Part shown: in pieces, positions 1 through 34,755 of the stretch | Layout: every line of letters begins with the position of its first letter | Numbering within the stretch: position 1 is the stretch's first letter | Virus record (IMG/VR): IMGVR_UViG_3300044701_004478 | Location: 1-34,755 of that record | DNA: 34,755 nt | Direction: 5' to 3' (one strand) | Source of the DNA: a virus | Translations under genes and position numbers: made by a program | The notes under the pieces: model-generated | What the model was told of the DNA's origin: nothing | Databases searched by the model: none | What the model saw: only the letters and a program-made list of their open reading frames with translations

Positions 1-180
1 GGCCGGTGGTTTGAGCTGTAATTCGAGAATGCGGGTCTTGAGCTGTTTGGCGTAGAGGCTGTTGAGCTGCTGCTCTACGTCTTGTGCTTTGGCATAGCGG
101 TTTTCAATCGCCACGGTCCCGCCAACCAGGGTCACCAGCAGGGCCACAGCGGCAGAGGTGATTTCTAGCTGGCGGTTCAT
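1..180 (-). CDS. Small membrane/coiled-coil protein, cut by the window edge
   Basis: An open minus-strand frame starts at the ATG at 180 and runs off the left edge after 60 codons, so only the N-terminus is visible. After a short polar start (MNRQLEITS) there is one hydrophobic segment, about residues 9-25. A charged heptad-like stretch rich in Gln, Leu, Lys and Glu follows (QDVEQQLNSLYAKQLKTRI) and looks like a coiled coil. A single N-terminal membrane anchor plus a helical domain resembles inner-membrane spanins or XhlA-type lysis accessory proteins, but this is inference. It is 17 nt downstream of another small membrane protein gene and is probably co-transcribed with it. Confidence 0.6.
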   Translation of the reverse strand, partial: MNRQLEITSAAVALLVTLVGGTVAIENRYAKAQDVEQQLNSLYAKQLKTRILELQLKPPA

Positions 181-197
181 GGGATTAGACGGGGACA

Positions 198-380
198 CTA
201 CGAGGGCTGTAGACAATAGCTCACTTGGCCAGGGCGCTGAAGCACTTTGCCACCGCCGGAATTACAGCTTGCTTCAATGCGAGCATTGCCGTGCTGAAGC
301 AGAAAATACCAAGCGAGGCCGGTGACTAAAACAACTACCAGCCCGGTCAGCCACGGCTTTACATCGTCAATTTCAATCAT
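198..380 (-). CDS. 60-aa single-pass membrane protein
   Basis: The protein has an acidic N-terminus (MIEIDDVKPW), one strong hydrophobic helix at about residues 10-28 (WLTGLVVVLVTGLAWYFLL) and a short polar tail with two cysteines. Its ATG overlaps the stop of the upstream receptor-binding-type gene by 4 nt (ATGA), so it is probably translationally coupled. Its position after tail genes and before another membrane protein would fit a lysis or virion-release accessory, but no family was recognised. The overlap and a clear transmembrane segment support a real gene. Confidence 0.65.
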   Translation of the reverse strand: MIEIDDVKPWLTGLVVVLVTGLAWYFLLQHGNARIEASCNSGGGKVLQRPGQVSYCLQPS

Positions 381-1138
381 GGAATAGCTGCCGCAAAGGC
401 GTTGATTAGCGTGGTGACGCGGGCGTCAAGTAGAGCAAGGTTTAAGGATTCGCCCATGCTGTAGAAGGCTAGGCGGGCGTTGCTTAAAGTATCTGGCGTG
501 CCAGATACTCCCCGTGCAAACAGCAGTATGTTGCCACTTGATCGTCCAGCAAAAGCGACCGACAAAGTTGCAGTTGCACCGCTTGCTCTCCGCAGGAAGA
601 AAGACGACTGACTTCTGCTTACAGCCACAAGCCCAGTCGATGCAGAAACCGCTGCGGTTGTTACATTGCTTTGGCAACGAATTAGATCACTTCTGGCGCC
701 CATCTGAATGGTATGCGCCCCACTGGTTCCCGACCCCATGTACATTCCACCTAAATCAACAGTGCTCGCATAGACGGCGCCATGAAAGTTGTTTTCAGGG
801 TCTGCGTTGCCCAGCCTTCCACTATCTAAATATTTATTGGAACCATTTCCGGCCAACCCAGTTTTTCGGTTGTAATCACCATCAACAAAGTTAAAGCTAG
901 TTGAGGCAGTGCCCACTAGCGGAGTCAACGCACCAAGCCGAGTACGCGCACCAGCAAGGATGCAACTGGCCTTGATGGCAGACCAAATCCCATCCGCCTT
1001 GCACCCAAGCACAAAGTTATCAATGGCCACCTTGACGCCATTCTCAAGCGCTTGGTTGTCGGCTGTCTCAACAGCAGTGATGTAGGCCGCTGCATCGGCG
1101 TCAGCAGGCGACCAGCCGGGGGTAATTAACCAGCTCAT
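377..1138 (-). CDS. Tandem tail/receptor-binding-type protein, copy 3 (253 aa)
   Basis: This is the last of three consecutive paralogues. All share an N-terminal block with GIWSAIKASCILAGART-like sequence, then FVDGDYNRKTGL and GSNKYLDSGR, a divergent middle and a near-identical C-terminus (ARLAFYSMGESLNLALLDARV, then LINAFAAAIP). The conserved ends and variable centre are typical of phage tail-tip or fibre proteins whose central lectin-like (LamG/ConA-type) region contacts the receptor. That role is inferred. The start has a good Shine-Dalgarno sequence (GGAGGT, 6 nt spacer). The stop overlaps the next gene by ATGA. The middle segment is more AT-rich than its flanks, which fits exchange of a recognition module. 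Confidence 0.8.
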   Translation of the reverse strand: MSWLITPGWSPADADAAAYITAVETADNQALENGVKVAIDNFVLGCKADGIWSAIKASCILAGARTRLGALTPLVGTASTSFNFVDGDYNRKTGLAGNGSNKYLDSGRLGNADPENNFHGAVYASTVDLGGMYMGSGTSGAHTIQMGARSDLIRCQSNVTTAAVSASTGLVAVSRSQSSFFLRRASGATATLSVAFAGRSSGNILLFARGVSGTPDTLSNARLAFYSMGESLNLALLDARVTTLINAFAAAIP

Positions 1139-1184
1139 CGCAACACCTCCGTCGGCATCGTAGTGGCAGTGTCTAGGAGGTAAG

Positions 1185-1988
1185 TCATGGGATGGCCGCT
1201 CCGAAGGCGTTGATCAGGTCGGTGACGCGGGTGTCAAGCAGGGCGAGGTCAAGGGATTCGCCTATGGAGTAAAAGGCGAGGCGGGCGTTGGCATAAGTGC
1301 TTGCTGACTGGAAAATCAGTATGTTTCCGCTAAACAATGATTGAGATGCGGCTGCAATAGACTCTGACACTCCGGCGCATCTGGCAACATATGAACCGCC
1401 ACTCTGTCGCGAGGTGCCGATAAGCGAAGGTGCTGCGATGTTAGTAGCAAGAGCGGTTCCGACCGATGTACGGTTTCGGGTCGTTACAAATACTGTGCTA
1501 CCTGATATGAGGTTGCTACCGGTGTCGCCGGCTCCTGCACCCATGAGTCGATACGTGCCACTTGGCGCGGTTGTCAAATAAAAAGCATTATGGCTGCTGT
1601 TTTGCGGATCAGCATTGTTATTTCGGTTACTGTCTAGATACTTGGTCGAGCCATTTCCCACTAGACCCGTCTTGCGGTTGTAATCGCCGTCAACGAAGTT
1701 GAACGATGTTGGCGCAGCACCCACTAGCGGTACCATTGCGCCAAGTCTGGTTTTTGCACCAGCCAAAATGCAACTAGCCTTGATCGCTGGCCAGATGCCG
1801 TCGTTCTTGCATCCCTTGACGAAGCTGTGGATCGCCACCTTTGTGGCAGTCTCCAGCGCACCAACGCTAGGCGATGCAGCCTCATCAGCGGCCTCTACGG
1901 CAGCAATGTAAGCAGCAGCGTCGGGGTCATCAAGGCCGACGTAGGTCTTAGCCAGCACCACCTTCCCCGGGACGTAGATCGGGCTCAT
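1185..1988 (-). CDS. Tandem tail/receptor-binding-type protein, copy 2 (267 aa)
   Basis: This second paralogue shares with its neighbours the DAAAYIAAVEAAD repeat-like N-terminus, GIWPAIKASCILAGAKT, FVDGDYNRKTGLVGNGS, a NADPQN segment and the C-terminal ARLAFYSIGESLDLALLDTR. The central region (about residues 125-215) differs strongly from the other copies. The ATG at 1988 is preferred over an in-frame GTG at 1997 because AGGAGG lies 8 nt before it. It was probably formed by tandem duplication followed by divergence of the central domain. A receptor-binding role is inferred from the architecture and from its place at the end of the virion gene cluster. Confidence 0.8.
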   Translation of the reverse strand: MSPIYVPGKVVLAKTYVGLDDPDAAAYIAAVEAADEAASPSVGALETATKVAIHSFVKGCKNDGIWPAIKASCILAGAKTRLGAMVPLVGAAPTSFNFVDGDYNRKTGLVGNGSTKYLDSNRNNNADPQNSSHNAFYLTTAPSGTYRLMGAGAGDTGSNLISGSTVFVTTRNRTSVGTALATNIAAPSLIGTSRQSGGSYVARCAGVSESIAAASQSLFSGNILIFQSASTYANARLAFYSIGESLDLALLDTRVTDLINAFGAAIP

Positions 1989-2025
1989 GGCTGCCACCTC
2001 CTAGTGTTAAAAGTTACTGTGTCGG

Positions 2026-2829
2026 TCATGGGATGGCTGCTCCGAAGGCTGTGATGAGGGCGGAGACTCGTGTATCGAGTTTGGCTAAATCCAGGGATTC
2101 GCCGATGCTGTAGAAGGCGAGGCGGGCTGTGCTGTAGTTATCAACAATGCTGCTCACTGCGTTCCACCTCCCAAAAACGAGGTGATTAAATCCAGACCCC
2201 TGCACAGCCGAACCATCTACACCAGAGAGAGTTGTGCCGTTCATTCTGCCGGTATGCGCTGCGGCTGCCGTCCTTGATGCTCCAAAAAACCCGCTGGCAG
2301 TGGAGGGAAGCGACACATTAATTCCTGCAGTTGCAGAAGTGACAAGACGCCAAACATTAAACGTAGAGCCTCTAAAGTCCAAATAAGATCCAGATGTAGA
2401 GTTAAAAGATCCAATAAATGTTTTATCTATGTGAGCTTCGCTCGAAGACCTATAGACACTTAAATGACAATTATTCTGAGGGTCAGCGTTAGCGGCTCTA
2501 TTGCTGTTCAGATATTTTGTACTGCCATCCCCTGCCAGCCCAGTCTTACGGTTATAGTCACCTGAAACAAAGTTGACATTTGTAGGGGCCGTGCCAGCCA
2601 GCGGAATCAGCGCTCCGGTCAACGTCCGCGCCCCAGCAAGAATGCAACTGGCCTTAATGGCGCTCCAGATACCATCCGCCTTGCAGCCGATCACGAACTG
2701 GTTGACGGCTTGTTGGACGCCTTGCTCCAGTGCTTGGTTGTCGGCCACCTCAACGGCCTGGAGGTACGCCTGGGCATCAGGGTCCGAGACAGCAGCGCCT
2801 CCATAACCAGGGCGCATCAGGAGCGTCAT
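2026..2829 (-). CDS. Tandem tail/receptor-binding-type protein, copy 1 (267 aa)
   Basis: This is the promoter-proximal copy of the three. It has an N-terminal DAQAYLQAVEVADNQALE block, GIWSAIKASCILAGART, FVSGDYNRKTGLAGDGS, KYLNSNR and NADPQNN. A variable Ser/Gly/Asn-rich middle follows, then the shared tail ARLAFYSIGESLDLAKLDTR and LITAFGAAIP. The ATG at 2829 overlaps the stop of the preceding 82-aa gene by 4 nt, giving translational coupling. The central part (roughly 2140-2520) is visibly AT-richer than the flanks. The product is probably a homotrimeric or lectin-like host-recognition protein, but no fold was proven. Confidence 0.8.
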   Translation of the reverse strand: MTLLMRPGYGGAAVSDPDAQAYLQAVEVADNQALEQGVQQAVNQFVIGCKADGIWSAIKASCILAGARTLTGALIPLAGTAPTNVNFVSGDYNRKTGLAGDGSTKYLNSNRAANADPQNNCHLSVYRSSSEAHIDKTFIGSFNSTSGSYLDFRGSTFNVWRLVTSATAGINVSLPSTASGFFGASRTAAAAHTGRMNGTTLSGVDGSAVQGSGFNHLVFGRWNAVSSIVDNYSTARLAFYSIGESLDLAKLDTRVSALITAFGAAIP

Positions 2830-3074
2830 ACGTCACCCCCAGGATTAGTGTCGTTGTCTACGACTGGTGCGACGTAGGGGCTGCCATCAGCGTTGAACTG
2901 GGGCGGGATGGGGCCGACGTAATAGGGACCGACCTTGAGGTCTTGGCACACCTTGGTGGCCATGCTGGTGGCGTACTCCCCTACAACCTCTTCAGGCGTT
3001 TTGCCTTCAAGGGAGGCCGTGGCAATGATGCCGGGGGCCAGGGTGTCGTCAATTGTGATTGTGAAAGAAGCCAT
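2826..3074 (-). CDS. 82-aa unknown protein upstream of the tail-protein array
   Basis: The frame is open further upstream, but the ATG at 3074 (MASFTITIDDTLAPG) is the sensible start because it follows the fibre gene stop by 5 nt. The N-terminus looks like a short beta strand (FTITIDDT). An amphipathic helix follows (TPEEVVGEYATSMATKVCQDL) and the acidic C-terminus ends in PGGDV. The stop overlaps the next ATG by 4 nt. No domain was recognised. Its place between a fibre gene and three receptor-binding-type genes suggests a tail-associated or fibre-assembly protein. Confidence 0.65.
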   Translation of the reverse strand: MASFTITIDDTLAPGIIATASLEGKTPEEVVGEYATSMATKVCQDLKVGPYYVGPIPPQFNADGSPYVAPVVDNDTNPGGDV

Positions 3075-3079
3075 GATGA

Positions 3080-4114
3080 TTAGGGCCAGGTAGAAATGGC
3101 AGACCGCTTCCAAGTATTGGTTGCGGTGCAGACGTAAATGTAGTCGGCGTCCCAGCAAATTTCACCAGCAGTGCCGGTGGCTGTTGCAGACACTGGGGTT
3201 TTGGCGGTAGCAATACGAACCCGGTCGCCGTTTACTTGTAAAAGAGCACCACCGGCATCACTTGTAGTCCCAACTAGTAGGCGCCCTGAGCTATCGCACC
3301 TGAAGCGTTCGGCAGCGTTTACAAAGAAACGCATATTATCGTTTGAGTTTAAATACTCAATACGACCTTGCCCATTGGCATCTGTATCGCCAAACCATAC
3401 TGCGGCAACATTTACCGTTCCTGACTGTAAATACTGATAAGCGTCTGTTCCTTGAACGTGTAAATTACTGGCAGGGCTGGCAGTACCTACCCCGACGCTA
3501 CCAGCGCCAGTTACTACAACCCGGCTTGTGCCGTTGAGCTGCAAGTCCAGCAGCCGCCCAGCAAACCCACTCGCCGCATTGACGCCTAGGCCCGTGCCGC
3601 TGGTGCTCCAGGCGGTGGACGTGGCGCCGCTGGGCTCAATCAGGAAGTGCGGTTTGGTCGTGGTGCTAGTGCCACCCGTGAACCAAGTGCCGGTGAAGAC
3701 CTTGGCGGGGCTGGAGGCCAGGCTGGTGTAGCTGTTGATCAGGCGGCCAGCCAGCGTCACGCTGGTGCCGTCAAAGGTCATCGTGCTGACCCCGGCATAA
3801 GCGCCAGCGTTGTTGTAGACGAGCTGCTGAGAGCTGCCGCTTACGAGTCCGACGGTGCCAGTGGCATCCGGGAACGAGATTGTGCGGTTAGCGGTGGGGG
3901 TGACGGTTTGCAGCGTGGTGGTGAAGCTGCCACCGTCGTTCAGCTCTACGTCGCCGCCTGCGGTCAGCTTGTTCGTGGTCTTGTTGAAGACCAGGCCAGA
4001 ATCACCGCCCAGCTTGCCGCCATCGTTGAACTGGACCTGCGTGTCCGATCCAGCTGCTTTGGTGGTGTCGTTGAAATCGAGGTTCCCGGTAAACGGGTTA
4101 AAGGTGACGCTCAT
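3080..4114 (-). CDS. Tail fibre-like structural protein (344 aa)
   Basis: The N-terminus (MSVTFNPFTGNLDF) matches phage proteins that carry short beta-strand fibre repeats. The body is rich in Thr, Ser, Gly and Asn. It has beta-repeat motifs such as QVQFNDGGKLGGDSGLVFN, fibre-type repeats around GSVGVGTASPASNLHVQGTDA, and a second set GRLLVGTTSDAGGALLQVNG. The C-terminus contains aromatic and charged residues (CTATNTWKRSAISTWP) like many phage fibre heads. The composition and repeats point to a trimeric fibre. No intramolecular chaperone motif is obvious. It lies between the 112-aa protein gene and the 82-aa gene in one minus-strand operon. Confidence 0.75.
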   Translation of the reverse strand: MSVTFNPFTGNLDFNDTTKAAGSDTQVQFNDGGKLGGDSGLVFNKTTNKLTAGGDVELNDGGSFTTTLQTVTPTANRTISFPDATGTVGLVSGSSQQLVYNNAGAYAGVSTMTFDGTSVTLAGRLINSYTSLASSPAKVFTGTWFTGGTSTTTKPHFLIEPSGATSTAWSTSGTGLGVNAASGFAGRLLDLQLNGTSRVVVTGAGSVGVGTASPASNLHVQGTDAYQYLQSGTVNVAAVWFGDTDANGQGRIEYLNSNDNMRFFVNAAERFRCDSSGRLLVGTTSDAGGALLQVNGDRVRIATAKTPVSATATGTAGEICWDADYIYVCTATNTWKRSAISTWP

Positions 4115-4117
4115 GGC

Positions 4118-4456
4118 TCAGCTCTTGGTAACGGAGGTGAGCTGGCTGCCTGAATACGCCAGCGTCAGCGTGGCCACGGTGGTGCCGCCGGAGCCGCCTG
4201 TCTTGTAGACCACGCCGGTCAGGTTGTCGCCCGTGTAGCTCAGGGCGATGTAGTCGTGGTCCGGGATCTCAAGACCAGTCAGCACATTGACCGTGCCCGA
4301 AACGGGCACCGGATTGCCGCTGTCGTTTTTGATCTCGACGCCGTCTGCGGTCACGCTCAGCGTGGCGCTGCCGATGTTGACCGGGAGTGGCGTCGAAGCC
4401 GTCACGTACTCCGACTGACCGTCGGCGGCTACATACCTAATCGGCTCGTCAGACAT
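4118..4456 (-). CDS. 112-aa virion-associated protein
   Basis: The protein begins MSDEPIRYVAADGQSEYV. A beta-rich segment with Thr, Val and Ser follows, and a conserved-looking C-terminus (DNLTGVVYKTGG, then TVATLTLAYSG) resembles short modules seen beside phage fibre genes. The stop is 3 nt before the fibre ATG, so the two are probably co-translated. Length and composition suggest a fibre adaptor or decoration protein, but the function is not established. About 37 nt separate it from the preceding gene. Confidence 0.65.
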   Translation of the reverse strand: MSDEPIRYVAADGQSEYVTASTPLPVNIGSATLSVTADGVEIKNDSGNPVPVSGTVNVLTGLEIPDHDYIALSYTGDNLTGVVYKTGGSGGTTVATLTLAYSGSQLTSVTKS

Positions 4457-4493
4457 GATTAGCTCCGGCGGTCAGGGCGAGACCGGCTTTTAC

Positions 4494-4661
4494 CTAGTTT
4501 TCCGCAAGGGTCGTTGCGCTCTCCTTGCTCCGGCGCGTCCGCTTTGGCGCCGTTAGCTCGTCGCCTTTTTCGCTGGCTGGGGTGGGCGCCGGGGCGTTGG
4601 CCGCGGCGACGCGGGCGGCGGCTTCCTGCTCCCGCAGACGGCGAAAGGCGTGCATACTCAT
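4494..4661 (-). CDS. 55-aa Ala/Thr/Lys-rich small protein
   Basis: The frame is longer, but the ATG at 4661 (MSMHAFRRLREQEAAARVAA) gives a compact protein and avoids overlap with the upstream gene stop at 4729. The N-terminal half is a charged amphipathic helix. The C-terminal half is a basic, disordered stretch (TAPKRTRRSKESATTLAEN). It sits between the decoration-like gene and the 112-aa gene in the head-tail part of the operon. Similar short proteins occur after major capsid genes, but no function can be assigned. A second in-frame ATG lies 6 nt further on. Confidence 0.5.
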   Translation of the reverse strand: MSMHAFRRLREQEAAARVAAANAPAPTPASEKGDELTAPKRTRRSKESATTLAEN

Positions 4662-4728
4662 GGCATCAAAACTCTTAATAGTGAAAAGCCCCACCTTGCG
4701 GCGGGGCCATGTATCCAGACGCGTAACG

Positions 4729-5127
4729 TCAGGACTGGGCGGCGGCGACAGAGCCCAAGCCAAACAGCTTGATGGTCGAGGCGGTCACGAAGTAACCCAC
4801 GAACACCTTGCTGGCATATTGAGCCACGGTTGCCACACCCACCACGGTCACGTCAGTGCCACCGGCAATGGTGACGTTGTGGTTGGAGCCGCTGTTGATG
4901 ACAACCAGCTGAAAGCTGGTGCCGGCAACGGCTTGGGGGAATGCTGCCTTGATGGCCGCGGCAGTCGGGGTCGTCAGCGTAATGGCGCCGGTCTGCTCGG
5001 TTTCCAGAATCGCGTTAACGGTCTGGGCAACGGTCAGGGTGCCGGTTTCAGTAGGAGCGGCATAGGTCATGCCGTCGAGAGCCTTGCCGCCAAAGACGGG
5101 GGCTTCGAGTTCAAAAATGGAGGCCAT
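4729..5127 (-). CDS. Capsid decoration/head fibre-like protein (132 aa)
   Basis: The protein starts MASIFELEAPVFGGKALDGM. It continues as a beta-rich sequence of alternating Val/Thr/Ala strands (GTLTVAQTVNAILETEQTGA, then TSFQLVVINSGSNHNVTIAGG). This resembles small beta-barrel head-fibre or decoration proteins placed directly after major capsid genes. Nothing catalytic is visible. It lies 72 nt downstream of the capsid gene, separated by two hairpins that could change its dose relative to the capsid. No Shine-Dalgarno sequence is evident. Confidence 0.6.
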   Translation of the reverse strand: MASIFELEAPVFGGKALDGMTYAAPTETGTLTVAQTVNAILETEQTGAITLTTPTAAAIKAAFPQAVAGTSFQLVVINSGSNHNVTIAGGTDVTVVGVATVAQYASKVFVGYFVTASTIKLFGLGSVAAAQS

Positions 5128-5156
5128 GGGGAAGTACCTGGGCGGTGGAAGAAGGT

Positions 5157-5202
5157 GCCCCGCTTACGTCAGCGGGGCTGTTTTGATCGCCGCAGGCGAT
5201 CA
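5157..5202 (-). promoter_or_regulatory. Two adjacent hairpins after the major capsid gene
   Basis: Two perfect 8-bp stems lie back to back. One is TGATCGCC/GGCGATCA (5184-5202, including the capsid stop). The other is GCCCCGCT/AGCGGGGC (5157-5178). On the minus transcript neither is followed by a long U run. They look more like a leaky attenuator or mRNA 3'-end stabiliser between the highly expressed capsid gene and the next gene than a full terminator. Confidence 0.5.
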
Positions 5203-6252
5203 GTCGAAGCTGGAGGTGACGGTGATCCGGACGATCCCGATGTTCTCGGTCTCGAACACCTTCTCCCAGTTGGCAGCGGTGGCCAGATCGGCGTTGGTGG
5301 GGTTCACCGAGCCGACCCAACGTGCTCCTAGGGGGTGGAAGACGTTATGCCAATCCACCGACATTGCGTCGCTCTTGGCCAGGATGTCCCTCGCAACCTC
5401 GCTCCGGAGTGCAGCTTGTTGGCCGGTGCCCACAGCGCCGGTGGCCATCACGTAGCACGCGTACTTCGTGGTAGAGCCGGTGCCAGAGGTGGGGACGTCC
5501 TTGCTCCGGATCACGCGCATTCCCATGTAGAACGGGATTTGCGTGTTGTTGGTGTAAGCAGCAGCCACCGAGCCGCCAAAGGCGTTCAGGGCGGTGATGC
5601 TGCCGGCGGCAATGGTGGAGGCGGTGACGCGGGCGTCGGTGGCGGTCACGTAGTCGATCGCCTTGCGCTCCTTCAGGTCCGCATACACCAGCGGGTGCAT
5701 GACGATTGCGCCCAGCTTGTCCGAATCCTCGTTCAGAATGGCTTCGGCAGCGGCGATCTGGCGGGGGCCGAGGTTGGTCTCGCCAGAACCAGAGGCGTCA
5801 ACAGACAGCGCCGCAAAAGCAGCGGTGCTGTTGCTGGTGCCCAAGTTGCCGAAAACGCCCTTCAGGGAGGCGATCAGGTCCTTCTGCTGTTGGTTGGCGA
5901 TGTAGTCAGCCACCTTGGCGCCGATGGCACCCATGGGGTCGCTACCAGCTGCAAGCCGGGCCAGGTCGCGGCTTTCCCAGGCGCGGCCACGATGCAGCAC
6001 CACGCCAACTTGCTTGTCGGCGGTGATCTTGCCGGGGGTCAGGGAAGCGGTGTCGGTCAGACGCTCGGCGTCGCCAGACAGGTCGGCTTTCCAGTTCGGG
6101 ATCGTGACCTTGTCGCCACCTTCGGTGACGTCAAGAGCGTCGAGCGCAGTCACAACGCCTGAAGTCAGGAAGCTGTTGCGGACGGTGGAGGCTTCGATCA
6201 GATACGGGGTAAAAATCTCGGGGATGATTACATCGCCGCGGAGCGTGGCCAT
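5200..6252 (-). CDS. Major capsid protein (HK97-fold type)
   Basis: The protein is 350 aa. The N-terminus, MATLRGDVIIPEIFTPYLIE, is typical of phage coat proteins. Capsid-like segments include VTIPNWKADLSGDAERL, a conserved-looking TADKQVGVVLHRGRAWESRD, AIVMHPLVYADLKER and YTNNTQIPFYMGMRVIRS. The C-terminus, ENIGIVRITVTSSFD, is also coat-like. The location immediately downstream of a coiled-coil scaffold gene is the standard order. No N-terminal delta domain is obvious, matching a separate scaffold. The ATG at 6252 has no clear Shine-Dalgarno sequence, as is common in this window. Confidence 0.88.
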   Translation of the reverse strand: MATLRGDVIIPEIFTPYLIEASTVRNSFLTSGVVTALDALDVTEGGDKVTIPNWKADLSGDAERLTDTASLTPGKITADKQVGVVLHRGRAWESRDLARLAAGSDPMGAIGAKVADYIANQQQKDLIASLKGVFGNLGTSNSTAAFAALSVDASGSGETNLGPRQIAAAEAILNEDSDKLGAIVMHPLVYADLKERKAIDYVTATDARVTASTIAAGSITALNAFGGSVAAAYTNNTQIPFYMGMRVIRSKDVPTSGTGSTTKYACYVMATGAVGTGQQAALRSEVARDILAKSDAMSVDWHNVFHPLGARWVGSVNPTNADLATAANWEKVFETENIGIVRITVTSSFD

Positions 6253-6287
6253 GACTAATACTCAGTAGGGGAACAGGGGCGTACCGA

Positions 6288-7025
6288 TCAACCTCGAATG
6301 GCCTCAGCTTTTAGGCGGTCGTGGAGTGCGCGGTCCTCCTGATACAGGCGGGCGATCTCCGATAGATTCGGCGGTTGGACGAGAAATGGATTCGCAACTG
6401 GGGTGGTGCCGGTCGGCGCCGCGGGTGATGACCCCATGCCCTTCGCGCCGTTGGCAGCGAAGTGGTGCTCCCAGCCGGATTCCGGTGAACGGAGACGAGA
6501 TAGGTGATCCGATAACGGGATCTCGATGCCGCCATTGATGACGACGGGCTTGCCGTCGACCTCGCGGAGGTCGGGGCCTAGCAGTGACAACAGTTGGTCG
6601 GGACGGAGCGCTTTTGCGTTCGTGATCTCACTGAGAGCACGGCTGCGTAGCGTTTCCTGGGCGCGGGCTTGGCGCTCGGCGTCAAGCTGCAGCCGGAGGT
6701 CCGATAACTGTCGCTCTAATTGAAGGTTCGTCTCCTTCGCGTCCTCCCACAGCCGTTTGTACTCGCCATTGGCTTCCAGCGATTGCTGTTCGCCGTTCTT
6801 GAGCTGGGCCTGCGTCGCTCGGAGCGACTCCTCTAGCTCTTGTAACTTGCGGTTGAGTTCGGCATTTTTTTCGCCGGCTCTTCGCTTGTCTTCAGTGACG
6901 AGATCTAGCTTTGCTTTGAGGCGCGCTAGATCGTCTGAGCTGGGGGTGCTTTGAGCGTCGGGTGAGGGCGTCGCGGACGCACTCTGCTCCTCCACGGGAG
7001 GAACCCCGTTGACTGCTTCGGTCAC
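6288..7025 (-). CDS. Scaffolding protein (245 aa, GTG start)
   Basis: The architecture fits capsid scaffolds. An acidic, disordered N-terminus (residues 1-30, Pro/Ser/Glu rich) is followed by a long charged coiled coil at about residues 32-125 (with KNAELNRKLQELEESLRATQ). Then comes a linker around DGKPVVINGGIEIPLSDHL and a C-terminal helix that could bind the coat protein (NLSEIARLYQEDRALHDRL). It directly precedes the capsid gene. The GTG at 7025 is chosen because the upstream intergenic motif ends 22 nt before it. It is unlikely to be part of the mature virion. Confidence 0.8.
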   Translation of the reverse strand: MTEAVNGVPPVEEQSASATPSPDAQSTPSSDDLARLKAKLDLVTEDKRRAGEKNAELNRKLQELEESLRATQAQLKNGEQQSLEANGEYKRLWEDAKETNLQLERQLSDLRLQLDAERQARAQETLRSRALSEITNAKALRPDQLLSLLGPDLREVDGKPVVINGGIEIPLSDHLSRLRSPESGWEHHFAANGAKGMGSSPAAPTGTTPVANPFLVQPPNLSEIARLYQEDRALHDRLKAEAIRG

Positions 7026-7047
7026 GCGGGTATGTGAGGGTACGTCC

Positions 7048-7057
7048 CTAGGTTGCC
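7048..7057 (-). promoter_or_regulatory. GGCAACCTAG element before the scaffold gene
   Basis: On the minus strand an exact GGCAACCTAG ends 22 nt before the GTG of the scaffold gene, inside a 79-nt gap between two genes. The same 10-mer occurs at three other gene starts in this window with the same or nearly the same spacing. A promoter or leader role is inferred. Confidence 0.55.
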
Positions 7058-7104
7058 GCCGACCGCGCAGCGGGCGAGTTATAGCGAGGGCGGCGTTTTT
7101 GGCG

Positions 7105-7911
7105 TTAGTTGGCTATGGGTATTACGGCGCAACGACATAGCGGGTGCAGCGGTGGGGCGCCACGGGGGAAGGCGTCCGGATCGGGGGCAGTGGTGTTATG
7201 CAAAGGGCGGCAGATTGGGCACGTGCGGGGGTCTAGAACCGCATTCCACCTCCAGCGCAACTCCGCGTCTTGCGCCTCTAGCGCGTAGCGCTGGGCCGTG
7301 GGTGAGACGAGGCCCCACAGCAGGGCGGCGGTGACGGCGCGGAGGCGCTCGCGCCAGGCATTGGCAACGGTGCCCTTGCGGGGCACCGGCTCTTCGCGGC
7401 CGGCGCGGGTGCGGATCTCAATCATGCGTCGAGCAATCTCCGCCGTTGGTGCCTCTTGAAAAATCAGGCCGTAAACGCTGCGTTCGATTAGCCGCAAAAG
7501 CTGGAGCGCGAAGGGCGTGACGCCGGTGGCACTTGGCGTGAATAACTCGGATAGCGGGGTGCCCAAAACGCGGGTGGTGTCCAGCACCGTCGTGGTAGCG
7601 CGGGGGGCGAGTGGGGGTGTCGTGAATAGCTCTGCGTGGATGGCTTGGAGTTGGGCTTCGGTGGCGATCACCCGGCTCAGCACTAACGGCGCGAGCACGT
7701 CGTTTAGCTCCTGCAGCCAGATCAGGATCTGGGCACGGAACTGGGGCCAGACGCGGTAGCGCTCGAAGCGGCTTGTCGGGAAGTCGCGTAGCAGGAGCGC
7801 GTAGATGCGGAGTGCGAACTCGTACAGGATGTCGCGGGCTTCGGCGTCGAGGACGTCCTCCTGGCGGGTGAGCGCGGAGGCGAGGGCGCGGATGTACTCG
7901 GTGTCGGTCAT
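7105..7911 (-). CDS. Head morphogenesis protein (SPP1 gp7 / Mu gpF type, 268 aa)
   Basis: The ATG at 7911 overlaps the preceding stop (ATGA), so the longer upstream open frame is ignored. The protein is mostly helical. It ends in the family's signature C-terminal domain: an Arg/Trp helix (DAELRWRWNAVLDPRTCPIC), then PLH, then a PPLHPLCRCAVIP motif with cysteines and histidines. This is the minor head protein placed between portal and scaffold. In this family it enters the procapsid and helps head assembly or DNA delivery (family knowledge). Confidence 0.85.
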   Translation of the reverse strand: MTDTEYIRALASALTRQEDVLDAEARDILYEFALRIYALLLRDFPTSRFERYRVWPQFRAQILIWLQELNDVLAPLVLSRVIATEAQLQAIHAELFTTPPLAPRATTTVLDTTRVLGTPLSELFTPSATGVTPFALQLLRLIERSVYGLIFQEAPTAEIARRMIEIRTRAGREEPVPRKGTVANAWRERLRAVTAALLWGLVSPTAQRYALEAQDAELRWRWNAVLDPRTCPICRPLHNTTAPDPDAFPRGAPPLHPLCRCAVIPIAN

Positions 7912-8126
7912 GCGGGGCGGCGGACGCGCCACCACACGTCGTTGGCATCGTCGGCGTACTCGCTCTCCCAACCTCCGCAGACGTCTTCGTCGCGATGCGT
8001 CTGGGGCCAGCCCTCGATGACGGGTGGGCGCTGGTGACACTCACCTACGGCGGCGTTGCTGCTGTCGGTCGGAAACCACCAACGGCAGTTGCCGCATGTG
8101 GCGTTTAGGGGGACGGGGGTGATCAC
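7908..8126 (-). CDS. Small four-cysteine (zinc-ribbon-like) protein, 72 aa
   Basis: The start is the GTG at 8126, which overlaps the upstream stop as GTGA. The stop overlaps the next gene as ATGA, so it is locked into a coupled chain. The sequence has CGNCRWW near the start, then GECHQRPP, then DVCGGWES, giving a C-x2-C...C...C arrangement that could bind one metal ion. A second protein of the same plan is encoded at 17172-17342. Function is unknown. Its place between portal and head morphogenesis genes suggests a head-assembly or host-modulating role. Confidence 0.72.
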   Translation of the reverse strand: MITPVPLNATCGNCRWWFPTDSSNAAVGECHQRPPVIEGWPQTHRDEDVCGGWESEYADDANDVWWRVRRPA

Positions 8127-8299
8127 TTGTCCTTCGCAAAAATGCGGGCGGTTTCGATGTCGGCCAAAAACTCGTCGCGGATTTCGCGCCATGTGGGGTG
8201 GTGGCGTTCCTCTCGGTAGCCGGGGATGTCGCTTTCACACCGTTCGCGCTCGGCGGTGCGGTCGCGGCTAACAGGGGCGTAGATGTCGGTGTCGGTCAT
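8123..8299 (-). CDS. 58-aa charged protein between portal and zinc-ribbon genes
   Basis: The frame runs from the ATG at 8299 to the TGA at 8123-8125 and encodes MTDTDIYAPVSRDRTAERER, then a charged helical protein ending ARIFAKDK. It begins 4 nt after the portal stop and its TGA overlaps the next GTG (GTGA). That tight packing on both sides is the main evidence that it is real. It is rich in Arg, Asp and Glu and has one Cys. No family was recognised. Confidence 0.7.
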   Translation of the reverse strand: MTDTDIYAPVSRDRTAERERCESDIPGYREERHHPTWREIRDEFLADIETARIFAKDK

Positions 8300-8303
8300 G
8301 GCT

Positions 8304-9935
8304 CTAGTTGCTGTTGCGGCCTGGGCGGAGGGGGGTGGGGAGCGTTTGGCTGCTCAGGGATTCGCCCTGTCCTGCACGAGCTGGGGTGGGTGAGTCCTCG
8401 TCGTCGGTCGAGGACTGGAACGCCAGGTCGGGGCCCGAGGCGCCAAGACGGTCTGCGGCTTGTTGCTCTTCGAGGTAGTCGCGGGTGCGGGTCATCTCTT
8501 CGTCGAGATCCATCGTCGCGGGCAAAATCTCGCCGTCCTGCAAAATCTTGAGGAGCGTCTCTTGGCTAATGGCGCCCTGCATGTACAGCTGGAGGTACGC
8601 CGTGATGTCGTTGCCGGTGACGAGTCGGTTGTCGTAGTCGCGGGGGATGAAGACGCTCGGGGGCTCGATGCCGACGTACTGGGCCGCAAGCTCAAATAGT
8701 TGGCTGATGGCGCGCTCCAAGTCGCCGGCGATGACCGCCATGATCGAATCGCTGTCGATGCGGTCTAGGCGGCGGGCTTCGGCGGCCGCGTTAGTCAGGT
8801 TTTGGCTGCTCAACGTGTTGATGCCGAGGCGGCTGATCTGGTCCTCTAGCGCTTGCAGGCACTTCAGCTGGGAGTCAAAGGCGTCGCTTGTCGGCTGCAC
8901 GTACTCGGCGCCGCCGTCTGGGGGGAGTAGCAGGGCCGTGTTGACGCTGATGCCGAGTGGGGTGTCGCTGTCGGGGTCGAAGCCGCGCAAAATCAGCACG
9001 GGGTTGCTACCGACGTGGATGCTGTGGTGGAAATCGCAGAATCGCTGGGCGTAGGCGATGTTCAGCTGGGCCACCTCAAGGAGGGGTGGGGCGCTCAGCA
9101 GGTTGCCGAGACGGTTGCTGTAGACCGTTACTAGGGGGATTTGGCTCAGCGTGGTCGTGCCGCTGGCGTATAGCTCCCATTGCGTGGGTGGGATTTGGGC
9201 GGGGTAGGTGGCCGGGGGGACAGGGGCGACGCGGGGGGCGCTGCGCCATAGCTCGTAGCCGCCGGGCGTCAGAACGCGGATCTGGTCCACCAGCTCCTCG
9301 CCGTATACGCCCTTGGCGACGACGACTTGCTCACGGATGCGGACCTGTTCCAGGTCGCTACTCGTGCTGTCGTTGCTCGTGCGCCACCCCAGGATCTGGC
9401 GAGGGTGGATCGGGACAAGGTACGGCTTGCGGTTGAGCTGGCGCTCCTCAGCCAAATTACGAGGAGTTGTGTCGTTGACGAAGTCAACGACTGACGACGA
9501 GTGGCCGTAGAGGATGGCAGTGACAAGTTGGCGGCGGGCGTATTCGTTGAGCGTGGTGCCGTCGCCGCACACGTCCTGGGCCCATTCCTCCCAGTAGTCG
9601 TCGCCGTCGAGTTGGATGCCCTTGCGCAGAATGACGCCAGCGGCTTGGGATGCGAGGCGTTGCAGGAACGGGGGCAGGGTGGCGTGGAAGATTCGGCGGT
9701 TGTAGGCGTCCGTGTGCTCTGAGGGCTCCTGGGGGATGAGGGAGCGGCTGTTGGTGCGGAGGCCCCGGGTGCCCTGGAGGCAGGTGTCGATGGGGCCCCA
9801 GTCCTGCGTCATCGCTACGACGGCGTTGCTGACGACGCTGGGGTCGTCAGGGTTTGTCGAAGCCGCGGAGGCGGGGTAGGTCAGCAGGGGCGAGAAGCTG
9901 GAGGCGCTGTTGGGGTAGCTGCTGTTGTCTGTCAC
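8304..9935 (-). CDS. Portal protein (DUF4055-like)
   Basis: The product is about 543 aa, in the size range of portals, and lies directly after the large terminase. Recognisable portal features are the N-terminal AYNRRIFHATLPPFLQRLAS region, the RRQLVTAILYGHSSSVVDF segment, a beta-hairpin domain around PYLVPIHPRQILGW, and a long C-terminal helical stem region (AEARRLDRIDSDSIMAVIAG, then TAYLQLYMQGAISQETLLKI). The C-terminus is Ser/Thr/Pro rich and disordered. The GTG at 9935 is preferred because the GGAAACCTAG element ends 25 nt before it. A GTG at 9950 is in frame and would add five residues. Confidence 0.85.
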   Translation of the reverse strand: MTDNSSYPNSASSFSPLLTYPASAASTNPDDPSVVSNAVVAMTQDWGPIDTCLQGTRGLRTNSRSLIPQEPSEHTDAYNRRIFHATLPPFLQRLASQAAGVILRKGIQLDGDDYWEEWAQDVCGDGTTLNEYARRQLVTAILYGHSSSVVDFVNDTTPRNLAEERQLNRKPYLVPIHPRQILGWRTSNDSTSSDLEQVRIREQVVVAKGVYGEELVDQIRVLTPGGYELWRSAPRVAPVPPATYPAQIPPTQWELYASGTTTLSQIPLVTVYSNRLGNLLSAPPLLEVAQLNIAYAQRFCDFHHSIHVGSNPVLILRGFDPDSDTPLGISVNTALLLPPDGGAEYVQPTSDAFDSQLKCLQALEDQISRLGINTLSSQNLTNAAAEARRLDRIDSDSIMAVIAGDLERAISQLFELAAQYVGIEPPSVFIPRDYDNRLVTGNDITAYLQLYMQGAISQETLLKILQDGEILPATMDLDEEMTRTRDYLEEQQAADRLGASGPDLAFQSSTDDEDSPTPARAGQGESLSSQTLPTPLRPGRNSN

Positions 9936-9960
9936 CGCGACCGCGCACACTGCGTATTAC

Positions 9961-9970
9961 CTAGGTTTCC
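9961..9970 (-). promoter_or_regulatory. GGAAACCTAG element before the portal gene
   Basis: This minus-strand variant of the recurrent GGCAACCTAG element is followed by GTAATAC. It lies in the 70-nt gap after the terminase stop and ends 25 nt before the chosen portal start. The next base run (CTAGGTAATA) also occurs at the right-edge tail gene. Confidence 0.45.
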
Positions 9971-10005
9971 GTGGCCTGCGGCTACAAAACGCCCTTGTGG
10001 CTTTG

Positions 10006-10024
10006 CTAGGTGCGCAGCACCTAG
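10006..10024. promoter_or_regulatory. Perfect inverted repeat at the terminase stop codon
   Basis: The arms CTAGGTGC and GCACCTAG flank a 3-nt loop, and the repeat includes the TAG stop of the terminase gene. There is no U run on either strand, so it is not a classic intrinsic terminator. It could be an operator, an RNA processing site or a stabilising hairpin. It shares the CTAG core with the upstream gene elements. Confidence 0.4.
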
Positions 10025-12300
10025 TAGGTGCGGAAGCGGGAGCCGCCCGTGGCCCAGCGTTTCAGCGGGGCCAGGTACGTCAGGGCGTAGCCCGCGGCGT
10101 CGACGGGGTGGCTTGGGTCGTCCAAGCCGCTGCCGCCTTTTTCGGGCTTGCCGTCCTTGCCGTATGCCTGTTGCTCCAAAGACTTTTGGAGGTACTTGCA
10201 GCGGGGGCTTACGTAGAGGCGGTCGCTCATCAGAAGGACGTTGACGGCGTTGACGCGGTCCTCGATCGCGGGGTTGGCGCTTTGTTCCTTCAGCACGAAG
10301 CCGCCGCGGCGCAAAATGCTCAGGTCGCTTTCTTTGGCGTTGGTTGTGGTGCGTTGGCGGGAGGCGGCGTCCGGGATCACCACGACGTCTCCGCGTTCCA
10401 GCTGGGCCGGATAGGTGGCGCGGAGCTTTTCGACGATGGCGGGGGTGTCGCGGACGATGTGCTCCTCCACAAAGTGGAAGGTGTCGCCGCGGCGAACCAG
10501 GACCTCGATGAGGCAGTTGCCCACGTTGAGGTCGATGCCGCAGTACACACGATCGTCGTCTTCGACGACGGCATCGGTCCAATGGCGGTCGCGGTCGTAG
10601 TCGGGGTACACCGAGGTGTTGGCGAGGTTGGTGAATTCGCCCTCGATGTAGGAGCGAATTAGCTGGGGTGGGAAATTCGCGTACAGCGACTCAACGAACC
10701 CTGCGGGTAGGTGGGGGTTATCCGTCGTCTTCGCTTTGATGAGACGTTTGTCTTCGGCAGCGCCTTCAACGAAGGTGCGATAGCACCAGCGGTAGCCTTC
10801 TGGCGTGGAGGCCACGGCGAGCTGGGGCTTCACGCCGCCGCGCAGACGCGCCAGCACCATCTCTGAAGCCTTTTGCGCTACGTCGGCAGGGCTAGTGTCG
10901 ATCTCGTCGATCGCTGCAAAACTCAGGTTCTGGCCTCGGATGCGGTTCCACGTTTCCGTGGCGCGGCACAAAATGGTGGTGGGGCCGTCGGGGAGGTACA
11001 GCGTGTACTCCGGCTGGGGCGAGACGCGGAAGTCGTGCTGGATCTGGTGCTGTTCCAAGAAGTCGTCGAAACTTCGCATCCAGACGTCCCGGATCATGAT
11101 GTGCGTTGGCTCAAAGACAGCGCCGACAGTGCCGGGATTGTCCATTGCCATGACGCAGACCTTGGCGCAGAGGCTGTAGGTCTTGCCCGAGTTGTGGTGG
11201 ACTACGCCATTGGCGACGTAGTGGTTCCACAGGGGCACGTGGAGGTCAAAGTATTCGTCATGACGCGCAAAGGTTATGTCTTTTATACGTGACCAGGTAA
11301 AGTAGGAAGACTTGGGGCTTGTAGATGGGTCGGTTGCGGGTTCGGCGGGAAACCATGCCTCAGGAGAAGTGGCACCAGATCCTGAAGGACTTTCACTACG
11401 GCTATAGCCGGGGGTGTGTGGCAAAGCGGCACGGGGTATCGCTAAGTGCGCTGGGCGGGTGGTTGGCAGATATTCCGGGGCCGTCGAAGCATGTGACGGG
11501 GTACGAACGGCTCTTAGACCTAAAAGAGTCGGTGCTGCGGGACTACCTGCAGGAGGGGGTGGGGATGCGAGAGTTAAGACGGCGGTTTGGCGTCCATGAG
11601 GGGACGGTGCGGTCGTTCTTGCAGGCGCAGGGCGTCCTGAAAGAGCGGGGCGGTCAAACTGGGGTGCAGAATCCACAGTCCAAGGCGCGGGCAGTGTCGC
11701 CGCAGGACCGTGATTCAGGCAAGTACTGGGCCCGAAGAGTCGTTGTGCAAGCTCTTGGGCAGCCACTTCCGCAGGGGTGGGTGATCCATCACATGAACGA
11801 GTGCCCCACAGATCAAACCCTGACGAATCTGTGGCTGTTTCCGTCGGCGCAGGCGCACTCGTTGTTCCATCAACGGCAACGAGAGAACCTGACGACAGGT
11901 GGCCAACGGTCTGCCAGCCGTCTGGCGTCAGACAACGGTGGTCTTTGGTTGCCACAAACTCTTGACCGGATTCAAGACGCACCCGGTACAACGCTGCAAA
12001 GCCTTTGCGATACGCAGGCGTAGCCCAAGCTGGACCGTAGAGCGTGTCGACGCGGATTGGGTGGTGCGTTAAGTCGCGGATTGGGGTGCCGTTGATCTCG
12101 ACTTCGCCGCCCAAGCAGCCGAAACCGCCCAAAAAGCCGACGATCTTGGCGTCTTTTTCGTCGACAAAGGCGCGCTGGGCAGGAAGTAAGCCGTTGACGA
12201 GCTGGGTGTAAAGCGCGTCGTAGCTCAAGTCGCAGCGCGTTGAGAGCTGGATTGCCGGTTCCAGCAATTTGCCGCCGGGAATCACGCCGAGCAAAGACAC
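10021..12300 (-). CDS. terL: Large terminase subunit precursor interrupted by an intein
   Basis: The 759-aa precursor should give a 450-aa terminase after removal of residues 62-370. The spliced ATPase domain has Walker A GGFG|SGKT (residues 58-61 plus 371-374), Walker B FAAIDEID (461-468) and a coupling segment VASTPEG (497-503). The C-terminal nuclease carries acidic residues at GIDLN (D590), IPDAA (D643/644) and HPVDAAGY (D733/734). The protein packages DNA into the procapsid through the portal. The GTG at 12300 is used as start. Until the intein is spliced out the P-loop is split, so ATPase activity should depend on splicing. Confidence 0.9.
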   Translation of the reverse strand: MSLLGVIPGGKLLEPAIQLSTRCDLSYDALYTQLVNGLLPAQRAFVDEKDAKIVGFLGGFGCLGGEVEINGTPIRDLTHHPIRVDTLYGPAWATPAYRKGFAALYRVRLESGQEFVATKDHRCLTPDGWQTVGHLSSGSLVAVDGTTSAPAPTETATDSSGFDLWGTRSCDGSPTPAEVAAQELAQRLFGPSTCLNHGPAATLPAPWTVDSAPQFDRPALSGRPAPARTTAPSPHGRQTAVLTLASPPPPAGSPAAPTLLGLRAVRTPSHASTAPEYLPTTRPAHLAIPRAALPHTPGYSRSESPSGSGATSPEAWFPAEPATDPSTSPKSSYFTWSRIKDITFARHDEYFDLHVPLWNHYVANGVVHHNSGKTYSLCAKVCVMAMDNPGTVGAVFEPTHIMIRDVWMRSFDDFLEQHQIQHDFRVSPQPEYTLYLPDGPTTILCRATETWNRIRGQNLSFAAIDEIDTSPADVAQKASEMVLARLRGGVKPQLAVASTPEGYRWCYRTFVEGAAEDKRLIKAKTTDNPHLPAGFVESLYANFPPQLIRSYIEGEFTNLANTSVYPDYDRDRHWTDAVVEDDDRVYCGIDLNVGNCLIEVLVRRGDTFHFVEEHIVRDTPAIVEKLRATYPAQLERGDVVVIPDAASRQRTTTNAKESDLSILRRGGFVLKEQSANPAIEDRVNAVNVLLMSDRLYVSPRCKYLQKSLEQQAYGKDGKPEKGGSGLDDPSHPVDAAGYALTYLAPLKRWATGGSRFRTY
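11191..12117 (-). other. Intein within the terminase P-loop (309 aa)
   Basis: The intein starts at Cys62 of the precursor (CLGGEVEING). Block B shows GQEFVATKDHRCLTPDGW with the T-x-x-H motif. Blocks F and G read DEYFDLHVPLWNHYVANG and VVHHN. It ends in His-Asn and the +1 extein residue is Ser371, all as needed for standard class 1 splicing. There is no in-frame LAGLIDADG or HNH domain. Residues about 146-330 are a Pro/Ala/Ser/Thr-rich linker with no recognisable fold, and it lies antisense to the endonuclease gene at 11325-12023. Junctions were assigned from motifs and from restoration of an intact GxGSGKT. Confidence 0.92.
11325..12023 (+). CDS. HTH-HNH homing-type endonuclease, antisense inside the intein
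   Basis: The 232-aa product lies wholly within the intein on the opposite strand. It has two helix-turn-helix-like segments at about residues 28-48 (GCVAKRHGVSLSALGGWL) and 78-104 (GVGMRELRRRFGVHEGTVRS). An HNH core follows at about residues 151-183, with His155/His156, Asn168, and His178 and His182 in AHSLFH. This is the arrangement of small HNH homing endonucleases that recognise DNA through added HTH modules. The C-terminal 50 residues are antisense to the intein N-terminal splicing domain and look non-family-like. A second possible start is the ATG at 11355. No strong Shine-Dalgarno sequence was seen. Confidence 0.85.
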   Translation: MGRLRVRRETMPQEKWHQILKDFHYGYSRGCVAKRHGVSLSALGGWLADIPGPSKHVTGYERLLDLKESVLRDYLQEGVGMRELRRRFGVHEGTVRSFLQAQGVLKERGGQTGVQNPQSKARAVSPQDRDSGKYWARRVVVQALGQPLPQGWVIHHMNECPTDQTLTNLWLFPSAQAHSLFHQRQRENLTTGGQRSASRLASDNGGLWLPQTLDRIQDAPGTTLQSLCDTQA

Positions 12301-12366
12301 AAGAGCCGGGGGTAGGGGGCGGCGTGGGCAGTCTACCTAGCTAGAAGAGGTGGGGGTAGGGGGCGG
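12301..12366. repeat. G-rich direct repeat just upstream of the terminase start
   Basis: GGGGGTAGGGGGCGG occurs at 12308-12322 and again at 12352-12366, exactly 44 bp apart. The match extends upstream into AAGAG at both places. The second copy continues into further G-runs to 12381 (GGGGG, GGGGG, GGGGG, GGG, GGG), a strong G-quadruplex candidate on the plus strand. It may be an operator, packaging-site or replication element; this is not proven. Confidence 0.6.
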
Positions 12367-12528
12367 GGGAGGGTGTCTGGGTAGGTAGGGATTGGTGGTG
12401 GGTTTGACCTCGGAGTTGCGGGTATAGCGCTTAGGCCAGAGATTCGTTGGCGTGGGGGCAGGGCGGCCCCCGGTGGGAGGGTAGCGGCGCTGATACGCTG
12501 CGCCGCAACGCGTATACCAGTGTGGCGA

Positions 12529-12553
12529 CGTCCTAGATCAGCACACTAGGACG
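12529..12553. promoter_or_regulatory. Inverted repeat, operator candidate
   Basis: The arms CGTCCTAG and CTAGGACG are perfect complements separated by 9 nt. It sits mid-way in the divergent control region between terminase and accessory operons. The symmetry suits a dimeric repressor site. An RNA hairpin is possible, but there is no U run. Confidence 0.45.
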
Positions 12554-12631
12554 CCCAGAACCGGTGGGCAGGATGCGCAGAATTGCCTACGGTAAGGCTA
12601 GCTATTTAGGTTGGTTGTTGGTATTATGGAA

Positions 12632-12703
12632 GGTGAGATCAGGGGCAAGGGAGCCGCGGTTTCGTTCAGCGAGACAAGCGCGCTCCCTTTCTCTGCTCTC
12701 ACC
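12632..12703 (+). ncRNA. Long structured leader hairpin, candidate RNA element
   Basis: Three stacked stems pair across 72 nt: GGTGAGA with TCTCACC (7 bp), CAG with CTG, and AAGGGAGC with GCTCCCTT (8 bp), with only small mismatches between them. The loop is about 27 nt. Short GCCGC/GCGGC hairpins follow immediately. The element is 100 nt upstream of the first accessory gene, so it may be a leader regulator or a small RNA. Family unknown. Confidence 0.4.
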
Positions 12704-12801
12704 TCTGCCGCTTCTGCGGCTGTTCACCTCTGCCGCTCCTGCCGCGTTAGCGGCGGCGGCTCACACCTAAAACCATCGCCGCGCCATAGGCGCGCCATTT
12801 C

Positions 12802-12984
12802 ATGAAATACAACGTTTGGCTTTTACGAGAGGACGGCACGCCGTCACCGTTTGGCCCCTCTCCGATCTTCGCTAGCGGAATTGTTGACGCGCAGAAAGTA
12901 GCGGCGTCGACGTTGGCGGAATTGCAAGCGCAGAACGCGCTGCTGGGGTGGTCGATCAAAACCGTTACCGAAGCGGAGGGCTGA
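12802..12984 (+). CDS. 60-aa unknown protein, first gene of the accessory operon
   Basis: The ATG at 12802 opens a chain of tightly packed plus-strand genes. The sequence (MKYNVWLLREDGTPSPFGPS, then a helical C-terminal part with QKVAASTLAELQAQNALLGW) looks like a small folded alpha/beta protein. No conserved motif was recognised. The next gene starts 2 nt after its TGA, which supports co-translation. It is likely an early or accessory protein, inferred from its place away from virion genes and behind a complex leader. Confidence 0.65.
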   Translation: MKYNVWLLREDGTPSPFGPSPIFASGIVDAQKVAASTLAELQAQNALLGWSIKTVTEAEG

Positions 12985-12986
12985 TC

Positions 12987-13106
12987 ATGCGCGACACCAT
13001 CGCCGCGGCGCTGCTAGTCACCGCCGCCAGTAGCGCATCTCTGCCCCTTGCCATCCCGTGCCTGATGGCCGGGCTGGCCATCCTCACCTTCAACCGGAGC
13101 CGCTGA
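12987..13106 (+). CDS. 39-aa hydrophobic small protein
   Basis: The frame runs from ATG 12987 to TGA 13104-13106. After MRDT the protein is almost entirely hydrophobic (IAAALLVTAASSASLPLAIP, then CLMAGLAILTF) and ends NRSR. That gives one or two membrane segments with a positively charged tail. The spacer before it (TGATC then ATG) is the same as the spacer after it (TGATC then GTG), suggesting an ordered operon of small genes. It could be a signal-bearing peptide or a membrane toxin/holin-type protein; neither is shown. Confidence 0.55.
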   Translation: MRDTIAAALLVTAASSASLPLAIPCLMAGLAILTFNRSR

Positions 13107-13108
13107 TC

Positions 13109-13444
13109 GTGACCCATACCATTGCCGACTTAATGCAATATGCGCGCAAACAAGCGCGCATCGAATCTTGCGACTATTTTCACCCCCGCTATGCGCGGCT
13201 TGAAGAGGTGCAAGCATGGCGCCGGGATCGGAGCCGGCGCGATAGCGTCCGGCGCCAAATTCTGCGCAAATATCCGGGCCGCTTGCGCAGCACCGAACAT
13301 CTAACGCCGGGGTGTTATGGCCCCGGTGGCAGGCTCGAGATCACCGCTAACGCTATTGACTACACCGCCGGCCAATATGCGCCGGTGGAGATTTACCACG
13401 CGGTCCTGGATTATCTGGGCCGCACAAACGCGGTGGAGGGTTGA
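13109..13444 (+). CDS. 111-aa basic unknown protein (GTG start)
   Basis: The GTG at 13109, 2 nt after the previous stop, is preferred over the open frame upstream. The protein is Arg/Tyr rich in the N-terminal half (QYARKQARIESCDYFHPRYA, then WRRDRSRRDSVRRQILRKYP). A Gly/Pro turn (TPGCYGPGG) and a short alpha/beta C-terminus follow. High basic charge would suit nucleic-acid binding, but no known fold was recognised. The next gene follows after 3 nt. Confidence 0.65.
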   Translation: MTHTIADLMQYARKQARIESCDYFHPRYARLEEVQAWRRDRSRRDSVRRQILRKYPGRLRSTEHLTPGCYGPGGRLEITANAIDYTAGQYAPVEIYHAVLDYLGRTNAVEG

Positions 13445-13447
13445 GCC

Positions 13448-13885
13448 ATGCAGCACACCATCACCCGCCGCGTTGCGTCGTTAGTTACATCCTTGCTGTG
13501 GTCGTCGACTGACGACCACGGCGCCCCCTTGGACAGTAACTACAGCATTCGGGACATCGACCCCAAGGCGCTTGCAACGTTGGAGGCGCAATTTGACGCT
13601 TTCAGCGATGCCGCGGATGCGGCGCTGCTAGCAGCATTTGACGCCGGCACTTTGCCGGCATGGTTCGATCCCGCTGAGCACTGTCTGGCGGATCTAGGCC
13701 CCTCGCATCAGGACGCTTTAGAGCATGACTACATCCTCACCCGGAACCATCACGGCGCGGGGTTTTGGGATGGCGACTGGCAAGGGTTAGGCGACACGCT
13801 CACAACGCTGGCGCAGTCGCTCCCAGAACTGGAGCCATACGTCGGAGACGACGGCATTCTGTACATCTACGGTTTGGAATCATGA
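13448..13885 (+). CDS. 145-aa conserved phage protein of unknown function
   Basis: The C-terminal half has a pattern seen in many phage and plasmid proteins: DYILTRNHHGAGFWDGDW, then GDTLTTLAQSLPE, then VGDDGILYIYG. The family is known by sequence but has no assigned biochemical role that I can name. The N-terminal part is acidic and helical (DAFSDAADAALLAAFDAG). It overlaps the next gene by 4 nt (ATGA). The ATG at 13448 follows the previous TGA by 3 nt. Confidence 0.75.
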   Translation: MQHTITRRVASLVTSLLWSSTDDHGAPLDSNYSIRDIDPKALATLEAQFDAFSDAADAALLAAFDAGTLPAWFDPAEHCLADLGPSHQDALEHDYILTRNHHGAGFWDGDWQGLGDTLTTLAQSLPELEPYVGDDGILYIYGLES

Positions 13886-14130
13886 CCTACAAAACACCAC
13901 GGTTACGCCCTCAGCGCTTTTTGGGTATGAACTGGGAGCAAATCACAACCCAGTTAAGCGGGGTAGAACGGCAGCAAGCTCTAGCGCTATGGCACTGGGC
14001 TTCTTACCGCTATAGCTCCCTGGGAACCCATCAGGAGCGATACGCCCGCCGCTATGGCGTAGCAGCTGCTACCCGTCGCATTGATCGGGTGCGCTCTTGG
14101 CTCAACCTAAAACCTTACGGTGAGGCGTAA
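13882..14130 (+). CDS. 82-aa basic unknown protein
   Basis: The ATG at 13882 overlaps the previous stop (ATGA). The protein is rich in Arg, Tyr and Trp: it starts MTYKTPRLRPQRFLGMNW, continues with a helix (ERQQALALWHWASYRYSS) and ends in a second helix (ATRRIDRVRSWLNLKPYGEA). This would suit a small DNA-binding protein, but no canonical HTH was recognised. It belongs to the same coupled operon of accessory genes. Confidence 0.65.
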   Translation: MTYKTPRLRPQRFLGMNWEQITTQLSGVERQQALALWHWASYRYSSLGTHQERYARRYGVAAATRRIDRVRSWLNLKPYGEA

Positions 14131-14134
14131 CGCT

Positions 14135-14329
14135 ATGGAAACCCTCAACGGCATTAGCCGCGTTCTCTTTACTGGCCAACCGGTAACAGTTGAGCGCGAT
14201 AGCAACAGCACCACGGGGTGGACTGCGACAGGCTGGGCCCAAGGCTTACCGGTAGCGCGGAAACCTATTTCAGCTGAAGAGCTGGGGGCCCTGTTAGCGC
14301 GGTTTCCTGATCACGTCCTAAGGCGATGA
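14135..14329 (+). CDS. 64-aa unknown protein
   Basis: The frame is open from 14120, but the ATG at 14135 follows the previous stop closely and is the natural start. The sequence has a beta-like N-terminal half (ISRVLFTGQPVTVERDSNST, then GWTATGWAQG) and a helical C-terminus (SAEELGALLARFPDHVLRR). Its stop overlaps the next gene's ATG by 4 nt. No known family. Confidence 0.65.
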   Translation: METLNGISRVLFTGQPVTVERDSNSTTGWTATGWAQGLPVARKPISAEELGALLARFPDHVLRR

Positions 14330-14736
14330 CTAGGGCCCGTGCGACTGACGCTGAGCGCGTTAAGCGCGAAGCGGACGCGCTGGAGCTGCTAGCGGCTGGG
14401 GTCGGTTCCGCATTTGCAGTGCAGACCCTGGCCAGCCGCTATGGGGTGAGCCTGAGGCAGGCCCGGCGCTATGTCTCGGCCGCGGCCTTCGATTTAACTG
14501 GGCCCCTCAATCCTGCGGCGCTGGACTCGATGGCGATGATCACCCTTCACCGGCTGGATTTACTAGCAGGGCAGGCTATGGCCGAGGGTGATCACGGGAT
14601 GGCGGTGCGCGCTTCGCGCGCGCATGCCGCGGCGTTAGCGCAGTTCAGAAAGGCGATCACGGCACCGGTGACCCGCTTTAGGTTGCCACCATCCGGGCCC
14701 CCACCACTGGAGTCGGATAAGCCGCTGCCGTTCTGA
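14326..14736 (+). CDS. HTH protein, small-terminase-like or regulator (136 aa)
   Basis: A helix-turn-helix lies at about residues 27-50 (GSAFAVQTLASRYGVSLRQA then RRYVSAA). A helical domain follows (LDSMAMITLHRLDLLAGQAM) and then a Pro-rich tail. The plan matches the minus-strand HTH protein at 15176-15715: HTH, then a helix pair that could oligomerise. Small terminase subunits have this architecture, but transcriptional regulators do as well. It closes the plus-strand accessory operon and is followed by two intrinsic terminators. Confidence 0.7.
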   Translation: MTRARATDAERVKREADALELLAAGVGSAFAVQTLASRYGVSLRQARRYVSAAAFDLTGPLNPAALDSMAMITLHRLDLLAGQAMAEGDHGMAVRASRAHAAALAQFRKAITAPVTRFRLPPSGPPPLESDKPLPF

Positions 14737-14751
14737 TCGCGCAGCAGTCAG

Positions 14752-14778
14752 GCCCCCGCTAAGGCGGGGGCTTCTTTA
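14752..14778 (+). terminator. Intrinsic terminator 1 of the accessory operon
   Basis: The stem GCCCCCGC/GCGGGGGC has a 4-nt loop and is followed by TTCTTTA. It lies 15 nt after the last plus-strand gene. Confidence 0.8.
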
Positions 14779-14791
14779 TGGCGTGATCGCC

Positions 14792-14816
14792 GCGGCCGCT
14801 AGCGCGGCCGCTTTTT
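14792..14816 (+). terminator. Intrinsic terminator 2 of the accessory operon
   Basis: The stem GCGGCCGC/GCGGCCGC has a 4-nt TAGC loop and is followed by TTTTTA. It is 14 nt after terminator 1, so the two act in tandem before the convergent intergenic. Confidence 0.8.
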
Positions 14817-15175
14817 ATGTCCCTATTACGTCCGCGGTTTTGGCGCTGGCAGCGCCGCCGGCTGAGATGCGCACAAGCTGGGCCCTCTTGCTACCGGGTG
14901 GCCTAAAGCCCGCCTCGCCTTAGGCGCCATTTCCCAAGCGAAGCGCGGGGGGCGTTGGCGGCTTTTCAGCGCTCTCGGCTGGGGTGCTTGCCCCCCACTA
15001 TCTGGGCCCCTAAGCCATACCGCCATCAGAGTCTTGAATGGCCCCGAGCGAAGCTCGGGATGAATGGCTTGAATGCGATTTTGGCGCTAACGCCTTGAAT
15101 GGCGTTTTCGGCTGAAGGCCGCTTGAATGGCGTTTTGGCCGACGGAAGCGACTGGCGAGGGAAATTGAGCGCAGC
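14817..15175. other. Convergent intergenic with no supported gene
   Basis: This lies between the plus-strand accessory operon and the minus-strand genes. A 66-codon open frame at 14826-15026 (minus) is Arg/Ala/Pro rich, has no neighbour packing and looks like GC-rich noise. The right half carries the CTTGAATGG repeats and short hairpins described separately. Confidence 0.5.
15033..15136. repeat. CTTGAATGGCGTTTT repeats alternating with small hairpins
   Basis: CTTGAATGGCGTTTT occurs at 15094-15108 and 15122-15136. A close variant is at 15068-15082 (CTTGAATGCGATTTT), a shorter copy starts at 15033, and a fifth exact copy lies apart at 15782-15796. Between copies are short palindromes: CCGAGC/GCTCGG, GGCG/CGCC and CGGC/GCCG. 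An 8-bp stem AATTGAGC/GCTCAATT follows at 15163-15181. It could be an iteron set, a structured 3' RNA or a protein-binding array. Confidence 0.6.
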
Positions 15176-15715
15176 TCAATTTTGCCGAGACAGGAGCTGG
15201 AGGAGGTCAGCTTGGAGCCTCATGGCGCCGATGGCGTTGGAGCCTTGGCGCATTTCTAGCGCCTGGTTGAGGACAGTTTCGAGGCTCTGGAGCATCTTGG
15301 CTGCCATCTCTTTGCGGTCATAGACGTTGACGTCAATGACCATCTGGCGCCTAGCGTCGGCCATTCTTGTTTCTGAGACTCTGGTGCTGAGCCCCCAATG
15401 CTCATCACACAGCCTTCGGATTTCGTTGGGGCGTTTACCTTGCGTGAGCCATTCTTGTACTTGATGTATTTGAGCGGCAATTTCTAAGGCTTTGAATGCT
15501 TGGCGGCGCTTGGGCTCTTGCGTGCCTACCTCGGCAGGTACGGAAGCGTCGGGGGCTTCGTCGTCACCATCTGGGGCCCCAGCTTGCATTTCGCTCTCGG
15601 CTGTTTCGTTGCCGTAGGCAACGTGCTGCGGCTCTTCAGGCTCGGGGCGGCGTAAAGAGCATTGCGGCTCCTGTGCTTCTTCCGCGTATGAATCTGGAGG
15701 CGGGAGTGACAACAC
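15176..15715 (-). CDS. HTH protein, candidate small terminase subunit (179 aa)
   Basis: The frame is open to 15763, but the GGCAACCTAG element lies inside that extension and ends 22 nt before the GTG at 15715, so 15715 is chosen. The first 60 residues are acidic and disordered (Pro/Glu rich). Then comes a HTH-like block (EIAAQIHQVQEWLTQGKRPN, then EIRRLCDEHWGLS) and two long helices (KEMAAKMLQSLETVLNQALE, then NAIGAMRLQADLLQLLSRQN). DNA binding plus a helical oligomerisation region fits a small terminase or a regulator. Confidence 0.7.
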   Translation of the reverse strand: MLSLPPPDSYAEEAQEPQCSLRRPEPEEPQHVAYGNETAESEMQAGAPDGDDEAPDASVPAEVGTQEPKRRQAFKALEIAAQIHQVQEWLTQGKRPNEIRRLCDEHWGLSTRVSETRMADARRQMVIDVNVYDRKEMAAKMLQSLETVLNQALEMRQGSNAIGAMRLQADLLQLLSRQN

Positions 15716-15737
15716 GTCTACGTCGGCTCGCTTACGG

Positions 15738-15747
15738 CTAGGTTGCC
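15738..15747 (-). promoter_or_regulatory. GGCAACCTAG element before the HTH gene
   Basis: An exact copy of the recurrent 10-mer on the minus strand, ending 22 nt before the GTG at 15715. The spacing equals that at the scaffold gene and at the divergent pair near 28930, which supports choosing the shorter start for this gene. Confidence 0.55.
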
Positions 15748-15781
15748 CGGCCCGCGCCCGCAAAGCGGGCAGTGGCCGTGC

Positions 15782-15860
15782 CTTGAATGGCGTTTTAGCT
15801 ATCTAGTGGGTACAGCTAGATACACTATGGCTATTTATAGCTACTATAGCTATAGGAGCC
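15782..15860. repeat. Isolated CTTGAATGGCGTTTT copy plus AT-rich AGCTAT repeats
   Basis: After the 15-nt repeat at 15782-15796 comes a stretch with TAGCTAT, CAGCTAGATA, TATAGCTA and TATAGCTATAGG. Its AT content is far above its surroundings. This looks like a promoter/operator or an easily melted region. It may also contain the start of a very small gene. Confidence 0.45.
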
Positions 15861-15946
15861 GCCAGCGCAAGGGGCAGCTGCCAGAGCTGGGGCATACACC
15901 AGAGCTGCTAATGCGAGCAGGCGCTAGTAGTAGCGCTCGCTGGTGA
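15827..15946 (+). CDS. Possible 39-aa basic Tyr-rich peptide
   Basis: The frame runs from ATG 15827 to TGA 15944-15946 and encodes MAIYSYYSYRSRQRKGQLPE, then a short helical end. It follows AT-rich sequence suited to a promoter. It overlaps the end of the convergent gene by 23 nt and has no recognised family. The start region itself is made of AGCTAT-type repeats, so it could be chance. Confidence 0.3.
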   Translation: MAIYSYYSYRSRQRKGQLPELGHTPELLMRAGASSSARW

Positions 15947-16226
15947 TCTCCTCCATCTCCCAGCGGCCATTGGGCAAGTGCCAGAACACGCTTACCTCGG
16001 TGATCGCGGGGTTGTGGGTGCGGGGGGTGTGTTCCTCAATCAGGGCGTCAATCCGGTGGTGCAGGGCTTCGCCGCCGTAGATGCCGGGGAACATGAAGCA
16101 CCTGTCGGTTTGGCACTTGGGGCCCTCACACTGGGGCCAGTGCAACACCACTGCGGTGGTGTCCTTGGGAAGCTCTCCCGACATGGGCTGGGAGCCGCAC
16201 TGCTGGAGCTGGGGTGGTTGCATCAT
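15924..16226 (-). CDS. 100-aa unknown protein with Cys/His cluster
   Basis: The ATG at 16226 overlaps the stop of the preceding gene (ATGA). The middle carries HWPQCEGPKCQTDRCFMFPG, with three cysteines and a histidine that could hold a metal. The C-terminus (EVSVFWHLPNGRWEMEEITS) looks like a short beta-sheet. It is the last gene of a coupled chain that also encodes a RecB-type nuclease. Function unknown. Confidence 0.65.
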   Translation of the reverse strand: MMQPPQLQQCGSQPMSGELPKDTTAVVLHWPQCEGPKCQTDRCFMFPGIYGGEALHHRIDALIEEHTPRTHNPAITEVSVFWHLPNGRWEMEEITSERYY

Positions 16227-16453
16227 TGTTGCGTAACGCGGTTGAGTAGCACGGGAGCGGCGGAATGTTTTAAGGCGGTGCGGGCAGCGTCAATGCCTTG
16301 CATCAGGCTTTGCTGCTGGTCGTAGGAAAGCTCTAGGACAGCTGGGCCCGGTTGCGGTTCGCCGTCCAGCACCCACATGTAGCCAGTGCAGTACGGCTCG
16401 ATTGAGCTTTGCTCCCGGCCCTGCCACTCCATGATCTCGTCGGTGCTCTTCAT
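16223..16453 (-). CDS. 76-aa unknown protein
   Basis: The ATG at 16453 overlaps the nuclease stop (ATGA), and its own stop overlaps the next ATG. The sequence begins MKSTDEIMEWQGREQSSIEP. It has a short beta segment (GYMWVLDGEPQPGPAVLELS) and a helical end (QQQSLMQGIDAARTALKHSA). No family was recognised. The tight packing is the evidence for expression. Confidence 0.65.
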   Translation of the reverse strand: MKSTDEIMEWQGREQSSIEPYCTGYMWVLDGEPQPGPAVLELSYDQQQSLMQGIDAARTALKHSAAPVLLNRVTQQ

Positions 16454-17196
16454 GACTCGGATGGCATTGAGTAGTAGGTGGCGAGGCGCTTTTTGAAGCG
16501 GCAAGTGGCTTCGGCGAGTTCGTCGCCGCCGAGTTCCCACACGTCTGGAGGTCCTGCAGGGCGGGCGATGACGAGGACGGCGCGTTCTGGGCGGATCCCG
16601 TAGACGTGGTGAATGCCTTGGGCATAAGCGCCGAGTTGGCAGAAGTAGTCCTCCACCAGCGCCTCGTCGCGCTTGTTCTTGGACGTCTTCCAGTCGAGGA
16701 GCGTTAGCTGCTCTGGGTTGCGGCCGTAGGCCGCATACCCGAGCGCGTCGAAGCTGCCGGCGAAGCCGGAGGGGTGGTACACCGGCTTCTCGATGGCTAC
16801 AGCGTGAGTCCAGTGAGACTCGAGCCAGGGGCGCATGGAGCGCCAGTAGCCGCCGAATGCGAAGTGCCTGGGCTCAGGAGCTGGTTCGCCCGCAGAGTGG
16901 GCGGCGATCCAGGCTTCGATGGCATTGTGCGTCCAGGTGCCGCGAGCTTTGGCGGCGTCGCTAATGCTCTGGGCATCTGGGCGCTTCAGCCATTGCTGGA
17001 GCCGTTCCTTCCCCTCGCTGGTGGCGCCGAGGATTGTGGTGACGCCTGGCATACGGCGACCGCAAGGCGACGTGTAGCCGCTTTTGTCGGCAAGGCGGAC
17101 GGCAATGCCTCGGGGTTCGGGGAGCACAATCCACTGGGATGGCTCTTGATTGGTGGCGTCAGGTGCTGGGGTCAACGTTCGTGGTCCCCGCACCAT
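16450..17196 (-). CDS. PD-(D/E)XK exonuclease, RecB/Cas4-like
   Basis: The protein is 248 aa. The nuclease motifs appear in order: RGTWTHNAIEAWI (His of motif I), GFAGSFDALGY (Asp of motif II), LLDWKTSKN (D-x-K motif III) and a following QLGAYA helix. This is the PDDEXK fold of RecB, Cas4 and lambda-exonuclease-like phage enzymes, which degrade or process dsDNA ends. It is close to an ssDNA-binding-like gene, suggesting a phage recombination or replication module. The ATG at 17196 overlaps the previous gene by 25 nt. A later TTG is possible. Confidence 0.8.
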   Translation of the reverse strand: MVRGPRTLTPAPDATNQEPSQWIVLPEPRGIAVRLADKSGYTSPCGRRMPGVTTILGATSEGKERLQQWLKRPDAQSISDAAKARGTWTHNAIEAWIAAHSAGEPAPEPRHFAFGGYWRSMRPWLESHWTHAVAIEKPVYHPSGFAGSFDALGYAAYGRNPEQLTLLDWKTSKNKRDEALVEDYFCQLGAYAQGIHHVYGIRPERAVLVIARPAGPPDVWELGGDELAEATCRFKKRLATYYSMPSES

Positions 17197-17342
17197 TCCT
17201 CGGCGACAGTGCCGGGCCAGTTGGTGCCGCTAATCGCGTGCCGGTGGCACGAGCCCAATGGGCTATCAGCTTTGGTGCGTTGCCAGAACCGGCAGTTGCT
17301 GCACGTGTCGGGGCTCAGAGCTTCGTCGAGGATGTCGCTCAT
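17172..17342 (-). CDS. 56-aa four-cysteine protein, paralogue of the 7908-8126 gene
   Basis: It starts at the ATG at 17342, which overlaps the previous stop (ATGA). The sequence has CSNCRFWQ, then GSCHRH, then EEWCGDHER, giving C-x2-C...C-H...C. The same arrangement and surrounding residues occur in the protein encoded at 7908-8126, so the two are probably duplicates of one metal-binding module. It precedes the nuclease gene. Function unknown. Confidence 0.7.
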   Translation of the reverse strand: MSDILDEALSPDTCSNCRFWQRTKADSPLGSCHRHAISGTNWPGTVAEEWCGDHER

Positions 17343-17560
17343 GGCGTTATGCGGAACGGTTGGGCGATCTGCGCGTAGGGCGTCATCTGTTTGAGGTCGC
17401 GTACCACCACCGTTAGGTAGTTGTGCTGGGGCCAACGGCGGCGGGCGGCGTGGGCGGCTTCACTGGTGACCCAGTAGAACGCTTCCTCGGGGATTTGGGT
17501 CCAGCTGCTATCGCGGGAGACGTAGCCGCTGGGGCCTCGCAGTAAATAACGGGTGCTCAT
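17339..17560 (-). CDS. 73-aa unknown protein
   Basis: The ATG at 17560 overlaps the previous stop (ATGA). The longer open frame upstream is Arg/Pro-rich noise. The sequence begins MSTRYLLRGPSGYVSRDSSW. It contains Trp and Tyr residues on an alpha/beta pattern (EEAFYWVTSEAAHAARRRWP, then NYLTVVVRDLKQM). It looks like a small folded protein of unknown role, in the coupled chain between the DUF-type 100-aa gene and the cysteine protein. Confidence 0.65.
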   Translation of the reverse strand: MSTRYLLRGPSGYVSRDSSWTQIPEEAFYWVTSEAAHAARRRWPQHNYLTVVVRDLKQMTPYAQIAQPFRITP

Positions 17561-17859
17561 GACAGGGCGTAGTCGTGGTGGCCTCGGTGCTCCCGTGTCT
17601 CGAAGAACCCCTCTAGCTCGGGGTGCTCTTGCATCAACAGTCGGGCGTAGTGCGAGGTGTAGTTGTTGTTCAACCGAAAGCTCCGAGCTGAACTGCTGGT
17701 GCGCAGCACCAGCTCGTAGCGGCACACTTCCCAAAGGGCTTTGATGCCCCAGCGGTGAACGCCACCACGCTTGAGCTGGAGTGCGAGGCGCTGCAGCTGC
17801 TCATAGATGTGGGGGTTCTCGGCGTGGAATGCCCAGAACTCGCGTTCATGCCGGAGCAT
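17557..17859 (-). CDS. 100-aa conserved phage protein (FHxxNPxxY type)
   Basis: The sequence EFWAFHAENPHIYEQLQRLA, then GVHRWGIKALWEVCRYELVL, then FRLNNNYTSHYARLLMQEHP and GFFETREHRG matches a family common in tailed phages and prophages with no settled biochemical function. The ATG at 17859 is preferred because GAGG stands 8 nt before it. An ATG at 17865 is too close to that Shine-Dalgarno. It begins after the ssDNA-binding-like gene and overlaps the next gene by ATGA. Confidence 0.75.
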   Translation of the reverse strand: MLRHEREFWAFHAENPHIYEQLQRLALQLKRGGVHRWGIKALWEVCRYELVLRTSSSARSFRLNNNYTSHYARLLMQEHPELEGFFETREHRGHHDYALS

Positions 17860-17869
17860 CGCCATCACC

Positions 17870-18466
17870 TCAGCTCTTCGTGCCGAAGGGGTTGCCGCCG
17901 TCGTACAGGGCCTCAAGGTCGAAGCCGTTGGCGCAGGCGGTGTCCCATGCCGTGATCACCGCTTGGGCGATCTTGGTGTTGGAGCGCTTGGTGGGCACCA
18001 TCGCTGCGTGGTACTTGGTGTCGGTGCCCTTGCCGGTGCGGGTGACCTTGACGTCCCATTCGCTCAGGTCGCTGTAGTCCTCGTCGGAGAACAGGCGGGC
18101 CAGGTCGGCAAGCAGTGTCTTTTGGTTGGCGCTGAAGACGCGGACGGCTTCGGCGTCGAAGTCGTAAACCGCGAAGGCGCTGCAGGGTTTGATGGCTTTG
18201 CGGCCGTCGCGTTCGGTGACGGTGCCGCCGACTTGCTTTTCAAGCTGGGCCAGGAGCTCGGCGTCAGGCCATTCGGGGGTGATGCGCTTTGTCATCCCGC
18301 CGCCGTCCTTGGTGAACCACACCTCGACGCCTTCGAGCGGGGCCTCGGACAGGACTGCGAAACGGATGTTGCCGCCATCTTCGATGGCGCTGGGGTTGAG
18401 GTAGCTGCCGCCGGTGGACTCCTTCGGAGCGAGGGTGGCGCTGAAGTCAGAAGAGAAAAAAGGCAT
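17870..18466 (-). CDS. Candidate phage ssDNA-binding protein (198 aa)
   Basis: The sequence SYLNPSAIEDGGNIRFAVLS at residues 21-40 is followed by beta-strand-rich segments, and then by DLSEWDVKVTRTGKGTDTKY near residue 135. Phage single-stranded DNA-binding proteins of the gp32/OB type share such a plan, with a glycine-rich turn before the first strand and an aromatic strand in the core. The C-terminus is not strongly acidic. It lies close to nuclease and primase-helicase genes, so a replication or recombination role is plausible. Confidence 0.6.
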   Translation of the reverse strand: MPFFSSDFSATLAPKESTGGSYLNPSAIEDGGNIRFAVLSEAPLEGVEVWFTKDGGGMTKRITPEWPDAELLAQLEKQVGGTVTERDGRKAIKPCSAFAVYDFDAEAVRVFSANQKTLLADLARLFSDEDYSDLSEWDVKVTRTGKGTDTKYHAAMVPTKRSNTKIAQAVITAWDTACANGFDLEALYDGGNPFGTKS

Positions 18467-18479
18467 TGGGGCTCTCGGA

Positions 18480-18530
18480 GCCGTGGGGTCGCGTATAGCT
18501 TACCTAACCTGGGTAGGTTGGTCAACCTCA
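18480..18530 (-). promoter_or_regulatory. Leader with overlapping CTAGG-like repeats, promoter candidate
   Basis: On the minus strand GGTTGACCAACCTACCCAGG is followed by GGTTAGGTAAGCTATACGC. It includes a TTGACC hexamer with TAAGCT 17 nt downstream and a TATACG further on. The sequence has symmetric GGTTG/CAACC halves that could be a repressor site. It lies upstream of the ssDNA-binding-like gene and overlaps the end of the gene above it. Confidence 0.4.
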
Positions 18531-18727
18531 GCAGGGGTCTCCGTCCATTCCCATGCTTTGCGGATCAGACGCTCCATCGCTTCGGAGCGGGCCATGCCTT
18601 GGACAGAGGCGATTTTGGTCAAGATGTCCCAGGCTTTGTCAGTCATGGAGAGGCTTCTGCAGCGCTTGGGCTCGCCCCAGTGAGTGCGGCTCTGGGCGTC
18701 GCCGAGGGGACGGTTGGAGGCGGGCAT
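18500..18727 (-). CDS. 75-aa ribbon-helix-helix-like small protein
   Basis: The ATG at 18727 gives MPASNRPLGDAQSRTHWGEP, then a basic segment (KRCRSLSMTDKAWDILTKIA) and a helix (MARSEAMERLIRKAWEWTET). The pattern of a short beta strand followed by two helices resembles CopG/Arc-type DNA binders (RSLSMTDKAWDIL...SRSEAMERLI). This is suggestive, not proven. It could be a repressor of the operon whose promoter candidate overlaps its 3' end. The longer open frame to 18805 overlaps the upstream gene and is rejected. Confidence 0.6.
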   Translation of the reverse strand: MPASNRPLGDAQSRTHWGEPKRCRSLSMTDKAWDILTKIASVQGMARSEAMERLIRKAWEWTETPAEVDQPTQVR

Positions 18728-18744
18728 GAATGAACTGTGTGGGA

Positions 18745-19473
18745 CTAGGTAGGTAACGTATCGGCTGTTGTGGCGTTGGCAAGGCTGTCCTGAACCACGT
18801 CCCATAGCTCGGTGTCGGTGGCGTCGGCGAGCGCTGCGAGCCGGGGCAGGTGCATCAAGAGGCGATCGGCGGGGACCGTCTTGCCCATCAGCAGGGGCTC
18901 AATGCTGGGGCAGGCAGTGCGGAGGGTGGGGATCTCGCCAAGCCAGTCCATGCCTTTGGCGGCGAGGCGCAGGCGTAGCCAGCGGCCTAGGGCTTGGGAG
19001 GCGACCTCCTCGTCGGCGGTGGCCAGGGTGCGGCCGGTGTCGACAGTCAGGGGCCTAAGGCCCGAGAAGGCCATGAAGAGGCCCTGCGGGCCTAGCACCA
19101 CGCCGTCGGCGTCGGTGAATGGCTCACGGCCCTCCCAGAGGGGTCTGAGGGCGTCAGGCAGCTTGGTAGGTACGCCGATGTTGGGGGCGGCTTCGATCTG
19201 GGCCGTGGGGTAACCCAGTGAGTTGGCGTGGGCCAGATTTAGGTAGCCCACGGCGAGGAAGACCAGGGGGCCGGGTTGGCGCAACTTCTGGGATGAGAAG
19301 CCGCCCATCTGGGAGCTGTGGAAGAGCCGGGCGCCGAGGAGGCCGTCGCACAGCTTGAGGAGCTGGGGCTGGGACCACTGCGACTGCCAAGCGCGCCACC
19401 GGGAGGAGAAGGCGCTGGCGCCGGTGTCCATGGTGTCGAGGATGGGGTTGGGGCCGGAGTACCGCTGTGCCAT
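18745..19473 (-). CDS. 242-aa unknown protein
   Basis: It starts at the ATG at 19473 (MAQRYSGPNPILDTM), and a TTG at 19479 is also in frame. The sequence has few charged clusters. It contains ARLFHSSQMGGFSSQKLRQP, PGPLVFLAVGYLNLAHANSL, GLFMAFSGLRPLTVDTGRTL and a helical C-terminus. The GFxSxKLRxPxPxxFxxxGxLN-type segment looks like a conserved family, but I cannot name it. It lies 18 nt above the RHH-like gene and 390 nt below the primase-helicase, after a terminator, so it probably has its own promoter. Confidence 0.65.
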   Translation of the reverse strand: MAQRYSGPNPILDTMDTGASAFSSRWRAWQSQWSQPQLLKLCDGLLGARLFHSSQMGGFSSQKLRQPGPLVFLAVGYLNLAHANSLGYPTAQIEAAPNIGVPTKLPDALRPLWEGREPFTDADGVVLGPQGLFMAFSGLRPLTVDTGRTLATADEEVASQALGRWLRLRLAAKGMDWLGEIPTLRTACPSIEPLLMGKTVPADRLLMHLPRLAALADATDTELWDVVQDSLANATTADTLPT

Positions 19474-19792
19474 GTCCAAGCTATGTAGGTATCTTCCAAC
19501 GGTACTCCCCTACTTCGGGGGTGTTGCAAAAAAGTCCCTAACACACTGGAAAAGCGCCTCAACGTCCCATCTTCTCCAAATCCCTTGCTACTAAAGGGGG
19601 GTGATGGGGTAGGAGATAAACATGAGACGGGACAGTGCCTCATCTCATAATTGGGGGCGGGTAGTGAGGTGCGGCACCTGTCCGATGTGCCTCAACCGGC
19701 GTCCCATCACCACATCCCAGTTGTGGCAAGGGATCCCGAGGAGATGGGAGGGATGGGACAGGCAAAACCCCATTTATTAAAGGGGTATTTTG
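19474..19792. promoter_or_regulatory. Intergenic of about 320 bp with repeated GTCCCATC
   Basis: No convincing gene was seen. GTCCCATC occurs at about 19564 and 19701, and its complement GATGGGAC at about 19753. A further GTCCCATC appears near 22147 in the primase upstream region. TTTTGCAAAAA-like tracts appear near 19525 and 19790. The repeated octamer may be a binding site for a regulator or for the replication initiator encoded next door. The minus-strand promoter of the 242-aa gene should be here. Confidence 0.4.
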
Positions 19793-19830
19793 CAAAAAGC
19801 CCCTTAAGCCCATAGGGAAGGCTTAAGGGG
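19793..19830 (-). terminator. Intrinsic terminator of the primase-helicase gene
   Basis: An 11-bp stem, CCCCTTAAGCC/GGCTTAAGGGG, has a 9-nt loop. On the minus strand it is followed by GC and five T. It lies 30 nt after the primase-helicase stop. Confidence 0.8.
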
Positions 19831-19859
19831 CGCAGTTGCGTTAGGGGTGGCTGAGGCGG

Positions 19860-22106
19860 TTACACGTTGTTGATGCCCTCGGCTTTGGAGCCGACCATGG
19901 CGTTGGCGGCGTCGCGGATCACCTGGCGGGGGCGGTAGTGGGTGTCATAGCGCCCAGTTATCCGCGACCTCATCTTCCGCGACTCCAATACTGGTCCCGT
20001 CATCTGGTCCAGATAGCGGCGCAGGGTGCGGGAGTTGAACCCCAGATCCAGCTCCTTCGCCCACTCCGAGGCGATGCGCCAGTCCTCATGGCGGACGGCG
20101 CGGAACCGGTGCGACAGCATGTCCAGCGGACCACCGGCTTCGGGGTTCCCCAGCCTGAACTGCCAGTAGCCCTGATACGCGTTGCGGGTGACGGCGATGC
20201 GCTTGTCGCGGTAGCCGGTGCGGCTTTTCTGCATCACCAGATGCCGCGTGGGGCCGATCTCTGGCATCGGTTGGCCGCGGCGCCATCTCGCCATCTCCGG
20301 TGGGTAGTACACCCACATCTCTTCGGTGGCGGCCTTCACCTGCTCTGAGCCGCTGAAGCGGGTGGGCTCGTCGCGGGTGGTGTGGTGCAGGATCAAGTGC
20401 GCACAGGCCGGCCACGCCACACCGTTGTATTGCACCAGCTGGCGGATGGGCCGGCCGTAGCTCCCGTCGCCGATCTTGGCGTCAGTGCCCATCATCGACG
20501 TCAGACAGTCGTAGATCACCAGATCGGGGGCGCAGTCCTGCAGCGTCTTCACGATGTTCACCATTCGGTCAAACGTCACGGCGCTGCAAATCTTCAGGCG
20601 GCCGTAGCTGTTTTCGATGCCCTCCAGCGCGAGGTCGCGCACCATGTCCAGGTCGCTGCAGTCGCTGGTGAAGATCAGCACCTTTCCCGGCTTCTCAACG
20701 CTGTGGCGGGTGCCGTCGATCTCAATCGGCAGCCCGTGCAGCACCCGGTTGGCCAAGAAACACGCCAGCGTTGTCTTGCCGCTGTGGCTGGCCCCAGCAA
20801 CCAAATGCACCCGCCGGCCCAGAAAGCCGTCGATCACGTCGGTGGCGATGTTGTCCTGACGCATCGTGTTGCGGATGTCCTCAATCATTCGGGGGCCCTG
20901 CCGCTCCACTTGCCCCAGAAACTGCTCCAGCACTTCCTCGCGGATGCGCTCGGCGTCAATGCCGTACTCCTTCCGGGCCCTGCCCAGCAGGTACGACGTC
21001 ACGATCGAGTCGTTCTCGTGCTTGATGTACTCGTTGATGATCTTGCGGTAGCCCTCGGCGCCGACCTGTAGGTCCACCGGCGGTATCGCCCACTTCGGCG
21101 GCTCCCAGCCCGCTTCGCGGGCAAAGAAGAACACGCTGGCAATGCGGCTTTTCTGCTCTTCCGCGACGCGGCTTTGGGCGAGGGACTTCAGCGTTTTGGC
21201 GCAGTCAGTGCGGTCGCCCCACTCATTCTTGGCGTCCCAGTCGGAACCTTCGAGCATCTCGGTGGCCAGCTCTAGGCCGAACTCGTTGAGGATGGCGCAC
21301 ATCACCCGCCGCACCTTCTCATACGTGCCAGAGCCTTTGCCTTGGCGGTTGGGGCAGTAGGGCAGCGCCAGCTCCACCAGCTGCTGACGCTCATACGCCG
21401 TCAGGCGCTCCCATGGCGTGCCGTCGTCTTCGCCGGAGCGGAGCCGCTCCTGCACCGTCCTTTCTTTTGTGGCATTGGCTTGGCGCAGGATGCCCTCCAG
21501 CAGCCATTCCGGGGCCTCGGCGACCGCGACTTCGCTGGGGGCCCTACCCTCCATCCACCGGTAAAACAGCGGTGCCTGGTGGGATGACTCCGGGTGGTCG
21601 CCAACGATCACCGCATGGCGACCGGCGCCTGTCGTGTTTTGCCAGATCGCTTCCAACACCACATTGCCGAGGCTGGAGCGCCAGCTTGCGCTGCGGTTGG
21701 CGAACTGGGGCCACCACTGAGGCGGCACCGAGAAAAACAGCTTGCCGCGGCCCAACTTGCCGCTCAGGTTGGCCACCGTCACCGGCAGTTCGCTCGGGTA
21801 GCGGTTGAAGTGGCTCCGAAAAGCACGGACTGATTGGGAGCCGGTGCCGTCGAAGTCCAGCACCAGCAGGCCGTTGGACTCCTCGCCGGTAATGACGCCG
21901 AGGCCGATGGTCTTGCGATGCTTCCACCGCTCATTGGCGTTGGGCGTGGCATTGATGCGAATCACCGAGTCGAGGTTGTGGCCCTGGCCCGGTTGGTTCC
22001 AGTTCTCCTCAAAACATCGCTTGGCGTCGCCGTCGCCGCCGGTTAACGCAAAACGCCAGTGCGCTGGTACGCCCTGCAGGAGCGCCGTCTGGTCCTGTCT
22101 CAGCAT
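19860..22106 (-). CDS. Primase-polymerase/helicase fusion, replication initiator (748 aa)
   Basis: The N-terminal domain has LLVLDFDGTG (D84-x-D86 acidic pair) and GRHAVIVGDHPES (around residue 163), the catalytic signatures of archaeo-eukaryotic prim-pol primases. The C-terminal domain is a RecA-like ATPase with Walker A VAGASHSGKTTLACF (residues 436-450) and Walker B DLVIYDCLTSM (528-538). An arginine-rich end follows. This architecture is typical of phage primase-helicases that synthesise primers and unwind DNA at the fork. The ATG at 22106 has no clear Shine-Dalgarno sequence. A polymerase gene is divergent from it. Confidence 0.85.
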   Translation of the reverse strand: MLRQDQTALLQGVPAHWRFALTGGDGDAKRCFEENWNQPGQGHNLDSVIRINATPNANERWKHRKTIGLGVITGEESNGLLVLDFDGTGSQSVRAFRSHFNRYPSELPVTVANLSGKLGRGKLFFSVPPQWWPQFANRSASWRSSLGNVVLEAIWQNTTGAGRHAVIVGDHPESSHQAPLFYRWMEGRAPSEVAVAEAPEWLLEGILRQANATKERTVQERLRSGEDDGTPWERLTAYERQQLVELALPYCPNRQGKGSGTYEKVRRVMCAILNEFGLELATEMLEGSDWDAKNEWGDRTDCAKTLKSLAQSRVAEEQKSRIASVFFFAREAGWEPPKWAIPPVDLQVGAEGYRKIINEYIKHENDSIVTSYLLGRARKEYGIDAERIREEVLEQFLGQVERQGPRMIEDIRNTMRQDNIATDVIDGFLGRRVHLVAGASHSGKTTLACFLANRVLHGLPIEIDGTRHSVEKPGKVLIFTSDCSDLDMVRDLALEGIENSYGRLKICSAVTFDRMVNIVKTLQDCAPDLVIYDCLTSMMGTDAKIGDGSYGRPIRQLVQYNGVAWPACAHLILHHTTRDEPTRFSGSEQVKAATEEMWVYYPPEMARWRRGQPMPEIGPTRHLVMQKSRTGYRDKRIAVTRNAYQGYWQFRLGNPEAGGPLDMLSHRFRAVRHEDWRIASEWAKELDLGFNSRTLRRYLDQMTGPVLESRKMRSRITGRYDTHYRPRQVIRDAANAMVGSKAEGINNV

Positions 22107-22248
22107 GACTTAACTAGGTTGAACCAGATGAGGCTATTGGCGGAATGTCCCATCGGCGTCGCCGAATTACCTTTTTCGGTAAGTCTTTTGAGTCTTGGCT
22201 TCCCTTGGGTTCCCTCCGTAGGTAGGGTGCGTCGGTTGCTGAGGTTTT
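22107..22248. promoter_or_regulatory. Divergent promoter region between helicase and polymerase operons
   Basis: The 140-nt gap between divergent genes holds TTCAACCTAG at 22114-22123 (minus orientation, ending 7 nt before the helicase start). It also holds a small TTACC/GGTAA hairpin and a GTCCCATC box near 22147. A -35-like TTGAGT occurs near 22189 but no matching -10 was seen. Confidence 0.4.
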
Positions 22249-22398
22249 ATGGCTTTCTCCAGCCGGGCCTATTGGCTGGGCTTTGCCCTCGGAATCGCCA
22301 TTGGCGTGGGGTCGTTTTTCGCAGGATGCTCTTGGGAGCGCTGCGTCAAACCCTCCATGCTGGGCTCCTACCTAACCCCGTTGCATGAGGCGACGTGA
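22249..22398 (+). CDS. 49-aa membrane protein upstream of the polymerase
   Basis: The frame starts at ATG 22249, with GAGG a few bases before it. It ends at TGA 22396-22398, overlapping the next gene's GTG as GTGA. After MAFSSRAYW it has one hydrophobic helix with small residues (LGFALGIAIGVGSFFAGC). A short cysteine-bearing tail follows (SWERCVKPSMLGSYLTPLHE). The GTGA coupling and the transmembrane segment argue for a real gene. It may anchor replication to the membrane or act as an accessory. Confidence 0.6.
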   Translation: MAFSSRAYWLGFALGIAIGVGSFFAGCSWERCVKPSMLGSYLTPLHEAT

Positions 22399-22598
22399 CC
22401 GAACTGCCTAATGCCCTTCGAACCATTCGGCGGTCTGAGGCCGTCGCTGAAGCGGCCCTGCTGCGCCACTTCGACTACCTAGATGCGTTCTTTGTGTCCA
22501 GCGTCTTCTACTGGGCCCATATGTACCTGACCTGCACCGACGACAGCTTCCTGCTCTACACCCAAGCCTCTAATGACTCAGATCAGCCCGGCTCCTAG
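22395..22598 (+). CDS. 67-aa unknown protein overlapping the polymerase start
   Basis: The GTG at 22395 is coupled to the previous stop (GTGA). Its 3' end overlaps the DNA polymerase start by 26 nt. The sequence, MTELPNALRTIRRSEAVAEA then LLRHFDYLDAFFVSSVFYWA, is helical with an aromatic patch and ends in acidic and Ser-rich residues. No family. It probably sets up translation of the polymerase through overlap. Confidence 0.6.
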   Translation: MTELPNALRTIRRSEAVAEAALLRHFDYLDAFFVSSVFYWAHMYLTCTDDSFLLYTQASNDSDQPGS

Positions 22599-24402
22599 TC
22601 CCTCGCGTCTGGCTGATCGGCTGGACCAGCTGGGCACCAGTTTCTGCCTTGACACCGAAACGGCCATGGCGCCCCTGTGCTTTCAGCACCGGCAAGCCCG
22701 CCTCATCCAGCTCCACAACGACAACGGCTCGTTTTGGTACGACCTCGCCGCCTTCCAGCAGGAGCACTGGGACGTGCTGCAGCAGTTTTTGGAACGGCCC
22801 GATCTGGAGATCACCGCTCAGAACGCCGCTTTTGACTACCGCGTCCTCTACGCCAATGGCATCACGCTGCGTGGGACGCTCTACGACACGATGATCGCGT
22901 CGACGCTGCTGACGAATGGCATGGCCAACGTCAAGCACTCGCTAGCGGAAATTGCTCGCCGCAAGCTGGGGCGCATCCTCGACAAAACCCTGCAAAAGCA
23001 GGATTGGATGAACGCCCAGCTCAATGACGAAGACATCGCCTACGCGATGGAAGACGTCAAAGTCACGTGGGAGCTGTCGCACCTGCTGCACGAGGAAATT
23101 GCGGCGCAGGGGCTTGGGGAGGTGTATCGGCTCGAATGCGCGCTCATCCCCGCAGTCGCCTCCATGGAGCACAACGGAATGCCTTTGGACTCGAATGCGA
23201 TCAGTGAGACGATCGAGCACTATCAGGAGGAAGCGGCAGCGGCGAGGGTTTGCTTCCTTGAGACGTTGGATGGGCGGTTGCAGGATGCTGGGGCCCCAAC
23301 TTTGCCGCGGGACGAGGACGGCTCCTACAACACCCGCGTTAAAGACTCGGGGTCGATTCGCTTGGGCACTAAGCGGTACGCCGGCTTCAACATCAACAGC
23401 GCCCAGCAGGTACTGGCCTGGTGGAAACACCTTGGAATTGAGCCGGTCGACGAAGCCAAAAAGCCCTCTACCGACAAGAAGGTGCTGGCCCGGTTTCAGT
23501 CAGACGAGCTGGTTCGGATGTTCCTGCATTACAAGCGCGTCGAAAAGCGCCTGGGGATGGCGCAAAAGCTGACTGAACACTGCGATCCCGATGGGCGGAT
23601 CAGGGCGCGGTTTATGCCGCTCGCAACTGGCACTGGACGCTTCGCGTCCTCGTCGCCGAACCTCCAGCAGGTCCCCCGCGACCCTGAGTTTCGGTGCGCC
23701 TTCCGGCCGCCGGCAGGGCGGGTGCTGGTGCAGGCGGATTACGCGGCGATGGAGCTAAGGGTGGCCGCGGCTATCGCTAAAGAGCAGCGCATGATTGACG
23801 CCTTTAACGAGGGCGCGGACATTCACACCCGTACAGCGGCGCTGATGTATGGCGTCGAAGAGCGTGAAGTCACAAAGGACATGCGCCAGCGGGGTAAGGC
23901 ACTGAGCTTTGGTGCCTTGTATGGCTCGGGCGCCAAGGGCGTTCAGCAGTATTGCGCCACGCTGGGGCTGTTCATTACGGCTAAAGAGGCGTTTGAGCTT
24001 TTGGCGCGGTGGCATGACGCGTACCCCGCTTTTGGCGAGTGGCACAAGGTCTGCGACAAACGCGCTGAGGCTGGAGAGCCGGTGCGGACGCTGATTGGTA
24101 GGCGGCGGTGGCTATACGGCGATGACAACCGCCTGACGACTCAAGCGAACAACATCGTGCAGGGCACCAGCGCCGACATCATGAAAGCGGCGCTTATCGA
24201 GATCCAGCGGCAGTTGCCAACTGGGGCACAGCTCATCGCTTGCGTCCATGACGAGGTGATCGTCGAGTGCGAAGACATTGACGGGGAGGCCGTGCTGGAG
24301 ATCGTCTTGCGCGAGATGGAGGAGGCGGCCGTGCCCATCCTTGGCACCGGCATTCGCATCAGCGCCGAGGGCGGCGTGCTCCAGAGCTGGGGGGACAAGT
24401 AG
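22573..24402 (+). CDS. Family A DNA polymerase with 3'-5' exonuclease
   Basis: The protein is 609 aa. Exonuclease motifs are CLDTET (D27, E29), NAAFDYR (N84, D88) and YAMED (Y157, D161). Polymerase motifs are A, QADYAAMELR (D389); B, RQRGKALSFGALYG with R438, K442, F446 and Y450; and C, ACVHDEVIVE (H559, D560). The residue equivalent to E. coli Pol I F762 is F446. There is no N-terminal 5'-nuclease domain. The length is near T7-like phage polymerases. It acts in phage genome replication with the divergent prim-pol/helicase. Confidence 0.92.
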   Translation: MTQISPAPSPSRLADRLDQLGTSFCLDTETAMAPLCFQHRQARLIQLHNDNGSFWYDLAAFQQEHWDVLQQFLERPDLEITAQNAAFDYRVLYANGITLRGTLYDTMIASTLLTNGMANVKHSLAEIARRKLGRILDKTLQKQDWMNAQLNDEDIAYAMEDVKVTWELSHLLHEEIAAQGLGEVYRLECALIPAVASMEHNGMPLDSNAISETIEHYQEEAAAARVCFLETLDGRLQDAGAPTLPRDEDGSYNTRVKDSGSIRLGTKRYAGFNINSAQQVLAWWKHLGIEPVDEAKKPSTDKKVLARFQSDELVRMFLHYKRVEKRLGMAQKLTEHCDPDGRIRARFMPLATGTGRFASSSPNLQQVPRDPEFRCAFRPPAGRVLVQADYAAMELRVAAAIAKEQRMIDAFNEGADIHTRTAALMYGVEEREVTKDMRQRGKALSFGALYGSGAKGVQQYCATLGLFITAKEAFELLARWHDAYPAFGEWHKVCDKRAEAGEPVRTLIGRRRWLYGDDNRLTTQANNIVQGTSADIMKAALIEIQRQLPTGAQLIACVHDEVIVECEDIDGEAVLEIVLREMEEAAVPILGTGIRISAEGGVLQSWGDK

Positions 24403-24413
24403 CCGCCGGCGGC

Positions 24414-24441
24414 AAAAAAAAAGGGAGCGCCGTGCGCTCCC
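24414..24441 (-). terminator. Intrinsic terminator, minus orientation
   Basis: The 8-bp stem GGGAGCGC/GCGCTCCC has a 3-nt loop and is followed on the minus strand by nine T (plus-strand A run 24414-24422). It would end transcripts reading leftward from the serine recombinase towards the polymerase. Confidence 0.8.
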
Positions 24442-24470
24442 CCCTAAAACCGTTTCAACCTTAGCACCTA

Positions 24471-24480
24471 GGCAACTTAG
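24471..24480 (+). promoter_or_regulatory. GGCAACTTAG element, plus orientation
   Basis: This is identical to the element before the 53-aa holin-like gene at 30387-30396, but on the plus strand. It ends only 8 nt before the GTG at 24489, closer than at other genes. Either this gene starts differently or the element acts otherwise here. Confidence 0.35.
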
Positions 24481-24488
24481 GGGCAACG

Positions 24489-24686
24489 GTGGAGCGGCCC
24501 CTGGAGCCTGACCTGCGCGAACTGGAGCTGAAGCGGCTACGTAGGGCCGTCGCTATGGCTACTGCGGGCGAATTGCATCGCGCTGCACAGTTCCTCGAAT
24601 TCGCAAGGGAAGTAAGGCGCGGCAAACGCCAACAACGCTCTGCTAGCCGGAGCCATCAAATGATGCAAAAAGCGCATAGCGCTTGA
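24489..24686 (+). CDS. 65-aa basic unknown protein
   Basis: The GTG at 24489 opens MERPLEPDLRELELKRLRRA, then VAMATAGELHRAAQFLEFAR. This predicts two amphipathic helices followed by an Arg/Ser-rich tail. High positive charge would suit nucleic-acid binding. It lies between the minus-strand terminator and the recombinase region, follows the GGCAACTTAG element and has no close operon partner. No family recognised. An internal ATG at 24555 is a possible alternative start. Confidence 0.45.
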   Translation: MERPLEPDLRELELKRLRRAVAMATAGELHRAAQFLEFAREVRRGKRQQRSASRSHQMMQKAHSA

Positions 24687-24819
24687 CGCAAAGTTCGGCG
24701 CCCGTGCTGTGCTTGCATACAACACACGCCACTTAGTAGTAATCACGTATCAGAGTCGTTAACGCCCATGGATGTTGAGCTACTCAGGGAACTCGTCATG
24801 TGCGCTGTGGCGCGGCAGC
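24687..24819. promoter_or_regulatory. Short gap with possible plus-strand promoter
   Basis: TTGCAT is followed after 18 nt by TAGTAA (near 24713-24742), a weak sigma-70-like pair reading towards the serine recombinase 3' end. The open frame that follows from 24768 is not supported as a gene. Confidence 0.25.
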
Positions 24820-26115
24820 TCATATATGAAGCTGAATTCGGCTTACAGCCTGATCCGCCACCTCAACCTGCTGCACCAGCTGTAGGAACAATTGCCGAAG
24901 CTCCTCAGACCCCAGTTGTGACAGTGTCATTGGGCGACGAAGCGCCGCCAGCACCTGCGGGTCAACCGGCTCACGATTATGCAGATTCTGCAATTTCAGC
25001 CGTTTTGCCGTGATCGCCTCGTCAAGGTCAGGGTCGTTCAGGGCCTCAAGGCGCTCGATGGAGTCGCGTAACAGCTGGGCCTCGGGGGGTTCGACCGCGA
25101 TCAAGGTGGCAAGGGATTCGGCGCGGTCGCGGATCGCCCCCAGCACGGCTTCGCGGATCACGCTCTCGTGAGTGCTCTTGTACTGCTGCGGGCAGCCAAA
25201 GTGGCGGCACAACAGCGCCGGAATTGTGCGGCCGCCGGCATAGGACAAATGGCGCCCGCAGCTCCCGCAACGGCATAGCCCAGTCAGCAACTTGGGCTTG
25301 ATTGTTACGTTTTGCCCCCACATTCTCCGGTTGTCCTTTAGCGCTTGCTCAGCTCTGCTGTAGCACTCGCTAGTCATCAACGGCTGGTGCGTGTTCCACA
25401 CCACACGAGCAAACTCCTGGTTGCGCGTGGAGAAATAGCCGAGACCGCCGCGTAGTACAGGGTTCTTTAGCCAGCCTCGCAGCGTTTTTGGGCTGTGGAG
25501 CGGGATGTCGCTTTCGCCCTCAGCCGCCCATCGGCGCAAGGCCCCTGATAGCCGCCACTTGCACTCGCTAAGGATGCGCAGCATCTTCTGGGCCCGTGGC
25601 CATTCGCGTGGGTCTGGCTCGTAGCCGCTCTTGTCCTCTTTAAGGCGGTAGCCCCATGGGGCGCGGCCGCGGATAGGGCGGCCCTTCAGCCGCAGCTGCT
25701 CCAGGTTGCTCTTGATTCGCATGGACAGCATCCGGCTCTCCATCTCCGCCATCGTCGTCATGAAGCGGCTCATGGCAAAGCCCTGGGGCGTCTCGGACTC
25801 GATCGTGCCCCCGTCGATGGCCGTCAGCGTCACCCCGCGCTTGGCGGCAAACGCGATGGCGGCGTCCGTGTCCGCTGCATCGCGCCCCAGACGGTCTATG
25901 CGGGTGATCACGACCTCTGAGACCTGGCGACGGTCGATCAGGTCCAGCAGCTCCATGTAGCCCGCCCTGTCGCTCTCACGGCCGCTCTGGACGTCTTGGA
26001 TGATTCGCTCGACGCCAGCAGCCTCGATCCGGGCCCGCTGGCTTTCCAGCGCCGCTAGCTGCTCACCCGTTCCCGTCGAGACCCGGATGTAGCCCACACG
26101 CGGTAGAAGACCCAT
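24820..26115 (-). CDS. Large serine recombinase (integrase/excisionase type)
   Basis: The protein is 431 aa. The N-terminal catalytic domain begins RVGYIRVSTGTGEQLAALES (nucleophile Ser14) and contains VVITRIDRLGRDAADTDAAI and MAEMESRMLSMRIKSNLEQL. The recombinase domain includes GRAPWGYRLKEDKSGYEPD. A zinc ribbon shows CRCGSCGRHLSY and later CRHFGC. A coiled-coil end follows. These are hallmarks of large serine recombinases, as in temperate phage integrases and cyanobacterial XisF-like excision enzymes. It would integrate or excise the phage at att sites, which were not identified here. Transcription reads into the terminator at 24414. Confidence 0.88.
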   Translation of the reverse strand: MGLLPRVGYIRVSTGTGEQLAALESQRARIEAAGVERIIQDVQSGRESDRAGYMELLDLIDRRQVSEVVITRIDRLGRDAADTDAAIAFAAKRGVTLTAIDGGTIESETPQGFAMSRFMTTMAEMESRMLSMRIKSNLEQLRLKGRPIRGRAPWGYRLKEDKSGYEPDPREWPRAQKMLRILSECKWRLSGALRRWAAEGESDIPLHSPKTLRGWLKNPVLRGGLGYFSTRNQEFARVVWNTHQPLMTSECYSRAEQALKDNRRMWGQNVTIKPKLLTGLCRCGSCGRHLSYAGGRTIPALLCRHFGCPQQYKSTHESVIREAVLGAIRDRAESLATLIAVEPPEAQLLRDSIERLEALNDPDLDEAITAKRLKLQNLHNREPVDPQVLAALRRPMTLSQLGSEELRQLFLQLVQQVEVADQAVSRIQLHI

Positions 26116-26194
26116 AAGACTCGCTCCCTACCTATTGCTATATCCGGTCTAACGTGGTCTTCTGAGCAGGTGCATTGGGGTACCCCGAACAACC
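26116..26194. promoter_or_regulatory. Divergent promoter region of the recombinase and the DUF3310 operon
   Basis: On the minus strand TTAGAC stands upstream of GATATAGCAATAGG, a -10-like TATAGC, close before the recombinase start. A perfect GGGGTACCCC palindrome at about 26176-26185 lies just before the plus-strand GTG at 26195 and could be an operator. Assignments are weak. Confidence 0.4.
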
Positions 26195-26407
26195 GTGGCT
26201 CAAAATCCTCTCCAGGACTCGATCGTGAATTGCCAAGCGTGCTGTGCGCAAATTTCGGGGGCACTTGATCGGCTCTCGGATGCTGCCTACCTGCCTATGA
26301 ACGCCGCGGAACTGGACACCATTACAGGGGCTGTCGTGGCCCTGTGCAAGGTGCTAGATGGCGCCGACGCCGTCATTCAGCTGGAAAACCAGCGCTGGGG
26401 GCTCTGA
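26195..26407 (+). CDS. 70-aa helical unknown protein
   Basis: The GTG at 26195 is followed by MAQNPLQDSIVNCQACCAQI, then helices with SGALDRLSDAAYLPMNAAEL and DTITGAVVALCKVLDGADAV. It has three cysteines near the N-terminus. The stop overlaps the next ATG (TGATG), showing coupling to the DUF3310 gene. No family was recognised. Small helical partners of DUF3310 proteins are common in phages. Confidence 0.6.
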   Translation: MAQNPLQDSIVNCQACCAQISGALDRLSDAAYLPMNAAELDTITGAVVALCKVLDGADAVIQLENQRWGL

Positions 26408-26631
26408 TGGACCTCGTCAACCATCCCCCGCACTACCGCCAGGGCGCCGTGGAGTGCATTGATGCCATTCACGCCAGCCTCGGCGATGACGGCTTTTTGG
26501 CGTACTGCCAGGGCAACGCAACTAAGTACGTCTGGCGCTGGCGGCACAAGGGCGGTGTGGAGGATCTCCGCAAAGCCGCTTGGTACATCGCTGAGATGAT
26601 CAAGGTCAACACCGCTCAGGAGGCCCAGTGA
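26407..26631 (+). CDS. DUF3310 family protein (SaV-like, 74 aa)
   Basis: The sequence begins MDLVNHPPHYRQGAVECIDA. It then has YCQGNATKYVWRWRHKGG and EDLRKAAWYIAEMI, the full signature of DUF3310 (NHPxHY...E.ID, then YxxGNxxKYxxR...KGG..DL.KA..Y). Proteins of this family are widespread in phages, sometimes annotated as nucleotide kinases, but the function is not settled. It overlaps the previous gene by one base and the tyrosine recombinase start by GTGA. Confidence 0.88.
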   Translation: MDLVNHPPHYRQGAVECIDAIHASLGDDGFLAYCQGNATKYVWRWRHKGGVEDLRKAAWYIAEMIKVNTAQEAQ

Positions 26632-27476
26632 CACTGCTGCTTGATGCCTGGCTCCGGTTCCGTGATGAACGAGCTGTAGCCCTCTGCGCCACCACGCTGT
26701 CGACTGATTACGCCCAAGTTGAGCGCTGGCTTGAGCGCTGTCCTGTGCAGGAGCTGGAGCTGGGGCGGGAGGTGTTGGCGTGGGTGCTGACGCAGGAGCC
26801 GCCCAAAGCGGCGCTGCGCGTTGGTATGTACGTCAAAAGCCTCTACCGCTGGGCCGCATCGCCGGACGTCGCGCTCCTAGCGGTCAACCCGGTGCAGTCG
26901 TTCCGATTCCCCAAAAAGCCGCAGCGAGACGAGGAGATTGTGGTGATCCCTAAAGCTGAGCTGGAGGTGGTGCTCGAAGCGCTACGCCAAACGCGGGAGG
27001 GCGCCGCGCAATGGGATCTCTGGGCCCAGTTCATGCTTCAGACCGGAATGCGCACCGGCGAAGTCCGGGCCCTCACAGCTGCTGATGTCTCCGGCGGTAA
27101 GGCGCTGGTGCATCGCAACTACACCCTGACCCACGGCATTAAAGACTCCACCAAGACCAACAAGAAGCGGTTCGTGCCCCTTAACGAGGTGGCGCGGGCA
27201 ACTTTGGAGAAGACGGGAGCGCAGGACGGTTACTACTTCCCGTGGAATCGGCGCGCTTTTCAGTCGTTCTTTACGGAGCGTATGCAGAAACTGCATAGCG
27301 AGGGGCGCATTAGCAAGCGCTACCGGCCCTATGACTTGCGCCATACCGCCATCTCGGGCTGGTTAGAAGCGCAGGTGCCCGTCGCACAAGTGGCGTCCTG
27401 GGCAGGAAACACCGCTGAGGTCATCTGGAAGCACTACGCCAACGCCACGGAGTCCTACGAAATGCCCATTCTTTAA
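26628..27476 (+). CDS. Tyrosine recombinase (phage integrase type)
   Basis: The protein is 282 aa. An N-terminal SAM-like DNA-binding region (LSTDYAQVERWLERCPVQEL) is followed by the catalytic domain: TGMRTGEVRAL (Arg142), a Lys-rich beta turn (TKTNKKRFVPL), YDLRHTAISG (Arg238, with Tyr at the first His position of the HxxR box), and NTAEVIWKHYANAT with nucleophile Tyr270. The first-His and late-His positions are changed (Y235, N261), as in some integrases. A Shine-Dalgarno AGGAGG is placed before the GTG at 26628. Beside the serine recombinase, this gives two site-specific recombination systems in one element. Confidence 0.85.
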   Translation: MTLLLDAWLRFRDERAVALCATTLSTDYAQVERWLERCPVQELELGREVLAWVLTQEPPKAALRVGMYVKSLYRWAASPDVALLAVNPVQSFRFPKKPQRDEEIVVIPKAELEVVLEALRQTREGAAQWDLWAQFMLQTGMRTGEVRALTAADVSGGKALVHRNYTLTHGIKDSTKTNKKRFVPLNEVARATLEKTGAQDGYYFPWNRRAFQSFFTERMQKLHSEGRISKRYRPYDLRHTAISGWLEAQVPVAQVASWAGNTAEVIWKHYANATESYEMPIL

Positions 27477-27499
27477 GCCGCACTGCGGCCCACTAGCCA

Positions 27500-27673
27500 A
27501 TGCCTACCCAACCCAGTAACGACAACCCTTGTGACCCCGTTGCACAACAGCAACGGCAACGTGACCTAGACCGGCTGTACCGCGCTGCTGGGCGGGGGCG
27601 CAAAAAGCACCCGCTCTATGGCCTCTACACCGGCCTCTATCAGGAATGGATCCAAGCCAACAACGCCAACTGA
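27500..27673 (+). CDS. 57-aa unknown protein between recombinase and sigma factor
   Basis: The frame runs from ATG 27500 to TGA 27671-27673. It begins MPTQPSNDNPCDPVAQQQRQ, then RDLDRLYRAAGRGRKKHPLY and GLYTGLYQEWIQANNAN. The basic middle and tyrosine-rich repeat (LYGLYTGLYQ) look like a short helical protein. It fills the gap between two genes with 23 and 12 nt spacers, supporting expression. No family known. Confidence 0.65.
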   Translation: MPTQPSNDNPCDPVAQQQRQRDLDRLYRAAGRGRKKHPLYGLYTGLYQEWIQANNAN

Positions 27674-27685
27674 CACTCGCCACTC

Positions 27686-28711
27686 ATGCCTGCTGAATTC
27701 GGGTCCTCGGCTATGGACCGCTATCTCAACGACATCGCCCGCTACCCGCTCATGAGCCCTGACGAAGAAATTCGCCTTGGCAAAATCGTCAGAGCCTCAA
27801 TGGCGCTTAAAGCGGAGGGGCGGGAGTTGACCGCTGCAGAGCAGCGCGTTGTTCGCCGCGGCGATAAAGCAGTGCGGCGCTTTGTTGAGGCCAATCTCCG
27901 GCTCGTCGTTTACATCGCCAAGAGGTACGCGGCGCGTAAGCCCCATGCCATGGACATGCTCGATCTGGTGCAGGAAGGCGCTATCGGTTTGGTGCGGGCG
28001 GCGGAGATGTTTGACCCCGAACGCGGGTATAAGTTTTCGACATACTCGTTTTGGTGGTGCCGGCAAGCCATGAGCCGGGCCCTGCAGAATCAAGAGCGCA
28101 TGATTCGGCGGCCCTGCACCGTCGCCGAATTGGCAGGCAAGCTCAACAAGGCGGCACAGCAAGAGACGCAACGGCTGGGGCGCAGTCCCTCGACGGCGGA
28201 ATTGGCCGCAGCACTCAAGGTCAACGAGGAAGAGATTCGCACCCTCATGGAACGGGGCGGGACCGTGGCATCACTCGACGCCATGATCCACAACATGGAG
28301 GACAAGTCGCTCATCGAGACCATGGCGGACCCACGTTCCATGAACACCGAGGAGCAGGAGCTTGAGATGGATCTCCAAACTCGGATGCCGCTGGTGCTCT
28401 ACACCATGGAACAGCTACCCGAGAAGGAGCGCGTCTTTATCCAGAAGCGGTTTGGCATTAACGGCTATGTGCCGCATACCTATCAGGAGATCGCGGTGAC
28501 TAATGAGATCAGTCGGGAGCGGGTGCGGCAAGTCATTGACACCGGCTTGCGCAAAATCAGGTATCAAATGTCGAAGCAGGGGCAACTTCTAGATGAAGAC
28601 CGTAAAGACGCAGGATCTGGCGCAGCAGCCACGGCACCCGCACCGAACCGTCGTCAGCAACCTGCACCTGCGCCGGCTTCGGTGTGGGGTCGTCTGGCGA
28701 CAGCAGCATGA
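27686..28711 (+). CDS. Sigma-70 family RNA polymerase sigma factor
   Basis: The 341-aa protein shows region 1.2 (DRYLNDIARYPLMSPDEEIR) and region 2 with RRFVEANLRLVVYIAKRYA, MDMLDLVQEGAIGLVRAAEM and YKFSTYSFWWCRQAMSRALQ (-10 recognition). Region 3 follows (QETQRLGRSPSTAELAAALK), then region 4 with LPEKERVFIQKRFG and TYQEIAVTNEISRERVRQVI (-35 recognition HTH). It is a group 2-like, cyanobacterial-type sigma, unusual for a phage to carry in full. It could redirect the host RNA polymerase to phage promoters. The last 35 residues are Pro/Ala/Gln low complexity and lie antisense to the next gene. Confidence 0.9.
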   Translation: MPAEFGSSAMDRYLNDIARYPLMSPDEEIRLGKIVRASMALKAEGRELTAAEQRVVRRGDKAVRRFVEANLRLVVYIAKRYAARKPHAMDMLDLVQEGAIGLVRAAEMFDPERGYKFSTYSFWWCRQAMSRALQNQERMIRRPCTVAELAGKLNKAAQQETQRLGRSPSTAELAAALKVNEEEIRTLMERGGTVASLDAMIHNMEDKSLIETMADPRSMNTEEQELEMDLQTRMPLVLYTMEQLPEKERVFIQKRFGINGYVPHTYQEIAVTNEISRERVRQVIDTGLRKIRYQMSKQGQLLDEDRKDAGSGAAATAPAPNRRQQPAPAPASVWGRLATAA

Positions 28712-28913
28712 TCAGCTCCAGTTCGGCGATCCGGGCCGTCGCCTTGCGCATGATTGACTGCTGCAAAAACGTTTGCTCCAACGTGGAGCAGGCAAGGTCG
28801 GCGACTTGCTCGGGATGTGTAGTGGCGTTTTCGCGGAGGACTCTCTTGCCATGCTCCAACTGAACAGCTGCAGCAATCGACAGCTCGGGAACCATCCACT
28901 CACCCCAGCTCAT
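28557..28913 (-). CDS. 118-aa unknown protein, antisense to the sigma 3' end
   Basis: The ATG at 28913 stands 22 nt after an exact GGCAACCTAG element on the same strand. The product is helical and charged (PELSIAAAVQLEHGKRVLRE, then KATARIAELELIMLLSPDD). A beta/Pro segment (TPKPAQVQVADDGSVRVPWL) and a leucine-rich end (LLRQILRLYGLHLEV) follow. The last 155 nt overlap the sigma gene on the opposite strand. It may be a regulator of the sigma factor, but no anti-sigma motif was recognised. Confidence 0.6.
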   Translation of the reverse strand: MSWGEWMVPELSIAAAVQLEHGKRVLRENATTHPEQVADLACSTLEQTFLQQSIMRKATARIAELELIMLLSPDDPTPKPAQVQVADDGSVRVPWLLRQILRLYGLHLEVAPASTFDT

Positions 28914-28917
28914 GAAG

Positions 28918-28945
28918 GGAACCTAGGAGGTCTGGCTAGGTTGCC
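28918..28945. promoter_or_regulatory. Back-to-back GGNAACCTAG elements of a divergent gene pair
   Basis: A plus-strand GGGAACCTAG (28918-28927) and a minus-strand GGCAACCTAG (28936-28945) face outwards through an 8-nt spacer. Each ends exactly 22 nt before a start codon: GTG at 28950 (plus) and ATG at 28913 (minus). The mirror arrangement strongly links the element to gene starts. Confidence 0.6.
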
Positions 28946-28949
28946 TCTC

Positions 28950-29114
28950 GTGCCCGCACCGACGATTGAACGACTGATCGACGACGCTGGGCCGATTTGG
29001 CGAGTTACATACGCAGGGCACACGCGCTATCACCGCCAAGACTGGCAAGCCTGGACGTTCTACGAATGGGCACGGGCGCTATACGCCGTTGAGCAGCTGA
29101 CGACGCCTCAATAA
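28950..29114 (+). CDS. 54-aa unknown protein
   Basis: The GTG at 28950 is chosen because GGGAACCTAG ends 22 nt before it, although the frame is open further upstream. The sequence starts MPAPTIERLIDDAGPIWRVT and then has YAGHTRYHRQDWQAWTFYEW. It has a beta-like segment, a cluster of aromatic residues and a helical end. Its 3' end overlaps the convergent endolysin gene by 7 nt. No family. Confidence 0.55.
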   Translation: MPAPTIERLIDDAGPIWRVTYAGHTRYHRQDWQAWTFYEWARALYAVEQLTTPQ

Positions 29115-30205
29115 TCCCACCGCAGGCGGGGTCGCGGATTGCCAGCTCTGATCCCTAGATGCACAAAGCCCTTGGGCGCTCCGTAGCCCAGTGAATACGG
29201 CCAGTTCTTGTCGCACCAATCTTGGACCGCTTGTACGGATACGCCGTCGATGTAGAAGTCGATGGCGCCGCATCCCGGCTTGAAGAGATGCTCCGAATCG
29301 CTGGCCCCATTCACAGCTTTGTTCACTGCTGGTGGCCGGTGCCCACTTGTGATGACGACTGGCTTGTTACCGAAATTTGCGCGGCATTTCTCAACGAAAA
29401 CGCACAGTTCCGTGGCGATCTGACACTGACCCGCGTTTACAAACCGGCGCCGTTCTTCTTTGAGCGTCAATTCTCCGTATCGGATGTGCGGCGTCACAAG
29501 TGTCGAAAACGGCGACGACGGCGTAAAGCGGGGCGCTGATTGCTGCACAGCTGGGCCCGTGCCGAGAAAGGTGGCTACCTCGGCGGCGCGGCGGTTGGTG
29601 AGCCCCTGCATCTCACGCCCCGCCGCTTTGTTCCACTTGGGCAGCTCCTGCGGGATCACAACCTGCCCTGACTCTCCCGCCAGCAGTCGTTTGCGCAACG
29701 TCGACTCCTCGACAGCGCCTAGACCCACGTTGTAAGCCCATGAGATCAGCGCCGCCTGCTGCTTAGCGCCGTATTGCTCGGTGACGGGGATCAGCTTGTG
29801 CAAGGCGGTAGCCACGCGGATGATCTCGCTGCGCAGCAGCTCATCGGCTAACGCCTGCGAAATCTTGTCGCCCTGGCGAATGGGGGCCCCGTTCATTCGC
29901 GTGATGCCGTAGCCAATTGTCCACGGATCGCCGCCGGATCCGGGGTCGGGATAGGCAACCAAGCGGCATCCCTCCCACAACTTCACTAACGATTCGGCAG
30001 CAGCAAGGTAGATCGGGTCCGACTGTTTGCCGCTTTGGCTCCAGGCTTTGAACCATGGACGGTCCCGGCGCATCGCGACCTCATAGCCGTTTGCTTCGAG
30101 GTCCTCCTCTAGCTCGATTACCGCTGCATCTTGGTGTGGGAGTTGGCCCCACGGCTTCTTGTACCGGAACAGCTGCTCCAGCGTGATCGGCTTGTCGTTG
30201 GCCAT
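29108..30205 (-). CDS. Bifunctional endolysin: GH24 muramidase plus M15A peptidase
   Basis: The 365-aa protein starts at ATG 30205, 1 nt after the stop of the holin-like gene. Residues 70-215 form a lysozyme domain with LWEGCRLVAYPDPG (catalytic Glu78), DPWTIGYG (Asp93, Thr96) and YNVGLGAVEES. Residues 255-365 form a peptidase M15A domain with TSGHRPPAVNKAVNGASDSEH (zinc His306), CGAIDFYIDG (Asp316), GYGAPKGFVHLGIR (His349). It would cleave both the glycan strands and the peptide stems of peptidoglycan. The combination of both catalytic domains in one protein is notable. Confidence 0.9.
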   Translation of the reverse strand: MANDKPITLEQLFRYKKPWGQLPHQDAAVIELEEDLEANGYEVAMRRDRPWFKAWSQSGKQSDPIYLAAAESLVKLWEGCRLVAYPDPGSGGDPWTIGYGITRMNGAPIRQGDKISQALADELLRSEIIRVATALHKLIPVTEQYGAKQQAALISWAYNVGLGAVEESTLRKRLLAGESGQVVIPQELPKWNKAAGREMQGLTNRRAAEVATFLGTGPAVQQSAPRFTPSSPFSTLVTPHIRYGELTLKEERRRFVNAGQCQIATELCVFVEKCRANFGNKPVVITSGHRPPAVNKAVNGASDSEHLFKPGCGAIDFYIDGVSVQAVQDWCDKNWPYSLGYGAPKGFVHLGIRAGNPRPRLRWDY

Positions 30206-30206
30206 T

Positions 30207-30368
30207 TCAGCGGCGAACCGGCTTTTGAGACGCAACTGCCTTCAGCACAGCAATCAACAGCTGGGCCCAGCCGTTGGCTTTGATGCGCCGCATAAACGGC
30301 AATGACTCACTAACCCCCAGCAACACCACAAGGACGCCGCAAAGGGCGACGAGCTGGTCTTGGGTCAT
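30207..30368 (-). CDS. 53-aa holin-like membrane protein
   Basis: The frame runs from ATG 30368 to TGA 30207-30209, directly before the endolysin ATG. It encodes MTQDQLVALCGVLVVLLGVS, then ESLPFMRRIKANGWAQLLIA, then VLKAVASQKPVRR. Two hydrophobic helices are separated by a charged turn, and the tail is basic. Size, topology and position just before an endolysin fit a class II-type holin that opens the inner membrane. A GGCAACTTAG element ends 18 nt before its start. Confidence 0.7.
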   Translation of the reverse strand: MTQDQLVALCGVLVVLLGVSESLPFMRRIKANGWAQLLIAVLKAVASQKPVRR

Positions 30369-30386
30369 ACAACAAAGGCTTCTGGC

Positions 30387-30396
30387 CTAAGTTGCC
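30387..30396 (-). promoter_or_regulatory. GGCAACTTAG element before the holin-like gene
   Basis: On the minus strand GGCAACTTAG ends 18 nt before the ATG of the holin-like gene, in the short gap after the XhlA-like gene. The same 10-mer occurs on the plus strand at 24471-24480. Confidence 0.5.
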
Positions 30397-30401
30397 TACG
30401 C

Positions 30402-30644
30402 CTAAAGCCGAGCCTCCAGCTTGGCGACGCGTTGCTCGACGTCTCCAAGCCGCGAGAACGTTTCCTTGCGGTCGGCGCGGAGGTCGACGTGTAGATCGTC
30501 GAGTCGATTGGCCACCGTATTGACGGCCTCGGTTAGCTTGATCACCGCCTCGCGGCCTTCGTTGTTGCGGCGGTTAGCTCCGCTAATGCCCATAAACGCA
30601 ACCGAGATGGAAGCCCCGGTGATTGCCGCCAGAACTTCGATCAC
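30402..30644 (-). CDS. XhlA-like small membrane protein with coiled coil (80 aa)
   Basis: The GTG at 30644 (MIEVLAAITGASISVAFMGI) is chosen since the exact GGCAACCTAG element ends 23 nt before it. A TTG at 30653 is an alternative. The N-terminal third is a membrane helix. The rest is a heptad-type coiled coil (VNTVANRLDDLHVDLRADRK, then RLGDVEQRVAKLEARL). This plan matches XhlA/hemolysin-type lysis accessories found beside holin and endolysin genes. It may help trigger or support membrane lesion formation. Confidence 0.65.
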   Translation of the reverse strand: MIEVLAAITGASISVAFMGISGANRRNNEGREAVIKLTEAVNTVANRLDDLHVDLRADRKETFSRLGDVEQRVAKLEARL

Positions 30645-30667
30645 GGACGCCAAGAACCTTGCTATCG

Positions 30668-30677
30668 CTAGGTTGCC
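30668..30677 (-). promoter_or_regulatory. GGCAACCTAG element before the XhlA-like gene
   Basis: An exact copy on the minus strand, immediately after the stop of the 125-aa tail gene and 23 nt before the GTG at 30644. It marks the likely start of the lysis transcription unit. Confidence 0.55.
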
Positions 30678-31055
30678 CTAAGTCCTAATACTCAGCTGCA
30701 TCTCATTGCGGGGGCCGGTGCCTTCGCTCAACGTCACCGTCGTGATGTCGCTGTTGCCGAAGGTGGCTAGCAACGTAGTCGCCGCGCCCTCTAGATCGAC
30801 GCCGGCCGTCCATGCCACCAGATACACCGACCACTCCTGCTGGGCCTTGTAGTTGGTGTACTGCCGCACTGGCAGTAGCGATGGCTGTGACACGATCACG
30901 ACTTCGAGTCCTGTCACTGTGGTTCCGGGGGCGACGGCTTCCCCGCGGTCGCGAACCGCTACAGCCGGCGTCGTGCTGCCATTCGCCAAGGTGTACGTGC
31001 CGATCGCGGCGCCCAGCGCTGTTGTGATCGAGCTGCGCAGCGTCAGGACGTTCAT
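30678..31055 (-). CDS. 125-aa tail-associated protein
   Basis: The ATG at 31055 follows the upstream stop by a few bases. The protein, MNVLTLRSSITTALGAAIGT, then QPSLLPVRQYTNYKAQQEWS and VYLVAWTAGVDLEGAATTLL, ends in DITTVTLSEGTGPRNEMQLS. A short N-terminal helix, a beta-rich middle and an acidic end resemble tail completion or tail-terminator proteins (size about 120-140 aa). This is a guess based on position and size. It follows the frameshifted chaperone pair. Confidence 0.55.
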   Translation of the reverse strand: MNVLTLRSSITTALGAAIGTYTLANGSTTPAVAVRDRGEAVAPGTTVTGLEVVIVSQPSLLPVRQYTNYKAQQEWSVYLVAWTAGVDLEGAATTLLATFGNSDITTVTLSEGTGPRNEMQLSIRT

Positions 31056-31059
31056 GAGC

Positions 31060-31710
31060 CTAGTTTTCCTGCGCCGCAACCACCAATAAGCCCGTCTCCA
31101 GCCACGCAAAAGTGCGGCGGTCTGGGATCGTTACCGCATAGGTGGCAAGGGTGCGGTCGACGTCGCGTAACACCACACGGCCACTAATGGCATCGCCGAC
31201 GGCGATCAATCCGGCGCGAATGTTCTTGCCCTCCCAGCTGGGGCAGACAATCCACACCATGCGGTCATCGGAGTGCAACGCCCGTACCGATGGGGGCCGC
31301 GAAGAGCCGTCGGCGCTGGCCAGCACTTTCTCCCATGCCGCTAGCAGGATTGGGGCATCTTTGCGCTCGGCGCGGAGCGCCAGCATCGTGGCCGCTACCG
31401 CCGGCGGCAGCACCTTGTCGTCGGCTTCGCGCTCGCGATACATCGCAAAGTCCAGCGCAGTGAACGGCTTAGTGCGCTTGGGGTCGCGGTTGATGTTGGC
31501 GTGAAGTGCCTGCAAGGCGGCGATGGGCAGCTCCTGCAATGAGGCGAGGTCGCGGCGGATCTTGTGGAGGTGGCGCCAAGCGGCCAGCACCACGACGCGT
31601 AGTTCGCGGTGAAAGCTGGGGCGGTCGAAGGTGCCTGGGTACGCGTGGCTTAGTTCCCAGAAAATCTCGCTCCAGGGCGTTTCTTGTCGGCCGGTTGCTC
31701 CGGCTGCGGC
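31060..31710 (-). CDS. -1 frame extension of the tail assembly chaperone (T part)
   Basis: This frame has no good start of its own but is continuous with the A-AAA-AAG slip site in the gene above. After slipping it would read AAAGATGRQETPWSEIFWEL, then SHAYPGTFDRPSFHRELRVV and VLAAWRHLHKIRRDL. The rest ends AAQEN before a TAG stop. The fusion of 173 plus 216 codons gives about 389 aa. This is the layout of lambda gpG/gpGT tail chaperones, which bind the tape measure and tail tube protein. A GTG at 31593 in the same frame could be a false internal start. Confidence 0.65.
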   Translation of the reverse strand, partial: AAAGATGRQETPWSEIFWELSHAYPGTFDRPSFHRELRVVVLAAWRHLHKIRRDLASLQELPIAALQALHANINRDPKRTKPFTALDFAMYREREADDKVLPPAVAATMLALRAERKDAPILLAAWEKVLASADGSSRPPSVRALHSDDRMVWIVCPSWEGKNIRAGLIAVGDAISGRVVLRDVDRTLATYAVTIPDRRTFAWLETGLLVVAAQEN

Positions 31711-32228
31711 TTTTTTAGCTCGTCCTCAGTAGCCGGTGCCGTTGGCATGTTCTCGGCGTCCTGCTCGTCCTGCGCCAGCGCCCAGATGTCGTCGAACAAC
31801 ACCTGATCAAGGCTCTGGGTGTCGGCAAGGCTCCAGTTGGGTTGGTTGCAGCGGGAGCGGATTAGGGCCGTGACGGTGGCCTCGCGGTCGCGGCGCCCGG
31901 CTAACGCGAAGACGCGACCGACTTCGTCGATGCGTTCGGCGTGGCGAAGGCGGATGGCATCGGCGTCCGGCTCCAGCGTTCGACCGCCAATGGCGCTCTC
32001 GATGATCTGAAACGCCTCGGTCAGGCTTAGCGATTCCTCTTTGGCAATGGCGTCAGCAATCTGGGCGCCACGCACAAAGCTGCTTTGCTCGCCTGCCAGT
32101 AGTTCGGCAATGGTGGCCGACTCGCCCACTGTCAGGCCGCCCCTGACTTCCAGTTCCAGCACACCACAGCGGTCATTACCAACGCGGCGGGTTGTGGTCG
32201 CAGCAGGTGGAGTGATGAACGGCAGCAT
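31650..32228 (-). CDS. Tail assembly chaperone, short form (gpG-like)
   Basis: The 192-aa protein begins MLPFITPPAATTTRRVGNDR. It has a helical middle (RGAQIADAIAKEESLSLTEA, then LRHAERIDEVGRVFALAGRR). The acidic end is SLDQVLFDDIWALAQDEQDA, then Pro/Lys-rich residues with the slip site at residues 171-173. The ATG at 32228 overlaps the previous stop (TAATG). As in lambda G, the short form ends in this frame and a fraction of ribosomes make the longer form. The exact family is unproven, but the frameshift layout is strong evidence. Confidence 0.68.
   Translation of the reverse strand: MLPFITPPAATTTRRVGNDRCGVLELEVRGGLTVGESATIAELLAGEQSSFVRGAQIADAIAKEESLSLTEAFQIIESAIGGRTLEPDADAIRLRHAERIDEVGRVFALAGRRDREATVTALIRSRCNQPNWSLADTQSLDQVLFDDIWALAQDEQDAENMPTAPATEDELKKPQPEQPADKKRPGARFSGN
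31710..31716 (-). other. Slippery heptamer for -1 ribosomal frameshifting
   Basis: On the minus strand A AAA AAG lies in zero frame as CTA AAA AAG. It sits 57 nt before the zero-frame stop, in a protein segment of low complexity (KKPQPEQPADKKRP). The -1 frame from this point is open for 216 codons to the TAG at 31060-31062. This is the best known bacterial -1 slip sequence and the classic position in tail chaperone genes. Confidence 0.8.
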
Positions 32229-32359
32229 TAGCTGTTGACAATCTTTGCGATAACTCTAGCCGCACTGTCTTGCAGCAACTTGGCATAGCGGTTGGCAGCC
32301 GTCTGGATCTTGAGCTGCTGGCTCAAGCGGCGTGGATCTGGGGGTGGGGTACGGGTCAT
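32228..32359 (-). CDS. 43-aa basic protein in the tail operon
   Basis: The ATG at 32359 overlaps the previous stop (ATGA), and its TAA overlaps the next ATG (TAATG), so it is held between two coupled genes. The sequence, MTRTPPPDPRRLSQQLKIQT then AANRYAKLLQDSAARVIAKI, is basic and helical. A longer frame to 32428 is ignored. Function unknown. Confidence 0.65.
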   Translation of the reverse strand: MTRTPPPDPRRLSQQLKIQTAANRYAKLLQDSAARVIAKIVNS

Positions 32360-33879
32360 GGCGTGAGGTCGGCAAGAGTAAAACCTAGAGCTAACGCTTG
32401 CTGTTGGCAGTATTTTGGTTCGCCCCAATCGGTTGTGACGCAGAAATATTGATCAGGCCCAGCGCTGCCGCTGTCATTGCTTTGCACCCCGGCGACCGTT
32501 GGCATTGCTTGTGCATTATTTGCAAACGACAGCGTTATAAACGGCTTCCAGTAAGCAGCATCTGTTGGTGGCACGCGAGGCGAAACGCCTTGATACCAAT
32601 CATACGCAACTGGCATCGCTGTTTGCGCTTGATAAAACGGGACCTGAACTGCCATTGGGCTTGAATATAAGTTAGAATAGCTGGCGACATAATAGGCCAA
32701 CGGTTTTTTGATCTTGCTTTGGTCTTGCGCGTAAGAATTAGCAAACCAAGAAAACCATGAGCTAAAATCGTTTGTAACTACTCCAGTCGCGTCTGTTGAA
32801 TTAAAATAATTTTGCCAGTTTGTGGTGGCGTTTGTTGCGCGAGAATAAACTGCCGGCGCTCCAAACATTAAAGCGCTGTTGTTTGACAACGATCCGCCCA
32901 CGGTTGGCATTGCGTTTTGCCACCAGCCGTTTAACCACCAAAGCCGAGGGCCACGACTGGTGCGATTGAATGCTCCTTGAACAAAGTCAAACGTAGTAAC
33001 TGAGCCCCAATCGTTCAGCAACGTATATGCTGGGTTAGGCGTTGTTCTTTGCTCTAAAACTGTGCCGATTCCAGTGTACCGTCGTAATGTTTTAGAGGTT
33101 TGGACAAGGCCAGGAAACTTGTTATCAAAATAATCTTTTGCCGCTTGTGGAGTGGTAATTTCCTTGACAGAGCTTTTTGAGACTAAAAAGCTCTTGTAAA
33201 TAGTTGTTATCGGTGTTGCCTGGTTTAAGGTGACAACGTAATTTGGGATAGGCGGCGTTGAGAACGTCCAGCAAGCCTTTTGATAAGCCAGTACAAACCG
33301 AAACGTAGCGATGAAAACGCCTTTGCCGACTGGAAACAAATCAAACACTACGTTATTTATCCCTGTGTCAAGCCTGTATGTTTCATTGCTGGGAGGCAAT
33401 GATGTGTTTTCGCCAGGGGTAAATCCAGCCGGCGCTTTAAGATCAGAGCTGTTTACAATACTGTGCCAGTATGTGCCGTCGGTAGAGCTGATGTGCAAGC
33501 TGCGCCCGCTATTTGTTCCTGTATATGTTGATTCAAGTGCTCTAATAATTGTGCCGGTAAAATCACTAGATATATTTGCGTACCAATTATTTGAGCCGAT
33601 GACAACCCAGCTCATGGTGACTGTTTCTTTGTTGCCAGAACGGAAGGCAGCGGGCCTTGGTTGTGTCAAGGCTTGCCGAGCGCCAATTCCGTACAGCAAC
33701 GATCCATCAGGGGCTGTGCCCTCAGCGGCCAAAGCCGCGTTGCGTTGCTCTTGCCCTTGCGTTTGAATCCGCTGCTGGCGTTCTTTCTCTAGCTGGGCTT
33801 GCCGCGCAGCCTGCTGTTGCTGCTTGGCTTTCTCAGGCAAGCCGCCCGACCCAACCGTGACGTTGATCTGGGTGCTCAT
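32356..33879 (-). CDS. 507-aa structural/tail fibre-like protein, AT-rich body
   Basis: The N-terminus is a Gln/Ala/Arg-rich coiled coil, about residues 14-50 (KAKQQQQAARQAQLEKERQQ). A large beta-type body rich in Asn, Ser, Thr, Tyr and Trp follows (VVIGSNNWYANISSDFTGTI, RTSRGPRLWWLNGWWQNAMP, SWFSWFANSYAQDQSKIKKP). The first 80 codons are GC-rich like the neighbours, while roughly 32400-33650 is clearly AT-richer. This suggests a replaced host-contact domain on a conserved N-terminal anchor. Virion function is inferred from position and composition. The ATG at 33879 is 2 nt after the previous stop. Confidence 0.65.
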   Translation of the reverse strand: MSTQINVTVGSGGLPEKAKQQQQAARQAQLEKERQQRIQTQGQEQRNAALAAEGTAPDGSLLYGIGARQALTQPRPAAFRSGNKETVTMSWVVIGSNNWYANISSDFTGTIIRALESTYTGTNSGRSLHISSTDGTYWHSIVNSSDLKAPAGFTPGENTSLPPSNETYRLDTGINNVVFDLFPVGKGVFIATFRFVLAYQKACWTFSTPPIPNYVVTLNQATPITTIYKSFLVSKSSVKEITTPQAAKDYFDNKFPGLVQTSKTLRRYTGIGTVLEQRTTPNPAYTLLNDWGSVTTFDFVQGAFNRTSRGPRLWWLNGWWQNAMPTVGGSLSNNSALMFGAPAVYSRATNATTNWQNYFNSTDATGVVTNDFSSWFSWFANSYAQDQSKIKKPLAYYVASYSNLYSSPMAVQVPFYQAQTAMPVAYDWYQGVSPRVPPTDAAYWKPFITLSFANNAQAMPTVAGVQSNDSGSAGPDQYFCVTTDWGEPKYCQQQALALGFTLADLTP

Positions 33880-33881
33880 GC

Positions 33882-34286
33882 CTAGTCGTCAGTCACAAGC
33901 TGGATGCGGTACGTCTGTGTTTGACCGGCGGCCAGGGTGATGTTGGGGTCCTCGACGATCAGGCTGTGGATGTAGGTAGCGCCGTCGATGTAGCAGACGA
34001 TGCGGTCGTAGCTGTAACCCGCGCCAGACGCCGTGAACGCCGCGTCCAAAGCTGGAATCTCGTAGCGGGCATCCGTGGCGTCATAAGAGCCCGTGGCAAT
34101 CACGCTGCTAAAGCGCACATAGCCGTTGCCGCTCTTCTCAACGCTTTGCCAGTTGGCAACCGTGCTCTCGGCTGTGTAGCCGCTGGCGCCGACTGAGCAA
34201 AGCATGACCTTGAGCGTTTCGCCTTCGTAGGCCAGGTTGGCAACGCGGGCCAATTCTTTTTGGCTAATGGTGGTGGTAAGTGCCAT
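33882..34286 (-). CDS. 134-aa phage tail-type protein
   Basis: The protein begins MALTTTISQKELARVANLAY. It has beta-strand-rich segments (EGETLKVMLCSVGASGYTAE, then YSYDRIVCYIDGATYIHSLI) and ends VEDPNITLAAGQTQTYRIQL followed by VTDD. Proteins of this pattern occur next to fibre genes in cyanophages and related phages and are probably tail-tube, baseplate or fibre-attachment proteins. It starts 2 nt after the previous stop and precedes the 507-aa gene by 2 nt. The exact function is unknown. Confidence 0.65.
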   Translation of the reverse strand: MALTTTISQKELARVANLAYEGETLKVMLCSVGASGYTAESTVANWQSVEKSGNGYVRFSSVIATGSYDATDARYEIPALDAAFTASGAGYSYDRIVCYIDGATYIHSLIVEDPNITLAAGQTQTYRIQLVTDD

Positions 34287-34288
34287 GT

Positions 34289-34717
34289 TTATGCCACCGT
34301 CCAGGTAAAGATGCCGTTGGCGTTCCAGCTGAGCACAAAGTTGTTGCCACTGCTGACAGAGCGTGATCCTCCGAAGTCAATGAAGGCAACTGGTGGGTCG
34401 TTGGCGTCGGTGTCGTTGTAGAGCACGGCGGCCACTGCAGTAACTGTTCCGCCGCTGATTGCCCACGTCACGTCATCCGCGTCAAACTTGGCATCGTTGG
34501 TGGTGACCGTGGTTACGGTTACGTTGGCCAACGTAGCGCCGCCAGTGGTGTACCCGTTGCCGTTAGCCACCTCTGTGCCGCCGGTTGCCGCAAGGGTTGT
34601 GTTTGTGGCGTCAAAGGTTCCTGCCGAGAGCAGTTTGGCCTTGTAGGTATCCGTTGAGCTGTTGGCGCCCGAGGCGAAACGCTGCGCCGTGTGGTTGTAG
34701 AGCTGCAGGGTTGCCAT
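34289..34717 (-). CDS. 142-aa phage tail-type protein
   Basis: The protein starts MATLQLYNHTAQRFASGANS and contains STDTYKAKLLSAGTFDATNT. A Thr/Val/Ala beta segment follows (NVTVTTVTTNDAKFDADDVT), then DANDPPVAFIDFGGSRSVSS and a C-terminus with alternating strands (NFVLSWNANGIFTWTVA). It resembles small phage virion proteins that carry a F(D/S)A(T/S)NTTLAA block. It is the first tail gene in the window on this strand and follows a GGCAAGCTAG element by 18 nt. Function inferred only from position. Confidence 0.68.
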   Translation of the reverse strand: MATLQLYNHTAQRFASGANSSTDTYKAKLLSAGTFDATNTTLAATGGTEVANGNGYTTGGATLANVTVTTVTTNDAKFDADDVTWAISGGTVTAVAAVLYNDTDANDPPVAFIDFGGSRSVSSGNNFVLSWNANGIFTWTVA

Positions 34718-34735
34718 CTAATAGGCTGTTATTAC

Positions 34736-34745
34736 CTAGCTTGCC
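34736..34745 (-). promoter_or_regulatory. GGCAAGCTAG element at the right edge
   Basis: On the minus strand GGCAAGCTAG is followed by GTAATAAC. It ends 18 nt before the ATG at 34717. The same CTAGGTAATA sequence follows the element at the portal gene. Confidence 0.45.
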
Positions 34746-34755
34746 AAGGGCTGCC

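What the first reader, a model, noticed from the sequence alone, without database searches (positions are those of the whole stretch)
11191..12117. Homing endonuclease encoded antisense inside a terminase intein
The intein in TerL has complete splicing blocks (Cys1 and TxxH on the N side; HHN|Ser on the C side) but no endonuclease in its own frame. On the other strand, entirely inside the intein DNA, is a 232-codon gene with two HTH segments and an HNH core (His155/His156, Asn168, His178, His182). Inteins normally carry an in-frame LAGLIDADG or HNH domain, are mini-inteins, or use a separate endonuclease gene elsewhere. Two functional proteins from opposite strands of the same mobile DNA would be a different way to pair splicing with homing. 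I know of no established class with this layout, but I could not search.
Basis: partly seen in the sequence, partly recalled or inferred. Interest (0 to 1): 0.95.

Follow-up and report, generated by a model that had tools for sequence, protein, structure and literature searches.

The report
Intein with antisense homing endonuclease gene
In a group of mostly uncultivated, cyanophage-like viruses, a self-splicing protein insert in the DNA-packaging motor carries its probable spreading enzyme on the opposite DNA strand, so one stretch of DNA encodes a self-removing protein in one direction and a DNA-cutting enzyme in the other.

Summary
The window's TerL gene (12300..10021, -) carries a 309-aa intein (12117..11191) in its Walker A P-loop. 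Inside it, on the + strand, lies a 232-codon HNH endonuclease gene (11325..12023). IMG/VR yielded 13 further contigs with this HNH, 43-63% identical at protein level; every one has it antisense, in the same relative frame, inside a TerL intein at the same site, with both frames open. The HNH core evolves as a protein-coding gene in its own frame (omega 0.02-0.3; differences pile up at HNH third positions), while the same DNA read as intein linker shows omega above 1. Back-translated HNH proteins would put on average 3-13 stops in the intein frame; all 12 observed have none. The splicing blocks are conserved and fold as HINT; the linker opposite the HNH is predicted disordered. Near-identical phages have precisely empty sites, diverged TerLs share the intein-HNH unit, and HNH-less mini-inteins exist, one holding a deletion relic of the HNH. 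Best explanation: a mobile intein whose homing endonuclease is an independently expressed antisense gene. Antisense endonuclease genes are known in group I introns; I found none reported for inteins. Splicing, expression and cleavage remain untested.

The parts
10021..12300 (-). terL, terminase large subunit precursor with intein (759 aa; 450 aa after predicted splicing)
   Evidence: PHROG terminase families E 8.7e-29 and Pfam Terminase_6N E 1.4e-7; ORF
11191..12117 (-). intein, 309 aa, in the Walker A P-loop; Cys1, block B TxxH, C-terminal HHN, +1 Ser
   Evidence: Pfam Intein_splicing E 4.2e-8, 33.6 bits, just under the 35.8 cut-off; predicted HINT fold, Foldseek best hit 6frg Ssp DnaB mini-intein E 4.5e-7
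11325..12023 (+). antisense HNH homing endonuclease gene, 232 codons, two HTH units and an HNH unit
   Evidence: own-frame purifying selection
11866..12020 (.). truly dual-coded stretch: HNH C-terminal tail opposite the intein N-domain, including block B TKDH
   Evidence: nucleotide divergence strongly reduced against the HNH core in four pairs (Fisher P 6e-6 to 1e-10)
11191..11324 (-). intein C-terminal splicing region (blocks F and G), not overlapped by the HNH gene
11325..11865 (-). intein linker read antisense to the HNH core: Pro/Ala/Ser/Thr-rich, stop-free, mostly predicted disordered
   Evidence: pLDDT about 30 for intein residues 130-270

Best explanation
A mobile intein in which the two functions are encoded on opposite strands. 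Sense strand: TerL is translated through the intein and a HINT domain (blocks A, B, F, G) splices it out, restoring the Walker A P-loop; the stretch opposite the endonuclease gene is an unstructured, sequence-tolerant linker at the place where inteins normally hold their endonuclease domain. Antisense strand: a separately transcribed and translated HTH-HTH-HNH protein would bind and cut the uninterrupted terL P-loop DNA of a co-infecting or resident phage; repair from the occupied allele would copy intein and endonuclease gene together. Selection keeps the linker frame stop-free, because TerL needs a full precursor, and keeps the HNH protein sequence, because the element needs to spread; the endonuclease is later lost, leaving mini-inteins. 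Shown by sequence: anatomy, conservation, selection on both frames, occupied/empty polymorphism, transfer as a unit, endonuclease loss. Inferred: splicing, HNH expression, target site and cleavage.
For: All 13 HNH-bearing viral contigs found (12 distinct sequences with the window) have it antisense in the Walker A TerL intein, in one and the same relative frame. HNH core, differences by HNH codon position: L011/L012 [13,7,89], omega 0.023; L003/L004 [39,26,84], 0.16; L001/L002 [51,42,92], 0.23; the same DNA in the intein frame gives omega 6.3, 1.4 and 1.5; intein outside the overlap 0.04, 0.38 and 0.11. Intein-frame stops: 0 in all 12, against 3.4-13.1 expected from back-translation with TerL codon usage; P(open) from 0.023 to below 5e-5. 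HINT fold confident outside the linker, linker disordered. Empty sites: L008/L001 v L050 (DNA 95.6-96.9% on both sides, TerL 99.1% aa) and L016 v L058 (95.4-95.6%, TerL 99.3%). Non-overlapping parts of HNH and intein co-diverge (r 0.77, Mantel P 5e-5) more than either does with TerL (0.51, 0.43); L014 v L016: TerL 35%, intein 80%, HNH core 62%. L030 mini-intein holds an internal-deletion relic of the antisense HNH. No HNH in the four empty-site records searched.
Against: No experiment: splicing, antisense transcription and cleavage are all inferred. No sigma-70-like promoter match and no clear Shine-Dalgarno site before the ATG; a TATAGT/TATACT hexamer about 33 nt upstream in 9 of 12 is only a lead. 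The window's own HNH is under Pfam's cut-off (21.3 v 24.8 bits) and lacks an N-terminal HTH that other members have. The HNH C-tail is conserved mainly through the intein frame, so it may be overprinted sequence of little function.
Confidence: 0.82

Rival explanations
1. The HNH gene is a selfish gene of its own that homes into the endonuclease insertion site of mini-inteins, not into empty terL; the intein is merely its safe haven and moves by other means.
For: Mini-inteins of the same family sit at the same terL site; some (L032, L033) look like chimeras whose N-terminal part matches HNH-bearing inteins; HNH genes often invade alone (general knowledge).
Against: HNH and intein co-diverge and cross between TerL lineages together; intein plus HNH is absent as one unit from near-identical phages; no free-standing close HNH relative was found in viral contigs, phage isolates or plasmids, and none in the genome scan.
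Confidence: 0.12
2. The HNH frame is a mere by-product: an antisense open frame in GC-rich DNA of a mini-intein with a long linker.
For: In GC-rich members another antisense frame is also long and open.
Against: Own-frame omega 0.02-0.3 with third-position excess, invariant catalytic residues, HNH_3 in 12 of 12, and long linkers always coincide with the HNH gene, while intein relatives without it are 149-159 aa.
Confidence: 0.02
3. The insertion is an intron or a non-splicing insertion with a hidden HNH, as in the ShiLan domain, and the intein resemblance is incidental.
For: Hidden HNH genes in another frame of phage genes are known (PMC11855218).
Against: Complete, conserved intein blocks, HINT fold with PDB intein hits; no Rfam match in 10800-12400.
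Confidence: 0.02

Closest known systems
Canonical full-length inteins with an in-frame homing endonuclease domain (e.g. in phage TerL; PMC5050341)
   Same: HINT splicing domain with blocks A, B, F, G, insertion in the TerL ATPase domain, additional sequence between the N and C splicing parts, occupied/empty polymorphism, and mini-intein derivatives
   Different: The endonuclease is not a domain of the intein polypeptide but a separate gene on the opposite strand; the in-frame stretch is a disordered linker
Antisense homing endonuclease genes in nuclear group I introns (e.g. I-DsqI, PMC9548176)
   Same: Self-splicing element with its endonuclease gene on the strand opposite the host gene; expression as a separate transcript shown there
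   Different: There the splicing part is a ribozyme and need not stay open as protein; endonuclease is His-Cys box; eukaryotic rDNA. Here two protein-coding frames overlap
ShiLan domain and other hidden out-of-frame HNH insertions in phage methylases (PMC11855218)
   Same: HNH gene hidden in another frame of an insertion that stays open in the host gene's frame, in phages
   Different: Same strand (third frame) and no detectable splicing element there; here antisense and inside a complete intein
Fractured genes with split inteins and a free-standing endonuclease gene in between (Dassa et al. 2009, recalled from memory, not read here)
   Same: Phage genes, separate endonuclease gene at the place where an intein would hold its endonuclease domain
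   Different: There the host gene and intein are split into two ORFs joined by trans-splicing; here TerL is one continuous ORF and the endonuclease gene overlaps it antisense

Membership tests
Intein | N-terminal Cys/Ser, block B TxxH, C-terminal HN and +1 Cys/Ser/Thr | tested here: met
   C1, T57, H60, H308, N309 invariant in 11 inteins, +1 Ser in all
Intein | HINT fold | tested here: met
   Predicted, pLDDT above 90 in the splicing parts; Foldseek E 4.5e-7 to Ssp DnaB mini-intein
Intein | In-frame insertion at a conserved site of a host protein, with intact alleles lacking it | tested here: met
   Walker A site; precise empty alleles L050, L058
Intein | Protein splicing activity | not testable with these tools
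   needs expression of the precursor
Full-length intein with in-frame endonuclease domain | Endonuclease domain in the intein polypeptide | tested here: not met
   Pfam shows none in frame; linker disordered; HNH is on the other strand
HNH endonuclease | HNH motif in a beta-beta-alpha unit | tested here: met
   Invariant H155, H156, N168, H178, H182; strands 153-156 and 169-172, helix 175-190; Pfam HNH_3 12/12
Homing endonuclease | Cuts the element-free allele at the insertion site | not testable with these tools
   empty alleles exist; cleavage needs an assay
ShiLan-type hidden HNH insertion | HNH in another frame of the same strand, no splicing element | tested here: not met
   opposite strand, complete intein
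Group I intron with antisense endonuclease gene | Group I ribozyme | tested here: not met
   no Rfam match up to E 0.1
Fractured gene with split intein | Host gene and intein broken into two ORFs | tested here: not met
   continuous TerL ORF in the window and the relatives

The most novel reading that the evidence does not exclude
A further natural intein configuration beside full-length, mini and split: an intein with an overlapping antisense homing endonuclease gene. Two functional proteins come from both strands of one mobile DNA, with a dual-coded block B, and endonuclease timing is uncoupled from host-gene expression.
Probability: 0.75. Interest if true: 0.88.

Novelty: new variant of a known kind. 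Interest (0 to 1): 0.83.

Why it matters
Reviews list three intein configurations (full-length, mini, split; PMC7765530). This would add another, in which splicing and homing are carried by overlapping genes on opposite strands. It separates endonuclease expression from the host protein's, gives a clean natural case of antisense dual coding with measurable selection on each strand, and suggests that an intein can tolerate about 150-200 residues of sequence constrained mainly to stay open at its endonuclease site. With occupied, empty and endonuclease-free alleles in closely related phages, the homing cycle becomes directly testable. Automated annotation is likely to overlook such genes because they overlap a longer ORF antisense.

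Tried and rejected
Chance antisense ORF: rejected by conservation, codon-position and stop-avoidance tests. RNA intron: no Rfam match. Same HNH elsewhere: none in plasmids or phage isolates at useful identity, none in genome contigs, and repeated viral scans return the same 13 contigs. A solved relative of the whole HNH protein by fold: the VIA-align list was filled by HTH domains (best Z 6.1 over 48 residues), and the HNH part was barely tested. Sigma-70 promoter scan: nothing. Isolate phages with distant inteins (Brochothrix BL3, Oceanotoga UFV02) show no antisense gene annotated at the matched place. Literature searches for antisense or opposite-strand endonuclease genes in inteins gave no report, but only open-licence full texts were searched. 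The intein-frame omega above 1 in the linker is a by-product of HNH constraint and is not claimed as positive selection.

Full report
Observation. TerL is the - strand ORF 12300..10021. Its Walker A motif GGFGSGKT is interrupted after GGFG by 309 residues that begin with Cys and end with HHN before Ser. The + strand ORF 11325-12023 encodes 232 aa with HNH_3 and HTH matches. AlphaFold gives two three-helix HTH units and a beta-beta-alpha unit at 153-190 (mean pLDDT 77). The intein model has confident HINT parts (residues 1-86 and about 270-309) and a disordered stretch 130-270, almost entirely opposite the HNH core; the closest solved structures are the Ssp and Npu DnaB and Mtu RecA mini-inteins.

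Relatives. Four scans of IMG/VR with the HNH protein or its alignments converge on 13 contigs. All 13 carry the HNH gene antisense inside an open TerL-intein frame at the same P-loop site, and the relative frame is identical in all. Two pairs are copies (L012/L013, L014/L015), leaving 12 distinct sequences with the window. L017 is cut by its contig end. The HNH proteins are 43-63% identical to the window's, and the TerL exteins range from 34% to 100% identical to one another.

Both frames are real. In this relative frame HNH third positions face intein second positions, so the two readings predict different substitution patterns. In the core (opposite the linker) differences pile up at HNH third positions: L011/L012 [13,7,89] (chi-square P 1e-25), with omega 0.023 in the HNH frame and 6.3 in the intein frame; other pairs agree. 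Outside the overlap the intein frame shows omega 0.04-0.38 for the closer pairs. Conversely, the intein frame is kept open: re-drawing synonymous codons for each HNH protein from the phage's own TerL usage leaves 3.4-13.1 stops on average in the intein frame, with 0 observed in all 12 and P(open) between 0.023 and below 5e-5 per sequence; the two other antisense frames contain 2-21 stops. The simulation treats codons as independent and the sequences are related, so the values are indicative, but the 50%-GC members alone (L011, L012, L016, L017) are decisive.

Dual-coded stretch. The last 46-63 HNH codons lie opposite the intein N-domain, including the block B TxxH. There nucleotide divergence falls to a fraction of that in the core (3/153 v 109/690 in L011/L012, Fisher P 3e-7; three other pairs P 6e-6 to 1e-10). 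The position pattern points to the intein frame as the stronger constraint (L003/L004: HNH omega 2.0, intein omega 0.16), so the HNH tail may be overprinted sequence.

Mobility. A P-loop pattern scan found intein-free TerLs. L001 and L050 share 99.1% of TerL residues, and L016 and L058 99.3%; their DNA aligns at 95-97% up to the insertion point on both sides with the intein precisely absent. The four empty-site records searched whole with the HNH alignment have no match; of three mini-intein records, two have none and one (L033) matches only the tail opposite block B. Using only non-overlapping parts, HNH core and intein co-diverge (r 0.77, Mantel P 5e-5) more than HNH with TerL (0.51) or intein with TerL (0.43); L014 and L016 have TerLs 35% identical but inteins 80% and HNH cores 62% identical. 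The element thus passes between diverged TerL genes as one unit.

Loss. A search with the intein alignment found ten contigs with 149-159-aa mini-inteins at the same site. L030/L031 read antisense MADRVSSQERWIIADLHRQ fused to YHVQQSEILASGGLIPASQTASENGGLWLPE, i.e. the N-terminal end of the HNH joined to its C-terminal tail: an internal in-frame deletion. L032, L035, L036 and L037 have antisense stops and no HNH core. In the intein tree the label needs three changes. This matches a homing cycle of invasion, endonuclease loss and empty sites.

Expression. No sigma-70-like site or clear ribosome-binding site precedes the ATG. A TATAGT/TATACT hexamer lies about 33 nt upstream in 9 of 12 members and in the L030 relic, in codons that differ in the other mini-inteins: a lead only. 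TerL would normally be a late gene; an antisense gene could be expressed at another time, which would suit an enzyme that must act on incoming DNA (inference).

Comparison. Antisense endonuclease genes are established for nuclear group I introns (PMC9548176). Same-strand hidden HNH genes occur in non-splicing insertions of phage methylases (PMC11855218). TerL inteins are common in mycobacteriophages (PMC5050341), and no antisense gene is mentioned there. A 2020 review lists full-length, mini and split inteins only (PMC7765530). I found no paper describing an endonuclease gene antisense inside an intein; subscription papers were not searchable. I therefore call it a new variant of a known kind.

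Noticed in passing
window 24820-26115 (-): Large serine integrase / invertase-type recombinase (PHROG 95, E 2.2e-47): the phage is probably temperate.
   Followed up: no
window 27686-28711 (+): Phage-encoded RNA polymerase sigma factor (PHROG 351, E 7e-67); could bear on how antisense or late genes are transcribed.
   Followed up: no
window 19860-22106 (-) and 32356-33879 (-): Two long ORFs (748 and 507 aa) without any PHROG match at 1e-5.
   Followed up: no
L030 3565-4011 (also L031): Mini-intein with an internal-deletion relic of the antisense HNH gene.
   Followed up: yes
L033 642-1106; L032 4001-4477: Mini-inteins whose N-terminal part closely matches HNH-bearing inteins (L011, L016) and then diverges abruptly: probable recombinants between endonuclease-bearing and endonuclease-free inteins.
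   Followed up: partly
window about 11285-11297 and homologous sites: TATAGT/TATACT hexamer about 33 nt before the HNH start in 9 of 12 members and in the L030 relic, a possible -10 element; the window itself has TAAAGT there.
   Followed up: partly
L003, L004, L005, L006, L011-L017 HNH genes: These HNH proteins have an extra N-terminal HTH unit of about 50 residues that the window, L001 and L002 lack.
   Followed up: no
L111 3001-3312: A more distant related intein (37% identity) in another viral contig; host gene not examined.
   Followed up: no
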